NCBI GenBank assembly: GCA_002813285.1
Contig: PHTZ01000001.1
Location: 4,029,501-4,093,500 of the forward strand
Origin: Flavobacteriaceae bacterium MAR_2009_75
GTDB taxonomy: Bacteria; Bacteroidota; Bacteroidia; Flavobacteriales; Flavobacteriaceae
Reading direction: 5' to 3'
Length of the DNA stretch: 64,000 nt
Of this stretch, positions 1-64,000 are shown one piece after another; position 1 is the first letter of the stretch; the number at the start of each line of letters is the position of its first letter. Position numbers and translations under genes: made by a program. A model generated the notes under the pieces. The model did not search any database. It worked only from the letters and a program-made list of their open reading frames with translations, and was not told the origin of the DNA.

Positions 1-171
1 AGCCAACCTATTTGTGACGTGGAAACAGGACATCGTTCGGCATCCGTTTGCCACTTGGCCAATATAGCCTATAAACTTGATAGAACATTGGAATGGAATC
101 CGGAGAAAGAAAAATTCAAAGGTGATTCTGAAGCCAACAAATTACGCTCCAGAAAAGAGCGAAAGTTTTAA
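1..171 (+). CDS. Gfo/Idh/MocA family oxidoreductase, C-terminal end (partial)
   Basis: An open frame runs from base 1 to a TAA at 169-171 and encodes 56 residues. It contains a stretch reading HRSASVCHLANIAYKL followed by LEWNPEKEKF. That pattern is usual at the C terminus of Gfo/Idh/MocA NAD(P)-dependent sugar oxidoreductases, after the Rossmann and substrate domains, which lie outside the window. The protein probably oxidises or reduces a sugar or sugar derivative. It lies 108 bp upstream of the cytochrome cluster on the same strand, so it may belong to the same catabolic module. The family call rests on the short tail alone; the substrate cannot be told. Confidence 0.6.
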   Translation, partial: SQPICDVETGHRSASVCHLANIAYKLDRTLEWNPEKEKFKGDSEANKLRSRKERKF

Positions 172-279
172 TAAATGAACAAAGAATATAAAAGTGAACT
201 CTGAGGCCTGTTTTAGGAAATTGCTAAACACCGTTTCATTAGAGAATTCACGAATTAGATTGCAAACACTTAAAATCGA

Positions 280-3200
280 ATGATAAAAAGATTTTTCATT
301 ATTTCAGTTGTATTGGGATTAGCGTCTTGTGGTGGACCCGAATTGCCACAAGAGGTAGCGGCAGAATATGAAGCCCTACCGAAAACACTGGATTTTAATC
401 AAAATATAAAACCTATTTTATCTGATAAGTGTTATTTATGTCACGGTCCAGATAAGGGTAAAATTGAAGCTGGTTTGCAATTGCATGAAGCTGAATTGGC
501 ATATTCAGAATTACCGGAATCGCCGGGTAAATATGCTATAGTACCTGGAAAACCGGAAAAAAGTGAACTTTTTCATCGTATTATGAGCGATGACCCAAAT
601 GTTGTTATGCCATCGCCAAAGTCGCATTTAACCTTAACCGATAGAGAAAAGGCATTACTTACAAAGTGGGTTGCGGATGGTGCCGAATATAAAGATCATT
701 GGGCATTTTTACCACCTACAAAAGCAAAATTGCCACAGACTAAAAATAGTAATGTGGTAAATGCCATAGATAATTTTGTTTTGGCAAAACTAGAAGCTAA
801 AGACTTAGAGGCGTCTGAGGAAGCCGATAAGGAGACATTGTTGCGTAGGGTTTCTTTTGATTTAACAGGTTTGCCACCAACCCCGGAAGCAGTACATCGG
901 TTTGTAAATAACCCTGATGAAAATGCCTACGAACAAGAGGTAGATTCTTTAATGGCATCAAAGCATTACGGCGAACATATGGCTTTGGATTGGATGGATT
1001 TGGCGCGTTATGCAGACACACATGGTTATACCGTTGATCGCTATAGAGATATTTCGATTTGGAGAGATTGGGTCATAAAAGCTTTCAACGAAAACATGCC
1101 GTACGACCAGTTTATAGAATGGCAATTGGCAGGAGATATGCTTGAAAATGCTACCAAAGAGCAAATTTTAGCTACGATCTTCAATAGGCTGCACCCACAA
1201 AATTTAGAGGGTGGTATTGTAGATGAAGAATTTAGGTCAGAGTACGTATCCGATCGCGCAAATGTAACTGGGCAAGGGTTATTGGGGTTAACAGTGGCAT
1301 GTGCTAAATGTCATGATCATAAGTATGATCCCATTTCGCAAAAAAATTACTACGAACTATATAGCTTCTTTAATAATGTGAATGAGACAGGGCAAATTCC
1401 TTGGGATTTTTCAATGCCTGTCCCCACCTTAATGCTTCCTACAGAAGAAGAGGAGCAATTTTTAAGCTATGTCAATAATTTGGTAGAGGATAAGGAAGCG
1501 GTCGTAAAAACAACAGTGGCAAAAGAAAAACCATCCGCTGAAAGATGGATAGCCTCAAAAGGATATAAAAACTTATCTGCCAGCAAGAAGCCAAGTGCGC
1601 TTTTAGTAGATTATGACTTTAATGACGGTCGTTTGTACAACAAAATAAATCCTACGAAAAAAGGGGAAATGCGTACCAATTTTACTAGAAATGAAAAACC
1701 GAACTATGTAGATGGTTTTAAGGGTAAAGGTCTTAAAATGGACGGTGATGTCTGGTTAGATCTAGATGATTTGGGCATCTTTCAGCGCCATGAACCTTTT
1801 AGCATAGGTATTCGAGTGTTTGTTCCGTCCGATTTAGAGGAAGGGGTAATCTTTCATAAAATGCTGGGCACGCGTTTGCATAGTTACCGTGGCTATCATT
1901 TGAATATAAAAGATAATAAGGTTGAAATTTTAATGGCACATGTATGGCCAGATAATGCTATAGTTGAAGAAAGTATAGACGATATTCCTAAAGACAAATG
2001 GGTACAGTTGACCATGACCTACGATGGTTCTAGTAAAGCAAAAGGCTTTAAAGTGTTTTTAGATGGTGATGAAATGAAGACCAAAATTGTACATGACAAT
2101 CTTTACAAGGACATCATCTTTAATAGTTATAGGGACATTATCTATAAAGGTCCGCAAGAGCCAGGATTAAAAGTTGGGGCACGTTGGCGCGGTAAAGGCA
2201 TAGGTGGTGCCACGGTAGATGATTTGTTGGTATTTGGTAAAGAACTTTCTCCATTGGAAATCAAGCAAATAGCAAACCAAAAAGAATTTCACAAAATTAT
2301 TGATAAAGAGCCAAGTAGTTTAACAAGTAAAGAGATAGAAGCGTTAACTGCGTATTACTTGAACAAAAACTCTAAGAAATATCAAGTTTCTTTGGCGGCT
2401 CTAAAAGAGGTGCGCTCGGTACAAAATGATAGTACTGAAAAGGTCAAGGAAATCATGGTGATGAAAGAAATGCCAGAACCACGAGAGACTTTTATTTTAG
2501 AAAGAGGGCAGTATGATGCTTATGGCGAAAGGGTATATCCAAACACTCCAGAAGCAGTATTGCCATTTGCAGATAGTTTACCAAAGAATAGATTGGGACT
2601 CGCCAAATGGATAACCCAAAAAGAAAATCCGTTAACGGCACGGGTAGCGGTAAATAGATATTGGGCAAAGTTGTTTGGAGTGGGTATCGTAAAAACGGTT
2701 GAGGATTTTGGAAATCAAGGTGAATTGCCAAGTCATCCTAAACTATTGGATTGGCTGGCAGTGGATTTTATGGAAAGCGGATGGGATGTTCGTGCCCTTC
2801 ACAAGAAAATGGTCATGTCGGCTACCTATAGGCAATCTTCGTTAACATCAGAAGAGTTGATGGAGCTTGATATTGAAAACAGGCTATTGGCAAGAGGACC
2901 GGCAAAAAGGTTAACAGGTGAAATGTTACGTGATAATGCATTGGTAGCATCGGGCTTATTGAATGATACCGTGGGCGGACCAAGTGTAAATCCGTATCAA
3001 CCGGCAGGATTATGGAAATTGAACGGATCGGAATATGTACCCGATACCGGCGAAAAATTGTACAGAAGAAGTATGTATACGGTGTGGAAACGCTCTGTGC
3101 CGCATCCTACCATCGCTACATTTGACGCCCCCGATAGATCTTTATGCGTTACAAGAAGACAAAAAACCAATACACCTTTACAAGCATTGGTATTATTGAA

Positions 3201-3513
3201 CGACCCAACTTATATAGAAGCATCACGGGTAATCGGGAAAAATATGATGGCTTATGAAGACCCTGAAAAAGGAATTAAAGATGCTTTTCTTCGATTGACC
3301 GGCAGAAATGCCAAAAATGAAGAATTAGACCTATTGGTAGAATTGAGACAGAACGAATATGAAAAGTTTAAGACCAATGAGGCCAAAACATTGGGTTGGT
3401 TAAATACGGGTGAGTTTAGAGTGGAAAATAGTAGCGATAAGGCAATGGTAGCAGCAAATGCAGTAGTAGCAAGTACCATTATGAACTTAGATGCAACAAT
3501 TACAAAAAGATAA
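280..3513 (+). CDS. PSD1/DUF1549/DUF1553 multidomain cytochrome c lipoprotein
   Basis: This 1077-residue protein starts with a lipoprotein signal ending LASC (Cys17), so it is probably anchored in an envelope membrane. A planctomycete-type cytochrome (PSCyt1) domain follows, with haem motif CYLCH at 51-55. Next come DUF1549 (about 160-370, with a second CxxCH, CAKCH), a LamG/concanavalin-like insert (about 500-660, from LLVDYDFNDGRLYNK), and DUF1553/PSD1 in the last third (ARVAVNRYWAKLFGVG). The architecture is typical of planctomycetes and some Bacteroidetes. The biochemical role is not established; it is thought to bind a saccharide or other substrate and pass electrons. The next gene begins 16 bp downstream, and such proteins usually pair with a DUF1501 protein, as here. 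Confidence 0.85.
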   Translation: MIKRFFIISVVLGLASCGGPELPQEVAAEYEALPKTLDFNQNIKPILSDKCYLCHGPDKGKIEAGLQLHEAELAYSELPESPGKYAIVPGKPEKSELFHRIMSDDPNVVMPSPKSHLTLTDREKALLTKWVADGAEYKDHWAFLPPTKAKLPQTKNSNVVNAIDNFVLAKLEAKDLEASEEADKETLLRRVSFDLTGLPPTPEAVHRFVNNPDENAYEQEVDSLMASKHYGEHMALDWMDLARYADTHGYTVDRYRDISIWRDWVIKAFNENMPYDQFIEWQLAGDMLENATKEQILATIFNRLHPQNLEGGIVDEEFRSEYVSDRANVTGQGLLGLTVACAKCHDHKYDPISQKNYYELYSFFNNVNETGQIPWDFSMPVPTLMLPTEEEEQFLSYVNNLVEDKEAVVKTTVAKEKPSAERWIASKGYKNLSASKKPSALLVDYDFNDGRLYNKINPTKKGEMRTNFTRNEKPNYVDGFKGKGLKMDGDVWLDLDDLGIFQRHEPFSIGIRVFVPSDLEEGVIFHKMLGTRLHSYRGYHLNIKDNKVEILMAHVWPDNAIVEESIDDIPKDKWVQLTMTYDGSSKAKGFKVFLDGDEMKTKIVHDNLYKDIIFNSYRDIIYKGPQEPGLKVGARWRGKGIGGATVDDLLVFGKELSPLEIKQIANQKEFHKIIDKEPSSLTSKEIEALTAYYLNKNSKKYQVSLAALKEVRSVQNDSTEKVKEIMVMKEMPEPRETFILERGQYDAYGERVYPNTPEAVLPFADSLPKNRLGLAKWITQKENPLTARVAVNRYWAKLFGVGIVKTVEDFGNQGELPSHPKLLDWLAVDFMESGWDVRALHKKMVMSATYRQSSLTSEELMELDIENRLLARGPAKRLTGEMLRDNALVASGLLNDTVGGPSVNPYQPAGLWKLNGSEYVPDTGEKLYRRSMYTVWKRSVPHPTIATFDAPDRSLCVTRRQKTNTPLQALVLLNDPTYIEASRVIGKNMMAYEDPEKGIKDAFLRLTGRNAKNEELDLLVELRQNEYEKFKTNEAKTLGWLNTGEFRVENSSDKAMVAANAVVASTIMNLDATITKR

Positions 3514-3529
3514 TGAAAAATAGATTCCT

Positions 3530-5029
3530 ATGTGTAGTGGACATGATACGTTAACATCGGATAATAAAGATTTGCAGGAAGTAGAAAAGCAATGGGACAG
3601 AAGAAATTTTTTAACCAAAACGTCCTTAGGAATTGGAGCGCTTGCTTTTGGGTCTTTGTTAAAAGCCGAAAAAGCATTTAGTAATCCTACGGAACCAGAT
3701 GCTGTGGAGAATTTTGTAAAGAACAAATTAGGACTGCCGCATCACCTACCTAAGGCTAAAAGAATAGTTTACCTATTTCAAAGTGGAGGGCCATCGCAAT
3801 TAGATATGTTCGATTATAAGCCGAAACTTAAAGAGATGTTTGGGCAAGATTTACCGCCATCGGTAAGACAAGGACAGCGATTGACGGGTATGAGTGCCCA
3901 GCAATCTTCATTCCCCATAGCACCTTCCATAATGGATTTTAAGCAATATGGAGAATCGGGCTCTTGGGTGAGTGAATTAATGCCACACACCGCAAAAGTA
4001 GTAGATGACATCTGCATCATTAAATCGATGCAGACCGATCAGATAAATCATGATCCAGCCATTACATTTATGCAAACAGGAAATCAATTGCCGGGTAGAC
4101 CATCCATTGGTTCATGGTTAAGCTATGGTTTGGGAAGTGATAATGAAAATCTGCCAACATTTATTACACTGGTCACAAAAGGTCAAGGAGGTCAACCTTT
4201 ATACTCCCGTCTATGGGGTAACGGGTTTTTACCTACAGAACACCAAGGTGTTCAATTTAGATCTGGTAAAGACCCGGTATTGTATTTAAGTGACCCCGAG
4301 AATTACGATGGTAATGATCGTAGAACCATGTTAGATTATTTGGGCAAACTAAATGGCGTACAGAATGATGCTTACGGTGACCCAGAAATTTTAGCCCGTA
4401 TGAAGCAGTACGAAATGGCTTTTAGAATGCAGACTTCGGTGCCAGAAGTAACCGATCTATCAGATGAGCCAGATCATATTTTTGATATGTATGGTAAAGA
4501 TAGTCGTGATCCAGGTACGTATGCAGCCAACTGCCTTATGGCGAGAAAACTATTAGAAAAAGGAGTGAAGTTCGTGCAATTGTATCACCAGGGATGGGAT
4601 CAACATATTTCATGTCCCGGCGGAGTACGAAATAAATGTAAGCAAACAGACCAAGGTACTGCAGCGTTACTTCAAGACTTAAAGCAAAGAGGTATGTTAG
4701 AAGATACCTTAGTGGTTTGGGGTGGCGAATTCGGTAGAACAGTATATTCTCAAGGGCAATTAACAGATACCAATTACGGTAGAGATCACCATCCAAAAGC
4801 ATTTACCATGTGGATGGCGGGAGCCGGAGTAAAAAAGGGGATGACCTATGGAGAGACCGATGATTTTAGTTACAATGTAACCGAAAATCCGGTACATGTG
4901 CACGATTTTCATGCTACCTTATTGCACTTGTTCGGCGTTGACCACGAACGCTTAACCTTTAAACATCAAGGAAGAAGATTTAGACTAACAGATGTACATG
5001 GCCATGTGGTCAAAGATATTTTAACCTAA
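3530..5029 (+). CDS. DUF1501 domain protein with Tat signal
   Basis: This 499-residue protein has a twin-arginine motif near residue 24 ([18 protein letters not shown]), predicting folded export to the periplasm. The rest matches DUF1501, a sulfatase/alkaline-phosphatase-like fold family: [18 protein letters not shown] near the N terminus, WGGEFGRT in the last third, and [15 protein letters not shown]1501 genes normally sit directly after PSD1/DUF1553 genes, and this one starts 16 bp after. An ATG overlapping the preceding stop (3513) opens only a 13-codon frame, so 3530 is preferred. The catalytic function of DUF1501 is unknown to me. Confidence 0.85.
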
Positions 5030-5039
5030 CATATCAATT

Positions 5040-6170
5040 ATGTCCTCACGACGAAATTTTATAAAAACCACCGGGTTGGCAGGGTCGGCCCTCGCTACCG
5101 CCTCAATGGCTTTCGGGGCCACCGTCATCGGCAGTAAAAAGAATCCTGAGCGTTTGCTGAACGAAACCGATACTATTTTAGGCCATGGAGATTACCGCTA
5201 CAAGCTCGTTAAAAATTGGGCGCAAATTAGCGCTACTAGAATTCCCCTGTTGAACTGCCATGAAATGGTTATGGATAGCAAAGGAAGGTTGATCATGGTA
5301 GGCGACCATCCGCAGAACAACATCCTTATTTTTGATAAATCTGGTCAGTTGTTGGACTATTGGGGCACGGCCTACCAGGGCGGTCATGGATTGACCTTGC
5401 ATGATGAAGGTGGCGAGGATATGCTCTATATTACCGATTCCGGCTGGGCATTGGGCAAGGGCAATCAAATGGTACAACACAACGGTCGCGTGTCAAAAAC
5501 GACGGTCGATGGTCGTGTGCTGTTCGATATCGGTCACCCCATGACCATTGGAGTTTACAAACCGGAAGAGTCATTTTGCCCGACCGAAACGGCCATTGGG
5601 CCCAACGGTGATATTTACGTGGCCGATGGTTATGGGGAAAGCCGCATCATTCAATACGATAGCAACGGAAGGTACATCCGCCATTGGGGCGGACAAGACA
5701 ATCCGGACCCGAACTACAAATTGGTAAGTGCCCACGGGGTAGCCATCGATTACCGGGAAAAGGACAACCCCATGGTAGTAGTAACTTCAAGGTCACAAGA
5801 GTGTTTTAAGTACTACACCTTAGATGGTGTATATGTGAAAACTATAGAAATGCCTAATATGCAGGTATGCAGGGCAGTTTTTGATGACGATAATTTGTAT
5901 GCGGGCGTATGTTGGTCGCAACCGAAAGAAGGGAAGACCAACTGGAAAGACCATACCGGATTTGTGACCATTATGGAAGGGGACAAGGTGGTCTCCAATC
6001 CCGGGGGTACCGAACCGGAATATAAAAACGGAATTTTGCAAAAAAGCTATCAATTGGAAGAAAAACCTATTTTGCACGGCCATGACGTATGTGTAGACGA
6101 AGATAAAAACCTGTACATCTGCCAATGGAATGCCAACCACTCCGCGCCCTATAAGCTAGAGCGTATCTAA
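5040..6170 (+). CDS. Tat-exported NHL/6-bladed beta-propeller protein
   Basis: This 376-residue protein starts with a Tat signal (RRNFIKTTGLAGSALA). The body has repeated propeller blades of NHL/peptidyl-glycine-lyase-like type, such as GDIYVADGYGESRIIQY, and HGVAIDYREKDN and HGHDVCVDEDKNLYICQW near the end. It is probably a periplasmic propeller that binds a ligand or protein partner; an enzymatic lyase role is possible but no active site is evident. It lies 10 bp after the DUF1501 gene and 14 bp before the cytochrome membrane gene, so it is almost certainly co-transcribed. By eye its first half is richer in G+C than the two genes before it. Confidence 0.75.
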   Translation: MSSRRNFIKTTGLAGSALATASMAFGATVIGSKKNPERLLNETDTILGHGDYRYKLVKNWAQISATRIPLLNCHEMVMDSKGRLIMVGDHPQNNILIFDKSGQLLDYWGTAYQGGHGLTLHDEGGEDMLYITDSGWALGKGNQMVQHNGRVSKTTVDGRVLFDIGHPMTIGVYKPEESFCPTETAIGPNGDIYVADGYGESRIIQYDSNGRYIRHWGGQDNPDPNYKLVSAHGVAIDYREKDNPMVVVTSRSQECFKYYTLDGVYVKTIEMPNMQVCRAVFDDDNLYAGVCWSQPKEGKTNWKDHTGFVTIMEGDKVVSNPGGTEPEYKNGILQKSYQLEEKPILHGHDVCVDEDKNLYICQWNANHSAPYKLERI

Positions 6171-6184
6171 CCAAGAAAATAAGC

Positions 6185-7579
6185 ATGCAAGAAGTATCTG
6201 ATTTTGTGTTGTTTCTAGGCAGGTTTCACCCTTTAGTGGTGCATTTGCCTATCGGATTTTTAATGTTCGCCCTGATTTTGGAGATTGTAGAGCGGTTTAC
6301 CAAAAATGCCGCTCTCTCCGCAGCGGTGCCCATAGCCTTGCTGGCAGGTGCCATTAGTGCCGCACTTGCCTGTATTTTAGGCTATATGCTGTCTTTGAGC
6401 GGAGATTATAATGAAGACATGCTGAACGGACATTTTTGGTTCGGGATAGTTACCACCTTGATAGCCTTTTTTGCGTGGTTGGTAAAGGCCGATAAACTAT
6501 CGATCAAACCATTGCAAAAAGCGAAACCCAATATGGCCATGCTTACCGTAATGGTGATTTTGCTCAGTGTCACCGGACATTACGGCGGAAATTTGACCCA
6601 TGGGGAAGATTATCTGGTAAAATATGCACCCTTTCGGGAAAAGAAGGAACCCTTGCCCCAATTGGCAAAATTAGAAGATGCTACCGTCTATCCGTATTTG
6701 ATTCAGCCCGTTTTTGAGGCCAAGTGTACCAGTTGCCATAATGACTCTAAAAAGAAGGGCGGACTGGCCATGCATACGTTTGAGGAGCTTCTCAAAGGAG
6801 GGGAGAACGGACCCATAGTGATGGCCGGCGATTTGGAACAATCGGAACTGTTCAAAAGAATCACCTTGCCGGAAGACCACGAAGATGTCATGCCTCCCGA
6901 GGGAAAAACGCCCCTGACCGAAGAAGAAACCGCCTTGGTAAAATTCTGGATCGAAAGTGCACAAGGCAATCAAGAAGCTACCTTGGGGAGTGTGGAAGTA
7001 CCGGAAGAGTTACTGCAAATGGCGGCAGGGCGATTGGGTTTTGCAGCTGAGGGCGGTGGTGGACATGGAGCAAGTGAAAGCTTGCCAACCGCAGCACCTT
7101 TGAATGTGGCCCAACTCAATGAATTAAAAGCGAAGGGTTTTGGGGTTCGGGAACTGGTCGATGGTTCCGGACTGTTGGAGATCACTTTGGAGGATAATAC
7201 GATTACCAATGAGAACCTTTCCGACTGGGAAAAGCATTTTGAACTGTTGGCTCCCCTACAGAATCAAATTCTGTGGTTGGATTTAGGCGGAAACACCCTT
7301 TCCGAAAAAATGGTCCAGCAAATAGCGCAATTTGAAAACCTTCGGAAATTGGTACTGGACAATACCACCATTACCGATGCCCAAGTGCAACAACTTTCGG
7401 CTCTTCAACAATTGGAATCATTAAATATGTACAACACCGGAGTAGGGGACGAAGCAATTCCCAGTCTCACCCAAATGCCCAGACTTAAAAAAGTATATAT
7501 GTGGCGCACCAAGATTACCCCAGAGGCGATCAGCAGCTTAGGACCAGAAAGTAAATTGCAGGTGATTACGGGGGCGTGA
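6185..7579 (+). CDS. membrane protein with DUF2231-like, cytochrome c and leucine-rich domains
   Basis: The 464-residue product starts with about four membrane helices in a DUF2231-like arrangement (FHPLVVHLPIGFLMFALILE). A PSCyt1-type cytochrome domain follows, with CTSCH near residue 180 and VMPPEGKTPLTEEE. The C-terminal third has leucine-rich-like units (LWLDLGGNTL, LRKLVLDNTTITDAQ, LESLNMYNTGV). It could be the membrane-bound electron acceptor for the exported proteins encoded upstream, linking them to the respiratory chain; this is inferred from order and domains. The gene ends the rightward operon; heptameric repeats begin 8 bp later. Confidence 0.8.
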   Translation: MQEVSDFVLFLGRFHPLVVHLPIGFLMFALILEIVERFTKNAALSAAVPIALLAGAISAALACILGYMLSLSGDYNEDMLNGHFWFGIVTTLIAFFAWLVKADKLSIKPLQKAKPNMAMLTVMVILLSVTGHYGGNLTHGEDYLVKYAPFREKKEPLPQLAKLEDATVYPYLIQPVFEAKCTSCHNDSKKKGGLAMHTFEELLKGGENGPIVMAGDLEQSELFKRITLPEDHEDVMPPEGKTPLTEEETALVKFWIESAQGNQEATLGSVEVPEELLQMAAGRLGFAAEGGGGHGASESLPTAAPLNVAQLNELKAKGFGVRELVDGSGLLEITLEDNTITNENLSDWEKHFELLAPLQNQILWLDLGGNTLSEKMVQQIAQFENLRKLVLDNTTITDAQVQQLSALQQLESLNMYNTGVGDEAIPSLTQMPRLKKVYMWRTKITPEAISSLGPESKLQVITGA

Positions 7580-7587
7580 GGGGTGTA

Positions 7588-7636
7588 GTTAAAAGGTATT
7601 TAAGTTAAAAGGTTTAAGTTAAAAGTTATAAGAAAA
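7588..7636. repeat. degenerate 7-bp tandem repeat, left border of the AT-rich insert
   Basis: Seven consecutive 7-base units can be read in one phase: gttaaaa, ggtattt, aagttaa, aaggttt, aagttaa, aagttat, aagaaaa. The array follows the stop of the upstream gene by 8 bp. It resembles the larger heptad array at 10532-10795 in period but not in exact unit. No coding role is apparent. Confidence 0.6.
7612..7632. repeat. left arm of an imperfect inverted repeat flanking the two-gene insert
   Basis: The 21 bases here closely match the reverse complement of 10621-10642, with one length difference and about two substitutions. The arms bracket the two leftward genes and lie inside the heptad arrays. 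They could be target-site or excision sequences, or could simply reflect the same repeat family in opposite orientation. Confidence 0.45.
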
Positions 7637-7722
7637 GTAGGGTAGGTGGTGGATACTGTCTTTTTATTGGCAATAAAGCCATAAACTATAGTAGTAATAT
7701 TTATGTCGTTTTATGGGCTCAT

Positions 7723-9327
7723 TTATTCCTTAATTCCAAATCTATCAAGTATTTCTGAAAAGGGATCAGCAAAAGTGGAATTAAGTATTTTGCTGTCCTG
7801 AATATTTGAATAGTCTATTACATTTATATTAGTCATTTTTAAATATTTATCTGAATTATATTCCTCATCTTTTAATGTTGAAGTCAATATAACTTGTTTG
7901 TCAAGTTTTAAAAATTCTTCTATCATCAAGTTTTCTTTGGTGGATGATAACTCTCCTTCCCTAAAAGAGTCAATGATTATCGGAAAGTTGTGCTTCAAGA
8001 CATTATTTAGAGCCAAAAGTTTGCAGAAATAATATTCCTGCTCTTCACTACCAGAATAGGTTTCTCCAGTTTTAGTAAATAAATCTTCAAAAGACAATAA
8101 TCCTTCCGAATCAATTTTATCATAAAGTCTTTTCATTTCGACAAGAATTTTACTTAAAATGTCTTTTTGTAATTCTTTATTAGATACTATGTCGTTTTCA
8201 TTATTATTAATTTTCTTTTGAATTTCATCAAGTTCTTTTTGAAGTTCAAATACGATTTTATCGATATCGCTTGAATCTGTTATTTCGTCTTGAAATAGAA
8301 TATAGTTTTTGGCTTCTGGTGTCGTGCTTTCCAGTAGTTTTTTTATCTGTTCTTGCTCTTTATTAATTTCACTATTGAATTCATCAACAATTTCTTTTTT
8401 AATAGATATATTTTCTTGAATTGATTTTAATATATTTTTGCGAACAAAATTATTACTTACTTCAAACTCAAATTCTTGATTTGCGAAGATAATTTTGGTG
8501 CTTCCACATTCAGAACAAATAACATTTCCTTCATTTAAACTTCTGTTTAATGAGTTTAGTTCGTTAATTAAACTTTCAAGTTTGATTTTACGGTTTTCTT
8601 CTCTATTTCTTTGTTTCCTTAAATCAGCTATACTGCTATGCAGTTCATTTAATTGATTAGATGTATTCTTAAAGTCAGTATCATTTGCTACGGAACTAAT
8701 GAAAGAGGCAATTTCTGGGTTTTTCTTTATTACAGTTATTTTTCTTTTCTCTACTTTAATTTTTAATTCAATCGATTTTTTCTGTTCCTTTAATTCTTCA
8801 ATGTCATATTTATTTGAAGTAGTTACTAAAACTCCATTGATAGAATATATCATATTTTTAAAATCCTGCTTATTATTTCTACCCTTAATAATTAAATTGG
8901 AAGTGTTTCTCTTGTCTTGTCCTAAAAAGAATAATTCGTACAGTAGTGTAAGGTCAGCAGGTTTTAATTCTCCATCTTTTTCAATTCTTGGAATTTGATA
9001 GATGTTTTTATCGAAAAAATATTTGAACTCACTTATACTATTAAAAACATTTAAATTCCCATTCTCAAGTATAAGTATTGAGTTTCCTTTTCTTATAAAT
9101 TCATACATTTTCTTATCAATCTCTACTTCTGAATAGAAAAAATAGTGCCTATAATTGAAACCGCTTGGAAATATTGAATCATAGCCAAGTGAATGCAATA
9201 AACCTTGCATCACTAATGTTTTTCCTCTATTATTATCATTGCTGAAAATAATATTGACTGTGTTTTTGTAGCGATTCTCAATAAAAGCTTCTTCTGTATT
9301 TCCAAATGCACTCTTTCTTATAATCAT
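7723..9327 (-). CDS. SMC/ABC-like ATPase with zinc hook, putative defence protein
   Basis: This 534-residue protein has an Rad50/SMC layout. An N-terminal P-loop region reads SNDNNRGKT (29-37), with the first Gly of the Walker A motif replaced. A long charged coiled coil (about 170-400) is interrupted by a CxxC zinc hook (CSEC, 271-274). An ABC signature variant YSGSEEQ (424-430) and a Walker B region NFPIIIDSFREGE (447-459) follow. Such ATPases sense or move on DNA in repair and in Lamassu or ABC-three-component defence systems. The start overlaps the upstream gene stop by 4 bp (ATGA), so the two proteins are translationally coupled. The gene is markedly AT-rich compared with its neighbours, which suggests transfer. 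The exact family is not certain. Confidence 0.7.
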   Translation of the reverse strand: MIIRKSAFGNTEEAFIENRYKNTVNIIFSNDNNRGKTLVMQGLLHSLGYDSIFPSGFNYRHYFFYSEVEIDKKMYEFIRKGNSILILENGNLNVFNSISEFKYFFDKNIYQIPRIEKDGELKPADLTLLYELFFLGQDKRNTSNLIIKGRNNKQDFKNMIYSINGVLVTTSNKYDIEELKEQKKSIELKIKVEKRKITVIKKNPEIASFISSVANDTDFKNTSNQLNELHSSIADLRKQRNREENRKIKLESLINELNSLNRSLNEGNVICSECGSTKIIFANQEFEFEVSNNFVRKNILKSIQENISIKKEIVDEFNSEINKEQEQIKKLLESTTPEAKNYILFQDEITDSSDIDKIVFELQKELDEIQKKINNNENDIVSNKELQKDILSKILVEMKRLYDKIDSEGLLSFEDLFTKTGETYSGSEEQEYYFCKLLALNNVLKHNFPIIIDSFREGELSSTKENLMIEEFLKLDKQVILTSTLKDEEYNSDKYLKMTNINVIDYSNIQDSKILNSTFADPFSEILDRFGIKE

Positions 9328-10379
9328 TCTTTTCCTTCTATAATTATCGCTATTAAATATTTAATAGTAATGGTTGTCAAATATGATAGTTTTGGTTTGT
9401 ATGGCTCTAATGTGATATTAAACACATCATCAACATCAGTATTGTCATTTTTTTCTAAAAATGTTATTAGCATTTCGCATATGTTCCAGAATATGCGATT
9501 ACTATTTTTATTAAAGAAAGCTCTTGATAAATTAGAATTACATTCTTGAATTATATCTTTTTTATCGTCAACGCTTAATCCCTCTAATAAAGGCGAGAAA
9601 TATAGCGGGATTGATTTATAATCAAATATTTCAACACCAATTATTCTACTAATGATAAGTGTTTCAATGTCTTTAGAAAAGAGATGTCTCTTAAAGACTA
9701 AAACATCTCTAATGTTTTCTATTATGGCATTTTCTATATAACTATTCTTTTTTGAAGACTGAATATCACGTAAGTCCTGAAAAACGCTTTTATAAAAAGC
9801 ATCTGTTTTAATGTCTGTTTTTTTAAATTTAGTTACGGTTTTAATATATTCATTGCCAGATTCATTGTCCTCAACAATCAAGATTCTTTTTAAAAAACTT
9901 TCTTGTTCAATTTTGTAATCTTTTTCATTTCCTTTAACTCTAACTATTTCTTCATTTAGACCATTTTTTATTCGTGTTAGTGTTTTGTCCTCGAAATTAT
10001 CAATCCCATAAATTTTTAATTTTTCATCTTTTTTGTAGTCCAATTTGAGAATGGGTGAAAAAAATATAAATTCTTTAAAGTCGAATGAGGAAAGATAATT
10101 ATCGAATAATGTGTAAAAGTATTTTCCAATTTTTTTTGGATTTAAAGACTTCTCATTTTTGGATTGAATGTCCCAAATCTTATCAGAATTCTTATTTACA
10201 CCACTTACATCGTTGAAACAGTCAAAAGTTATATATTCAATTTCTTTACTGTCTTTTCTTCTTCCAATAAGATATAGTAGAGATTTAGTTTCAAAGTCAG
10301 TCGCCTTCTTGTTGTTTATTTCAGTATTCTTGAAAGTATATTTCATTAATTCTGTTTTATCTATAGTTGTTGAATTCAA
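9324..10379 (-). CDS. putative Cap4/DUF4297-like PD-(D/E)xK nuclease partner of the ATPase
   Basis: This 351-residue protein has no signal or membrane segment. Near its N terminus the pattern ITFDCFNDVSG (50-60), then WDIQSKN (69-75) and KIGKYFYTLFDNYL, resembles the core of the DUF4297/Cap4-type PD-(D/E)xK nucleases, with Asp57 as metal ligand and Gln72-x-Lys74 as the QxK motif. The remainder (about 130-351) is helical and unrecognised. It is first in a two-gene leftward operon with the SMC-like ATPase, an effector-plus-ATPase order seen in Lamassu-like and ABC-three-component systems. The nuclease assignment is pattern recognition on a short motif; an alternative is an uncharacterised middle component with no catalysis. 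Confidence 0.45.
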   Translation of the reverse strand: MNSTTIDKTELMKYTFKNTEINNKKATDFETKSLLYLIGRRKDSKEIEYITFDCFNDVSGVNKNSDKIWDIQSKNEKSLNPKKIGKYFYTLFDNYLSSFDFKEFIFFSPILKLDYKKDEKLKIYGIDNFEDKTLTRIKNGLNEEIVRVKGNEKDYKIEQESFLKRILIVEDNESGNEYIKTVTKFKKTDIKTDAFYKSVFQDLRDIQSSKKNSYIENAIIENIRDVLVFKRHLFSKDIETLIISRIIGVEIFDYKSIPLYFSPLLEGLSVDDKKDIIQECNSNLSRAFFNKNSNRIFWNICEMLITFLEKNDNTDVDDVFNITLEPYKPKLSYLTTITIKYLIAIIIEGKE

Positions 10380-10531
10380 TCTTTTTGAAATAAATTGCTC
10401 ATAGACTTTTTATCTACGAATAACTATAATTGATAAAGAAAACACCCATCGCAAAACTGCTTGGGTTGGGGGAAGATTTCTGGCTAAATATAACTAATAA
10501 TTTCTTACGAAAGTGAGAGTAGGGGTTAGGG

Positions 10532-10795
10532 GTGAACAGTGAACAATTAGCAATGAACAATTATCAATTAGCAGTTATCAGTTAGCAGTTGGCAGTTGGC
10601 ATTACCCTGTGAACTATTATCTTATAACTTCAAACTTTAAACTAGGGATCAAGGATGATAGACTTAAGACTTATGATGTATGACGTAGGACAACGAATAA
10701 CGAATAACGAATAACGAATAACGAATAACGAGAAACAAGCAACCAACAACCAACAACCAACAACCAACAACGAACAACGAGCAACCCTCAACGAG
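10532..10795. repeat. in-phase degenerate heptameric repeat array (about 38 units)
   Basis: From 10532 the sequence can be cut into 7-base units in one phase: gtgaaca twice, attagca, atgaaca, attatca, attagca, gttatca, gttagca, gttggca twice, then tataact, tcaaact, ttaaact, then agggatc to tatgacg. A run of acgaata-type units (10693 on) and a run of caaccaa-type units (from about 10740) follow. The unit drifts but the 7-bp period holds for about 264 bp and stops against the AraC stop codon. The rest of the non-coding stretch 10380-10531 shows nothing I recognise apart from a weak ACCCA/TGGGT inverted repeat near 10450. Confidence 0.75.
10621..10642. repeat. right arm of the imperfect inverted repeat
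   Basis: This is the reverse-complement partner of 7612-7632 and lies inside the large heptad array. See the left arm. Confidence 0.45.
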
Positions 10796-11636
10796 CAAGC
10801 TTTCTCCCGTGTTCTTTTCTGTAGACCGTAGGAGTGGTACCATATTGTGCCTTAAACTTTTTAAAGAAAAACGGTAAGGTTTCATATCCGCATTTAAAGG
10901 CAATGTCCGCCACGGTAAAATCCGTATCCACTAACATTTTAGCGGCTTGGTTAATGCGGTATTCGTTCAGATAGGTAAAAAAGGAGCGTCCCATCATCTT
11001 TTTAAAAAATCTAGAAAACGCCTGTTCAGAAAGATTTACCATACTGGCAACTTCCGCTAACTGCACTTGTCTTTGATAATGGTAGGCCACAAAATCATGA
11101 ATTTTTGCCATGCGATCATTGTGCTCCCAAGGAAGTTCCTTGGTAAATTTGGCAGTTGACAGCTGCGTATAACCGGCACCACTTAGAAAGTGTAACACTT
11201 GCAATAATTGCAAATATTGTTGGGTGCCTTTTAGATGGGGAAGGGTTGCTATCTGAGGTAAAATTTGCTGGGTATCCTCTTTATGGAATAAAATTCCGTG
11301 GCTGGCCGCTTGCAAAAGTTGTTCAATGGGCTGCATTTCTGGAATGGGCGAACAAACGGAAGCGTTCCACTGCACCACAATAGAAGCACTTTTTTGCTGC
11401 GCTTGGGCGTGATTTTTCCAACAATGGGGCAGATTGGCATTTAAGAGTACCAGCTCACCGGCGTTATAATTGCTAACATGGTCGCCTATGAATTTGGTGC
11501 CTTCACTAGAGGTAATATAGGTAAGCTCGCATTGCGGATGTACGTGCCAAGGAGCATCAAAATGAGCTCCCTCATACCTATAAGCTAAAATATTACTGTT
11601 TTCCGGGAATGGTATGGCCTCTAACTGGGGTTTCAA
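10788..11636 (-). CDS. AraC family regulator with cupin sensor domain
   Basis: The 282-residue protein has an N-terminal cupin-type sensor (FDAPWHVHPQCELTYI near residue 28) and a C-terminal AraC/HTH_18 double helix-turn-helix (about 180-275) with VASMVNLSEQAFSRFFKKM and VADIAFKCGYETLPFFFKKF. It probably binds a sugar and activates transcription. It is divergent from the P450 gene across 188 bp and is the likely regulator of the P450-to-esterase operon. The stop codon lies inside the last units of the heptad repeat, so the extreme C terminus (GRKLAR) may have been shaped by repeat growth. Confidence 0.85.
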   Translation of the reverse strand: MKPQLEAIPFPENSNILAYRYEGAHFDAPWHVHPQCELTYITSSEGTKFIGDHVSNYNAGELVLLNANLPHCWKNHAQAQQKSASIVVQWNASVCSPIPEMQPIEQLLQAASHGILFHKEDTQQILPQIATLPHLKGTQQYLQLLQVLHFLSGAGYTQLSTAKFTKELPWEHNDRMAKIHDFVAYHYQRQVQLAEVASMVNLSEQAFSRFFKKMMGRSFFTYLNEYRINQAAKMLVDTDFTVADIAFKCGYETLPFFFKKFKAQYGTTPTVYRKEHGRKLAR

Positions 11637-11824
11637 TTTTAATTTGTTTTCTATTGTGTTCGTAAAAATAGCATATATTCAATTAAGTAGACATAATAGA
11701 TTAGTATTATGCGAGTATCCGTTACTTGTTTTTCCATCCTTTTGTTGATTTTTGTGGGTGTAGGTCCGTGATTTCTAAGGAATCGGCATTCCTACGAACA
11801 TAGATTGTATAAATCGTTACTAAA

Positions 11825-12994
11825 ATGAGGAATATGGGAGTGAGTGATTTTCCAGATGCGTTTAAGGAAACCAGGGAAGCCAAGGGAGTTTGTCCTTTTA
11901 ACGACCAAGATGATCCGGTAGCCATGCTTCTTAGGTTCAAGGATGTGCGGAAATCGGCACACGATTACAAATCCTTTATATCCGAGGCGGCACCGGGCCG
12001 CATTGTTATCCCGTCCGAAGTTAATATTCGCGATACCCGCCAGATTCCTTTTGAGGTGGACCCTCCAGAACATACGGAATATAGAGCCTTGGTAGAGGAT
12101 TGGTTTAAAAGGCCCTTGGATTCAACCTATGAGGCCGGACTGGAGTCGATCATTCTTTTGGAATTGGAAAAGGTTTTGAAAAAAGGAAGTTGCGAGGCCA
12201 TTTCCGAACTCTCTTTGCCCATTCAGTCCCGTGCGTTGACCTTGCTGTTAAACATCCCTTTGGAAGAGGCCGAAACCTGGATTTCTTGGGGTACCCATGT
12301 TTTTAGAAGTGAGGACAGCAATTTGGATGCGGACAAGGCATCTATCTTATACGATTATATCGATGCTGAAATTGATAGGGTTATCGCCCAACCGGATGAT
12401 AGCCTGTATTCGGTGTTATTGAACTCCGAATATCAGGGAAGGAAAATGACCAAAGAGGAGGTAAAAGGGGTATTGGTACTCACATTTGCGGGGGGCAGGG
12501 ATACCATTATCAATTACCTGACCAATACCATGGCCTATTTGGCCGAGCATCCGGAAGCTATGGACCAATTAAGGAACAACCCGACTTTGGTCAATACCGC
12601 CATTGAGGAATTGGTGCGCTATTTTTCTCCTTTGACCCATATGGGGCGGGTAGTGGCCCAAGAAAAGGAAGTGTGTGGTCATGAAGCAAAGAAAGATACA
12701 CGAATAAGTCTTTGTTGGGCTTCGGCGAATAGGGACGAAGCGGTTTTTGAAAACCCGAATGAGGTTGTCCTAGACCGCAAAATGAATCCGCATGTGGCCT
12801 TTGGTTTTGGTACCCATAAGTGTTTGGGGGCTACCCATGCCAGACAACTGATGAAGGTGTTTTTACGTGTGTTCACGCAGAAAGTAGGGAAACTTACCGT
12901 GGTCAACGCGATGGAAAATATAGAAGACTGGGGCGAGCACCAACGCAAAGTCGGTTTTGATAGTTTAGAAATTGAATTAAATCCTATAAAATAA
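11825..12994 (+). CDS. cytochrome P450, probable 6-O-methyl-D-galactose demethylase
   Basis: The 389-residue soluble P450 has all hallmark motifs: I-helix AGGRDT (222-227), ExxR as EELVR (261-265) and haem loop FGFGTHKC with axial Cys333. It is followed at once by a 2Fe-2S ferredoxin and a ferredoxin reductase, the standard bacterial electron chain. Marine flavobacteria carry CYP236A P450s in agar/porphyran loci that oxidatively demethylate 6-O-methyl-D-galactose to galactose and formaldehyde. The size, gene order, GH117 neighbours and downstream formaldehyde-type ADH and esterase fit that role. The substrate is inferred from context. The stop overlaps the next start by one base (TAATG). Confidence 0.85.
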   Translation: MRNMGVSDFPDAFKETREAKGVCPFNDQDDPVAMLLRFKDVRKSAHDYKSFISEAAPGRIVIPSEVNIRDTRQIPFEVDPPEHTEYRALVEDWFKRPLDSTYEAGLESIILLELEKVLKKGSCEAISELSLPIQSRALTLLLNIPLEEAETWISWGTHVFRSEDSNLDADKASILYDYIDAEIDRVIAQPDDSLYSVLLNSEYQGRKMTKEEVKGVLVLTFAGGRDTIINYLTNTMAYLAEHPEAMDQLRNNPTLVNTAIEELVRYFSPLTHMGRVVAQEKEVCGHEAKKDTRISLCWASANRDEAVFENPNEVVLDRKMNPHVAFGFGTHKCLGATHARQLMKVFLRVFTQKVGKLTVVNAMENIEDWGEHQRKVGFDSLEIELNPIK

Positions 12995-13302
12995 TGGCAA
13001 AAATTACGTACATCACTAAAGAGGGAGAAAGCATGGTATTTGAGGCAACCTCCGGAAGTTTAATGGAACTCGCGGTGAAGAATAAGGTGCCGGGCATTGA
13101 TGGCGATTGTGGGGGTGTTTGCTCTTGCGCCACTTGCCACGTACACGTTGCTCCTGCGTATTATGAAAAGCTGGAAGCGCCTTCTGAAATTGAAGCGGAT
13201 ATGTTGGAGTTTGATGACAATGTAAACGAGTACAGCCGTTTGTGTTGCCAGATTCCGGTATCAGATGCCGTAGATGGTATTACCGTAAGCGTGGCAAATT
13301 AA
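12994..13302 (+). CDS. adrenodoxin-type 2Fe-2S ferredoxin
   Basis: This 102-residue ferredoxin carries the Cys39-x5-Cys45-x2-Cys48 cluster loop (DGDCGGVCSCATC) and a fourth ligand in RLCCQI (Cys84 or Cys85, by family Cys85). Two extra cysteines (Cys43 and one of the 84/85 pair) are next to the ligands. It should pass electrons singly from the reductase encoded next to the P450 encoded before it. The start codon shares one base with the P450 stop, so expression is coupled. Confidence 0.92.
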   Translation: MAKITYITKEGESMVFEATSGSLMELAVKNKVPGIDGDCGGVCSCATCHVHVAPAYYEKLEAPSEIEADMLEFDDNVNEYSRLCCQIPVSDAVDGITVSVAN

Positions 13303-13309
13303 ATCAATT

Positions 13310-14572
13310 GTGGATACTACAAATTTAAATTGCGTAATTATTGGGGCAAGCCATGCGGGTGCTAATTGCGCTATGGAATTACGCAAACAAGGTTGGGAAG
13401 GGACAATTGTTTTAATTGATGCGGATGAAAACCTGCCTTATCATAGACCTCCCTTATCCAAAGCGTATTTGACTTTAGCGGAAGGGGGCGCATTGAACCC
13501 ATTGTTTGCTGCAGAGCGATACGAGGAAGAAAACATTACCCTTGCGTTAGGTGTAACCGTTACCGGTGCAGATGTGACTACCAAAACCTTGGAACTAAGT
13601 AACGGCACCAGCTTAAAGTACGATGTTTTAGTACTAGCGACAGGAGCATCGGCCTTTGTGCCTCCCATACTGGGTATTTCCAATTCTGGAAACGTTCAGG
13701 TATTACGCAGTTCCAAAGATGCCTTGGCCATACAGGCAGCCTTTAAAAATGCAAAGAACAAAAAAGTGGTGGTCATTGGTGGCGGCTATATTGGTTTGGA
13801 AACGGCTGCCTCGCTTCAAAAATTAGGTGGACAGGTAACGATATTAGAGCGAGAGGAGCGAATTTTGGCCCGTGTAGCCCCCATGGAACTCGCCCACTTT
13901 TTTCAAGAACTGCATACAAAGAATGGAGTTACCGTTAAAACAGCAGTCTCAGCAAAAAAAATAACGCAAACCGAAGATGGTTTGTTGGTTTTGGGAACGG
14001 ATGAAAACGTTTATGAGGCAGATTTGGTCTTGATAGGTGTTGGGGTACGGCCCAATGTGGCTTTAGGGGAGCAATTGGGAGCGGCTTTGGAAAACGGGAT
14101 TAAGGTGAACGCCCATTTACAAACGTCCATACCCCAGATATATGCCATAGGTGATGTGGCCCAGTTTCATCACCCTAATTATAATAGATGGATGCGATTG
14201 GAAAGCGTTCAAAATTCGGTGGACCAAGCAAAAGTGGTCGCAGCAAACATTACAGGTATACCAACTACTTACAACGCTTTACCTTGGTTTTGGTCAGACC
14301 AATTCCACATTAAATTACAAATGGTAGGGTTGTCCCACGGCTATACCGACTTGGTAATTAGGATAGAACAGGAGAAAGAAGATTGTTTTTCTATCTGGTA
14401 TTTTAAAGACGATTCCCTACTCGCGGTAGATGCTGTAAATAATGGAAAAGCCTTTGTGCTTGGAACAAAATTTATCAAAAACAATACAGTGGTAGACAAG
14501 GAAAAATTGGCGGATGCTAGCATTCCTTTTAAACCGAATACCCTCATAAAATCAACAACGAATGTCAATTAA
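13310..14572 (+). CDS. FAD-dependent ferredoxin reductase
   Basis: The 420-residue protein has an N-terminal FAD-binding fold (IIGASHAGANCAMEL, then YHRPPLSKAYL), a central NAD(P)H fold (VVVIGGGYIGLETAASL) and the second FAD motif (IYAIGDVAQF), as in putidaredoxin/rubredoxin reductases. It should reduce the adjacent 2Fe-2S ferredoxin for the P450. The start is GTG at 13310, which places the first glycine motif at the expected position. The gene lies 7 bp after the ferredoxin gene, and its last 11 bp overlap the ADH gene. Confidence 0.92.
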   Translation: MDTTNLNCVIIGASHAGANCAMELRKQGWEGTIVLIDADENLPYHRPPLSKAYLTLAEGGALNPLFAAERYEEENITLALGVTVTGADVTTKTLELSNGTSLKYDVLVLATGASAFVPPILGISNSGNVQVLRSSKDALAIQAAFKNAKNKKVVVIGGGYIGLETAASLQKLGGQVTILEREERILARVAPMELAHFFQELHTKNGVTVKTAVSAKKITQTEDGLLVLGTDENVYEADLVLIGVGVRPNVALGEQLGAALENGIKVNAHLQTSIPQIYAIGDVAQFHHPNYNRWMRLESVQNSVDQAKVVAANITGIPTTYNALPWFWSDQFHIKLQMVGLSHGYTDLVIRIEQEKEDCFSIWYFKDDSLLAVDAVNNGKAFVLGTKFIKNNTVVDKEKLADASIPFKPNTLIKSTTNVN

Positions 14573-15680
14573 AGCTAAAACTGCCGTAGCCACGGGCGAT
14601 GGTCAGTTTAAAATTACAACGGTCACCCTGGCGGCGCCCCAAAAGGACGAAGTACTGGTTAAAATGAAGGCTGCCGGGCTGTGCCATACCGATTATGATT
14701 CTCTTTCTTGGGGCAAGCCCGTTGTGATGGGGCATGAAGGTGCTGGCGTTGTGGCTTCCGTTGGCGATGCTGTAAAGGACTTTGCCGAAGGTGACCAAGT
14801 CATCCTTAATTGGGCCACTCCTTGTATGCATTGTTTTCAGTGCCAAGAAGGCAATCAGCATATCTGTGAGAACAACTCGCCCGTAGTGGCAGGAGGTAAC
14901 GGTCACACGCCTGGCCATGCCCATTTAGAAGGTACCCAATGGCGCGGTGAAGCTATTGAACGTTCCTTTAACTTGGGAACGTTGAGTGAATATGCCCTGG
15001 TAAAAGCCTCGGCTTTGGTCAAGGTTTCCGAGGAGAATTTAAACTTCTCCGCAGCAGCTATAATAAGTTGTGGCGTAATGACGGGCTACGGTTCCGTGGT
15101 GAATGCTGCAAAACTTGTATCTGGGAGTACAGCGGTAGTCTTAGGATGTGGTGGGGTAGGACTCAACGTTATCAACGCCTGTGCCATTTCTGGAGCTCAA
15201 AGCATAATCGCCATCGACATCAATGCCCATAAACTGGAATTGGCCAAACAATTTGGTGCTACGGATGTGATTTTGGCCCAAAAGGAAGACAAGGGATTGA
15301 ACAATGCGGCAGAAGAAGTGAAAGAACTATTGGGCGGTAGATTGGCAGATTATGCTTTTGAATGTACGGCCATTCCGGCCTTGGGAGCAGCACCATTAGC
15401 GATGGTGAGAAATGCCGGAACGGCAGTACAGGTCAGCGGAATTGAAGAAGAAATTACCATAGATATGCGATTGTTTGAATGGGATAAGATTTACATCAAT
15501 CCGCTGTACGGAAAATGCCGGCCACAAATTGATTTTCCGAAATTAATGGGTTTGTACAAGAAGGGCGATTTGCTCCTAGACCAAATGATTACCAAAGAAT
15601 ACCGACTGGACCAACTGGAGGAGGCTTTTGATGATATGTTGCAAGGAAAAAATGCCAAGGGAGTGATTGTTTTTGATTGA
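14562..15680 (+). CDS. class III-like zinc alcohol dehydrogenase, probable formaldehyde detoxification
   Basis: The 372-residue MDR enzyme has catalytic zinc ligands in GLCHTDYDSL and GHEGAG and a full structural zinc lobe, C-x2-C-x2-C-x7-C (CMHCFQCQEGNQHIC). The nucleotide fold shows VVLGCGGVGLNVINA. It resembles class III (thiol-dependent formaldehyde) dehydrogenases. In a P450 demethylation operon the obvious substrate is the thiol adduct of formaldehyde released by the P450; this is inference, since flavobacteria often lack glutathione and may use another thiol or free aldehyde/alcohol. It overlaps the reductase gene by 11 bp and precedes the esterase by 12 bp. Confidence 0.82.
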   Translation: MSIKAKTAVATGDGQFKITTVTLAAPQKDEVLVKMKAAGLCHTDYDSLSWGKPVVMGHEGAGVVASVGDAVKDFAEGDQVILNWATPCMHCFQCQEGNQHICENNSPVVAGGNGHTPGHAHLEGTQWRGEAIERSFNLGTLSEYALVKASALVKVSEENLNFSAAAIISCGVMTGYGSVVNAAKLVSGSTAVVLGCGGVGLNVINACAISGAQSIIAIDINAHKLELAKQFGATDVILAQKEDKGLNNAAEEVKELLGGRLADYAFECTAIPALGAAPLAMVRNAGTAVQVSGIEEEITIDMRLFEWDKIYINPLYGKCRPQIDFPKLMGLYKKGDLLLDQMITKEYRLDQLEEAFDDMLQGKNAKGVIVFD

Positions 15681-15692
15681 AACTAAAAAAAT

Positions 15693-16496
15693 ATGCAAGG
15701 TTCCTTTAGAACAATAGAATTGTCCGATGCTCCCTATGAGTTTGATGGATTGCGTTTTTTAACCGTAAAAACCCCAAATTTAAAGGGTAGGGGAGATATC
15801 TGTTTGTATGTGCCAAAAACCGAAGAACCCTTAACGGATTTGCCCATCTATATCCTCTTGCACGGGGTGTATGGTAGTGCATGGGTATGGGCTCTTAAAG
15901 GCGGAGCACATATATCTGCAGCGGAAATGGTGCAACAAAAAAAGATGAAACCCGCCATAATTGCGATGCCTTCGGATGGTTTATGGGGCGATGGTTCTGC
16001 CTACTTTGCGCATCACAAGAAAGATTTTGCACGTTGGATTGTTGAAGACGTACCCCTGGCCATCAAAGAGAATATTCCAGAAGCAAGTACGGAAAGCAAG
16101 CTGTGCATTGGAGGATTGTCCATGGGAGGCTATGGCGCTTTGTGGTTGGGTAGTACATATCCAGAGAAATTTAGTGCCATTTCAGCGCATAGTGCTATTA
16201 CGCGTTTAGAGGAAATGAAGCTCTTTGTAGAAGAACCTTTATCGGATTATACCCAAGAAACAGAGACACCAAATGTAATCGATTTGATAAAGACTCATCC
16301 AACTAAAATGCCACCGCTTCGTTTTGATTGTGGTGTAGATGATGAGTTGCTAGCAGGGAACCGATTATTGCATCAGCAACTACAAGAACTTAATATTCCG
16401 CATACCTACGAAGAATTCCCGGGGGGGCACCAATGGGAATATTGGCAGACCCATGTACGGAAAACATACCAATTTTTTGATGCCGCTACTTCCTGA
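15693..16496 (+). CDS. esterase D / S-formylglutathione-hydrolase-like serine hydrolase
   Basis: The 267-residue alpha/beta hydrolase has nucleophile elbow GLSMGGYGALWLG, Asp in FDCGVDDELL and His in FPGGHQWEYW, completing a catalytic triad of the esterase D (PF00756) family. Placed last after the formaldehyde-type ADH, it probably hydrolyses an S-formyl thiol to formate, finishing methyl-group disposal. A carbohydrate esterase role (removing acyl groups from algal galactan) is the alternative. No signal peptide is seen, consistent with a cytoplasmic role. It ends 19 bp before a convergent GH117 gene. Confidence 0.78.
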   Translation: MQGSFRTIELSDAPYEFDGLRFLTVKTPNLKGRGDICLYVPKTEEPLTDLPIYILLHGVYGSAWVWALKGGAHISAAEMVQQKKMKPAIIAMPSDGLWGDGSAYFAHHKKDFARWIVEDVPLAIKENIPEASTESKLCIGGLSMGGYGALWLGSTYPEKFSAISAHSAITRLEEMKLFVEEPLSDYTQETETPNVIDLIKTHPTKMPPLRFDCGVDDELLAGNRLLHQQLQELNIPHTYEEFPGGHQWEYWQTHVRKTYQFFDAATS

Positions 16497-16514
16497 TAGT
16501 ATTTGTATACGCCC

Positions 16515-17801
16515 TTATTTCGGAGTGTTTTCCCCTTTGATTCTTTCCATTTGTTCGGCATTTAATCCTTGACGGTAATGAACATCAGGTTGATGAATAA
16601 CGCGATGTTCTTTCATTTCTGGGTCATGAACATCTAAGCTGAGGTCACAATCGAAACGCACTAATTTACTGTGGATTTTTCCTTTGCCCCCTTGATTGAT
16701 AAAATGGGCCAATCCCCAAGTAATACCCCGGCCGTCTTTGGTGTCGGTAAAGGCATCGGGCACATAAGGTGCGCCGGCATAGGGCATTAATTCAGTGATG
16801 GAAGCGATTTCAAAATTGACCCAATCTTCTGCGTACTGTACGGTGTTATGTTCGGGACCATCTTTGTAGACTAAGGCGGCTACACCTTTTCTAAAAGGGA
16901 ACAAAGAGGTTTCATGCCCTGAAGTAATCACTGGGTTCAAAGGGTGTTTTTCAAAAGGTCCTAGAGGGTTATCAGCAATGGCCAAACCTTGCATGCGGAC
17001 TAAATCTGGACGTTCGCCAAAATCGGATTTGTAATAAATATAAATTTTGCCATCGTGTACTAAGGGGTAAGGGTCGTGAATGGAATATTGGTCCCAAGCG
17101 CCTTCGGCACCATTGGGTATTACAATTTCGTTATGGGGCGTCCAGGGGCCATCGGGTGAATCGGCATACGAAACGGCTACGGGGCAATCATCGCCTCTTT
17201 TTCCACTTGCTTCCATAAAACCCTGGTAGTAGAGGTAGTATTTCCCTTTCCATTCCAATATATCCGTAGTGGTAACGGAACGCCAACCGACCAATGGTTT
17301 TTCGGGCCGCTGGATAGCTACGCCTTGTTCTTCCCAAGTAAATCCGTCTTTACTGGTGGCATACCATATTTCCGAAAGGTCCCAATCACTTGAAGGGATG
17401 GTATCGTTACTCATGGCAGCACCTCTTGGTGGTGTTTTGGTATTCCTATAGGTATACCAGACATAGTATGTACCATTGTGCAATAGTATTTTTGATGGGT
17501 CTCGGCGGGTTATGGTACCATCGTCTCCATTGTAATCAAAACCTTGGAGCTTTGTATACTTGAACTGACTGAACAGTTCATTGTTTTGAGGCTCGGGAGC
17601 TTCATAATCCGTATAAATACGTTTCATTGCAGCGCTCAATGGTCTATTGGGTTTTTCATCAGGAAGTATAAAGGGAAACGGCTCTTCCGAAGAAGATTTT
17701 ATGATGTCCTTTGATTTCTCCAACTTATCGGAACAGGCAGTAAGCACTATACAGAAAGTAAGAAACTGAAGAAGAATTGTTTTGGATTTCATAGTTGTCA
17801 A
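16515..17801 (-). CDS. GH117 family glycoside hydrolase, divergent clade, lipoprotein
   Basis: The 428-residue protein has a lipoprotein signal ending VLTACSDK, then a five-bladed propeller typical of GH117: TRRDPSKILLHNGTYYVWY, SEIWYATSKDGFTWEEQG, YSIHDPYPLVHDGKIYIYY and SGHETSLFPF. The Asp in RRDPS, Asp in HDPY and His/Glu in SGHE match the conserved GH117 active-site positions. GH117 members of the main clade release 3,6-anhydro-L-galactose from neoagarobiose; this one is clearly different from the one at 29381 and likely belongs to a clade of unproven specificity. It lies 5 bp after the sulfatase gene, so both may act on a sulfated or substituted oligosaccharide. Confidence 0.85.
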   Translation of the reverse strand: MTTMKSKTILLQFLTFCIVLTACSDKLEKSKDIIKSSSEEPFPFILPDEKPNRPLSAAMKRIYTDYEAPEPQNNELFSQFKYTKLQGFDYNGDDGTITRRDPSKILLHNGTYYVWYTYRNTKTPPRGAAMSNDTIPSSDWDLSEIWYATSKDGFTWEEQGVAIQRPEKPLVGWRSVTTTDILEWKGKYYLYYQGFMEASGKRGDDCPVAVSYADSPDGPWTPHNEIVIPNGAEGAWDQYSIHDPYPLVHDGKIYIYYKSDFGERPDLVRMQGLAIADNPLGPFEKHPLNPVITSGHETSLFPFRKGVAALVYKDGPEHNTVQYAEDWVNFEIASITELMPYAGAPYVPDAFTDTKDGRGITWGLAHFINQGGKGKIHSKLVRFDCDLSLDVHDPEMKEHRVIHQPDVHYRQGLNAEQMERIKGENTPK

Positions 17802-17806
17802 GATGA

Positions 17807-19360
17807 TTAATTTTTAGCTTTAGGAACATTGATTTTTGGTCTTGGCATAGATGAGGTAGGTTGCCTAAAAACATAGGGCTCCCATTTTTTTCGAGCCACT
17901 TCCCATTCATTTAAGGTGCGGGTAGGATACCAACTTGGCCATCCGTTTTTATCATAATCAAATTTGCCTTCATTTTCTTCTACCCAAGCGACAACGGTAG
18001 ATATTGGGTTTTTATCGGGATAGGTATTTTTTGCCGTAAAACTCTCGCTAACACCTTGGTCATTGATAACTTGGGTTCTCCAATGTTCCAACTCGTTTAA
18101 AAGTTGGGTTTTGACATCTGCAAATTGAGGGTCGTCACTTAAGTTATTTATTTCGTAAGAGTCCTCTTTTAAATTGTAGAGTTCAATTTCAGGTTTCTTG
18201 GAAGCAAAAAAATGGGATTGAACTTCATTTAGTTCACCTTTCATATGCAGAACGCTCATTTCTGCCAAGGCGGGATAGGACTGCTCTTTGTACCAATTGT
18301 ATTGTAGGTACGCTCTTTCGGGCATTAAATTTTTAATTAGTTTGAAATCCTTAGAACGAATGGCCCTCATGGCGTCATGGGTTTCATCCATTTTATCTCG
18401 TGCGGCAAAAATGTATTCTCTAGGTGCTACCGATTCATCAACCAAACTTTTTCCGTGTAAATTTCGGTCCCGTTTAGCCCCTGCAATATCTAACACGGTT
18501 GCCGGAATATCGATGGCAGAAACCAATTTTTCGCTTACTTGAGCTGGCTCAATCTCACCGGGCCATCTGATGATCAATGGTACGCGAATGCCACCTTCAT
18601 ACAGAAACTGCTTGCCCCTAATATGGCATCTACCGTGGTCGGCAACAAAAATAACAACGGTATTTTCAGCAAGATTTTCGTTTTCAAGATGATTGAGAAT
18701 TTCACCAATTTCTCGGTCTACCAATTGCATTTGCTCCAATCCGTTGGCCCAATCCCTGCGAATAAAATCGGTATCGGCATAGTAGGCCGGAATTTCAACA
18801 TCCTCGATGGCTATAGGACGTATAGAATCTCGTTGCCATGCCCTGTGGGTACCAGGAAAGGTAATTCTTGCGAAAAAAGGTTGTCCGGGCTTTCTTCCCT
18901 TCCAATCTTTCACATCCATAAAGAGCTTCTCTTTAGTGTCTGGAATAAAGTTTACATCTACCTTATGGCTCATAAGCGTTGTGTAATACCCTGCCTCTTC
19001 CATTAGTTTAGGAATAGGTTGAATGCCGTGCGGAAGCGGTTTTTTATCCTTGGTTCTGTGTTGATGGGCATTGATATAGTTTTGGTAATAACCGGTCATC
19101 ATTGCCGAACGTGAAGTAGAACAAACAGGAGACGTTGTGTACGCGTTTTCATAACGAATGCCCTCAGAAGCCAATTGGTCTACATGAGGGGTGTTAATAC
19201 CCTTGGTTCCATAACATGAAAGGTCTGGACTCCAATCTTCAATGGTTATCCATAAGATGTTAGGTCTTTCATCAGTTTTAAATTCGGTCTTATTATCCTT
19301 ACAGGAAAAAGTGAGCAGTGCTACAGAGAGAGAAAGGAACAAATAATAGGATTGATGCAT
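17807..19360 (-). CDS. S1 family sulfatase, lipoprotein
   Basis: The 517-residue protein has lipobox LTFSC and a type I sulfatase fold. The formylglycine site is CSTSRSAMMTG, with Thr where Pro is most common, and EDWSPD lies in the first metal site. The pattern HQHRTKDKKPLPHG is similar to the heparan-sulfamidase-like S1_8 branch. It should remove a sulfate ester from an algal galactan fragment in the periplasm; the exact position cannot be told. It is first in a leftward two-gene operon with the GH117 gene and is divergent from susC. Confidence 0.85.
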   Translation of the reverse strand: MHQSYYLFLSLSVALLTFSCKDNKTEFKTDERPNILWITIEDWSPDLSCYGTKGINTPHVDQLASEGIRYENAYTTSPVCSTSRSAMMTGYYQNYINAHQHRTKDKKPLPHGIQPIPKLMEEAGYYTTLMSHKVDVNFIPDTKEKLFMDVKDWKGRKPGQPFFARITFPGTHRAWQRDSIRPIAIEDVEIPAYYADTDFIRRDWANGLEQMQLVDREIGEILNHLENENLAENTVVIFVADHGRCHIRGKQFLYEGGIRVPLIIRWPGEIEPAQVSEKLVSAIDIPATVLDIAGAKRDRNLHGKSLVDESVAPREYIFAARDKMDETHDAMRAIRSKDFKLIKNLMPERAYLQYNWYKEQSYPALAEMSVLHMKGELNEVQSHFFASKKPEIELYNLKEDSYEINNLSDDPQFADVKTQLLNELEHWRTQVINDQGVSESFTAKNTYPDKNPISTVVAWVEENEGKFDYDKNGWPSWYPTRTLNEWEVARKKWEPYVFRQPTSSMPRPKINVPKAKN

Positions 19361-19889
19361 AAGGTCTGGTTTTTAGTTAGTTGAATAAAGGTTTTCAATT
19401 TTAGATAGATTTATATCTAGTTATTTTTTTCTTCATTAGGTCACTAGTAGTATATCGTTTACCCCATTAACATTAAATGGCATATAATATTTGTATATGC
19501 TTCCGACAAAAGAAAGCATTTGGATATATTTCTAAAGGGTACAAATGTTTCAATCAGTAGGTCTATATGTTCAATTTGGCCAAAATTATGGTGGTCTTGA
19601 AGATAAATGACTTAAATGGTTTTAACATATCAAGTTAAAGGTCCAACTTTCTTAGGGCAAGGTTTCAAGAGCCTTATTAAAAATAGTATTGTACTTCCCT
19701 TCAATTCATTTTCTGCTGCTTTACGATTTTCTGATCTGAAACCCTAGTACCCTATAATGAGCGATAATTACCATTTGTTCTAGAACCTATGGGGTTTCTT
19801 TGAATTATGAACTTTTCGCTCTGTTACGAGCTCTCTTCTAGGCTTTTTTGAGAAGGTTATTAAAGGTTCATAACTAACTTAAACTAGTA
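19361..19889. promoter_or_regulatory. divergent intergenic region between sulfatase and susC
   Basis: This 529-bp AT-rich region has no supported gene and must hold promoters for both directions. Two structures stand out: the palindrome at 19480-19500, and an 8-bp inverted repeat TTATGAAC/GTTCATAA (19805-19812 with 19866-19873) just before the susC start, which could form a long leader hairpin. I saw no decayed gene. Confidence 0.5.
19480..19500. promoter_or_regulatory. candidate operator, perfect palindrome GCATATA-N7-TATATGC
   Basis: The arms are 7 bp, perfect, and 7 bp apart, giving a 21-bp dyad. It lies 120 bp upstream of the sulfatase start and 390 bp upstream of susC. Size and spacing suit a dimeric repressor such as the IclR or AraC regulators of this locus. 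I found no second copy in the window. Confidence 0.4.
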
Positions 19890-22800
19890 ATGAAAATGAA
19901 AAAAAGAGACTTTAAAAAAATCTTATCAAAGGTGTTTTTGGGTATATTTTCTTGGATGGTATTAGGCTCCTTTCAGATGTATTCCCAAGAATTGAGTATT
20001 ACCGGAACGGTAATGGATGAAATGAATACGCCAATGTTTGGTGCCAACGTATTGATCAAAGGTACCAATAAAGGGGTCGTTGCCGATTTTGATGGTAATT
20101 TCTCATTGTTGGCCGATGTCGGTGATGTATTGGTCATCACGTATACAGGTTATACAGGTAAAGAGGTAGCAGTGGCCAACGACTCCCCTTTGAATGTGCA
20201 ATTAGAACCTGATTCTCAACAATTAGAAGAGGTTGTCGTCATTGGTTACGGTACCAGACGAAAAGGATCTTTGACAAGTGCTGTGGCCACAGTTGATAAT
20301 AACTATCTCGATCAGCAACCGGTTTCTAATGTTAGTAAGGCTCTTCAGGGTAGTGCTTCTGGGGTAACCACGATTAGTGCTTCAACGCCTGGTGGAGATG
20401 CCGAAGTGCGTATTCGGGGTATGGGTACGATTAATAATAACGGACCTCTTTGGGTGGTCGATGGTGTACAAGGTGCTCAAGCTCCACCACCAGGTCAGAT
20501 TGAATCGATTCAGATTCTCAAAGATGCTTCGTCCACTGCTATATACGGAGCTAGGGGGGCTAATGGAGTAATTCTGGTAACCACTAAAAGTGGTAAAAAA
20601 AATCAGGCCGTAAGAATAGACATGACCGTGAAAACAGGAATGAGCTTTTCCAACGCCAAATATGACCTTATGACCGACCCCCAGTTACTAGGTGAATTGT
20701 TGTGGTTGGAGCTCGGTAACGATGGGTTACCTCAAGCCCATACTCATTATGGTGATGGGGCAACTCCGGTTCTTAATGAATACCTATATCCTAATGGTGG
20801 TGTTTCTGGGTCATCGAGTGTCAATTTGGCGCTTTATGATCAGCAGAGTTATCCTATAACTAAAGCGAATCCTCAGGGTACAGATTGGTTAGATGAGATA
20901 TATCAACATGGCCTGCTACAAGATTACAATTTGTCGGTGACAGGTGGGTCAGAAAAAACTTCCTATTCGTTTCAAGGAGGCTTTCTTGAGGAAAACGGTA
21001 TTCTTAAAAACACTTCCTATAATAGAATCTCGTTTAGGTCCAATGTTGATTCCAAACCTTTTGAGTGGTTGAATATCGGGCAGAGGTTAGGGGTTACTTA
21101 CGGTGAGACCAAAGGATGGGGCGGAAACAATTCCCATAACAATCTTTTTAATCAAATCTACTTGGCCAGCCCGCTAATCCCTGTAGAGGATGAAGGTGGA
21201 AATTGGGCCGGAGGTGTAGTCGGGGGAAGTATTTACGACGGACCAAACCCAGTAGGTTATTTAGATCGACTAAAAAATAATAGTAATAAAGAATATAATA
21301 TTACGGGAAATGTGTATGCGGCAATTGAACCCCTTAAGAACGTAACGATCAAAACATTGTTGGGCTATGATGTTGAATTGTCAAATGTCTTTAGTCCGAC
21401 TTTTGCAGCTTGGGAGCAAACAAATGGTGCTAGAGGTACTACTGTGAACGAAAGTAGTGCTAATGCTTCAAGATGGAATTGGACCAATACCCTTAATTAT
21501 AAAAAGACATTTGGCGAAGATCATAATCTTGATTTTCTTTTTGGCGTCGAAGCATCTAGGCAGACTTATAGATTTATTTCCGCCTCGAGACAAGATTATT
21601 TTTCCGATGACATCAATTTTTTGGTTTTAGATGCCGGGGCAAGCAATCAATTGAATAATGGTAACGGTTTTGCTTCGTCGTTATATTCTTATTTCTCTAG
21701 ATTGAATTATGACTATGCCCAAAAATATATGCTAGATCTTACTGTACGTAGAGATGGATCTTCTCGTTTCGGTGAAAGTAACCGGTACGGGGTGTTCCCG
21801 GCGGCATCATTGGGTTGGGTCGTCTCAAAAGAAAACTTCTTGAGCGCAGCAGAAGATTGGTTAAGTTACTTTAAGATTCGTGCAAGTTGGGGTCAATCGG
21901 GTAACGATCAAATAGGTAATTATAATAATTTTACCACATTTAGTTCTGATCCAGGTGCTTCGTTTTATGCTATATCGGGAACCGATAACAATATCAGCTT
22001 AGGGTACCAATCACAAAACTTAGGCAACCCGAATGCAAAGTGGGAAACTACTACTTCAACTAATATTGCGTTTGACGCCACCATTTTTAATAAATTCGAC
22101 CTTTCTGTTGATTTTTGGAAAAAAGATACGGAAGATATGCTTTTTTCGGTGGCGATTCCACAAGTGGTCGGCGATATAGTCGAACCATCAGTCAACATAG
22201 GGTCAATGTCAAATAAGGGTATAGATATTTCTCTTTCTTACCGTACTTCGGCTTGGGACGACTGGTTTAAGTTCACCGCATCAGGTACTTTTACAGCCTA
22301 TAAAAACGAGGTGACAAAGTTATCCAACAATGAAAACGAGTTTTTACAAGGTTTTCCTACTAGGCAACAGATTTATACCAGAACTGAAGCTGGTAGATCT
22401 TTTCCAGAGTACTATGGTTATATAGTAGACGGTATTTTTCAAACTCAAGAGCAGGTAGACGCTCACCCTGATAATGGGGATTATAACCAGCTTGGTAATT
22501 TAATAATCAGAGACGTTGATGGTAGTGGAGATATTACTCCTGAAGACCGTACTTATATAGGTAATCCGCACCCTGATTTTACGACAGGTCTACGTTTAGG
22601 TATGCAGTTTGGTAATGTTGATTTTTCCGCAACTTTATATGCCAGTGTAGGTAATGATTTGGCGAACTATACCAATAGGTTCATACGTTACGGTCTTTTC
22701 AACGGCCCTAATTCTGAAGATAGGCTTTACGAATCTTGGGGAAGTCCTTATCTTGAAAATAATGGTGACGCCACTTTGCCCAAGGTCTCTACTTCTACTT

Positions 22801-23096
22801 CTTTTGAACAAAATGCATCTACCGAATATATAGAAGATGGGTCTTTCTTGAGGGTACAGAACTTACAAATTGGATACACTTTTCCGGAAAAGTTGGTAGA
22901 GGATTTAAATTTAAAGCATTTACAATTGTATTTGCAAGGTGCGAATTTGTTCACTTTTACAAAATATTCGGGATTAGACCCGGAAATTACAGCTAAGAGA
23001 GAAAATGGTGTAACGCAAGAAATTGATCGTGGGGTAGATGTAGGTACTTGGCCCATTTCAAAACAAATAATGTTGGGCCTTAATATTTCACTTTAA
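19890..23096 (+). CDS. SusC-like TonB-dependent outer membrane transporter
   Basis: The 1068-residue protein has a signal peptide, an N-terminal carboxypeptidase-regulatory-like domain (LSITGTVMDEMNTPMFGANV and following), the SusC TonB-box/plug start (LEEVVVIGYGTRRKG), plug motifs (ILKDASSTAIYGARGANGV) and a long beta barrel ending in ISL. It should import oligosaccharides across the outer membrane with the SusD partner encoded 11 bp downstream. Context (GH117, sulfatases, anhydrogalactose genes) points to agar- or porphyran-derived oligosaccharides. No anti-sigma-interacting (FecR-type) extension is apparent. Confidence 0.95.
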   Translation: MKMKKRDFKKILSKVFLGIFSWMVLGSFQMYSQELSITGTVMDEMNTPMFGANVLIKGTNKGVVADFDGNFSLLADVGDVLVITYTGYTGKEVAVANDSPLNVQLEPDSQQLEEVVVIGYGTRRKGSLTSAVATVDNNYLDQQPVSNVSKALQGSASGVTTISASTPGGDAEVRIRGMGTINNNGPLWVVDGVQGAQAPPPGQIESIQILKDASSTAIYGARGANGVILVTTKSGKKNQAVRIDMTVKTGMSFSNAKYDLMTDPQLLGELLWLELGNDGLPQAHTHYGDGATPVLNEYLYPNGGVSGSSSVNLALYDQQSYPITKANPQGTDWLDEIYQHGLLQDYNLSVTGGSEKTSYSFQGGFLEENGILKNTSYNRISFRSNVDSKPFEWLNIGQRLGVTYGETKGWGGNNSHNNLFNQIYLASPLIPVEDEGGNWAGGVVGGSIYDGPNPVGYLDRLKNNSNKEYNITGNVYAAIEPLKNVTIKTLLGYDVELSNVFSPTFAAWEQTNGARGTTVNESSANASRWNWTNTLNYKKTFGEDHNLDFLFGVEASRQTYRFISASRQDYFSDDINFLVLDAGASNQLNNGNGFASSLYSYFSRLNYDYAQKYMLDLTVRRDGSSRFGESNRYGVFPAASLGWVVSKENFLSAAEDWLSYFKIRASWGQSGNDQIGNYNNFTTFSSDPGASFYAISGTDNNISLGYQSQNLGNPNAKWETTTSTNIAFDATIFNKFDLSVDFWKKDTEDMLFSVAIPQVVGDIVEPSVNIGSMSNKGIDISLSYRTSAWDDWFKFTASGTFTAYKNEVTKLSNNENEFLQGFPTRQQIYTRTEAGRSFPEYYGYIVDGIFQTQEQVDAHPDNGDYNQLGNLIIRDVDGSGDITPEDRTYIGNPHPDFTTGLRLGMQFGNVDFSATLYASVGNDLANYTNRFIRYGLFNGPNSEDRLYESWGSPYLENNGDATLPKVSTSTSFEQNASTEYIEDGSFLRVQNLQIGYTFPEKLVEDLNLKHLQLYLQGANLFTFTKYSGLDPEITAKRENGVTQEIDRGVDVGTWPISKQIMLGLNISL

Positions 23097-23107
23097 AAAT
23101 ATAAGAC

Positions 23108-24859
23108 ATGAAAAATATAATACAAACTAGAAATCTGGTCATCTTACTTTTGGTATTGGGTGGGGCATGTAGCGATGATTTTTTAAATGAAGAGCCTATG
23201 GGTTCTGTTAGCGAGAATACCCTTGTGAATGAGGAGGGTGTCAGTGCATTATTGATTGGAGCTTATTCTCTAATAGACGGATATAGCAGTACTGGTAGTC
23301 CTAACGGAGGCACTGGCGAAGCTTCGGGTACAAATTGGATTTGGGGCGATGTACCCTCGGATGATATGCATCGAGGAGATGCAAATGGAGGATGGACTCA
23401 AATTAACGATATTGAAAGATACGAGGTTCGATCAGATAATGAGTGGCTAAGTGGTGCATGGGGTATTAATTATGATGGGGTTGCACGATCTAACGATGTG
23501 TTGAGAGTTTTGAAAATGGCAGATAATGATATTTCGGCTGCTACTAAAAATCAAATTGAGGGTGAAGCAAAATTCTTAAGGGCTTGGTTTCATTTTCAGT
23601 TAAGGATCAAGTTTGAAAAGATACCTTATATTACAGAAGATGTAGATCCTCTGGTTGTTGCCAACGATAGTGAAGTTTGGGATGATATAGAGAACGATTT
23701 GCAGTTTAGTATTGAAAATTTAGATTCTTCGCCTTCTGAGATTGGTCGAGCTTCAAGTTGGGCAGCCATGGCCTTAAAAGCTAGAGTACACCTTTTTCAA
23801 AATGAGTTTGCCGAGGCCCGACCTCTTTTAGATAACATTATCGATAACGGTCCGTTTCAGCTAGAAGAACACTTTTACAATAATTTTGATGAAGAGCATC
23901 AAAATAATGGGGAAAGTATTTTCGAAATACAGTACTCCGTTAATGATGGTGCCGGTGTTGCAAATTCGGGCATTGATCACCAAACCCTATACCCAAGAGG
24001 TAGCGATGTTGGTCTTTGTTGTGCGTATAGTGCGCCGTCATTTGATTTGTTTAATGCTTTTAAAGTTGATGAAAATGGCCTTCCTCTATTGGATTCTTTT
24101 CAAGACAATCTTTTGATAGAAGATTATAAGGTGTTGGATACTGATAATTTTACACCTACCGATCACTTATTAGATCCTCGCGTAGATTGGACTATAGGAA
24201 GACGTGGGGTTCCTTTCTTAGATTGGGGGCCGATGAGCGGAAGTGATTGGATGCAAGACCAATTAAATATGGGCCCCTTTCTAAACAAGAAGAATATGTT
24301 TTACAAACGTAATTTGGGCGTTATATCCACTGAATCTAGTTATTGGGCGGCCGGTGTTAACGGTAATAACTTTAGGCTTTTACGTTTGGGGCATATACTA
24401 TTATGGAGAGCAGAAGTTGCCGTAGAAGAAGGAGACTTGGCCACGGCCTTAGCCTTAGTGAACCAGATAAGAGAGCGTTCTATTGATGATATTGTTATGG
24501 GCAAAGTAGATAATACCTCTTTTGGTGCTGAAGATGAGCTTGTCGTTAATGAGGATGAGCCAGCTGCTAACTATAGGTTAGGCTTATATACTTCTTTTCC
24601 TGATGCTGAATATGCTAGAAAGGCGGTACGTCATGAAATGAGATTAGAGTTTGCTCTTGAGGGAATGCGCTTTTTTGATTTGGTACGATGGGGTGTCGCA
24701 GAAAATACACTGAATACTTATCTTGAAAGTGAACTTAATGACGATAAGTTGCCTTGGTTAAAAGGAAGCAGCTTTACCGCTGGTAAAAACGAATATTGGC
24801 CTATTCCCCAAGTTCAATTAGACTTGCAGGATGGGGTTTTAGTACCAAATGGATATTAA
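23108..24859 (+). CDS. SusD/RagB-like surface glycan-binding lipoprotein
   Basis: The 583-residue protein has lipobox GGACSDD, the usual SusD N-terminal phrase DDFLNEEPMGS, TPR-like helical repeats (AKFLRAWFHFQLRIKFEKIPYI) and the conserved C-terminal ELALEGMRF-like segment (RLEFALEGMRFFDLVRWG), ending EYWPIPQVQLDL. It caps the SusC barrel and captures oligosaccharide at the cell surface. A terminator follows about 55 bp downstream, so susC-susD appear to form their own unit. Confidence 0.95.
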   Translation: MKNIIQTRNLVILLLVLGGACSDDFLNEEPMGSVSENTLVNEEGVSALLIGAYSLIDGYSSTGSPNGGTGEASGTNWIWGDVPSDDMHRGDANGGWTQINDIERYEVRSDNEWLSGAWGINYDGVARSNDVLRVLKMADNDISAATKNQIEGEAKFLRAWFHFQLRIKFEKIPYITEDVDPLVVANDSEVWDDIENDLQFSIENLDSSPSEIGRASSWAAMALKARVHLFQNEFAEARPLLDNIIDNGPFQLEEHFYNNFDEEHQNNGESIFEIQYSVNDGAGVANSGIDHQTLYPRGSDVGLCCAYSAPSFDLFNAFKVDENGLPLLDSFQDNLLIEDYKVLDTDNFTPTDHLLDPRVDWTIGRRGVPFLDWGPMSGSDWMQDQLNMGPFLNKKNMFYKRNLGVISTESSYWAAGVNGNNFRLLRLGHILLWRAEVAVEEGDLATALALVNQIRERSIDDIVMGKVDNTSFGAEDELVVNEDEPAANYRLGLYTSFPDAEYARKAVRHEMRLEFALEGMRFFDLVRWGVAENTLNTYLESELNDDKLPWLKGSSFTAGKNEYWPIPQVQLDLQDGVLVPNGY

Positions 24860-24913
24860 CTATAAAAAGAAGAAAATAAAGTTGAGTTAATTAGTACATA
24901 GTTTTAATAGAAC

Positions 24914-24943
24914 GGCGGTTGATTTGAGTCGGCCGCCTTTCTT
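24914..24943 (+). terminator. Rho-independent terminator after susD
   Basis: A GC-rich stem GGCGG (24914-24918) pairs with CCGCC (24933-24937) and is followed by TTTCTT. It separates susC-susD from the MFS gene, perhaps as an attenuating terminator rather than an absolute stop. Confidence 0.65.
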
Positions 24944-25032
24944 AAGGTAATTGTGTTTTATGTAGCTTGAGAATTTCTGCGTATTTTTTCAGCTGATTCC
25001 TAAAGATGAACCAATGAGAATCATCCATAAAA

Positions 25033-26295
25033 ATGACCAAGAAGAGGTACAATATCTTAACTATGGTGTTTATAACCGTAGTGATTAATTATCTAGATCG
25101 AACCAATATATCTATTGCAGCTTCCGCTTTGCAAAAAGATTTAGCCATCGATTCGATACAACTGGGTTATATATTTTCCGCTTTCGCATGGACCTATGCT
25201 ATATTGCAAATACCAGGTGGCTTTATAGCCGATAAAATAAAGTCGAGGGTTTTGTATGCCGTATTAATGGCTTTTTGGTCTTTGGCGACCCTTATTCAAG
25301 GTATGGTCAATTCCTTTGCCGCTTTAGTGGGGCTGAGGGCTTCTATCGGAGTGTTTGAGGCACCTTCATACCCAATCAATAATTTGGTGGTAAGTAGATG
25401 GTTTCCTGAAAGAGAACGGGCATCGGCTATCGGTATTTATACTTCGGGTCAATTTTTGGGCATGGCATTTTTGCTGCCGATTTTAACTATCGTACAAAGT
25501 TATTTAGGTTGGCGGGGTCTTTTTTATGTTTCCGGGGCCATTGGTGTCGTTTGGGCGTTGATATGGTATCTTTTTTATCGAGACCCCCAAGACCATAGTT
25601 CCATCAGTAAGTCAGAACTCAAAATGATTCATGAAGGCGGGGGCGTAGTAGAAAACACTTCAAAGGAATCAAAGTCTCTCAAATTTAATATGAATGATAT
25701 TAAAAAGGTATTTTCTTACCGTAAGTTATGGGGAGTTTATATCGGTCAATTTTGTTTAGGAGCGACATCTATATTTTTTTTAACCTGGTTTCCCACCTAT
25801 TTGATACAATACCGAGGACTTGATTTTTTAAAATCCGGGTTATTGGCATCCGTTCCTTATTTGGCGGCATTTGTTGGGGTGTTGATGTCTGGCTTTATTT
25901 CTGATTTTATGACCCGAAGGGGGTATTCTCCTGAAATAGCAAGAAAAGCACCTATTCTAACAGGTTTACTTCTTTCAACATGCATTATTGGCGCCAATTA
26001 TACAGACAGTACCGCCTTGATCATCTTTTTCCTGTCCCTCGCTTTCTTTGGCAATGGTCTGGCAAGTATTACTTGGGTATTTATATCCTTAATGGCACCT
26101 AAAAAGCTCATTGGTTTGACCGGTGGGGCATTTAATTTCATTGGTGGTCTGGCAGGTATAGTAGTACCCATTGCTATAGGATATTTAGTGGATGAAGGAG
26201 ATTTTTCTCCTGCTTTGTTCTTTATAGGTATCTTGGCACTGATCGGTTTTTTGTCGTACACCTTTATGGTAGGTAAGGTAAAGCGAGTGGAGTAA
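25033..26295 (+). CDS. MFS transporter, anion:cation symporter (hexuronate/galactonate-like)
   Basis: The 420-residue protein has twelve predicted membrane helices with the ACS-family start (VVINYLDRTNISIAASAL) and inter-helix motif GFIADKIKSRVLY. ACS carriers (ExuT, GarP, DgoT types) import sugar acids with protons. The next gene encodes a galactonate-dehydratase-like enzyme 36 bp downstream, so a galactonate- or anhydrogalactonate-like acid is a fair guess for the substrate. Confidence 0.82.
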   Translation: MTKKRYNILTMVFITVVINYLDRTNISIAASALQKDLAIDSIQLGYIFSAFAWTYAILQIPGGFIADKIKSRVLYAVLMAFWSLATLIQGMVNSFAALVGLRASIGVFEAPSYPINNLVVSRWFPERERASAIGIYTSGQFLGMAFLLPILTIVQSYLGWRGLFYVSGAIGVVWALIWYLFYRDPQDHSSISKSELKMIHEGGGVVENTSKESKSLKFNMNDIKKVFSYRKLWGVYIGQFCLGATSIFFLTWFPTYLIQYRGLDFLKSGLLASVPYLAAFVGVLMSGFISDFMTRRGYSPEIARKAPILTGLLLSTCIIGANYTDSTALIIFFLSLAFFGNGLASITWVFISLMAPKKLIGLTGGAFNFIGGLAGIVVPIAIGYLVDEGDFSPALFFIGILALIGFLSYTFMVGKVKRVE

Positions 26296-26331
26296 AATAT
26301 AATTGAAAATATTTAGAGATAATAAATTCAA

Positions 26332-27492
26332 ATGAAAATTACCGATATAAAAACATTTCCTATTAATGTTGGCTCAGGAAGTCAGTTAGTGGTAAAGGTG
26401 GAAACTGACGAGGGTTTGTATGGTTGGGGAGCTTCAGGGTTATCAGGAAGGGAATTGGCTGTTATAGGAGCTGTTCAACATTTTAAGGTTTTTTTGGTAG
26501 GTGCCGATGTCTTTAAAATCGGGGCACATTGGCAGAACATGTATCGAGGTCAATATTTCGAAGGAGGTAGAGTGTTAACAGCTGCTATTTCTGCCATAGA
26601 TATCGCCTTATATGATATAAAAGGAAAAGCTTTGGGCGTGCCTGTCTATGAGCTTTTAGGGGGTAAACAGCGAGATTTTATAGAATGTTTTGCCTCGGTA
26701 CGCTTCACGACAAAGGAAGAACTTATCGATTACAGTAAAACTTGCGTAAATGCCGGTTGGAATGTTTTAAGATTGGCTCCGGCAGAGTTTGAGTCTCAAG
26801 ACGATAAAACCCAATTTGAACCTGCCGAGTCTATATCGATTTTATGTGATTGGTTGATAGCGTTGCGTAAAGAGGTTGGTAAAAAAGTGATTATAGGTAT
26901 CGATTACCATACACGATTGACGGTGCCAGAAACCAGTTTCTTTTTAAAAAGAATGCCTAACGCTACAATTGATTTTTTAGAAGAACCTATTCGAGATGAA
27001 AACCCTGATGCTTATGAGGCCCTGAGAAAATTGATAGACGTGCCTTTTGCTATTGGAGAGGAGTTTAGCAGTAAATGGCAGTTTCTTCCATATTTAGAAA
27101 GAAACCTAACCCAATATGCAAGAATCGATGTGTGTAACGTAGGCGGCTTGACAGAGGCAATGAAAGTAGCTGCAATTGCCGAGGGCCACTATATTGATCT
27201 GATGCCTCATAATCCACTTGGGCCTATATGTACGGCGGCATCTATTCATATGGCGGCTGCTTGCCCTAATTTTAGTTGGTTGGAAGAAGTAAATACCCCT
27301 GCACAGCAAATGGGTACGAACGATGAAAGGTTTTATCCGGTACAACCAAGGCTAAACGGACCAAGGTATGAGGTGCCTTCAATGCCAGGTTTGGGTGTTG
27401 AATTCAATGAAGAGTATGCGTTAAAACTTGATTTTAAACCTGTTGAAATACCTCGTTTAATTAGAAAAGACGGTTCTTTTACCAACTGGTAA
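26332..27492 (+). CDS. enolase superfamily dehydratase, D-galactonate dehydratase-like
   Basis: The 386-residue protein has the mandelate racemase/muconate lactonising fold with GalD-type residues: IGIDYHTRL (Asp and His), FLEEP (Glu), AIGEEF (Glu) and MPHNPLGPI (His). These match D-galactonate dehydratases (DgoD), which give 2-keto-3-deoxygalactonate. Close homologues with other acid-sugar specificity exist, so the substrate is not fixed. It sits between a sugar-acid-type MFS carrier and an IclR regulator, as in many sugar-acid operons. It is clearly different from the second superfamily member at 33935. Confidence 0.75.
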   Translation: MKITDIKTFPINVGSGSQLVVKVETDEGLYGWGASGLSGRELAVIGAVQHFKVFLVGADVFKIGAHWQNMYRGQYFEGGRVLTAAISAIDIALYDIKGKALGVPVYELLGGKQRDFIECFASVRFTTKEELIDYSKTCVNAGWNVLRLAPAEFESQDDKTQFEPAESISILCDWLIALRKEVGKKVIIGIDYHTRLTVPETSFFLKRMPNATIDFLEEPIRDENPDAYEALRKLIDVPFAIGEEFSSKWQFLPYLERNLTQYARIDVCNVGGLTEAMKVAAIAEGHYIDLMPHNPLGPICTAASIHMAAACPNFSWLEEVNTPAQQMGTNDERFYPVQPRLNGPRYEVPSMPGLGVEFNEEYALKLDFKPVEIPRLIRKDGSFTNW

Positions 27493-27573
27493 TAGTATTG
27501 CGGGGTGAAATGTGATTTTATATTGAGCGTCTTATATGAAGATGTTTTAATTTAGTATTATAATAATAGTTCA

Positions 27574-28383
27574 ATGGCAAAAAAAAAGGAAGAGGAGTCG
27601 AAATCCAACTACAATGTGCCTAATCTTGAAAGGGCCTTGATGATTATTGAATTGTTATCTGCAAAACCAAAAGGTTTGACCTTGGCAGAAATTATGGAGG
27701 AGCTTGATATAACGAAATCGAGCACTTTTAGAATTACAAGTACCCTTATCTTTAGAAATTACATACAAAAGAACGAGACCACAAAGAAGCTCACATTAAC
27801 CCGTAAAATTCTTTCCTTGGGTATTTCAGCCCTTAGTGAACAGAGTATTGTTGAGAATTCTATTGATGCTATGAGAGCGCTTAGAGATGAAACAAAAGAA
27901 TCCGTTATGTTGGGTATTTTGTTGGGTGAAAAGGGAACCATTTTAGAACAGGTACCTTCTTCATACCCGGTGAAACTTTTCGTAGAACAAGGCACACAGT
28001 TTAGTCTACACAGCTCTGTGGGTGGAAAAAGTATTTTAGCATATATGCCCGAAGATGAGAGAAATCGGGTTTTAGAGGGCATTAGCTTAAATAGGTTTAC
28101 AGAAAATACGATTGTTTGTAAGCAAGAATATGTGAAATGTCTTGATGAGGTTCGTGTAAAAGGTTATGCAATCGACCATAGTGAAGACATACAGGGTATT
28201 AATTGCGTAGGGGCTCCAATTTTTGATGAATCAGGAAACCCTGTCGCCGCTATTTGGATTACTGGACCCAATGGACGTTTGCCTTCATCTGAATTTGACC
28301 AAAAAGGGGAAATAGTCATCAAACATGCCATGAATATTTCCGCAAAACTGGGATACTTAAAAACGATGGAACCCCAAAACTGA
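27574..28383 (+). CDS. IclR family transcriptional regulator
   Basis: The 269-residue protein has an N-terminal winged helix (ERALMIIELLSAKPKGLTLAEI, about 17-80) and a C-terminal IclR effector domain (about 90-260) with SVGGKSILAYMPEDE and GINCVGAPIFDESGNPVAAIW. IclR proteins often control sugar-acid catabolism, and this one follows the MFS and dehydratase genes. It is the likely sensor of a pathway acid such as 2-keto-3-deoxygluconate; this is inference. Confidence 0.88.
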   Translation: MAKKKEEESKSNYNVPNLERALMIIELLSAKPKGLTLAEIMEELDITKSSTFRITSTLIFRNYIQKNETTKKLTLTRKILSLGISALSEQSIVENSIDAMRALRDETKESVMLGILLGEKGTILEQVPSSYPVKLFVEQGTQFSLHSSVGGKSILAYMPEDERNRVLEGISLNRFTENTIVCKQEYVKCLDEVRVKGYAIDHSEDIQGINCVGAPIFDESGNPVAAIWITGPNGRLPSSEFDQKGEIVIKHAMNISAKLGYLKTMEPQN

Positions 28384-28614
28384 TTGGGCTAAGTAACCTT
28401 TCTAGCTTGTTTGTATGTAAAGCGCTTAATAATAGTTCTTTCAGAAAAAAAACCGAATAAATAGTTGTGTAAGCACCTTAAACGGTCATAAAAAGGCTAT
28501 ACATATATTTCACTGTATTTGTTATTTTCTTATAATCTCCTTCTCTTTTTTATAACTAATTGATTTTTAACTAAAAAAAATTCTTCATTTCATAAGAGCG
28601 TATTAAAAATTTTA

Positions 28615-28622
28615 TATATTTG
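28615..28622 (+). promoter_or_regulatory. candidate Bacteroidetes -7 element TATATTTG
   Basis: TATATTTG matches the TAnnTTTG consensus of the primary Bacteroidetes sigma factor. A start about 6 bases downstream would give a nearly leaderless mRNA for ATG 28631, or a 20-base leader for the in-frame ATG at 28649 (MKLFEQF). No clear TTTG -33 box is seen. The rest of 28384-28614 holds an AAGCGCTT palindrome at 28420-28427 and nothing else I recognise. Confidence 0.4.
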
Positions 28623-28630
28623 ATTCATAT

Positions 28631-29362
28631 ATGAACCAAGTTTCCTATATGAAACTATTTGAACAATTTAAAAGTCAGAAAAATCTAGCTCCAATTTCAG
28701 GTGGAGATTTGTCAACGGTAACAGAAATTGGCACCCTTGAACTTCAACTTAAATATGTTGATGAGGTGGGCAACCATGTCAATATTATTTGCGGTGTTTT
28801 TGCTGGGCCAGACAGTTTGCCCAATGCCATTATTTCACGAATTACCGGTTTTCGTGAAAAATCTATGTTACGTTCAAAAATTAAATTCCCTGAGCAGGTA
28901 GAAGTCAATTTATCTAAGAAAGAAATTGCTAATTTGATTAAGTCAAGCGAAATTACTGCTATACGTGCAAAATCGAACGAAGATTCCCATGGTCATACTA
29001 AAAGTGATTACAATCAAAAATTTATGGGAAAAATTTCCAAATTGATTGAGGAAAACTTGTCCGATGACACTTATTGGGTTGATAATCTCGCTTCTGATAT
29101 GAACGTTAGCCGCTCAACGCTTTTTCGAAAGTTAAAGAGCCTAACGGGTATGTCTCCTCAAGAATTTATGAGAAGGCGACGCCTTCATAAAGCGGTTGAC
29201 CTACTTGAGCAAGGGCCTTTTCGAATTTCAGATGTAGCTTATCAGGTCGGGTTTTCAGACCCAAATTATTTTAGCAAGTGTTTCCGGAAATTTTTTGGTA
29301 CATCTCCTTCGAATTTTATTGCAGACCAATGTCTTGAAAATGAATTCCAAATTGCAATTTAA
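28631..29362 (+). CDS. AraC family regulator without sensor domain
   Basis: The 243-residue protein has a C-terminal AraC-type DNA-binding domain (about 135-235; LASDMNVSRSTLFRKLKSL and ISDVAYQVGFSDPNYFSKCF). It is very like the output domain of Bacteroidetes hybrid two-component regulators, but there is no periplasmic, kinase or receiver domain. The N-terminal 120 residues show no recognised sensor. It lies 18 bp before the GH117 gene and probably heads the anhydrogalactose operon. The internal ATG at 28649 is an equally good start. Confidence 0.8.
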   Translation: MNQVSYMKLFEQFKSQKNLAPISGGDLSTVTEIGTLELQLKYVDEVGNHVNIICGVFAGPDSLPNAIISRITGFREKSMLRSKIKFPEQVEVNLSKKEIANLIKSSEITAIRAKSNEDSHGHTKSDYNQKFMGKISKLIEENLSDDTYWVDNLASDMNVSRSTLFRKLKSLTGMSPQEFMRRRRLHKAVDLLEQGPFRISDVAYQVGFSDPNYFSKCFRKFFGTSPSNFIADQCLENEFQIAI

Positions 29363-29380
29363 CTTATATACTACATACTA

Positions 29381-30619
29381 ATGACAACGTCCAAACTACT
29401 TATTATTGTTACCATGGGACTTTTGGTGTTTAATATTGGCTGTAATACCAATCAAAATACCACCATGGATGCACGAAAATCAGATCAATCTCAAACCGAA
29501 ATGGATATTACGGATGAGCAATTAGATCATTTGGGAATAACGAATAGAGAATACCTAAGTGCGGCAAGTAAACGTGCCTTGCAGTGGCCTACCGATTTAG
29601 GAAACGAATGGTTCATTGAATTCAGTGGCCCACAGCTTTTAAAAGGTGATTTGGCATATGAGCCAGGTGTGGTGCGCCGCGATCCCAGTGCGATGATCAA
29701 GGAAAATGGAAAATATTATGTATGGTACACCAAAAGTACTGGTAAAACCGATGGTTTTGGCGGTGATATAGAAAACGATAAGGTTTTTCCATGGGATCGA
29801 TGTGATATTTGGTATGCAACCTCTGAAGACGGATGGACATGGAAAGAAGAGGGCATTGCCGTTGCCAGAGGAGAAAAAGGGGCTTACGATGATCGTTCTG
29901 TATTTACCGTTGAAATTATGAAATGGAAAGATAAGTACTATTTGTGCTATCAAACGGTAAAATCGCCTTACAATGTAAGGGTGAAGAATCAAGTAGGTCT
30001 GGCATGGGCAGATTCTCCAGATGGCCCATGGACAAAGAGTGAAGAGCCTATTTTAAGCCCTGCAGATAATGGCATTTGGAAAGGCGAAGAACAAAACCGT
30101 CACTTGGTTGAAAAGAAAGGTGATTTCGATAGCCACAAGGTTCATGATCCTTGTATTCTTCCTTATAAAGGTAAGTTCTACCTATATTATAAAGGAGAGC
30201 AAATGGGCGAGGAAATTACTTTTGGCGGTAGACAGATACGCCATGGGGTGGCCATTGCCGATAATCCAAAGGGGCCTTATGTAAAATCGCCTTACAACCC
30301 TATCAGCAACAGTGGTCATGAAATATGTGTGTGGCCCTATAACGGTGGTATTGCCTCGTTGATTACCACTGATGGTCCTGAAAAAAATACGATTCAGTGG
30401 GCTCCTGACGGTATCAACTTTGAAATTAAGGCATCTATCAAAGATGCGGCCCACGCCATTGGTTTGAACCGCGCTGCAGACATTGAAAAAGAGCCTACCG
30501 AAATTCTTCGCTGGGGCTTGACCCATATCTATAACAATGGAGACGAACAAAGTATCATGCGTTTTTCATCAAGAAGAAGAACGGTACATGCCGCTAAAGG
30601 TGAGAGTAAAAAAAGATAA
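29381..30619 (+). CDS. ahgA: GH117 neoagarobiose hydrolase (3,6-anhydro-alpha-L-galactosidase)
   Basis: The 412-residue lipoprotein (lipobox FNIGC) has all propeller motifs of the neoagarobiose hydrolase clade: [76 protein letters not shown] and [10 protein letters not shown]. The conserved Asp in RRDP, Asp in HDPC and His/Glu in SGHE form the active site. It cuts the alpha-1,3 bond of neoagaro-oligosaccharides to release 3,6-anhydro-L-galactose and galactose. The sequence is very close to what I recall of Zobellia AhgA. The following genes degrade the anhydro sugar. Confidence 0.9.
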
Positions 30620-30646
30620 TTCATATTCTTTAATAAACAATAAATT

Positions 30647-31663
30647 TTGAAAGCAACATTATACGAAGGCAACAAGACCTTTTCTGTAGTAGAAAGTGAA
30701 AAGGTTCAACCTAGTAAGGGAGAAGTAAGAATTAAAGTTGCCTATGTAGGCGTCTGTGGTACCGATGTACATATTTATCATGGTATGATGGATAAAAGGG
30801 TACAAATACCGGTTACGATTGGTCATGAAATGTCGGGGGTTGTCGATGCAGTGGGCGAGGGGGTAGAAGGTTTTTCCATTGGTGATAAAATTGTGGTACG
30901 TCCATTAGACGATCGAAAGGTAAAGCCTTCCGATAAGGGTTTTAACCATATCTGTGAAGAATTAAAGTTCATAGGTATCGATAGCCCAGGTGCAATGCAA
31001 CAGTATTGGAATGTGCCTGCTTTCACCTTGCATAAATTAAAAAAAGAAACCGATTTAAAATTGGCAGCTCTGGTCGAGCCTCTATCGGTAGCCGTTCACG
31101 ATGTAAGAATGGGCGAATTGAAAACGGGTGAAACTGCCGTGGTTTTAGGTGGTGGACCCATTGGTCTTCTGGTAGCTCTGGTAGCCAAGGAAAAAGGCGC
31201 GCAGGTAATCGTATCTGAAGTTAATGAAACCCGTATTGCTAAGGCCAAAGAACTTGGTTTAGATGCGGTTAACCCTACGAAGTTAGATTTGGTCGAGTAT
31301 ATAAAGAGCAAAACGGAAGACAGAAGGGCTGATGTCGTATTTGAAGTGGCCGGAGTTCAGCCAGCTTTGGATATTATGACCGAAGTGGCAGGTATTCGTG
31401 GTAGAATTGTAATGGTGGCCATTCACGGAGATAAAAAGCCGGTAGACCTTTTTAAATTTTTCTGGAAAGAATTAAAGTTGATAGGTGCGCGCGTGTACGA
31501 AAGGGAAGATTACGATAAAGCTATTGATTTGGTAACTGAAAACAAACTGCCTTTTCATGAAATGATTACCGATGTACAACCACTTACAGAAATACAAAAA
31601 GTCTTTAAAAAAATAGATGAGAATCCTGATGGACTAAAAGTTCTAATGGACTGTCAGTTATAG
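30647..31663 (+). CDS. zinc-type dehydrogenase, probable 2-keto-3-deoxy-L-galactonate 5-dehydrogenase
   Basis: The 338-residue MDR enzyme has catalytic zinc ligands in GVCGTDVHIYHG, IGHEMSG and LVEPLSVAVH, and nucleotide motif VVLGGGPIGLLVAL. The start codon is TTG at 30647, giving the family-like N terminus KATLYEG. Unusually, the structural zinc lobe is gone: only one Cys of the usual four remains (FNHICEELKF). In the anhydro-L-galactose pathway such an enzyme oxidises 2-keto-3-deoxy-L-galactonate at C5, and the KduD-like reductase encoded next re-reduces it to the gluconate epimer. Role assigned from gene order. Confidence 0.72.
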   Translation: MKATLYEGNKTFSVVESEKVQPSKGEVRIKVAYVGVCGTDVHIYHGMMDKRVQIPVTIGHEMSGVVDAVGEGVEGFSIGDKIVVRPLDDRKVKPSDKGFNHICEELKFIGIDSPGAMQQYWNVPAFTLHKLKKETDLKLAALVEPLSVAVHDVRMGELKTGETAVVLGGGPIGLLVALVAKEKGAQVIVSEVNETRIAKAKELGLDAVNPTKLDLVEYIKSKTEDRRADVVFEVAGVQPALDIMTEVAGIRGRIVMVAIHGDKKPVDLFKFFWKELKLIGARVYEREDYDKAIDLVTENKLPFHEMITDVQPLTEIQKVFKKIDENPDGLKVLMDCQL

Positions 31664-31672
31664 AATTACATT

Positions 31673-32443
31673 ATGGGAATACTAGAAAAATTTAGTCTAA
31701 AAGGTAAAACGGCATTGGTAACCGGTGCCAAAAGAGGTATAGGTAAGGCCATGGCCATTGGTTTGGCCGAAGCAGGTGCCAAAGTGATCGGTGTCAGTGC
31801 TACTTTGGAAAAAACCGGTAGCGAGGTGGAAAAGGAAATCACGTCAATAGGAGGCACTTTTACCGCTTACGCTTGTGATTTTGCTGATAGAAAATCGCTT
31901 TATGCTTTTATAAAAGAGCTCAAAGAAAATCATAAGGCCATTGATATTTTGGTGAACAATGCAGGGACCATTCTAAGGGCTCCTGCGGTTGAACATTCAG
32001 ATGAATATTGGGATAAGGTGATTGAAATCAATCAAAACGCTCAATTCATCCTGACTAGGGAGTTAGGTAAAGAGATGGTTAAACGGCAGTCTGGTAAAAT
32101 CATTTTCACGGCATCATTACTAACCTTTCAAGGCGGCATTACCGTACCAGGTTATGCCGCCAGTAAGGGCGCCATAGGGCAATTGACTATGGCTTTTGCC
32201 AATGAATGGGCCGGTAATGGGGTCAATGTAAATGCCATAGCACCCGGTTATATAAGTACTGATAATACCGAAGCCTTACGTAACAATCCAGAAAGGGCCA
32301 ATTCTATTCTAGGGAGAATTCCCGCCGGTAGATGGGGCGAACCCGAAGATTTTGCCGGTCCTGTAGTATTTCTTTCTTCGGAAGCTTCCAATTATATGAA
32401 CGGCAGTATCATGCTGGTTGACGGCGGATGGATGGGCCGATAA
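31673..32443 (+). CDS. SDR oxidoreductase, probable 2,5-diketo-3-deoxygalactonate 5-reductase (KduD-like)
   Basis: The 256-residue SDR has TGAKRGIG cofactor motif, LVNNAG, catalytic Ser in FTASL and YAASKGA (Tyr-x3-Lys), and a C-terminal SIMLVDGGWMGR very like KduD. KduD-type enzymes interconvert 2-keto-3-deoxygluconate and its 2,5-diketo form. Following the Zn-dehydrogenase by 9 bp, it completes C5 epimerisation of the 2-keto-3-deoxy sugar acid made from 3,6-anhydro-L-galactose. The product, 2-keto-3-deoxy-D-gluconate, would enter a kinase/aldolase step encoded elsewhere. Confidence 0.8.
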   Translation: MGILEKFSLKGKTALVTGAKRGIGKAMAIGLAEAGAKVIGVSATLEKTGSEVEKEITSIGGTFTAYACDFADRKSLYAFIKELKENHKAIDILVNNAGTILRAPAVEHSDEYWDKVIEINQNAQFILTRELGKEMVKRQSGKIIFTASLLTFQGGITVPGYAASKGAIGQLTMAFANEWAGNGVNVNAIAPGYISTDNTEALRNNPERANSILGRIPAGRWGEPEDFAGPVVFLSSEASNYMNGSIMLVDGGWMGR

Positions 32444-32474
32444 ATAACACTAACCACCTATAATATTTAAAGAA

Positions 32475-33929
32475 ATGTCGAAAGTGAAAGAATATCAATT
32501 ATTTATTGATGGGGAATGGGTTGCCTCGAAATCAGGGGAAACCATTGATGTGGTCAATCCGACGACCGAAGAATTGGTTGCCAAAGTCCAGAACGGAACG
32601 GTCGAGGAAGCGCAAAGAGCTTTGAAGGCAGCGGAGAAAGCCCAAAAACAATGGAAATTATTACCGGCCAGAAAGCGTGCTGAAATCATGTACAAATTCG
32701 CGGCCGAGATTAAGGCAAATTCAGAGGAATTGGCAACGTTACTGGTGCAAGAGCAAGGTAAATTACTGAAAGTTGCTCGTGGCGAAGTGGCCGTGACGGC
32801 GTCATTTATAGAATATGCCTGTGAAGGGGCGCGAAGGATCGAAGGGGATATTGTTCCTTCTGACGAGCCGAACGAACAAATCTGGATTCAAAAAGTACCT
32901 CGTGGGGTCGTTGTGGCCATAACCGCATGGAACTTTCCGTTGGCTTTGGCAGGAAGAAAATTGGGTCCCGCTTTAATAGCAGGTAATACTATTGTCATCA
33001 AGCCAACCTCCGAAACTCCCTTAGCAACCTTAGAGTTGGGCAATATTGCCCAAAAAGTAGGGATTCCAGCAGGTGTTATCAATATCTTGACCGGACCAGG
33101 TAGGGCAATGGGTACGGCACTGGTGGAAAGTCCGATTACCAAAATGGTAACGATGACAGGTTCCACGCCTGTAGGCCAACAGATTGCAAGGGCCGCAGCA
33201 CAAAACTTGACCCACGTACAATTGGAATTAGGTGGAAAAGCCCCTTTTATCGTATTTGAAGATGCCGATATTGATGCGGCGGTTGTAGCGGCCTTACATT
33301 CGAGGTTTGACAACTGCGGACAAGTTTGTACTTGCAACGAGCGTATGTATGTTCACGAGGAAATCTATGACGTCTTCATGGAAAAATTTATCGCTAAGAC
33401 CAAAGCCATTAAAGTAGGCGACCCCATGTTGGAAGATACCGATATGGGACCCAAAGTGAACAAATCAGAGTTGGATCATATGGCGCATTTGGTTGAGGTA
33501 AGTCTAAAAGAAGGTGCCGTGGTAGCTACCGGGGGTAAAAAACTTGAAGGAGTTCAATTCGAAAAAGGTTATTGGTTTGAACCTACTGTACTAACGAATG
33601 TAACTCAAGATATGACCATTGTACATGAAGAGTCTTTCGGGCCGATTTTGCCTGTTTTAAAATTTAAGTCTTTTGATGAGGTCATCGGTTATGCCAACGA
33701 CTGTGAATACGGTTTGGCGGCAATGGTTTTCACTAATAATATGAATACCATTATGAAATGTAACAATCAACTTGAATATGGAGAAATCTATGTCAATCGT
33801 GGTCATGGAGAGCAACATCAGGGCTTTCATAATGGGTATAAACTTAGTGGTTCGGGTGGTGAAGATGGAAAATACGGTTTTGAACAGTACTTGGAAAAAA
33901 AGACTTTCTACCTAAGACATACCCCTTAA
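32475..33929 (+). CDS. aldehyde dehydrogenase, probable 3,6-anhydro-L-galactose dehydrogenase
   Basis: The 484-residue NAD(P)-dependent aldehyde dehydrogenase has [14 protein letters not shown], the catalytic Glu in LELGGKAPF and nucleophile in [11 protein letters not shown]. It resembles lactaldehyde/succinate-semialdehyde-type members. In agar degraders an enzyme of this type oxidises the aldehyde of 3,6-anhydro-L-galactose to 3,6-anhydro-L-galactonate, the substrate of the cycloisomerase encoded 5 bp downstream. The gene order fixes the role better than the sequence does. Confidence 0.82.
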
Positions 33930-33934
33930 TCAAG

Positions 33935-35026
33935 ATGGCACATACGATTAAAAAAATTAGCTGTAAGCTATTTAAGGTTCCCTTGCCGGAAGTTTTGAAC
34001 GATGCCAAACATGGCGACCACACCCATTTTGAATTGGTCACCACTACTATAATATTAGAAAATGGGAGCGAGGGTACCGGTTACACCTATACTGGAGGTA
34101 AAGGCGGCCATGCGATAAAGGCCATGGTAGAACATGATTTTGCACCTGCATTGATCGGTAAGGATGGTTCCGATATTGAAGGGCTGTACGACTTTATGGA
34201 ATGGCACATTCACTACGTTGGTCGTGGGGGTATTGCTTCTTTCGCTATTTCAACCATAGATATTGCCCTTTGGGATATTCGATGCAAAGAAACCAATAAA
34301 CCGCTTTGGCAAATGGCCGGTGGAGCTTCCAATACCTGTAAGGCCTATTGTGGGGGAATCGATTTACAGTTTCCCATTGAAAAGCTGTTGAAGAATATTC
34401 AAGGCTACCTTGATAGCGGTTTTCATGCCGTAAAAATTAAAATCGGTCGAGAAAACCTAGATGAGGATATCGAACGTATCAAAGCTGTACGTGAATATAT
34501 TGGGCCCGATGTAGCTTTTATGGTCGATGCCAATTACTCCATGACGGTAGAAAAGGCAATAGAAGCTATCGAAAAATTCAAGAAATACGATATTACTTGG
34601 TTCGAAGAGCCTATTATACCCGATAATTATAAAGGATATGCCGAAATAGTGGAGCGGACGAGTTTTCCACTTGCCATGGGTGAAAATTTACATACCATTC
34701 ACGAATTTGAATACGCCATTGAACAATCAAAGTTATCTTTTGTACAACCGGATGCTTCCAATTGTGGGGGCATTACAGGTTGGTTAAAAGCTGCTCAATG
34801 GGCAAATAAGCACGGTATCCCGGCTTGTTCGCACGGTATGCAAGAATTACACGTAAGTTTGGTTTCTGCCCAGCCGAACGCAGGTTGGCTCGAAGTGCAT
34901 AGTTTTCCTATTGATGAGTATACAGAAAGACCGTTGATAGTTGAAAATTATAGGGCCGTAGCTCCCGACAATCCCGGGGTGGGTGTCATTTTTGATTGGC
35001 AGAAACTTCAACCCTATTTACAATAA
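33935..35026 (+). CDS. enolase superfamily 3,6-anhydro-L-galactonate cycloisomerase
   Basis: The 363-residue protein has mandelate-racemase-type residues: KIKIG (Lys-x-Lys), MVDANYS (Asp-x-Asn), WFEEP (Glu), AMGENLH (Glu) and CSHGMQELH (His). Length and the pairing with an aldehyde dehydrogenase fit the cycloisomerase that opens 3,6-anhydro-L-galactonate to 2-keto-3-deoxy-L-galactonate. It is different from the DgoD-like protein at 26332, which has the ID-x-H pattern. It lies 5 bp after the dehydrogenase gene and 10 bp before the mutarotase gene. Confidence 0.82.
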
Positions 35027-35036
35027 GCGGAAGTAG

Positions 35037-36080
35037 ATGAAAACAACTAAAAATCATTTTGGCAAAGTTGTAGACCATATCATCAATGCCTATACACTGG
35101 AGAATGACCATAGAATGAAGGTGACCGTCTTGGATTATGGTGCAACTTTACAATCCATTTTAATCCCTAGACAGAATGGAGAAATGGAAATTGTTTGTGG
35201 ATTTAATTCTATGGATAGCTATTTCTCAAAAGAGTACACGGAAAATGCACCTTATTTCGGTGGTACCGTAGGTAGGTATACTTCACAAATGAAGAACGGT
35301 GAATTTACACTAAACGGTAAAAAATATGCCTTGGCAAAAAACTGTGGAGAAAACAATCTGCATGGGGGTTTCGTAGGTTTTGATAAACAATTCTGGAAAG
35401 CGGATTTTAAGGATACCAAAAATGGGGTTGCCCTACAAATGTGTCTGAAAAGCGAGCATATGCAAGAGGGCTTCCCGGGCAAGGTTTACGTTCAAGTTAC
35501 TTTTTCTTTGAACAACGAAAATACGCTAGCTATTGATTATGCGGCCCAAAGCGACCATGATACTCCTTTTTCCATTACCAATCACGCATATTTTAATTTG
35601 AACGGTTTCGAGAAAAGTGTAGAGGAACATACAGTACGAATTAATTCCGATAAAAGGTTGGAGTGGGATGCTTCTGGTGCAGCCAATGGAACTATTCTAC
35701 AAGTGGCTGGTACTACCGAAGATTTGCGTACCCAAAAATCGATTGGAGAAGTGCACCAAGCCATGCAAGATGGTTTTGAACATTACTACCTTTTCGACGA
35801 AGGAATTTCTCCTCTTAAAAAAGTAGGTGAAATCAAAAGTGACCGAACAGGTGTGACAATGGCTGTATCGACCACAGAACCGGGTATGTTGTTCTATACC
35901 GGCAAATACACTTCTGATGCACTCAAACGCGAATCAGGTTTGCAATACGGTAAATACAGAGGTTTCTGTTGTGAAACCCATAGATGGCCGAATGGACCTA
36001 ATTTGCCGAATTCACCGAAATCGGTGCTAAAGGCAAATGAGAATTTTGCCAGCACAACTAGCTTTAAATTTAGCTGGTAA
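35037..36080 (+). CDS. galM: aldose 1-epimerase (galactose mutarotase)
   Basis: The 347-residue protein has the mutarotase fold with NLHGGFVGFDKQFW (His), TNHAYFNLNGF (His) and the C-terminal Glu in GFCCETHRWPNGPNLP. It interconverts alpha- and beta-galactose, the other product of neoagarobiose cleavage, before entry into galactose catabolism. No signal peptide is visible, so it is probably cytoplasmic. It is the sixth gene of the anhydrogalactose operon. Confidence 0.9.
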   Translation: MKTTKNHFGKVVDHIINAYTLENDHRMKVTVLDYGATLQSILIPRQNGEMEIVCGFNSMDSYFSKEYTENAPYFGGTVGRYTSQMKNGEFTLNGKKYALAKNCGENNLHGGFVGFDKQFWKADFKDTKNGVALQMCLKSEHMQEGFPGKVYVQVTFSLNNENTLAIDYAAQSDHDTPFSITNHAYFNLNGFEKSVEEHTVRINSDKRLEWDASGAANGTILQVAGTTEDLRTQKSIGEVHQAMQDGFEHYYLFDEGISPLKKVGEIKSDRTGVTMAVSTTEPGMLFYTGKYTSDALKRESGLQYGKYRGFCCETHRWPNGPNLPNSPKSVLKANENFASTTSFKFSW

Positions 36081-36107
36081 CTCTCACAAACTTAAAAACT
36101 ACTAAAA

Positions 36108-37127
36108 ATGATAGAAGGAATTGTTTTAGCCATTTTCGCAGGTATCATGCTGGGACTGTATGCTTTGCCCGAAAAATTTACTAACGATTTTAAATACGAG
36201 AACACTTGGAGTTTATTCTTTATTCTGACCATGTTCGTAGTACCGATTATTGCCTCGGTAGGTCTAATCAATGGCTTTGCCGATATTTTTGGCAATATGC
36301 CGACCGATATTTGGTTAAAAATGGCGCTCTCCAGTTTTTTGTGGGGTACAGGGGTGATGCTCTGGGGCAAGGCTATTAACCATATCGGACTCTCACTAGG
36401 TTTCTCCATATTTATAGGAACGGTTATTTTGGTCGGTTCGCTACTTCCTTTTTTGGTAGATGGACTTCCGCCTGCAAATGCACTTTTATTAATTTCTTTG
36501 GGACTTGCAGTGGTTCTTATTGGTATTGTTGCCAATGGGCGCGCCGGAATTTTAAGGGAGAAGGATGAAAGTTCTAAAGAGAGCGGTGAAGTGAAGGGAA
36601 AAAGCTCAATGGGCACGGGAATTCTGATTGCCGTTATCGGTGGTTTATTGGCAACAGGCTTTAGTTATGCAAATGCCGTAGGGAGACCTTATTTGCATGA
36701 AGCGAGCCAAAATGTGGGAAATGCTGAATGGATTACGGCGGTGGCGGTCATGTTTCCCATTTTTATTAGTGGAGGGGTAGTGATGTCGGCCTACTTCATT
36801 TGGCAATTGACACAAAAAAAGGCGTGGGGCGGTTTTAAGTCTCCTTCTTTCGGAAGAAACTTCTTCTTGATATTGGTCATGGCCATTTTTCATTATGCGG
36901 CTTCGGCCTTATTTGCCTATGCCGCCTATAAATTGGGTGCTTCGGGTAATACCGTGGGCTACTCCATTTTTAACACTGCTTCGGTATTGACAGCGATCGT
37001 TAGTGGTATAATTACCAAAGAATGGATTATGGCCTCAGCGAAAGCCAAGAAAATGCTATATGCCGGTCTTGCCTGCATGGTTATTGGTATTGTTATAATT
37101 GCCATGGGCAATTCAGTGGTGGCATGA
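36108..37127 (+). CDS. RhaT-type DMT-superfamily sugar:proton symporter
   Basis: The 339-residue protein has about ten hydrophobic segments, arranged in two halves with a charged loop near residue 155 (REKDESSKESGEVKGK). The pattern (GLYALPEKFTNDFKYENTW, FLWGTGVMLWGKAINHIGLSLG) matches the L-rhamnose-proton symporter RhaT family. In this operon the substrate is more likely galactose, anhydrogalactose or a related L-sugar than rhamnose, but nothing in the sequence settles this. It overlaps the following sulfatase gene by 4 bp when the start at 37124 is used. Confidence 0.75.
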   Translation: MIEGIVLAIFAGIMLGLYALPEKFTNDFKYENTWSLFFILTMFVVPIIASVGLINGFADIFGNMPTDIWLKMALSSFLWGTGVMLWGKAINHIGLSLGFSIFIGTVILVGSLLPFLVDGLPPANALLLISLGLAVVLIGIVANGRAGILREKDESSKESGEVKGKSSMGTGILIAVIGGLLATGFSYANAVGRPYLHEASQNVGNAEWITAVAVMFPIFISGGVVMSAYFIWQLTQKKAWGGFKSPSFGRNFFLILVMAIFHYAASALFAYAAYKLGASGNTVGYSIFNTASVLTAIVSGIITKEWIMASAKAKKMLYAGLACMVIGIVIIAMGNSVVA

Positions 37128-38602
37128 CAATCGTTCAAATGAAAAGGTCGTTAGGGCCAGTATTGATGGTTCTTCTGTTGGTAGTAATTTCACGCTATGG
37201 AAATAGTTCAGCTCAAAATATAGAAATTCTTCCTGAAGAAACGGGCGTTCTAAAAAAACTAAAGCAACCGAATATTGTTCTTTTGTTTTCTGATGATGCC
37301 GGTTACGGTGATTTCGGATTTCAAGGCAGCAGTGTTTTTCATACTCCAGAATTGGACAAATTTGCCTCAGAGGGAATGAAGTTCAAAGAAGCTTATGTTT
37401 CTGGGGCGGTTTGTGGGCCTTCCCGAGCAGGATTACTGACCGGAAGGTATCAACAACGATTTGGATTCGAAGAAAATAATGTGCCAGGTTATATGAGTGC
37501 ATCTGGCTTGGATAATGAGGCCATGGGCTTGCCAACGCATATTCCAACGGTGGCGAATTATTTGGATTCGTTGGGATATCAGAATGCGCTTTTGGGAAAG
37601 TGGCACATGGGAGGAGAAGATAAATTTCATCCCCTACGCCGTGGTTTTCATTATTTCTATGGTTTTAGAGGGGGTGCAAGAAGTTACTTTCCATACCCAA
37701 AAGAAGAGTTGAAAGACCTTTATTCTGAAAAACGACTGGAAGAAAATTTTGGAAACTTTAAAGAACATGAAGGTTATTTAACCGATGTGCTTGCCGATAA
37801 ATCTTTGGAGTTCATTAAAGAAAACAAGAACAATCCTTTCTTTTTAATGGTCTCTTTCAATGGCGTTCATACGCCCATGGAGGCCAAAAAGGAAGATTTA
37901 GACCATTTTCTTGATTTAAAGGGCAAAAGAAAAACCTTGGCAGCCATGACTTTGGCCGTCGATAGGGCATGTGGTCGCATACTGGACCAATTAAAAAAAT
38001 TAGGACTTGACGATAATACCATCGTCATTTATACCAACGATAACGGAGGGCCTACCGATTCCAATGCTTCCAGCAATTATCCGTTAAGCGGTACCAAAGC
38101 CAATCATTTAGAAGGAGGCATAAGGGTGCCTTTTATCGTACGTTGGCCCGAGGTTACAAAACCAAATACTACATACCCATATCCGGTATCAACGCTAGAC
38201 TTGCTTCCTACCTTCGTTAGTACCGCCGGTGGCGATATAAATCAAATGAAAGAATTGGACGGGGTTGACCTAAAGCCATATATTTCAGGCGAATTGAAAG
38301 AAAGACCACATGAATACCTCTATTGGAAAAAGGAAAATAGGGGCGTAGTTCGGGCAAACGATTGGAAATTGCTAAGATTTCCCGATAGACCTGCTGAACT
38401 TTACAACATCGCCGAAGACATTCCAGAAAGGAAGAATCTCGCATCCCAATATCCTGAAAAAGTAAAGGAATTGTACAAAAAACTCTTTGTCTGGGAAGCA
38501 GAATTAGAACGACCCCTTTGGCAGTTAAAAAGACTTTATGAGGTAAAGGCCATGAAGCGCATGGATGAATACCGTACTTCACTTAAAAACCCCAAAGGGT
38601 AA
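37124..38602 (+). CDS. S1 family sulfatase with signal peptide
   Basis: Starting at ATG 37124 (ATGA overlap with the transporter stop) the protein has 492 residues; the in-frame ATG at 37139 (MKRSLGPV) is an alternative. The longer reading frame from 37022 adds a tail inside the transporter gene and is not credible. A signal peptide (LMVLLLVVIS) is followed by the sulfatase fold with LLFSDDAGYGD (metal Asp pair), formylglycine site CGPSRAGLLTGRY and the distal metal motif YTNDNGGPTD. It probably desulfates galactan fragments in the periplasm; the regiospecificity is unknown. It closes the rightward operon and is convergent with the TRAP genes. Confidence 0.88.
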   Translation: MTIVQMKRSLGPVLMVLLLVVISRYGNSSAQNIEILPEETGVLKKLKQPNIVLLFSDDAGYGDFGFQGSSVFHTPELDKFASEGMKFKEAYVSGAVCGPSRAGLLTGRYQQRFGFEENNVPGYMSASGLDNEAMGLPTHIPTVANYLDSLGYQNALLGKWHMGGEDKFHPLRRGFHYFYGFRGGARSYFPYPKEELKDLYSEKRLEENFGNFKEHEGYLTDVLADKSLEFIKENKNNPFFLMVSFNGVHTPMEAKKEDLDHFLDLKGKRKTLAAMTLAVDRACGRILDQLKKLGLDDNTIVIYTNDNGGPTDSNASSNYPLSGTKANHLEGGIRVPFIVRWPEVTKPNTTYPYPVSTLDLLPTFVSTAGGDINQMKELDGVDLKPYISGELKERPHEYLYWKKENRGVVRANDWKLLRFPDRPAELYNIAEDIPERKNLASQYPEKVKELYKKLFVWEAELERPLWQLKRLYEVKAMKRMDEYRTSLKNPKG

Positions 38603-38626
38603 TCTGAACTTGACCCCAACGCAAGA

Positions 38627-39901
38627 TCAATCTAAAAACAGCTCAGGTAGAAACAACGAAATTTGAGGGAATAGGGTTACTAAGATTAACACCAATAGAC
38701 TGACCGCCAAAAATGGCAATCCTGCCTTGCTGACTTCTCCAATTGACACTTTTCCGATACTGGCCGAAACGAAAAGACAAATACCTAATGGGGGAGTGGT
38801 CAAACCAATCATTAGGTTGAGTAGGGTAATGACCGAAAAGTGGATGGGGTCAACCTCTACTGTCGTAGCAACTTTTAATAAAATGGGAAACAAAATCAAA
38901 AGGGCAGCAATAGTTTCCATAAAGGTGCCCACAAAAATGAGTAAGAGGTTGATTAATAATAAAACTACATACTTGTTTTCTGAAAATCCCAAAATTTCAC
39001 TGGAGACCAATTGGGGCATTTGTTCCGTAATCAGAATCCACCCAAAAAGGTTGGCAAAACCGACCAAGACCATGAGAGATGCCGAAGTTTTCATGGAGTC
39101 GAGTACCAAAACCATTACATTTTTAAGGCTCAATCTCTTATAAACGAAAATTCCGATAAGAAGGGCATAAACAACCGCCACAATTGAGGCTTCGGTGGGT
39201 GTGAAGACCCCGCCAATAATTCCAAAAAGAATAATTAAGGTCATCAAAAGGGCCCAAAAGGTATCAATAAAGCCTTTTCCTATTTGTTTGAAGGAACTAC
39301 GGACGTGTTTCGGATATTTTCGTTTAACGGAGATGTAGTAAGTGATGCCCATTAAACCAAAGCCTAATAAAAATCCAGGTATTGCTCCTGCCAAAAACAA
39401 TTTTCCAACGGAGAGACCGCTTAAGGTAGCAGCGATAATCATAGGAACACTCGGCGGTATAATCGGCCCGACGGTGGACGATGAAGCCGTTACGGCGCAA
39501 GCGAAGGGTGTGTCATATCCTTCTTTTCGCATAGCGGGTATAAGCACTGAACCAATACTGGCGGTATCGGAGATGGCGGTACCTGAAATACCGGCAAATA
39601 GCATAGAGGCCCCGATATTGGCCAATGCCAGACCACCTCGAATATGGCCCAATAAATGATTGCAAAAAGTGATAATTTTTTCAGTAAGCCCCCCCTGGTT
39701 CATTAGATTACCGGCAAGTATAAAACCAGGTATGCTGAGTAATACGAAAACATCGATACCTGAATATAATTTCATTGGCAATACAATTAAGGGAATACCC
39801 TTGGCAAGCAAGTAAACCAAGCACGAAAGCCCCAGCGAAAAGGCAATTGGGAACCGCAAAATCAAACAGACTATAAATACAATAAACAGTAACCAGATCA
39901 T
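38627..39901 (-). CDS. TRAP transporter large permease DctM
   Basis: The 424-residue integral membrane protein has about twelve helices and DctM motifs (FVLLSIPGFILAGNLMNQGG, TVGPIIPPSVPMIIAATLSG, TTPPLGICLFVSASI). It is the transport subunit of a sodium-driven tripartite transporter for an organic or sugar acid. Its start overlaps the DctQ stop by 4 bp. It ends 24 bp from the end of the convergent sulfatase gene; no clear terminator is seen between them. Confidence 0.93.
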   Translation of the reverse strand: MIWLLFIVFIVCLILRFPIAFSLGLSCLVYLLAKGIPLIVLPMKLYSGIDVFVLLSIPGFILAGNLMNQGGLTEKIITFCNHLLGHIRGGLALANIGASMLFAGISGTAISDTASIGSVLIPAMRKEGYDTPFACAVTASSSTVGPIIPPSVPMIIAATLSGLSVGKLFLAGAIPGFLLGFGLMGITYYISVKRKYPKHVRSSFKQIGKGFIDTFWALLMTLIILFGIIGGVFTPTEASIVAVVYALLIGIFVYKRLSLKNVMVLVLDSMKTSASLMVLVGFANLFGWILITEQMPQLVSSEILGFSENKYVVLLLINLLLIFVGTFMETIAALLILFPILLKVATTVEVDPIHFSVITLLNLMIGLTTPPLGICLFVSASIGKVSIGEVSKAGLPFLAVSLLVLILVTLFPQISLFLPELFLD

Positions 39902-40353
39902 TTGGCTTGGCGTAGTTTTTTTATTAGTTCAACAAGGGTGAAGAGAAATATGGCGGAGCCCATAATTACAGTACTAACAAATGGTATTGCCATGGATATG
40001 CCCATACTAGGAGATTTTTCATCGAATCCGTTCATAGCGAATTCAAGCCCATAATAAGCGCAGATAAAGAATAAAACACAAATTAAAATTCTTGAAACGA
40101 TATCTAAGGTACGTTGCACTTTTTGAGGTAAATATTGATAGACCAAATCGAAATTGACATAGTAATTACCGCGAACGGCCAATCCTGCCGAAAAGCTGAC
40201 TGCATGTATAAAAAATACACGTGCTGCTTCTTCAGTCCATGGGGGAGCACTTTCCATAAAAAATCGTGCATATATCTGAATCAAGGTACTACCGATAAAG
40301 CCGATGGTACTCAAAAAGGCACCGTACTTTAGAATTTTGGTAAAGGTTTTCAC
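39898..40353 (-). CDS. TRAP transporter small permease DctQ
   Basis: The 151-residue protein has four predicted membrane helices and the DctQ pattern (ARVFFIHAVSFSAGLAVRG, YVNFDLVYQYLP). It forms the membrane unit with DctM. Both its ends overlap neighbouring genes by 4 bp, so the three TRAP genes are tightly coupled. Confidence 0.9.
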   Translation of the reverse strand: MKTFTKILKYGAFLSTIGFIGSTLIQIYARFFMESAPPWTEEAARVFFIHAVSFSAGLAVRGNYYVNFDLVYQYLPQKVQRTLDIVSRILICVLFFICAYYGLEFAMNGFDEKSPSMGISMAIPFVSTVIMGSAIFLFTLVELIKKLRQAK

Positions 40354-41384
40354 TTTTTATTTTCACTTAAATTAGTAACAATTTCATTGTACACTTCTTG
40401 CATTTCTGCCGAAAGACTTAAATAAATAGCTTCTCTACTGGCCAAAGCAAAGGCTTCTTTATCCACTTCAATAAAGGTCATACCCTGTGCTTTAAGTTCG
40501 TCTTGCACTTTTTTTTCGTTTTCAATGAAAAGCTTGTGTTCGTAATCGCGCATATCTTCCGCGGCCTCTAAAAAAATGGTTTTAAGGTCGTCGGGCAGCG
40601 ACTGAAATTGTTTTTCTCCGATAACAGGGTAGGTCCAGCTGACCACATGGGCCGTTAAGTTCAGATATTTTTGCACTTCGGAAAAACCGGCGGCCCTTAT
40701 CATGGCGAACGGATTTTCTTGGGCTTGTATAGTACCTTGCTGCAGCGAAGTGAAAACTTCAGAAAACGCCATGGGTGTCGGCTTGGCACCTAATGACTGC
40801 CAAGCGATAATGAATGAAGGTACATTCGGTACCCTAACAATTAGGCCCTTCAGGTCGTCAGGGTGTTTGATAGGGCGATTACTAGTCAAGTGGCGTGGCC
40901 CTCGTTGAAAATAGCCCAACGGCCTTAACCCGACATCTTCTAACATAGCTTTTTCCATTCGTTGGCCGATAGGGCCGTTGATAATCTTTTTCATGTCTAC
41001 TGAGTCTTTTAGCAGAAATGGAAGTTCGCAAAAAGCTATTATTTCCGACCAATTATTAAGAATAGAACCCGTGGTCGTCATATCGATCACCCCTGATTGA
41101 ATCAAACGAATGGCCTCACTCTCTTTGGCCAATTGTTCTGAATGGTAATTTTGAAGCAGGAGTCTGCCATTGCTGCGTTCTTCGAGAATCTTTCCAAAAT
41201 ATTCAAAAGCCTTGTACCAAGTATGTTGTTCATTGACCAAATGGCTTGCTTTTAAAATAATCTTTTCAGACTTGGGGTTCTTACAACAAAATAGCCCGAG
41301 CATAAGGCTAGAAATAAGTAGCATAGGGGCATGCCCAATTATACCCCGCTTAATTTTTATGAAATGGATGGTTCGGTTTTTCAA
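40350..41384 (-). CDS. TRAP transporter solute-binding lipoprotein DctP
   Basis: The 344-residue protein begins with a long basic N terminus and lipobox-like LGLFCC, so it is probably membrane-anchored rather than free. The DctP body has LIVRVPNVPSFI with the Arg that usually grips the carboxylate of the ligand, SLGAKPTPMAFSEVFTSLQ and GTIQAQENPF. TRAP binding proteins of this branch often take uronates and related sugar acids, which fits an agar locus generating aldonic acids. Ligand identity is inference. Confidence 0.88.
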   Translation of the reverse strand: MKNRTIHFIKIKRGIIGHAPMLLISSLMLGLFCCKNPKSEKIILKASHLVNEQHTWYKAFEYFGKILEERSNGRLLLQNYHSEQLAKESEAIRLIQSGVIDMTTTGSILNNWSEIIAFCELPFLLKDSVDMKKIINGPIGQRMEKAMLEDVGLRPLGYFQRGPRHLTSNRPIKHPDDLKGLIVRVPNVPSFIIAWQSLGAKPTPMAFSEVFTSLQQGTIQAQENPFAMIRAAGFSEVQKYLNLTAHVVSWTYPVIGEKQFQSLPDDLKTIFLEAAEDMRDYEHKLFIENEKKVQDELKAQGMTFIEVDKEAFALASREAIYLSLSAEMQEVYNEIVTNLSENKK

Positions 41385-41980
41385 TTCTAATTAGGTACTA
41401 CCAGTCGTAATGATAAAACCGGAGATTAAAAAACTGAAAATACTAAAATTGCTTGCTTAAGACAAAAGGAACTAGGGTAAATGCCGGTCAAATTTTATTT
41501 ATAAGGCAAGTGTCCTTTTACTAGAAAATAAATCGTAATATATTGATTTTCATATTAAAGAGAATGAAGTTTAAACACTTTCAACACAATTAAGAAATTT
41601 CAATATCATAATTGGTTGATTCTTATTGCACCTGTGACTAATAGATTTTCTGCAAAGGCAATTGATATTTTGCGAGCTATACTAGAGAAACAACATGGCC
41701 ATAATTTTGTAACAATAACACAAAGCCATTTTTTTGTTCACCTAAATTTTTATTCGCTCTCTTTAGGCAATGTGAAATAAAATGTGGTTTCTTTACCTTC
41801 GTGCTTTATAACCATGTTAACGTATTAAAAAGTCAACAGATTGTTCAATGCTTATAACACTCAATCCTTGGAGATACTATCTTAGTATGGTCGATCGATA
41901 GTCTGTATGTTTTCAATGATGTTAGATTTAATGACCGGTTTGATAGATAATTATTTGTAGATTGAGGAATATATATTACC
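41385..41980. other. 596-bp gene-free region with kinase-like remnant
   Basis: This AT-rich stretch lies between the start of dctP and the stop of the HTH/TPR regulator gene. It presumably holds the dctP promoter. The only coding trace is the short histidine-kinase-like tail at 41750-41824 on the minus strand. No hairpin terminator for either gene is obvious. Confidence 0.5.
41750..41824 (-). pseudogene. remnant of a histidine kinase C terminus
   Basis: On the minus strand the frame ending at the TAA in 41750-41752 reads VIKHEGKETTFYFTLP before the last residues KESE. The TFYFTLP pattern is the usual last strand of the HATPase domain of flavobacterial histidine kinases. Upstream codons are blocked by a stop just before 41824 and no kinase motif can be followed in other frames, so it would be a decayed gene end. 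A chance 24-codon match is possible. Confidence 0.4.
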
Positions 41981-44032
41981 CTAAATAAGGCCTTTCTGCT
42001 CTAAAGACTTTTTTAGGTTCTCCTGATTTTTCCAGAACCGGTCAATAATCTTTTGTACAATGGGCTCAAATTCCGGATGTTCATTCAATGGTTTAATTAG
42101 GGGTTCATTTTCAATTAACAAAAACCAATAAATATAATTCTCTATCTCTGAAAATATTCTGAGTTGCTCGATAGCCTCATTAATTTTGCCTTCATAGGCA
42201 TATTTCCAAACCAGATTAACACTTCGGTAAGAAGACCTATCTTCTTTACAGTATTCTGAAAAATCACTGAAAAGCTGCTCAGCTACCGAGTCCAGCCCCA
42301 TTTTTTTGTATACCTGCGCTATTTTGGCGTTTTCCTGCCGATAAATACCCAGGCCATTTGCTTCTCTCGCTTTGACAAATTTTGAATAATAAAAATGGGC
42401 TTTGTAATAATTTTCCTCTAAATAGTACAACTTGCCAATATCTTGTAATAGGTCTAGACGAGTGGTATCCTTCTTCCATTCCTTATTTACTAAATTTCTA
42501 GTTCGCTCAATATTACCATCCTTAGCGAAGAGGATGAACGCCTTTAAATGAGGTGCATAATAGTTGTCGGCACTGTAATCTAAAGACATGTCAACATATT
42601 TTAGTGCTTCATCTGTAAATCCTGACGACAACAGGGCATTACTTAATTGTAAATATGTATAACTCTGGGTAGCAGAATCACTGGCAATGTTAAGCTGAAC
42701 CCCTTTTAGCGCGTACTCAAGGTACTTATTGGTATTGGGAATCATATGAGAATAAAATTCCGCAAGCATCTGTACCGCCAAAGATGAATTTGGATTATAT
42801 TCAAGAGCCTTATCAAGATGAGGTAGGGCTAACTTGTACTCCTTTGTTTGTATATAGTAAAAAGCCTTCGCGACCAAGCTTTCTGCAGATTTTGAATCAT
42901 AAAGTAAGGCCTTGTCTGCATAATTATTGATCTTTTCGGTATACTGTTTCTCGATTTGGGACATTTCGAGAAGATAGTAGGAAATAGCGATGTTGGCATA
43001 AGCTAAGGCAAACTCCGGATCTTGTTCTATGGCCTTTTCAAATAATGGAATAGCCTTTTCCAAGCCTTCCGTCGTCCGTAAATAATAGGGATCCAATGCT
43101 TGTAGGTAGTAATCGTAGGCCACTAGGTTTTTGGTTGGCTTTTTTTCAATTTGCTCTAGTTCAGAGGGTGTAACTACGGCTGCAATGGCATCTGCAATTT
43201 TCTTGGCCACATCATTCTGCAGCCCAAAAATATCTTCTACCTCTCGATTGTACTGTTCCATCCAAATAGGGGTGTCCGTTGAAGCTTCGATCAATTGAAC
43301 GTTGAGCAAAACTTGATTGCCAACGCGCTGGCCACTACCTTCTACCAAATAGTTCACATGCAGTTCTTCGGCAATTTCCGGTATGCCCTTGTCTGTTTTT
43401 CTGTATTTCTCAACAGAGGTTCTGCTGATAACACGTAAATCTTCAATTTTCTGAAGGTTGTTCAAAGCAGATTCCATGAGTCCGTTTACAAAATAAAGAT
43501 TGGTAGAATCGTTGCTTTCATTTTTAAAGGGCAATACGGCTATTGACTTTTCAATTTTCGGTTTATTTATATTATCCTTTTTGTTGAACAGTACCACGGC
43601 AACAATTATCATTGCTAAGGATATTGCAACCATAAGAGGCCAACGGTATTGCTTTAAAAAGCTGGTCTGAACCTTTACGGTTTCCACTAACACGGTACCC
43701 TTTCCAACTTCCCCAGGGGAATGTCCATACTGCTCTCGAAAACATTTGATGAAGTATGAGGTGCTTCCAAAACCTACTTGATACGAGATTTCGGAAACGG
43801 TTAAAGATTCTTTCTTTAGCAACTCCATAGCCTCTTTCAAACGAACTTGACGAATGAATTGGCTTGCAGAAAGTTGTGTCTCTTTCTTGATTTTCCGGAG
43901 CAGGTTAGACCGGCTCATATGCATAGTATCTGCCAATTCTGAAACACCAAATTGCTCATTGGTCAAATTATTCAGAATCAGGGCTTCCGCTTCTTCGATA
44001 AAGATTGATTTATGGGCCGCTGGATTTGACAT
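41981..44032 (-). CDS. HTH(AraC)-TolB-like-TPR membrane regulator
   Basis: The 683-residue protein starts with an AraC-type DNA-binding domain (about 15-110; VSELADTMHMSRSNLLRKIK, VSEISYQVGFGSTSYFIKCF). One membrane helix follows (about 131-152; PLMVAISLAMIIVAVVLF), then a TolB-like/FlgO-like domain (about 165-290; IAVLPFKNESNDSTNLYFVN) and TPR repeats to the end. This domain set is frequent in flavobacteria as one-piece, membrane-tethered transcription regulators sensing an unknown envelope signal. The gene is divergent from the microprotein/ankyrin cluster across 237 bp that contains a direct repeat, so it probably controls that cluster and itself. Confidence 0.82.
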   Translation of the reverse strand: MSNPAAHKSIFIEEAEALILNNLTNEQFGVSELADTMHMSRSNLLRKIKKETQLSASQFIRQVRLKEAMELLKKESLTVSEISYQVGFGSTSYFIKCFREQYGHSPGEVGKGTVLVETVKVQTSFLKQYRWPLMVAISLAMIIVAVVLFNKKDNINKPKIEKSIAVLPFKNESNDSTNLYFVNGLMESALNNLQKIEDLRVISRTSVEKYRKTDKGIPEIAEELHVNYLVEGSGQRVGNQVLLNVQLIEASTDTPIWMEQYNREVEDIFGLQNDVAKKIADAIAAVVTPSELEQIEKKPTKNLVAYDYYLQALDPYYLRTTEGLEKAIPLFEKAIEQDPEFALAYANIAISYYLLEMSQIEKQYTEKINNYADKALLYDSKSAESLVAKAFYYIQTKEYKLALPHLDKALEYNPNSSLAVQMLAEFYSHMIPNTNKYLEYALKGVQLNIASDSATQSYTYLQLSNALLSSGFTDEALKYVDMSLDYSADNYYAPHLKAFILFAKDGNIERTRNLVNKEWKKDTTRLDLLQDIGKLYYLEENYYKAHFYYSKFVKAREANGLGIYRQENAKIAQVYKKMGLDSVAEQLFSDFSEYCKEDRSSYRSVNLVWKYAYEGKINEAIEQLRIFSEIENYIYWFLLIENEPLIKPLNEHPEFEPIVQKIIDRFWKNQENLKKSLEQKGLI

Positions 44033-44120
44033 GTTATTTTTTACTGGCTCTAAATTAAGTAAAATCTTAACAATTATCCGTAATCCCCAAGGTCACCAAT
44101 TTGACGGAAAGTTCATGTTT

Positions 44121-44153
44121 TGCGTCATAATTTACATCGCTGCGTCATAGTTT
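44121..44153. promoter_or_regulatory. candidate operator, direct repeat TGCGTCATAxTTT with 20-bp period
   Basis: TGCGTCATAATTT (44121-44133) and TGCGTCATAGTTT (44141-44153) are 12/13 identical and exactly 20 bp apart, about two helical turns, so both copies face the same side of the DNA. AraC-type proteins usually bind such direct repeats. The site is 88 bp upstream of the regulator start and 117 bp upstream of the first microprotein. Confidence 0.5.
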
Positions 44154-44269
44154 TTACGACCCCCTGAAACTTTACATACTTAGCTGCATAGCTCATACGG
44201 GTTGCTTCATGTTCTACAGCACCTTTGTACCAACAAAAAAATTATTACGAACATTTTAAAATTAAAATC

Positions 44270-44383
44270 ATGAAAGCAACAATCACAAGAACAGCAACGG
44301 AATCAAGAACAGGACAGTACTTCTCGACGTTCAGCAATAGTAAGAGAACCCAATGGGCGCAGTACAGGAACTTCGATAGATAA
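44270..44383 (+). CDS. microprotein, 37 residues, MKATITRT family (copy 1)
   Basis: ATG at 44270 opens a 37-codon frame ended by TAA. The product begins MKATITRTATESRTGQ and ends with NSKRTQWAQYRNFDR. It is very basic and has no membrane segment or signal. A near-copy lies at 44527; the two share MKATITRT, TESR, a Phe, SKR, WA and R in the same order, and their leaders and first 40 coding bases are almost identical. Duplication with conserved start, frame and stop argues for a real gene. Function unknown; the divergent regulator is the most likely control. Confidence 0.6.
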   Translation: MKATITRTATESRTGQYFSTFSNSKRTQWAQYRNFDR

Positions 44384-44405
44384 TACACCTTAAAACAAAA
44401 TCATC

Positions 44406-44522
44406 ATGGCAAATTCACCTTTTTATCCACACCGTCAGATAGTATATTTTGGAATTAGATTCGGATGGAGCACCGACAGGCAGCATGACCGAAGAGTAAA
44501 TAATGAAAAAGTTAAAAATTAA
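44406..44522 (+). CDS. possible microprotein, 38 residues
   Basis: ATG at 44406 opens a 38-codon frame (starts MANSPFYPHRQIVYFG, then WSTDRQHDRRVNNEK) ending at TAA 44520-44522, 4 bases before the next microprotein start. It is basic and aromatic, unlike the copies on either side. The same A-rich leader precedes it and the tight packing suggests co-translation. There is no internal repeat or homologue in the window to confirm it. Confidence 0.4.
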   Translation: MANSPFYPHRQIVYFGIRFGWSTDRQHDRRVNNEKVKN

Positions 44523-44526
44523 AATT

Positions 44527-44649
44527 ATGAAAGCAACAATCACACGAACAACAACGGAATCTAGAAGATTCACTGTACTTAATCATTTTAAAGACAGTAA
44601 GAGAATTCGTTGGGCCGAATCGAGATATTACTATCATTCAGAATTCTAG
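44527..44649 (+). CDS. microprotein, 40 residues, MKATITRT family (copy 2)
   Basis: ATG at 44527 opens a 40-codon frame ended by TAG. The product begins MKATITRTTTESRRFTV and continues with HFKDSKRIRWAESRYYY. It is the paralogue of the protein at 44270. The DNA from 44518 to 44567 differs from 44261-44310 at about four positions, while the C-terminal parts have drifted but keep the SKR-x2-WA-x2-R pattern. That mix of DNA similarity at the front and residue conservation at the back suggests selection on the peptide. Confidence 0.6.
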   Translation: MKATITRTTTESRRFTVLNHFKDSKRIRWAESRYYYHSEF

Positions 44650-44737
44650 TTTCTAGGGTTAAAAATGGGAATAGACCCGCATCAAAATTTATCCGTTATC
44701 TCAACAAAAATTACAACGAACAATTAAAAATGTAATC

Positions 44738-45388
44738 ATGAAATCAAAGATTCACGAATACCGATTAAACTTAAATAACAAAGCCATGAACAAAACATTT
44801 GAAATATCTTCTTTAAGAACCTTTACGAATATGTCATTAGTTCTGCTCTTATTAACCTCTGCTTGTGGTCAGTCTGGTAACAAAGCAAAAACGGAGACGA
44901 ACAATACTACGGAATCGAAGACCGTGGTTACTACGCCGGAAGTCGATTTTCAATCAGCAATATTATCGGATAATGTAGAAGCTGTCAAGCAGCATATTTC
45001 GGCAGGAACGGATTTGAATAAAAAAGACCCGATGACCGGAGCTACACCATTGATCACTGCGGCAAGTTTCGGAAAAAATAAAATCGCGCAACTGCTTATT
45101 GATGCAGGCGCTGATTTAGCGATTAAAAATAATGATGGGGCGACAGCCCTACATACGGCCGCATTCTTTTGTAGGGTCGAAGTCGTACAGGCACTTATCG
45201 ATGCCAAAGCCGATAAGACTGCAAAGAACAACTTTGGAATGACCCCAAGGGAAAGTGTAATGGTCCCTTTTGCGGAAATAAAGCCGATTTATGAAATGCT
45301 CCAACAACAATTAGGGCCGATAGGTTTACAAATCGACTTGACGGAAATAGAAAAAACGCGTCCGGTCATTGCGATGATGTTGCAGTAA
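44738..45388 (+). CDS. ankyrin-repeat lipoprotein
   Basis: The frame from 44738 encodes 216 residues. The lipobox LTSACG lies about 43 residues in, so the in-frame ATG at 44786 (MNKTFEIS) or a later Met may be the true start; the first 16 codons would then be a leader. After a short linker come three ankyrin repeats (about 75-175; GATPLITAASFGKNKIAQLL, ALHTAAFFCRVEVVQALI). The protein should be tethered to a periplasm-facing membrane and bind a protein partner. It follows the microproteins by 88 bp and precedes an acyltransferase gene by 22 bp. Confidence 0.8.
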   Translation: MKSKIHEYRLNLNNKAMNKTFEISSLRTFTNMSLVLLLLTSACGQSGNKAKTETNNTTESKTVVTTPEVDFQSAILSDNVEAVKQHISAGTDLNKKDPMTGATPLITAASFGKNKIAQLLIDAGADLAIKNNDGATALHTAAFFCRVEVVQALIDAKADKTAKNNFGMTPRESVMVPFAEIKPIYEMLQQQLGPIGLQIDLTEIEKTRPVIAMMLQ

Positions 45389-45410
45389 TCAATCATAAAA
45401 GCATATTCCC

Positions 45411-46505
45411 ATGAAAACAGAAAGAAGATACGATATCGATTGGCTCAGGGTCATAGCCATAGGTTTGCTGCTCATCTATCACATAGCCATAATTTTTCAA
45501 CCGTGGGCGATGTTTGTCGGTTTTATTAAAAGTGATGAATTTTTAGAGGGTTTATGGAAACCAATGACCATGCTCAACGTTTGGCGAATTCCATTGTTAT
45601 TTTATGTATCGGGCATGGGCCTTTTCTTTGCCATGCGTAAACGAAATTGGAGACAATTGCTTTTGGAGCGTACAAAGCGGATTCTCTTGCCCTTCCTATT
45701 TGGTATTGTTGCCATCACCACCTTACACATGTTTATTTTTCAGTCCTTCTATAATATGCCTATAGGGTATTTTCCCCATCAAGGTCATTTATGGTTCTTG
45801 GGGAATATATTTGTGTATGTGATTACACTTTTACCACTTTTTTACTATTTGAAGAAGGCTGGTAATGGTAAGATTAAAAGGGTTTTATTGGCCCTATTGA
45901 GCCATGCCGGTGGACCTTTGTTGATATCCCTATTTTTCGTTCTGGAAGTTTTATCGGTAAAGCCACAGCTGTTTGCATTGTACGCCCAGACTTGGCATGG
46001 CTTTTTTAATGGCTTTTTGGCCTTTCTATTCGGTTTCCTTTTTGTGTACAGTGGCAAAACATTTTGGCAGACCGTTTTAAAATGGCGCTGGTTGTATATT
46101 GGTTTGGCTGCTATTTTGTTCGGTATTCGATACTTTATTTTTGCAACGGAAGCGCCAGGTTATCTTACGGCGATCGAATCAAATTGTTGGATTTTTGGAG
46201 TTTTTGGTCTTGGGTATAAGTACTTGAACAAACCCAGTAAAACCCTGAGTTATCTGAGCCAAGCGGCGTATCCTGTTTATATTATACACATGTTTGTCTT
46301 GTACACAGGGGCCTTATTTATATTACCCTTGGAAATTTCTATCTTATTGAAGTTCATTGCGATTGTAATTTTTACGGGGGTAGGTTGCTTTCTTATTTAT
46401 GAGTTTGTTCTTAGAAGAATCGGTTTTTTAAGGCCACTATTTGGATTGAAATGGACCTACAAAAGAACTGAAAAGGTAAAAACTTTAACCTCGAACCTAA
46501 ACTGA
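45411..46505 (+). CDS. acyltransferase 3 family membrane protein (OpgC-like)
   Basis: The 364-residue protein has about ten membrane helices and begins with RRYDIDWLRVIAIGLLLIYH, the hallmark start of acyltransferase-3/OpgC-type enzymes. RLWFLGN-type catalytic surroundings appear as GHLWFLGNIFVYV. Such enzymes acylate surface sugars or glucans; the acceptor here is unknown. It lies 22 bp after the ankyrin gene. Confidence 0.82.
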   Translation: MKTERRYDIDWLRVIAIGLLLIYHIAIIFQPWAMFVGFIKSDEFLEGLWKPMTMLNVWRIPLLFYVSGMGLFFAMRKRNWRQLLLERTKRILLPFLFGIVAITTLHMFIFQSFYNMPIGYFPHQGHLWFLGNIFVYVITLLPLFYYLKKAGNGKIKRVLLALLSHAGGPLLISLFFVLEVLSVKPQLFALYAQTWHGFFNGFLAFLFGFLFVYSGKTFWQTVLKWRWLYIGLAAILFGIRYFIFATEAPGYLTAIESNCWIFGVFGLGYKYLNKPSKTLSYLSQAAYPVYIIHMFVLYTGALFILPLEISILLKFIAIVIFTGVGCFLIYEFVLRRIGFLRPLFGLKWTYKRTEKVKTLTSNLN

Positions 46506-46629
46506 GATTACAAGAAATAAAAATTCTTGACTTTGGTTAAAGCTGGGGTTAAAATGTATTGAAGAATGGCCTGAACAAGAGGAGAAACGTTGTTGAAAAG
46601 AAGTAAGTACATTTAAAATGTAATTAAAC

Positions 46630-47223
46630 ATGAAAATTCAAATTGCAATATTTTGGTTAATAATAATGCTTAGTGCTTGTAATGGCTCTGAGAAATCTGG
46701 TATCACCCAACAACCAACTTTAGTTGATTATCAAGTTGGCGAAAAATGGGTGTGGAAATATAAAGGCGTAACAACGAAAGGAGAAGTACGCTCGAACGGA
46801 AAAGATACAAGAGAAATAATCAGTGTTGATGGTGTTTTGGGCATGACAATCGGAAATAATACCATTCCCGTTACTGATATTATTAAACCAGAAGTTAGCG
46901 AAACACCCAAGTACGACTGGCCTCTGGAAGTGGGTAAAAAGTGGAAATATGAAAACAATTGGACAAGTCAAGATGGAACGACGGGAAACCAAAGTCATGA
47001 TGCTGAGATTTTATCATACCGAGAAGAAAAAGTAGAAGCCGGAACATTCATGGCCTATACGATTAAATACACTGGTAAAACCACGAATTCTAGAGGATAT
47101 AGTGCAAATGAAGAAGAGGTTTGGCTTTACGCACCTGCTATTAAAAACTTCATAAAACTCACTCAGAATCAAGGTAATTTTTTATACGTAGAGGAATTAA
47201 TTGAATATTCAAAACCTAAATAA
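46630..47223 (+). CDS. uncharacterised lipoprotein
   Basis: The 197-residue protein has lipobox LSACNG near residue 17. The mature part is beta-rich with YQVGEKWVWKYKG and a second similar piece LEVGKKWKYENNW, suggesting two related half-domains. I do not recognise a named family. It is in the same direction as its neighbours but spaced by 124 and 165 bp, so it may have its own promoter. Confidence 0.7.
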   Translation: MKIQIAIFWLIIMLSACNGSEKSGITQQPTLVDYQVGEKWVWKYKGVTTKGEVRSNGKDTREIISVDGVLGMTIGNNTIPVTDIIKPEVSETPKYDWPLEVGKKWKYENNWTSQDGTTGNQSHDAEILSYREEKVEAGTFMAYTIKYTGKTTNSRGYSANEEEVWLYAPAIKNFIKLTQNQGNFLYVEELIEYSKPK

Positions 47224-47388
47224 GGCTCTATATAAGAAGCCAACCTTAATTCCAATATGAAATGAGCCATAACAAATCTAGATACCAACCGAGATGTTGA
47301 TTTGCGAAACCGCAGGTTCACTAACACCTTTGAAAAACAATTATTAACGATGTGAATAATTACATCCGACCGATTAAAAACAATAATT

Positions 47389-48312
47389 ATGAAAGCAGTA
47401 GTGTACGAAAAATACGGTCCGCCAAACGTACTTGAGGTAAAAAAAATAGAAAAACCAATCCCGAAAGATAATGAGATGCTCGTTAAAATTCATGCAGCAA
47501 CGGTCACTTCGGGCGATGTGCGTTTGAGAGCTTCAGATTTCCCACCCTTGTTTTGGCTTCCTGCACGATTGATTTTTGGATTGTTCAGACCGAAGAAAAA
47601 AATTCTGGGCCATGAACTGGCTGGTACTATTGAAGCAACGGGAAAGAAGGTTACGAAATTTAAGGTGGGAGATCATATATTCGGTACGACCACCATGCTC
47701 AAAACTGGTTCCTATGCCGAATATATTTGCATGCCCGAAGAATGGAAAAGTGGCGTAGTAGCCCTAAAACCAGAAAACCTGAGCTTTGAGGAAGCTGCAG
47801 CGTTGCCCGTAGGAGCCATGACCGCGATGTTCCTTCTTGAGAAAGCGAACTTAAAAAAGGGTCAGCAAGTGTTGATTTATGGTGCTTCCGGTAGTGTGGG
47901 CAGTTATGCCGTTCAACTTGCAAAGGAGCAGGGCGCAGTGGTCACGGGCATTTGTAGTGGTTCAAATGTTGACATGGTAAAATCACTTGGTGCAGTAAAA
48001 GCAATCGACTATAAGAATGAGGACTATTCTAAGCAAACCGAAAAATTTGATATTGTTTTTGATGCTGTAGGCAAGACCACCAAATCAAGGTCAAAAAAAG
48101 TCTTGACCGAAGCTGGTGCTTTTGTTTCCGTCAAAATGCTGACCAAGGAAAATATTAATCATCTAAAGGAAATTAAAAACCTAGCGGAGCACGGTGAATT
48201 AAAGCCGTTTATTGACAAAACTTTTATGCTCGATGAAATGGTAGATGCCCATGAATATGTAGATTCCGGACGCAAACGAGGTAATGTGGTAATTGAAATA
48301 AATAAAAGGTAA
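47389..48312 (+). CDS. zinc-independent MDR oxidoreductase (quinone-reductase-like)
   Basis: The 307-residue protein has the GroES-like N-terminal domain (VVYEKYGPPNVLEVKKIEKP) without zinc ligands and a Rossmann domain with VLIYGASGSVGSYAVQLA. This pattern fits NAD(P)H quinone reductase/enoyl reductase-like MDR proteins. The substrate is unknown; reactive carbonyl or quinone reduction is the usual guess. Confidence 0.82.
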   Translation: MKAVVYEKYGPPNVLEVKKIEKPIPKDNEMLVKIHAATVTSGDVRLRASDFPPLFWLPARLIFGLFRPKKKILGHELAGTIEATGKKVTKFKVGDHIFGTTTMLKTGSYAEYICMPEEWKSGVVALKPENLSFEEAAALPVGAMTAMFLLEKANLKKGQQVLIYGASGSVGSYAVQLAKEQGAVVTGICSGSNVDMVKSLGAVKAIDYKNEDYSKQTEKFDIVFDAVGKTTKSRSKKVLTEAGAFVSVKMLTKENINHLKEIKNLAEHGELKPFIDKTFMLDEMVDAHEYVDSGRKRGNVVIEINKR

Positions 48313-48358
48313 GGCGGCCAAAAAACAATTTAAGCGCATACTCAGAATCCTATTTATT

Positions 48359-49351
48359 ATGGTGAGTATAGGTTCCCTGTATTTCGTACCATGGATTTTG
48401 GTAAAGGCATGGATATTACCGTTACCCGATTCGGTTCAAGAACAAGTAGATGAGGCCATTGGTTATGGATTTGATGGCATGATTGTATATATTGACGAAG
48501 GGGGCAAGCAACCGGCATTTTATACAGGCGGATGGAAAGATCGCGAAAATAAAATCTCCGCTGACCCTAAATCGCTGTTTAAGATTGCCAGTATTAGTAA
48601 GTTGTATGTTGCGGTTGCAATTACTAGACTAGCAAAGGATAATCATTTGTCATTGGAAGATACGCTTGCCGATTACTTTCCAGAACTTGTGGGAAGAATC
48701 GAAAATGCAGAAAGAATAACCCTTAGGTCAATGGTACAACATCGAAGTGGTATTCCCAATTTTACCGATAATCCAAAATATTGGGAAAACGAACAAGAGA
48801 ATGGTAAAAAAGCGCTGGAATTCGCTCTTGATCTGCCAGCTAGTTTTGAACCAGATGAAGGGTATGAATATTCAAACACGAATTATTTATTACTTCGCCA
48901 AATAATCGAAAAAGTAATGGGTTATAGTCACGAACGCTATATAAAGGAGGAAATTCTTGTTCCCCTTGGGCTAAAAAACACATTCTTTTCCCTTAAAAAA
49001 GTTAATTTAAACGATGTGATGAGCGGGTATTATGTTGGTATTGACAAAGATTTTAAGACCAATGAAAACGGAATGTTGGCCACAGCGGAAGACGTGGGTA
49101 TTTTTCTTAGGGCATTGAACGATGGTTCTGTTTTTAAAGGTGGAGAACAGGAAATCTATTCCTCTCTATATGAGTACGAGCATGGGGGCCTAGTGCCCGG
49201 TTATCAAAGTCTTGCGGAGTATCATGAAGACATTGATACCGTGGTCGTTCAATTTATAAATACGACCGATTTTGAGGGATACGAATGGAACTTATCGGAA
49301 ATTGTAATAAACCGAATCGTAAAAATATTGAGAAATAAGAAAAACGGTTAA
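48359..49351 (+). CDS. serine hydrolase, class C beta-lactamase family
   Basis: The 330-residue protein has the SxxK nucleophile in IASISKLYVA, the YSN motif in YEYSNTNYLLL and an HGG motif in YEHGGLVPGY, the full active-site set of penicillin-binding-like serine hydrolases. A hydrophobic N terminus suggests a signal anchor. The frame stays open upstream to 48302 and codes for a basic stretch (KAAKKQFKRILRILFI) that looks like a natural signal n-region, but there is no ATG, GTG or TTG there; see findings. Its substrate could be a peptide or ester in the periplasm. Confidence 0.82.
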   Translation: MVSIGSLYFVPWILVKAWILPLPDSVQEQVDEAIGYGFDGMIVYIDEGGKQPAFYTGGWKDRENKISADPKSLFKIASISKLYVAVAITRLAKDNHLSLEDTLADYFPELVGRIENAERITLRSMVQHRSGIPNFTDNPKYWENEQENGKKALEFALDLPASFEPDEGYEYSNTNYLLLRQIIEKVMGYSHERYIKEEILVPLGLKNTFFSLKKVNLNDVMSGYYVGIDKDFKTNENGMLATAEDVGIFLRALNDGSVFKGGEQEIYSSLYEYEHGGLVPGYQSLAEYHEDIDTVVVQFINTTDFEGYEWNLSEIVINRIVKILRNKKNG

Positions 49352-49355
49352 CGCT

Positions 49356-49946
49356 ATGTCTTTCTCTCCGACCAAGATACCAATCAACATGCAATTTTTA
49401 AAAAATATATTGTCTAGAACCGCAACCGTCAAATTTTTATGGTTTCTGTTTCTCTCGAGTCATATCGTTTTAGTGCTAATGATGATATTTACTTTCCCGA
49501 GAATCAACAATCAAATTGGCAACAAGGCTTTTGATCTGCAAACTTTCGGCTATTCGGTTTCGGAAGCTCGATCCATCGTGAATGCCATGAACGAACAAAT
49601 TATCAACCTTTACTTGTTTCCGCAATTATCGTTGTTTGATCTATTGTACCCCTTGTTGCTCGCTCTCTTCTTGAGTAGTTTTTTGTTTCGTTTGATCAAT
49701 TTGACCCAAACAAAAAATGGCGTGGGTTCGTTTGTATTAATCGTTCCATTCTTGGCAATGCTATTTGATTATTTAGAAAACATCTGTATTATTTTGATGA
49801 TTACAAAATCCGCTGACCTATCGGAATATTTTGTGTTGGTATCCAGCACATTTACTGTACTAAAGAGCATATTGACTACGTTCGCATGGCTATGTGTTTT
49901 ATTCTATTCTTTAAAATGGATTAGAATAAAACATTGGAAAGTTTAG
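49356..49946 (+). CDS. uncharacterised four-helix membrane protein
   Basis: The 196-residue product has about four hydrophobic helices (near 25-47, 85-107, 120-143 and 160-182). I do not recognise the family. It starts 4 bp after the serine hydrolase stop, so it is probably co-transcribed with it. The in-frame ATG at residue 12 (MQFLKN) is an alternative start. Confidence 0.65.
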   Translation: MSFSPTKIPINMQFLKNILSRTATVKFLWFLFLSSHIVLVLMMIFTFPRINNQIGNKAFDLQTFGYSVSEARSIVNAMNEQIINLYLFPQLSLFDLLYPLLLALFLSSFLFRLINLTQTKNGVGSFVLIVPFLAMLFDYLENICIILMITKSADLSEYFVLVSSTFTVLKSILTTFAWLCVLFYSLKWIRIKHWKV

Positions 49947-50015
49947 ATGCTTTTTTTAAAACTGTTGGAAGCCGAACTAAAGAGATAACAAATTTAGGTT
50001 CGATATAAATTAAGT

Positions 50016-51122
50016 ATGATGCTATCCCCAAAAACAAAACGGAACATTTCACGAATCATTCCTTTTGGAGTGATTTGGCTCGTTCTTGGGTGGGTCAATT
50101 TGTTTTCGCAAGAGTCGGTCAAACAAGATCAAAATTTAAATCTAACCGGTGCAATCAACGTGACCCTTGAAGTTTTTGTTTTTGCAAGTATTGCTGTTAC
50201 CGTGGTCGGCTTACTTGTCGGTGCCATTGAGATAGTGTGGATGGGTAAGGTTTTTAGAAAAAAAAGTTTTTTGCAAAAAATTGGTTACAAGGTGGTTTTT
50301 TACACCTTTTTCTTACTGGTTGTTATCTTCATAACCTTTCCGATTGCGGCAGTGGTCGAATTACATTCCTCTCCTTTTGATCCTATTGTTTGGGAACGGT
50401 TTTCGAACTTTCTGACTAGTATTGAATTTGCGAGTACCTTGGTTTCCATTTCATTCAGTCTTTTTGTAAGTCTTTTTTATTCTGAAATCAGCGAAAATAT
50501 AGGCCATGGGGTATTGATGAATTTCTTTACGGGAAAATATCATAAACCCACCGAAGAGAAACGGATCTTTCTGTTTTCTGATATGAAGTCCTCCACGACA
50601 ATTGCCGAACAATTGGGCCACATTAAATATTTTGAACTGCTTAGGGAATATTATTCAGATTTCTCTGATGCTATTATTAGACATTCGGGCGAAGTCTATC
50701 AATATATAGGTGATGAAATCGTCATCTCTTGGAAATACGAAGACGGCATCAAAAACAATAATTGTATCAACTGTTTTTTTGCCATGAGAAAAGACCTTAG
50801 AAAAAGAGCAGATCGATATATTTCCAGTTTTGGTGTAGTGCCCACTTTTAAAGCGGGACTTCACGTAGGCAAGGTGACCACTGGCGAAATAGGGGCGCTC
50901 AAAAAAGAGATCGTTTTTACCGGAGATGTACTCAATACGACCGCCCGAATTCAATCACTTTGTAACCAATACGATGTAGAGGTTATAGCTTCCGAAAATT
51001 TGATAAAATCACTTCAATTTGATAATGAATTTCAAATTGAATCCTTGGAAACCGTTTTATTAAAGGGAAAGGAAGAAAAAATGGAATTGTTCACCATTAT
51101 ATCGCCACCTCCTCACGAGTAA
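50016..51122 (+). CDS. membrane-bound class III adenylate/guanylate cyclase
   Basis: The 368-residue protein has four N-terminal membrane helices (about 10-165) and a class III catalytic domain (about 180-365). The metal Asp residues are in IFLFSDMKSST and YQYIGDEIVISW, and the transition-state Asn and Arg in FTGDVLNTTARI. It should make cyclic AMP or another cyclic nucleotide from inside the membrane. The substrate choice cannot be settled by eye. The gene is the last of the rightward group and converges on umuC. Confidence 0.85.
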   Translation: MMLSPKTKRNISRIIPFGVIWLVLGWVNLFSQESVKQDQNLNLTGAINVTLEVFVFASIAVTVVGLLVGAIEIVWMGKVFRKKSFLQKIGYKVVFYTFFLLVVIFITFPIAAVVELHSSPFDPIVWERFSNFLTSIEFASTLVSISFSLFVSLFYSEISENIGHGVLMNFFTGKYHKPTEEKRIFLFSDMKSSTTIAEQLGHIKYFELLREYYSDFSDAIIRHSGEVYQYIGDEIVISWKYEDGIKNNNCINCFFAMRKDLRKRADRYISSFGVVPTFKAGLHVGKVTTGEIGALKKEIVFTGDVLNTTARIQSLCNQYDVEVIASENLIKSLQFDNEFQIESLETVLLKGKEEKMELFTIISPPPHE

Positions 51123-51472
51123 TTAAAATAAACCATGATAGCGTTGCGAAGAACAAGATTTGTAATAGACTAAATACGGAATGCTCTTTCAGGTTGAAAT
51201 GCATTCGAAATGGCAATCATATAATAATCATGGTACAAATGAAAAACACCCCATGACGTACATGGGTACTACGCAATGAAACAGGCATGTAGTATTAAAA
51301 ATTACGCCCATAACGACGGGAAAACAAAACTCAACTAAAAATAGATGCTATTCCAATTCTTTTTTTCAATTTTCTGGGCTTAGAATTAAAGTAGGATAAA
51401 ATTTTATGAAGAGCAGATAAAATCACTGGTAAAACTTCCGACCTTTACAACAGTGAATTTTTGATGTTTAGT
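51123..51472. other. 350-bp convergent intergenic region
   Basis: No gene is supported here. A 17-bp inverted repeat CCCATG-ACGTA-CATGGG lies at 51250-51266 without a following T tract, so it is not a good intrinsic terminator and may be a protein site. Confidence 0.4.
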
Positions 51473-52747
51473 TTATTTAGTGCCGCCTATGATCAACAGT
51501 TCATCCCATTGCGTGGTAAATCTAGGACTGCGGTGCTCTTTGATCAGGGCCCATTCTTTATGACGGTTGCCAACTGTAGCAAGTTTGATTTTATTTTTTC
51601 CGAATTTACCGTTTAGATTATCCAATAGAAAGGTGATGGTGTCAGACTCGATTTTGTGTTGGGTATCGAACAAATTTGTTTGAATATCTGTACGATTTAC
51701 TAATTGCAGTAAATTTACACCCACTTTTTTATATCGATAGCCTGGCTTGTAAATCTGTTTTAACCCCCTAAGAGCTTCCTTTGTCAATTTAATGGTACTG
51801 TCTGTAGGTGTGTCTAACGTTATTGTAATATTGTTTCTATACTGCTTATCGATTTCACTATGTTGATTGGTCTGCAAAGAAATGTCGATTTGAGATGCTG
51901 CACTATGTTGTTGTCTTAAAAGGTCTGCAACTTCTGCTACATAGTAACTACAAGCTTCCTCAATAAGACTATAAGATGTCAATTTGAATCCGAACGATTT
52001 TGCTGTTCCAATGCCCTTTTTCGCTTTTGGCTTTTCTACTATTTCTAAGCAAGGTATATTGTTCAGTTCTCTCCAAAGCCGTTCACCTATTACCGTCATT
52101 TCTTTTCTAACCCAAGCTACTGGCATATTGGCAAAATCTAAGGCCGTACTTATTTTTTTATCCTCGAGTCTGAGCGCATGTTTTCTGCCAATGCCCCAAA
52201 TATCTTTGACCTTAAGATTTTGCAATAATTGTTTTCGTTTTACTTCTGAATCCACGACATACACATTATCATTCTCAGCTATTTTTTTTGCATACTTATT
52301 GGCTAATTTAGATAGTGATTTTGTTTTGGCAATGCCCACTCCGACAGGTATTCCGGTGTTTTTATATATGGTGTTCTTAATGTTATGGGCCAAACCGGTA
52401 TAGCACTCATTTTGATGAATACTCAAATCAACAAAACTTTCATCTATGCTGTATTCTTCGACACGAGGTGAGAAGGTTTTTAAGGTATCCATAACCCTTC
52501 GAGACATATCATTATACAGCGTATAATTTGAAGAAAAATACGTGACATTACTTTTATCTAACAATTTCTGTATTTTAAAAACCGGCTGAAACATCGGAAT
52601 TTCCGTTAGAGCCTTTGCTTCTTTATTCGCAGCAATGATGCACCCATCGTTGTTGCTTAAAACAACTACTGGCATTTTCTTAAGGTCAGGTCTAAAAACC
52701 TGTTCGCAAGAGGCATAGAAGCTATTACAATCTACTAAAGCAATCAT
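51473..52747 (-). CDS. umuC: Y-family DNA polymerase V catalytic subunit UmuC
   Basis: The 424-residue protein has the Y-family active site: [15 protein letters not shown] with the first Asp, [15 protein letters not shown], and [11 protein letters not shown] with the Asp-Glu pair. Finger/thumb and little-finger domains follow to the usual UmuC length. It carries out error-prone translesion synthesis. Its start overlaps the umuD stop by 4 bp (ATGA), so translation is coupled to the unusual UmuD. Confidence 0.93.
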
Positions 52748-53127
52748 AAAACAGATTTAATGATATAAGTGATTACTCCCCATATATTTATTTCAGATAT
52801 ATATTCTTTGCCAATTCTGATAACACTAAAATTGTCATTGATAGTGGCTACAACAAGTTGATTTGTTCTGGCGGATAACGACTTATCGACTATAAGAACA
52901 TCATTTTTTAAAATATTAAAATCTTTAAACTCGTCATCTGCTACCTTTATGAAGAAAGTTGCGGATGAATTAGTAACAAGAACCTCGTTCAAATCAATTC
53001 TTGGCTCGCTGTAATGCGTTGCAGGACTAGAAAAACCAGTTTGAGTAGGGCGTTTAACTCTGTAGTTATTTTCCGTTTTTTTTATTAAATGAACTTTTGA
53101 ATCACTCATGTATATTGCACTTATCAT
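52744..53127 (-). CDS. umuD: UmuD-like S24 protein lacking the catalytic Ser and Lys
   Basis: The 127-residue protein aligns with UmuD from [19 protein letters not shown] (30-48) through [10 protein letters not shown] (75-84) to [12 protein letters not shown] at the end. The nucleophile motif GDSM is DDEF here (64-67, Glu66 in place of Ser), and the general-base Lys of FTVKKL is Ile103 in FSVIRI. A loop of about 16 residues before the last strands is also missing. It cannot self-cleave by the known mechanism, though TG before FSSPA keeps the cleavage-site neighbourhood. An internal Met7 is an alternative start. It is probably a structural UmuC partner in fixed form. Confidence 0.82.
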
Positions 53128-53138
53128 TTAAATTACTT

Positions 53139-53158
53139 CATTCAACTTTAAATGAATG
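53139..53158. promoter_or_regulatory. candidate operator upstream of umuD, CATTCA-N8-TGAATG
   Basis: A perfect 6-bp dyad with 8-bp spacer ends 12 bp upstream of the umuD start. Position and shape fit a repressor site for DNA-damage control, but it does not match a LexA box I know. Confidence 0.4.
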
Positions 53159-53794
53159 GTAATCAGAAAATGATACCATAGCGGCTTACATTTTCTTAAA
53201 GCAGATAAGGCTATGTAAGCAACGGAACCATAATCTAAAAAACAAACACAGTTACTTTTATTGGATATTTTCCAAATATCAGGATATTTACCTGATTTAG
53301 GTATCGTTTAAGAAAAAGATTATTAACAAAATTTCACTTTAAATAGTAGTTGCAGTTAGCCGTATTTAGATATGCTCAAAGTTTTCTTTAAGCATCTAAT
53401 TTGCATTGAAATTGAATAGAGCCAACAACATTCGGTATGTAGGTTTGGTTATTTCTAGAGCCATACTATTATGTAAACCAAAGATTTTAATCACTAAATC
53501 ATTGAATTTTGGAGTATAAGATGGATTGATAATACCAATTGAGAAGATACTGTTTAAGCATTGAACCTATAAATTTATATGCGGCCAGAGGCATAATAAA
53601 GGTTTGGTAGCACACTCTAAATATTAAGCGGGAGTGTGTTGTAATTTATGCTAAAATTGATTTCTACTGGTTCATTTTTTATAATTTGAGTTGTCGTTCA
53701 GAGCTTCTATATTTCTTACGAAAGCACTTTTTTTTGTTGGATCAATTCGCTTTAAATAAAAAATTGACAATAGTCGTTAACTCCAAAATCAAAA
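53159..53794. other. 636-bp region without genes between umuD and the nrd terminator
   Basis: No open frame of credible composition is present on either strand. It contains a dyad ATCAGG-N7-CCTGAT (53278-53296) and a 7-bp hairpin CACACTC/GAGTGTG (53611-53617 with 53632-53638). Neither can be tied to a gene; the umuD promoter must lie in the left part. Confidence 0.4.
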
Positions 53795-53827
53795 AAGGCT
53801 TTTGAACAATTTAAGTTCAAAAGCCTT
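53795..53827 (-). terminator. intrinsic terminator of the nrdB-nrdA operon
   Basis: A perfect 13-bp stem (53795-53807 with 53815-53827) encloses a 7-base loop. Read on the minus strand it is followed by six T residues, 30 bp past the nrdA stop. Confidence 0.9.
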
Positions 53828-53856
53828 ATCATTTTATACTTGATTACAGTGGGTGT

Positions 53857-55647
53857 TTAAGCTTCACAGCTCGTACATTCTTTCTTTTGCCTGAATTTTT
53901 GTGCGGCATTCATACTGTGTTGATAGTACATTGATTTCAGGCCGAGTTTCCATGCGGTCACGTGAATTTTATTAATCTCTTTCACAGGCATTTCAGGGTG
54001 GACAATTATATTCAACGATTGCCCTTGGTCGATGTGGTGTTGCCGTGCAGCTGCTTGATACACGATATCTAGTTGGTCAAGCTCTGAGTATGTCTTGAAA
54101 ACGGCTTTTTCCTCTTCGGTCAAAAAGTCAAGGTGTTGAACCGAACCATCATGATCTCGAATGTCTCTCCAAACCTCTGGGAGGTTCATATCTTTTTCTT
54201 CTAAAAGATCCATCAGAAACGGATTCTTGATAGTAACCTTAATTTTGGCAATATCTTTCACATAACAGTTTGACCAAATGGGTTCGATGCCCTGAGAAAC
54301 CTGGCCTAAAATAAACGCAGATGATGTTGTGGGTGCTATTGCGTTTAACGTCGCGTTACGTCTACCATAGGTTTTTAGAACTTCGGGTTCACCAAAACGT
54401 TCGGCCAATTCTTCCGAAGCTTTGTATGAGCGTTGCTTTATTTCTTTAAATATTTCGTTGTTGAGATTGTATGCCTCTTGACTATCGAACGCCAATCTTT
54501 TTGATTGGAGTAAAGAATGCCAACCTAGGGCACCTAAACCTAAAGCTCTGTTATCTTTTGCAAAATTATAAGCTCTTTCCATAAAGAGAAAAGTCTGTCG
54601 ATCTTCTCTATTTTCAGAATCTCGATAGGCTTCAAGCTTCTCAATAAATTCGGTGATAATGGCATCTAAGAAATATACCATAGTTTCAACGGCATCGGTA
54701 TCTTTCCATTTGTCATAATGCATTAGATTAATGCTAGAAAGCACACACACGAATGACCAATTGTCATTGGAGGGTAACATAATTTCCGTACAAAGGTTAC
54801 TGGCATGAATACGATGGTCTTTTTCTTGATAAACTTCCGAAGCGCCATTATTGGCATTATCTGTAAAGAAAATATAGGGGTAGCCCATTTCTCCTCTACG
54901 CTGCAACACTTTCGCCCATACGGTACGTTTCTCTGTGTCGCCATCAATCATTTCTTGCATCCATTGGTCGGTAACCGTAACCCCATGGGTAAGTTGCTGT
55001 ATCGGGTTACCTTCGGTACCTATCTCCAAGAATTCTAAAATATCTTTATGGTCAATAGGAAGGTAAGGGGAGAAGCGACCGCGCCTTACGGAGCCTTGGC
55101 TCACGACATCGACCATTGATTCGAATAATTGCATTATATGAACGGCACCTGATGCTTGCCCATTATTTTTAACGGCTGACCCACGGGGCCTGATTTTTCC
55201 AAAATAACCAGAAGTACCACCACCGAGTTTCGACATCATTCCGATTTCTGATTGGGTATAAAGAATGTTGCCCATATCATCGTCAACATGAGAGCCAAAG
55301 CAACTAATCGGTAACCCTCTTCTTTTACCAAAATTAGACCAGACCGGTGAAGCTAAAGAGAAAAAACCTTCTGACATATAATGATAGAACTTATCGGCAT
55401 AGCCAGGCATTTTCAAAATTTGCTCGGCTCTTTCACCAATCTCGCGAATACGGCCTTCGGGGGTTACACCTTCGGTAAGGTAACCAGATGACAAAAATTT
55501 ACGACTGTTTTCATTTAACCATTCGAAACCTTCGTTTTCAGATTTTTTATTTAGTTCTGCCAAGGCATTTTTTCGAGCATTGACCAAATCATGGGTGGTT
55601 TCATCTCGTTGGTCAATAGTCTGTTGTAAATCTGTTTTATTCTCCAT
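53857..55647 (-). CDS. nrdA: ribonucleoside-diphosphate reductase, catalytic (alpha) subunit without ATP-cone
   Basis: The 596-residue protein has the class I catalytic core: redox Cys in LPISCFGS (Cys116) and FVCVLSS (Cys301), active-site Asn284, Cys286 and Glu288 in NLCTEIMLPS, and a C-terminal CTSC pair that shuttles electrons. It is shorter than standard NrdA because the N-terminal ATP-cone is missing; that regulatory domain is on the small subunit encoded 3 bp upstream. It reduces ribonucleotides to deoxyribonucleotides. Confidence 0.95.
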   Translation of the reverse strand: MENKTDLQQTIDQRDETTHDLVNARKNALAELNKKSENEGFEWLNENSRKFLSSGYLTEGVTPEGRIREIGERAEQILKMPGYADKFYHYMSEGFFSLASPVWSNFGKRRGLPISCFGSHVDDDMGNILYTQSEIGMMSKLGGGTSGYFGKIRPRGSAVKNNGQASGAVHIMQLFESMVDVVSQGSVRRGRFSPYLPIDHKDILEFLEIGTEGNPIQQLTHGVTVTDQWMQEMIDGDTEKRTVWAKVLQRRGEMGYPYIFFTDNANNGASEVYQEKDHRIHASNLCTEIMLPSNDNWSFVCVLSSINLMHYDKWKDTDAVETMVYFLDAIITEFIEKLEAYRDSENREDRQTFLFMERAYNFAKDNRALGLGALGWHSLLQSKRLAFDSQEAYNLNNEIFKEIKQRSYKASEELAERFGEPEVLKTYGRRNATLNAIAPTTSSAFILGQVSQGIEPIWSNCYVKDIAKIKVTIKNPFLMDLLEEKDMNLPEVWRDIRDHDGSVQHLDFLTEEEKAVFKTYSELDQLDIVYQAAARQHHIDQGQSLNIIVHPEMPVKEINKIHVTAWKLGLKSMYYQHSMNAAQKFRQKKECTSCEA

Positions 55648-55650
55648 AAT

Positions 55651-56925
55651 TTAAAAAAGGTCGTCGCTGGTTATACTTTGTGTTCTCTTGCTATAGTTGA
55701 TGGATCGCTTTACGAAAAAGTCTCCATGTTTTGTTCCGATGATTTCATCATCGAACCATTCGGTCTGCTCAATCAATGATTGATCGATATCGAAAATTTT
55801 TGATATGCCTATACTTTCCAACGAGTTGTTGAAACGATTCTTAATGAACTCGTTGATAACATCTTTAGGTAAAAAGTCAAGTTCGCCTTCTTCAAAAATC
55901 CAGTTGACAATTTTACTTTCGGCGTTAAAAGCTTCTTTGCAAATGTCTTGTATGACTGAAGAGTAGTCATCGTCAAACCACTCCGGGTTCTCATTTTTAA
56001 TAATATTGATAAGGTCGATACCGAAATCGCCATGAATTTGCTCTTCTTTAGAAGTAGCCTCCACTACATTTGATATACCTTTTAATACATTTTTATGCTT
56101 GTTAAAGGCCATAATGATCAAAAACTGAGAAAACAACGAAACATGTTCGATGAACAGAGAGAATAAAAGAATTGACTCTGCATATTCTTTATCATTTTCA
56201 CTTTTTGCATTTTTTAGGGCCGTTTCAAGATAATGTACCCGCTTCATAATTACGGGTTTCTTTTTCAAGGTTTCGAACTCACGGTTTAGGCCTAAAATTT
56301 CCAACAAATGTGAATACGCATCATGATGCCTTACCTCACTTTCGGCAAATGTGGCACCTACAGAACCAATTTCGGGTTTGGGCAAACGTTGATATATATC
56401 GCCCCAAAAAGTCTTTACGGCAACTTCGATTTGCGAAATGGCTAGAAGGGTATTTTTGATTGCACTTCGCTCTACCTCGCTCAAACCTGATTTAAAATCT
56501 TGAATATCGCTCGTAAAATTAAATTCGGTGTGAATCCAGTACGAGTGTCTTATGGCAGCAACGTATTCATATAGTTGCGGATATTCGTATGGTTTTAAGT
56601 TCACCCTTTTTTCAAATACGTTGGTTTTTCGAATTTGAGCCCTTTTGTTTCTATAGATGATATAAGCTTTCGCCACTTCGTGAAACTCACTTTCCATGAG
56701 TGTGGTCTCAACAACATCTTGAACCTCTTCGATGGTAGGAATATAGTTTTCATCCAGACTTTTACGTTTCAATAATATATCATGAACCTTGTCTGCCATA
56801 GGTTGGGCATCACTAATTTGGCCCTGATCTACCGCGGTCATAGCTTTGGTGATGGCGTTCGTAATCTTATGAATGTCAAAAGGTTGGGAGGTATAGTCCC
56901 GTTTAATAATGTGGGTGATTTGCAT
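55651..56925 (-). CDS. nrdB: ribonucleotide reductase radical-generating (beta) subunit with N-terminal ATP-cone
   Basis: The 424-residue protein has an ATP-cone at about 3-93 (ITHIIKRDYTSQPFDIHKIT, then VQDVVETTLMESEFHEVAKA) joined to the ferritin-like NrdB fold. Metal-ligand positions are visible as Glu197 and His200 in ESEVRHHDAY, a further Glu in IEHVSLF, and Glu and His in KEEQIHGDFG; Tyr204 is at the radical-tyrosine position. This matches the NrdB group known from Leeuwenhoekiella, where the cone on beta controls activity, and the dimanganese class Id enzymes of flavobacteria, in which the Tyr is not oxidised. First gene of the leftward operon. Confidence 0.93.
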   Translation of the reverse strand: MQITHIIKRDYTSQPFDIHKITNAITKAMTAVDQGQISDAQPMADKVHDILLKRKSLDENYIPTIEEVQDVVETTLMESEFHEVAKAYIIYRNKRAQIRKTNVFEKRVNLKPYEYPQLYEYVAAIRHSYWIHTEFNFTSDIQDFKSGLSEVERSAIKNTLLAISQIEVAVKTFWGDIYQRLPKPEIGSVGATFAESEVRHHDAYSHLLEILGLNREFETLKKKPVIMKRVHYLETALKNAKSENDKEYAESILLFSLFIEHVSLFSQFLIIMAFNKHKNVLKGISNVVEATSKEEQIHGDFGIDLINIIKNENPEWFDDDYSSVIQDICKEAFNAESKIVNWIFEEGELDFLPKDVINEFIKNRFNNSLESIGISKIFDIDQSLIEQTEWFDDEIIGTKHGDFFVKRSINYSKRTQSITSDDLF

Positions 56926-57512
56926 AGGAAAAGTGTTTGGAACGAATCTAAATAAATCGTTATGTAAAATTCATATTTTATTGCCTACGATTTCGATTAC
57001 CCCAATTCTCTTTTTCAACATTGTTATTAACAACTGCTATTTTGACACAGAAATTATGCTCAAATAATGCCTCGGAAGAAGCGCTTTTTCAGGTGTTCTG
57101 ATAGATGTCAAATTCACTTGGTCATGAACGTTTAAATGGTCGATTTTTTTGTTTTATAGATTTTCTTCTTAAAAAACTATTTGTAATCAGAAACACAATT
57201 CTTAAGTAAAAAGCTTCAATTTGCAGGAAGCGCAGTCAATGAATCGTTCTTAAAATTTGGGAGTTTTCTAGAATTGGTTTATAACAGAGCAAAGGCTTCG
57301 TAAAAGAACAATTTGACCTTATCTAAAATAATCCCACCTTTTAATTTTATTAAATTTCATCATCTTTAATGAAATGCTTATTTGATTATCGATTACGAAT
57401 AAATAGGCTAGTTAAATTCGCGACACTCTAATGTTATAATTTAACTTTTGATTCCGATAGTCATTGGTCTCAATATCGCTTATCTTACATACATAGAAAA
57501 TCAGTTCATTGT
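56926..57512. promoter_or_regulatory. divergent intergenic region between nrdB and the transglutaminase operon
   Basis: This 587-bp AT-rich region must carry both promoters. A 13-bp dyad TTGTTATTAACAA lies at 57021-57033, 96 bp upstream of nrdB, and could be a regulator site. I see no NrdR box of the usual form and no gene. Confidence 0.4.
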
Positions 57513-60500
57513 ATGGCATTAAAAGTTGCGATTAAACATAAGACGGTATATAAATATGACCGTAAAATCAATCTTTCTCCACATATTTTTAGATTGCGTC
57601 CGGCACCTCATAGCAGAACGCCTATCGATGCGTATTCGATAAAAATTAAACCAGAACAGCATTTTTTCAATTGGCAACAGGATCCTTTTGGTAATTATTT
57701 GGCGCGTTTGGTATTTCCTGATAAAACCGATGAACTTTCGATAGACGTAGAGATCATTGCTGACTTAAAAACTATAAATCCTTTTGATTTTTTTGTAGAG
57801 GAAGCGGTTGAAAATTTTCCCTTTAAGTACTCCGAAGAACTAAAGAAAGAATTATTGCCTTATTTGGAAATTACCGAGGAAGGCCCACACCTTAAAAATT
57901 GGTTAAAGCAAATAGACCTTACTCCGCAACGAACTATCGATTTTCTTACGGGGCTTAATCAAAAGCTATACGATTATCTTAATTATACGGTGAGAATGGA
58001 GGTTGGCGTGCAAACCTGTGAACAGACGTTAGATGCACGTTTAGGCTCATGCAGAGATTTTGCATGGCTTTTGGTGCAGACCTTAAGACATTTGGGTTTG
58101 GCCGCACGTTTCGTGTCGGGTTATCTCGTTCAACTTAAGGCCGACGAAAAATCTCTTGATGGCCCCTCTGGCCCAGAAGAAGATTTTACTGATTTGCATG
58201 CTTGGGCCGAGGTATACTTACCCGGTGCCGGGTGGATCGGGCTAGATGCTACATCAGGCCTTTTGGCAGGTGAGGGGCATATACCTTTGGCCTGTACACC
58301 CTCTTTTGAGAGTGCGGCACCCGTATACGGCTTGACAGATCCTTGCGAAACGACTTTCGAATTTGAAAATAAGGTGACACGTATTTTCGAATCTCCTAGG
58401 GTGACCAAACCCTATACTGACGATCAATGGAACGCTATCTATGAACTTGGTTTTAAAGTGGATGAAGAACTTGAGCGGAACGATGTCAGACTTACGATGG
58501 GAGGTGAGCCCACTTTTGTTTCGATAGATGATATGGAAGCCGAAGAATGGAATACATCCGCCGACGGCGAACACAAAAGAAAATTAGCCAGTAAGTTGTC
58601 TACGAAATTATTGGAGGTGTTTGGAAAAGGAGGGGTGCTTCACCATGCTCAAGGAAAATGGTATCCGGGTGAGCCCTTGCCACGATGGCTCATTGGTGTT
58701 CATTGGAGAAAAGACGGAGGGGTTATTTGGCAAGATTCACAATGGCTGGCTTCCTTTTCGGAAACCTATGAACTGCCGGAAAATATTACCGAAATTTTCT
58801 TGCAAACCTTGGCAAAAAACCTAAATAGCGAGTCGAATTCTATTATGCCCGCTTTCGAAGATGCATTCTATTTTTTGTGGGAAGAACGTAAGTTACCTAT
58901 AGATGATGATGCTAAAGAGTATGAAAATAAAGATTCTGCTCTACGAAAAAAACTGGGCGAGGTGCTTGAGCAGGGCACCGGTGAAACTGTTGGGCATGTT
59001 TATCCGCTGGCAGAAAGTAATGGAAATTGGATAACCAACCCGTGGCAATTTAGAGGAGGTGATTTAATCTTGTCACCGGGTAATTCACCGATCGGGCTGA
59101 GACTTCCGTTAGAGTCGTTACCCAAAAAGCCCGAAGTGCCTTCAGAACCAACGGTAGAACCAGAACTTTTTGAAACCAAAGGAAAGCTTCCGGAATATGG
59201 TGTTCTTTTAAAAGAAAGAGCAGATGGAAAAGCTATAACAAAAAAAGAAAAACAACCCTATGTGCGCACCGCGATATGTGCGGAAGTTCGAGAAGACAAA
59301 CTTTTCTTGTACTTGCCGCCTTTGAACAGTGCAGAGGCATTTCTCGACCTGGTGGCAAGTATAGAGGCTACTGCCAAAGAATTGAAGGTACCTGTTTTGT
59401 TAGAGGGTTATGAACCGCCTAAAGATAATAGGTTAGAAGTATTGAAAATTACGCCCGATCCTGGGGTAATTGAAGTCAACGTACACCCGACCAAGAACTG
59501 GAACGAGCTTACCGAAAACACCCTCAAGTTGTATGAAGAGGCCAAGAAAGCCCGTTTAGGAACCGAGAAGTTTATGCTCGACGGAAAACATACCGGTACG
59601 GGAGGGGGCAATCACGTAACGTTGGGGGGCGTGACTCCTGCCGATAGTCCATTGTTGAGAAACCCTCAACTTTTGCGTAGTTTGTTAACGTTCTGGCAGC
59701 ACCATCCGGGCTTATCTTATCTCTTTTCCGGAGCTTTTATTGGCCCTACCAGTCAAGCACCGCGTGTCGATGAGGCCAGGTTAGAGAATTTATACGAACT
59801 TGAAATCGCTTTCTCTCAGATTCCCGATGATAAAGAAGTTCCGTTTTGGCTTACCGATCGCCTTTTCAGGCATTTGTTGACCGATATTACAGGTAATACG
59901 CATCGTGCTGAGTTTTGCATCGATAAATTATATTCACCTGATTCTTCATCGGGGCGATTGGGTATTTTAGAGCTAAGGGCTTTTGATATGCCGCCACATG
60001 CCCAAATGAGCTTAATGCAAATGTTGTTGGTTCGTACCTTGGTATCTTGGTTTTGGAGAAAACCTTACAAACATGATTTGGTACGATGGGGTAGTGAACT
60101 ACATGACAAATTTTTGCTCGAACATTATGTGAAAGAAGATATTGCGGATATTGTATCGCAATTGAATGAAGCAGGTTATCCGTTCAAACTAGAGTGGTTC
60201 GACCCATTCTTTGAGTTCAGGTTTCCCTTATATGGTATGGTCGAAATCAATTCAATGCAGATCGAGTTGCGTATGGCCATTGAACCGTGGAATGTTCTTG
60301 GGGAAGAAATGTCAGGTCGAGGTACCGCCCGCTATGTTGATTCTTCATTAGAGCGGGTTCAGATCAAAGTCAAAAACTTCACGGCCGAACGTTATAATAT
60401 TGCCTGCAACGGGGTCAAAATAGATTTGAGCCCCACAGGTACAAAAGGTGAGTATGTTGCTGGTGTAAGGTATAAGGCTTGGGAGCCCTGGTCTGCGTTA

Positions 60501-60836
60501 CACCCGACAATTGGGGTCGATGTTCCTCTGGTTTTTGATGTGGTCGATATGTGGAATAAAAAATCTATTGGTGGTTGTACTTATTTCGTAGCGCATCCTG
60601 GTGGTCGGTCATATGACACCTACCCCGTTAACAGTTACGAGGCCGAGTCGAGAAGAATCAATCGTTTTTGGGAATTTGGGCATACCCAAGATGAGGTGGT
60701 GCCTGTTGAAACGGGTGAGGTAACAAATTATACGAGCAGAACTGTCGAGCGAAAGAATGCTTCTAGTACATTTGTATATAAAGAGATTCCGGTGAACCCA
60801 GAATATCCGCATGTATTAGATTTGCGTAAGAAGTAA
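57513..60836 (+). CDS. transglutaminase-like and DUF2126 fusion protein
   Basis: The 1107-residue protein begins with a bacterial transglutaminase N-terminal domain (YKYDRKINLSPHIFRLRP) and a papain-like transglutaminase core with Cys in LGSCRDFAWLL and His in DLHAWAEVYLPGAGW, plus the Asp in LDATSG. From about residue 310 to the end it is DUF2126 (GGEPTFVSIDDMEAEEW, GGGNHVTLGG, HAQMSLMQMLLVRTL). Such genes are linked to circularly permuted ATP-grasp genes and predicted to make or process a peptide-like product. No signal peptide is visible. The next gene begins 8 bp downstream. Confidence 0.92.
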   Translation: MALKVAIKHKTVYKYDRKINLSPHIFRLRPAPHSRTPIDAYSIKIKPEQHFFNWQQDPFGNYLARLVFPDKTDELSIDVEIIADLKTINPFDFFVEEAVENFPFKYSEELKKELLPYLEITEEGPHLKNWLKQIDLTPQRTIDFLTGLNQKLYDYLNYTVRMEVGVQTCEQTLDARLGSCRDFAWLLVQTLRHLGLAARFVSGYLVQLKADEKSLDGPSGPEEDFTDLHAWAEVYLPGAGWIGLDATSGLLAGEGHIPLACTPSFESAAPVYGLTDPCETTFEFENKVTRIFESPRVTKPYTDDQWNAIYELGFKVDEELERNDVRLTMGGEPTFVSIDDMEAEEWNTSADGEHKRKLASKLSTKLLEVFGKGGVLHHAQGKWYPGEPLPRWLIGVHWRKDGGVIWQDSQWLASFSETYELPENITEIFLQTLAKNLNSESNSIMPAFEDAFYFLWEERKLPIDDDAKEYENKDSALRKKLGEVLEQGTGETVGHVYPLAESNGNWITNPWQFRGGDLILSPGNSPIGLRLPLESLPKKPEVPSEPTVEPELFETKGKLPEYGVLLKERADGKAITKKEKQPYVRTAICAEVREDKLFLYLPPLNSAEAFLDLVASIEATAKELKVPVLLEGYEPPKDNRLEVLKITPDPGVIEVNVHPTKNWNELTENTLKLYEEAKKARLGTEKFMLDGKHTGTGGGNHVTLGGVTPADSPLLRNPQLLRSLLTFWQHHPGLSYLFSGAFIGPTSQAPRVDEARLENLYELEIAFSQIPDDKEVPFWLTDRLFRHLLTDITGNTHRAEFCIDKLYSPDSSSGRLGILELRAFDMPPHAQMSLMQMLLVRTLVSWFWRKPYKHDLVRWGSELHDKFLLEHYVKEDIADIVSQLNEAGYPFKLEWFDPFFEFRFPLYGMVEINSMQIELRMAIEPWNVLGEEMSGRGTARYVDSSLERVQIKVKNFTAERYNIACNGVKIDLSPTGTKGEYVAGVRYKAWEPWSALHPTIGVDVPLVFDVVDMWNKKSIGGCTYFVAHPGGRSYDTYPVNSYEAESRRINRFWEFGHTQDEVVPVETGEVTNYTSRTVERKNASSTFVYKEIPVNPEYPHVLDLRKK

Positions 60837-60844
60837 TTGATTAT

Positions 60845-63406
60845 ATGCCCTTAACAACCACAAGCTGGCTCAATAGTTATAGTACCGAATATGGTAATGA
60901 TGAAATGTTTTCATCTGACAATTTGGTCAAGCCCCATTGGAAAAACCTTCTGCAAGAATTCGATAGGCTAGGTGTTGATGGGCTAAGTGCTCGACAGAAA
61001 GACATCGATTGGTTGTTGTCTGAAAACGGTGTTACATATAATGTATACAACGACCCTAAGGGTATGAACCGCCCTTGGACCCTAAATGTTTTTCCTTTCT
61101 TACTACATCAAAATGAATGGAAAACGGTAGAAGCAGGTATCAAACAAAGAGCGCGACTACTGGATCTCGTATTGAAAGATATCTACGGAGAGCGTAAACT
61201 TATTAAAGAGGGCATTATTCCTCACGAAGTTATTTATGGGCATCGTGGATTTTTAAGGCAATGTGACTCCATCACATACACTACTGAAAAGTACCTTTCT
61301 ATTTATGCTGCAGATTTGGCGCGGGGTACCGATGGCCGCCTGTGGGTGGTCAATGATCGAACCGAAGCTCCATCAGGTATGGGTTATGCCCTCGAAAATC
61401 GGTCTACGGTCAATAGAATTCTTCCGGAGGTATATGGTAAGCTGAACGTACAAAGGCTTTCTGGCTTTTTCAATGACCTTAACCAGATGTTGATTGATGC
61501 CTCCCCAATTCAAAAAGAGAATCCGAATATTGTTATTTTGACCCCGGGGTCGCATAATGAAACTTATTTTGATCACGCATATTTATCCTCTTTTTTCGGC
61601 TACCCATTGGTTCAAGGAAATGATTTGGTGGTGAGAGATGGGTTTCTATGGATGAAATCTTTAAAAGGTTTAAAACGTATCGATGTGGTTTGGCGAAGGG
61701 TAGACGATCTGTTTGCCGATCCATTGGAACTCAGGGAAGATTCACATTTGGGAGTTGCTGGACTCTTAGATGTGGTCAGAAGAAAAAATGTATCGATAAT
61801 CAACCCGGTCGGTAGTGCGGTGATGGAAAATCCAGGGTTAATTCCTTTCATGCCATCAATATGTAAATTCTTCTTCAATGAAGAACTTATTTTACCGCAG
61901 ATTGCATCATGGTGGTGTGGGCAAGAACTGGAACAAAATTATGTGTTCGATAATTTATCACAACTTGTAATCAAACGAATCGACCGAACCAATCGAGAGA
62001 GTATACACTTCACCGAGTTCATGACTCAAGAAGAACTTAATAAGCTTAAGCAAGAAATTGCCCGTACCCCATATCGTTATGTTGCCCAAGAAAAAATAAA
62101 TTTTTCAACCGCTCCTAATCTTATTGGTGAATCGGTAGAGGCAAGAAATTTGGTGAACCGAACTTTCTGTATCGCCTCGAAAAATGACTACAGTGTAATG
62201 CCGGGAGGTTTGGTTCGCTCGGCACGTGACCGGGAAACTATTCGGGTTTCAAGTCAGCGGGGCGGTACCAGTAAAGATTTTTGGGTGCTACAAGAAGATG
62301 AGATTGACAATAAACCAAATCAACTTTGGCATAAGAGAAGCAATATATCAATATCTGGCCTTAATGATTTGCCCAGTTTAACTGCGGAGAACCTATTTTG
62401 GGCAGGTCGGTATGTAGGTCGAACATTGGTCAACGCGCGATTTCTTCGAATGGTTATTAGACAAATGGCCTTGGTTCAAGATAAAAATCAAAAACCGGAT
62501 ACAATCAAACTTCAAGTGCTGTTAAAAGCCGTTACCAGTCTAACAGGCACAAATCCCGGCTTTCTTGATAAGGATGAGGATGATATTTCAGCAATGAACA
62601 ATCCCATGGAAGAAATGTTATCGGTGTTGTTAGATACCAATAGACCCGGAAGTTTGTCACATAGTATAATGATGTTCAGCAATTCGTACTACTCCATTAG
62701 AAATTTGTGGTCTACCGATATGTGGCGCGTATTTGAGAATATTCAAAAACTTTGGAAGTCTTTTGTAGAAAGTGATAACCGATCTATCAATCATATTCTC
62801 AAAGTTCTAAACCAGTTGATTACACGTTTAATCGCTTTTATGGGTCTGGTAGAAGAAAGTATATTGGTACAACAAGGCTTGTTGCTATATTTTATCGGGC
62901 TGCAACTTGAGCAAAGTATTTTGACTATTACAAAGTGTCGCTCTCTACTTACGATTAAATACGATGAACAAGTGGAGTATGATTTGTTAGAGTGCCTTTT
63001 AACTAGTCATGAGAGTCTAAATATTTACAGATATAGTTATAGATCGTACATTAAGCTAGAGCATGTTTTAGATTTAGTAATCTTAGATTTGGAGTACCCT
63101 CGGTCGTTGACTTTCATGTTGAACAGAATTCAGAAAGATATAGCCCGTTTGCCACATTCGGGGCAAGATAACAGTCTGAGCAATTATCAAAAGACTATTT
63201 TCGAAGCCTTTGCAAAGTTAAGGTTATCTACATCCCACGACTTATCGCGTACAAAATCAGAAAACGATTTTTTACGAAAAGAGTTAGATGATCTCTTCGA
63301 AGAATTATCCGATCTTCTATATCGAACATCTCAGTCGATTACAGGTACTTATTTTAGTCATACCAATGCCCAAAATCAGCTGGTCACACAGTCTTTCCCA
63401 TTTTAG
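60845..63406 (+). CDS. circularly permuted ATP-grasp and alpha-E fusion protein
   Basis: The 853-residue protein has a circularly permuted type 2 ATP-grasp domain (DUF404/DUF407, about 1-480; FFNDLNQMLIDASPIQKENP, GGLVRSARDRE) and an alpha-helical alpha-E domain (DUF403, about 510-845; LTAENLFWAGRYVGRT). The usual state is two separate genes; here they are fused. ATP-grasp enzymes join a carboxylate to an amine, so this is the probable peptide ligase of the operon. Its stop is 2 bp from the next start. Confidence 0.92.
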   Translation: MPLTTTSWLNSYSTEYGNDEMFSSDNLVKPHWKNLLQEFDRLGVDGLSARQKDIDWLLSENGVTYNVYNDPKGMNRPWTLNVFPFLLHQNEWKTVEAGIKQRARLLDLVLKDIYGERKLIKEGIIPHEVIYGHRGFLRQCDSITYTTEKYLSIYAADLARGTDGRLWVVNDRTEAPSGMGYALENRSTVNRILPEVYGKLNVQRLSGFFNDLNQMLIDASPIQKENPNIVILTPGSHNETYFDHAYLSSFFGYPLVQGNDLVVRDGFLWMKSLKGLKRIDVVWRRVDDLFADPLELREDSHLGVAGLLDVVRRKNVSIINPVGSAVMENPGLIPFMPSICKFFFNEELILPQIASWWCGQELEQNYVFDNLSQLVIKRIDRTNRESIHFTEFMTQEELNKLKQEIARTPYRYVAQEKINFSTAPNLIGESVEARNLVNRTFCIASKNDYSVMPGGLVRSARDRETIRVSSQRGGTSKDFWVLQEDEIDNKPNQLWHKRSNISISGLNDLPSLTAENLFWAGRYVGRTLVNARFLRMVIRQMALVQDKNQKPDTIKLQVLLKAVTSLTGTNPGFLDKDEDDISAMNNPMEEMLSVLLDTNRPGSLSHSIMMFSNSYYSIRNLWSTDMWRVFENIQKLWKSFVESDNRSINHILKVLNQLITRLIAFMGLVEESILVQQGLLLYFIGLQLEQSILTITKCRSLLTIKYDEQVEYDLLECLLTSHESLNIYRYSYRSYIKLEHVLDLVILDLEYPRSLTFMLNRIQKDIARLPHSGQDNSLSNYQKTIFEAFAKLRLSTSHDLSRTKSENDFLRKELDDLFEELSDLLYRTSQSITGTYFSHTNAQNQLVTQSFPF

Positions 63407-63408
63407 AT

Positions 63409-64000
63409 ATGATTTTTAATGTAACACATACCACTAATTATAAGTATGATGCTCCGGTAAGCTACTGTCACAATATCGCCACACTGCGACCTCGTGATTC
63501 AAAAGGGCAGCAGTTGTTAGATTATAATATTGAAGTGACGCCCAAACCTTCTGAAATTTCTGAGCGACAAGATTTTTTCGGTAATTATATTACTCGATTT
63601 GCGATTCAACAAGAACATAGAGAGTTAAAGGTTGTAACCAGAAGTAAAATCGATAGGAATTTTTCACCATATGAAAAAGCGATTTTTTCACAGAACTGTA
63701 AAGGCATAACCTTAGACTCGGCCATAATGTCTTTAAACAGTACGGATACCAGTATTTTAGATGCCAAGCAATATATATTAGAGTCTATATTTATCAAAAG
63801 GGCCAATACCAGTATTCGTAATTATGCACAAGTTTCTTTTAGAGGAAATCGCTCAGTCTTTGACGCTACTTATGAATTAATGCAGCGCATATATACCGAT
63901 TTTCAGTTTGTTTCCGGCTTTACAAGTATTTCAACACCAGTTACAGAGGTAATGCGTGAGAAAAAAGGGGTATGTCAAGATTTTGCCCAGATTGCGATTG
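63409..64000 (+). CDS. transglutaminase family protein (partial, 3' end outside window)
   Basis: ATG at 63409 opens a frame that runs to the window end. It has the transglutaminase N-terminal pattern (THTTNYKYDAPVSYCHNIAT, LRPRDSKGQ) and the catalytic Cys in EKKGVCQDFAQ near residue 190. It is the third gene of the operon and shorter than the first transglutaminase gene up to this point because no DUF2126 can be seen yet. The His and Asp lie beyond the window. Confidence 0.9.
   Translation, partial: MIFNVTHTTNYKYDAPVSYCHNIATLRPRDSKGQQLLDYNIEVTPKPSEISERQDFFGNYITRFAIQQEHRELKVVTRSKIDRNFSPYEKAIFSQNCKGITLDSAIMSLNSTDTSILDAKQYILESIFIKRANTSIRNYAQVSFRGNRSVFDATYELMQRIYTDFQFVSGFTSISTPVTEVMREKKGVCQDFAQIAI

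Follow-up and report, generated by a model that had tools for sequence, protein, structure and literature searches.

A conserved UmuD lineage of Flavobacteriaceae that appears to have lost self-cleavage and is mostly encoded behind candidate SOS operators

The umuDC locus of the window

The DNA analyzed here is a stretch of 64,000 nucleotides from Flavobacteriaceae bacterium MAR_2009_75, referred to below as the window. It carries an umuD-like gene and, directly downstream, umuC; the features of this locus are summarized in Table 1. Beside the pair, at 53857-56925 on the minus strand, lie two frames that we take to be the large and small subunits of a class I ribonucleotide reductase, the latter with an N-terminal ATP-cone-like stretch.

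Table 1. Features of the umuDC locus, in positions of the window.
Feature	Position	Strand	Details
umuC, Y-family polymerase	51473..52747	-	424 aa; equivalents of Asp6, Asp101 and Glu102 and a Q-x-N-L-F stretch present
umuD/umuC overlap, 4 bp	52744-52747	-	reading frames
umuD-like gene, predicted to be proteolytically dead	52744..53127	-	127 codons/aa; likely true start 53109, then 121 aa
Ile103 codon at the position of catalytic Lys97	52819..52821	-	alignment to E. coli UmuD
Glu66 codon at the position of catalytic Ser60	52930..52932	-	alignment to E. coli UmuD
Thr30-Gly31, corresponding to the scissile Cys24-Gly25 bond	53035..53040	-	alignment
Candidate SOS operator GGA-N5-TCC, exact (GGATATTTTCC)	53263..53273	.	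sole GGAWWWWWTCC in the window
Second candidate operator, one mismatch (GGATATTTACC), 19 bp on	53282..53292	.	pattern search

A first-pass annotation had described this UmuD as lacking both catalytic residues and one loop, and as coupled to an intact, overlapping UmuC. Alignment to E. coli K-12 UmuD (from the NC_000913 record) and the reading frames bear out each of these points. The SGDSM of E. coli reads ADDEF in the window protein (G58-D-S60-M to D-D-E66-F), Lys97 is replaced by Ile103, and 17 loop residues of the E. coli protein (102-118) are without a counterpart. The annotation had missed a further change, that of the P1 residue from Cys24 to Thr30; the scissile bond is Ala-Gly in most cleavable Bacteroidota UmuDs of our comparison set. 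The protein belongs to Peptidase_S24 (PF00717; 1.9e-9, 37.7 bits vs a cut-off of 23.3), which is the only Pfam match at E 0.1 in its 127 residues (29-106), with no N-terminal DNA-binding domain. Its best PDB match is E. coli UmuD (3e-16), and it scores 84.8 bits, below the cut-off of 110, against the NCBIfam UmuD model NF007621 ('autoproteolytic subunit'). The AlphaFold2 model of the protein is closest to UmuD' (Foldseek 3.9e-6 to 1ay9; VIA-align Z 10.1 over 90 residues at 2.7 A), with a mean pLDDT of 68.3 and a poor N-terminal third, so that it is uninformative on the arm. The true start is probably at 53109, since no genus but the window's has the first six codons and a Met stands at residue 7 in every aligned row of the short type described below (in L009 and L020 after trimming of longer frames). 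The UmuC partner scores 369.8 bits against NCBIfam NF002955, below the cut-off of 431, and this is still its best model. The window's genome has four Y-family polymerases by Pfam.

A sequencing error, which the annotation had allowed for, is rejected as the cause (G001, L031): an independent genome of the same genus, G001, shares the Ile and carries Gly where Ser would be, which makes an error unlikely. Following a check that the annotation had proposed, we searched the window's genome for a second, canonical umuD and found none; its two S24 proteins are the window UmuD and the SOS repressor, and a second umuD is rejected as well.

A short-type UmuD clade in the family

UmuD-like matches at E 1e-5 were found in 170 of 299 genomes of the family. 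The short type, defined as every match with E 2.5e-18 or better, is present in 32 of the 299, the window's own included. As a canonical set we used 38 family UmuDs from 40 fetched regions, 2 of which were short; rows L070 and L071 entered this set as open frames without a start, and L031, a repeat of L002, was left out of counts. The alignment of flavobacterial UmuDs that the annotation had called for gave a consistent result. None of the 32 short-type rows has both Ser60 and Lys97, as against all 38 canonical UmuDs; Ser60 is present in 7 short rows and Lys97 in 3, never together. P1 is Thr in every short row and Ala (37) or Cys (1) in the canonical set. Most short rows (at least 28 of 32) have gaps at residues 102-118, which are seen in at most 4 canonical rows.

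Across the phylum, 3 of 395 genomes carried the short type; all three belong to this family and are separated from the remaining matches by a gap in E-value from 2.4e-50 to 2.0e-29; an order-level sample of 296 genomes gave the same three. In the tree, short-type UmuDs occupy one side of a branch (100/100), as do their UmuC partners (100/99, 31 rows). A search of viral contigs for the short type returned only one match of 22 residues (L127), and tblastn matches of the window protein were all below 60% identity, both to phages (46 records) and, among the 5000 records listed, to plasmids. The annotated plasmid and phage rows among the matches listed are named UmuD, S24 peptidase or error-prone repair protein.

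All 32 short-type frames are free of stop codons. Conserved residues of the type include TGF, ATHY and the C-terminal WG-Y-I, with Thr24-Gly25-Phe26 and Thr31-His32 invariant in the clade, while the former catalytic columns vary (entropies of 2.58 and 2.81 bits, which rank 31 and 19 among 121 columns). Values of dN/dS, computed with a simple Nei-Gojobori script, were 0.108, 0.402, 0.031, 0.107, 0.045 and 0.140 for six pairs of short-type UmuDs, a seventh pair being saturated; the value of 0.40 belongs to L006/L008 and is based on ten changes. For UmuC, dN/dS was 0.03-0.13 in five pairs. Judged by these comparisons, the dead umuD is a conserved, maintained subfamily rather than a one-off. The annotation had treated the loss of the dyad as a local oddity, but the subfamily is old, and two other lineages of Bacteroidota offer parallels to it.

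In each of the 32 genomes umuC lies directly downstream of umuD, although that of L020 ends at the contig end; with this one left out, Asp6, Asp101 and Glu102 are kept in all 31 full-length partners. Short-type and canonical flavobacterial UmuCs differ at 15 columns that are fixed to at least 93% on each side. Three of these (402, 404 and 407) lie in the C-terminal tail, reported as the primary UmuD'-binding site (PMC6511836). A canonical UmuD is also present in 6 of the 32 short-type genomes, and none was found in the other 26. As to gene order, umuC precedes umuD, the reverse of the usual arrangement, in 19 of the 38 canonical Flavobacteriaceae rows (L035, L043, L048, L050, L054-L057, L059-L066, L069-L071).

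Dead UmuDs in other Bacteroidota lineages

Two further groups of dead UmuDs, f4 and f24, were found beside UmuC relatives of the class and among the phylum matches. They account for 29 rows of 40 regions that were mostly hand-picked (28 of the 29 because the match reached into the arm or had already been shown dead, one for coverage), and 29 of 29 is thus not a rate. The nine f4 rows, from the same class, all have Thr24, Ala60 and Arg97. The 20 rows of f24, which lies outside the class and is called Balneolaeota here solely from a promoter match to the LexA consensus of PMC7739468, all have Thr24; position 60 is Ala in 13, Gly in 4 and Glu, Ser or Asp in one each, and position 97 is Arg in 18 and Cys in 2. 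The loop is kept in all f4 and f24 rows. When plasmids were searched with an f4 and an f24 UmuD, all matches listed were below 60% identity, and the six rows and ten commonest genera listed for each were not Bacteroidota. The f4 genome G440 carries, besides its dead UmuD (L333), a cleavable one beside its own UmuC (L326).

Over 110 rows, E. coli not counted, 61 combine Thr24 with a dead dyad, 48 have a live dyad and no Thr24, and one is dead without Thr24. L361 (f48), among the other 11 picked rows, is also dead; Ser60 and Lys97 are both replaced by Arg, P1 is Ala and position 17 is still hydrophobic, and it may represent a separate, different loss. L304 (G960), which is outside the 110-row set, has Thr at P1 with an intact Ser-Lys dyad and is a possible intermediate.

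A UmuD tree built without the columns of the trait itself joined the short type and f4 (96/85), and the UmuC tree set f24, f4 and the short type apart. A single clade of all dead rows was not rejected for UmuD (p-AU 0.598, the tree so held fitting better) or for UmuC (p-AU 0.349), and we therefore claim neither one nor three origins.

Candidate SOS operators upstream of umuDC

Shuffled windows contain 1.35 GGAWWWWWTCC per window, so the single exact box of Table 1 proves little. Among 40 simulated 64-kb windows, two contained a tandem at the 19 bp spacing, a frequency of 0.05 per 64 kb. The two boxes of the window lie 136-165 bp before the first ATG, compared with 23-48 bp in most relatives. 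Tandem GGA-N5-TCC boxes (total mismatch of at most 1, within 400 bp) precede 24 of the 32 dead operons and 2 of the 38 canonical ones, and an exact single box within 200 bp precedes 26 dead and 3 canonical operons; the cleavable L068 and L053 have GGA tandems. Among the eight dead operons without a tandem at one mismatch or less, five (L004, L006, L007, L008 and L019, the last with one exact box) come from genomes with an additional canonical UmuD. The tandem is found in 23 of the 26 genomes without a canonical UmuD vs 1 of the 6 with one (Fisher p 0.0015, relatedness uncorrected). Four of the five tandem-less operons belong to one subclade, however, and these events are not independent.

The window's genome has six exact tandem matches at five loci, as against none for a reversed control pattern. 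Four of the loci lie upstream of a SRAP-like gene, a radical-SAM-like gene, a Y-family polymerase and an HTH-S24 repressor; the fifth is followed by a small frame and then another Y-family polymerase. The names of the two polymerases and the repressor agree with Pfam, and the SRAP-like and radical-SAM-like genes were read from sequence. The HTH-S24 SOS repressor keeps an AG site, GDSM and VKK. Together these loci (L129-L134) resemble a compact SOS regulon in which the repressor itself has three boxes.

Other candidate boxes stand before the dead operons of f4 and f24. At least one exact CTAA-N5-TTAG was present within 250 bp upstream of 9 of 9 f4 operons, and the cleavable f4 UmuD L326 also has this box; within 300 bp upstream it was absent from all 70 rows of the family set. 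A Balneolaeota-type LexA box, a direct repeat, precedes 16 of 20 f24 rows vs 0 of 38 canonical flavobacterial controls. The pattern was written after the promoters had been seen, and the independent part is that the repeat matches the published Balneolaeota LexA consensus TTACACATATTTTWTACATA (PMC7739468). That source describes predicted LexA sites with EMSA support and a regulon that includes polymerases IV and V. When 76 loci without Thr24, partly overlapping the earlier ones, were scanned for the two Bacteroidetes motifs, either motif was found in 5; in this wider scan the upstream stretch was incomplete for 13 of 81 rows. Since at most three lineages are involved, the link between a dead UmuD and an SOS box amounts to few independent events.

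The arm and its docking residue

Cleavage of E. coli UmuD requires Cys24-Gly25 of the arm to meet Ser60 and Lys97 (PMC5342242), and the arm of UmuD' has been modelled as inserted in UmuC (PMC12926913). At position 17, Leu in E. coli, all 48 cleavable rows have Phe, Leu, Tyr, Met or Ile. A large hydrophobic residue is present there in only 3 of 32 short, 0 of 9 f4 and 0 of 20 f24 rows; the other Thr24 dead rows mostly have Arg, Ala, Lys, Glu, Thr, Gln, Asn or Asp. The number of large hydrophobics in the 14 residues before P1 averages 1.66, 2.33 and 2.50 in the three dead lineages vs 5.04 in cleavable UmuDs. The short clade retains the arm itself, which counts 23-30 residues with P1 included and is basic (mean net charge +2.94, with +2 or more in 28 of 32 rows), while those of f4 and f24 are not notably basic. 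The arm stretch at the start of UmuD' is the best conserved part of the short type. With Ser, Lys, P1 and the hydrophobic residue 17 all lost, self-cleavage is not expected and the arm is probably off the globular domain. A comparable state is reported for the E. coli mutant UmuD 3A (T14A, L17A, F18A), which has full arms, is non-cleavable, holds its arms off the globular domain and has been likened to UmuD' (PMC5342242).

Proposed explanation and its rivals

Our preferred reading, to which we give a probability of roughly 60%, is that the dead UmuD is a conserved, permanently UmuD'-like subunit of Pol V whose control has moved from RecA-driven cleavage to SOS transcription. Its parts differ in strength. 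On sequence grounds the peptidase is predicted to be dead, the dyad and P1 being lost, and the maintenance of the genes, the intact UmuC and the operator-like sites are apparent from the same kind of evidence; from these we infer constitutive UmuD'-like activity, UmuC binding, repressor binding and SOS induction in the window strain. With UmuC, the protein would form the small subunit of a Pol V-type polymerase. It would be UmuD'-like from birth, its conserved TGF-S-x-A-T-H-Y arm engaging UmuC without prior processing, and a transcriptional lock would replace the missing RecA-dependent one, the tandem operator for the cleavable-looking HTH-S24 SOS repressor holding umuDC silent until damage occurs. 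That dead umuDC usually stands behind an apparent DNA-damage switch points to a shift of control from protein to gene, and a UmuD'-like state reached without cutting is favoured by the loss of the docking residue and the conservation of the arm stretch that enters UmuC.

The first-pass annotation had proposed that UmuD is uncoupled from RecA-driven cleavage, which is supported by the absence of the dyad from all 32 clade rows, by the maintenance of the genes and by the intact UmuC. It had also left two outcomes side by side, a permanently inhibitory and a permanently active subunit; the lost docking residue and the SOS operators favour the active one under transcriptional control. An uncut protein of UmuD' shape need not be fully active, however, as two E. 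coli proteins suggest. UmuD-S60A is full-length and non-cleavable and lowers UV mutagenesis (PMC3901139), and UmuD 18, also non-cleavable and proposed to be UmuD'-like, leaves cells only weakly mutable (PMC5342242). Further points that weigh against the preferred reading are the eight dead operons without a tandem, the mismatch and the greater distance of the window's boxes, the small number of lineages behind the link to SOS boxes, the cleavable UmuDs that also have boxes (L326, L068 and L053), the live dyad of L304 beside its Thr24, the dN/dS of L006/L008 and the three short rows with a large hydrophobic at position 17.

The reduced UV mutagenesis of UmuD-S60A (PMC3901139) is also the main argument for a permanently inhibitory subunit, which would hold UmuC in a non-mutagenic or checkpoint state so that the operon slows replication instead of bypassing lesions. 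The short clade keeps a basic arm (+2.94 on average), as this explanation would have it. The hydrophobic docking residue, however, ought to be preserved in an arms-down form, and 58 of the 61 dead rows with Thr24 are without it. In addition, 26 of the 32 genomes yielded no canonical UmuD, so that nothing would ever free their intact UmuC; we regard inhibition as unlikely. Processing in trans, with the arm removed by the S24 domain of the SOS repressor, by a canonical UmuD or by another protease, appears less probable than inhibition. In its favour, every member of the clade keeps the Gly-Phe of the site, the one other S24 protein of the window's genome is an SOS repressor with an intact dyad, and six of the 32 genomes do have a canonical UmuD. 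Against it stand the 26 genomes in which none was found and the P1 residue, Thr in 61 of 62 dead rows vs Ala or Cys in all 48 live rows of the set (L304, outside the set, is live with Thr). Loss of the docking residue would presumably hinder cleavage in trans as well.

That the protein has left Pol V for another job, such as binding DNA or RecA through its basic arm, is slightly less probable again. A net charge of at least +2, seen in 28 of 32 arms, would suit such a role, but the arms of f4 and f24 are not notably basic, umuC is directly downstream in all 32 genomes (L020's cut by the contig end), and three of the 15 nearly fixed UmuC differences fall in the tail described as the UmuD'-binding region (PMC6511836). 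Decay, in which umuD drifts after loss of function and is carried along with umuC, had been named by the annotation as the state that might be found in all relatives. The freely varying catalytic columns and the dN/dS of 0.40 in one close pair, L006/L008, could be read in this way. We reject it as very improbable in view of 32 frames without a stop, the invariant TGF, ATHY and C-terminal WG-Y-I residues, the low dN/dS (0.03-0.14) of the other five pairs and the single well-supported clade.

If the preferred reading of a UmuD'-like subunit under SOS transcription is extended to the other lineages, Bacteroidota may have two kinds of Pol V: one with a cleavable UmuD and mostly without known SOS operators, the other with a UmuD'-like UmuD behind SOS operators that are often tandem. 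The lock would then have passed from the protein to the promoter, possibly on as many as three occasions, and every case would combine Thr at P1 with loss of Ser, Lys and the docking residue. We put this forward tentatively, as somewhat less probable than not.

In the textbook account, bacterial SOS mutagenesis has its safety catch in the cleavage of UmuD. A Pol V that is natural, old and shared by many species yet does without this catch would show it to be dispensable, and would open to experiment the long-standing question of what UmuD cleavage adds to the transcriptional control of a mutator polymerase. It also flags proteins for which the title of the nearest family model, 'autoproteolytic subunit', would be wrong, and it offers a source of natural non-cleavable UmuDs for structural study of the contact between arm and UmuC.

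Comparison with known systems

A small subunit of Pol V is a known kind of protein; what is new is a form, predicted to be proteolytically dead, behind candidate SOS operators. In the parts consulted of the open-licence literature, to which the search was confined, we found no paper describing a natural UmuD without the dyad, and a literature search on P1 substitutions found nothing. The window protein resembles E. coli UmuD/UmuD' in its S24 fold, in the umuD-umuC operon with a short overlap and in the GF-S-x-A arm. It differs from E. coli UmuD in having neither the Ser-Lys dyad nor the 17 loop residues nor a hydrophobic residue at 17, and in the Thr at P1. HumD is a UmuD relative that acts without cleavage, but it is born without the arm that the window UmuD retains, and against the HumD family model NCBIfam NF051876 the window protein scores 60.5 bits, below the cut-off of 120. 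Unlike the Bacteroidetes HTH-S24 SOS regulator and UmuDAb, the window UmuD is without an N-terminal DNA-binding domain.

The YolD/YqjX proteins of the Pol V-like mutasomes of Gram-positive bacteria are likewise described as non-proteolytic, SOS-induced small subunits, with an N-terminal arm modelled inside the Y-family polymerase (PMC6511836, PMC12926913). They belong to a different family, whereas the window UmuD is an S24 homologue; PF08863 (YolD/YqjX) was not listed for it at E of 0.1 or less, in a search that may overlook weak matches. Phage 186 CI and SipA are other natural proteins of the LexA/signal-peptidase fold that have lost catalytic residues; they are described as a repressor and a pilus assembly protein, respectively, neither being a polymerase subunit (PMC12984324). 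The E. coli variants UmuD-S60A and UmuD 3A are also full-length and non-cleavable (PMC3901139, PMC5342242). These two proteins were engineered, whereas the dead UmuD of the flavobacteria is natural, old and common to many species.
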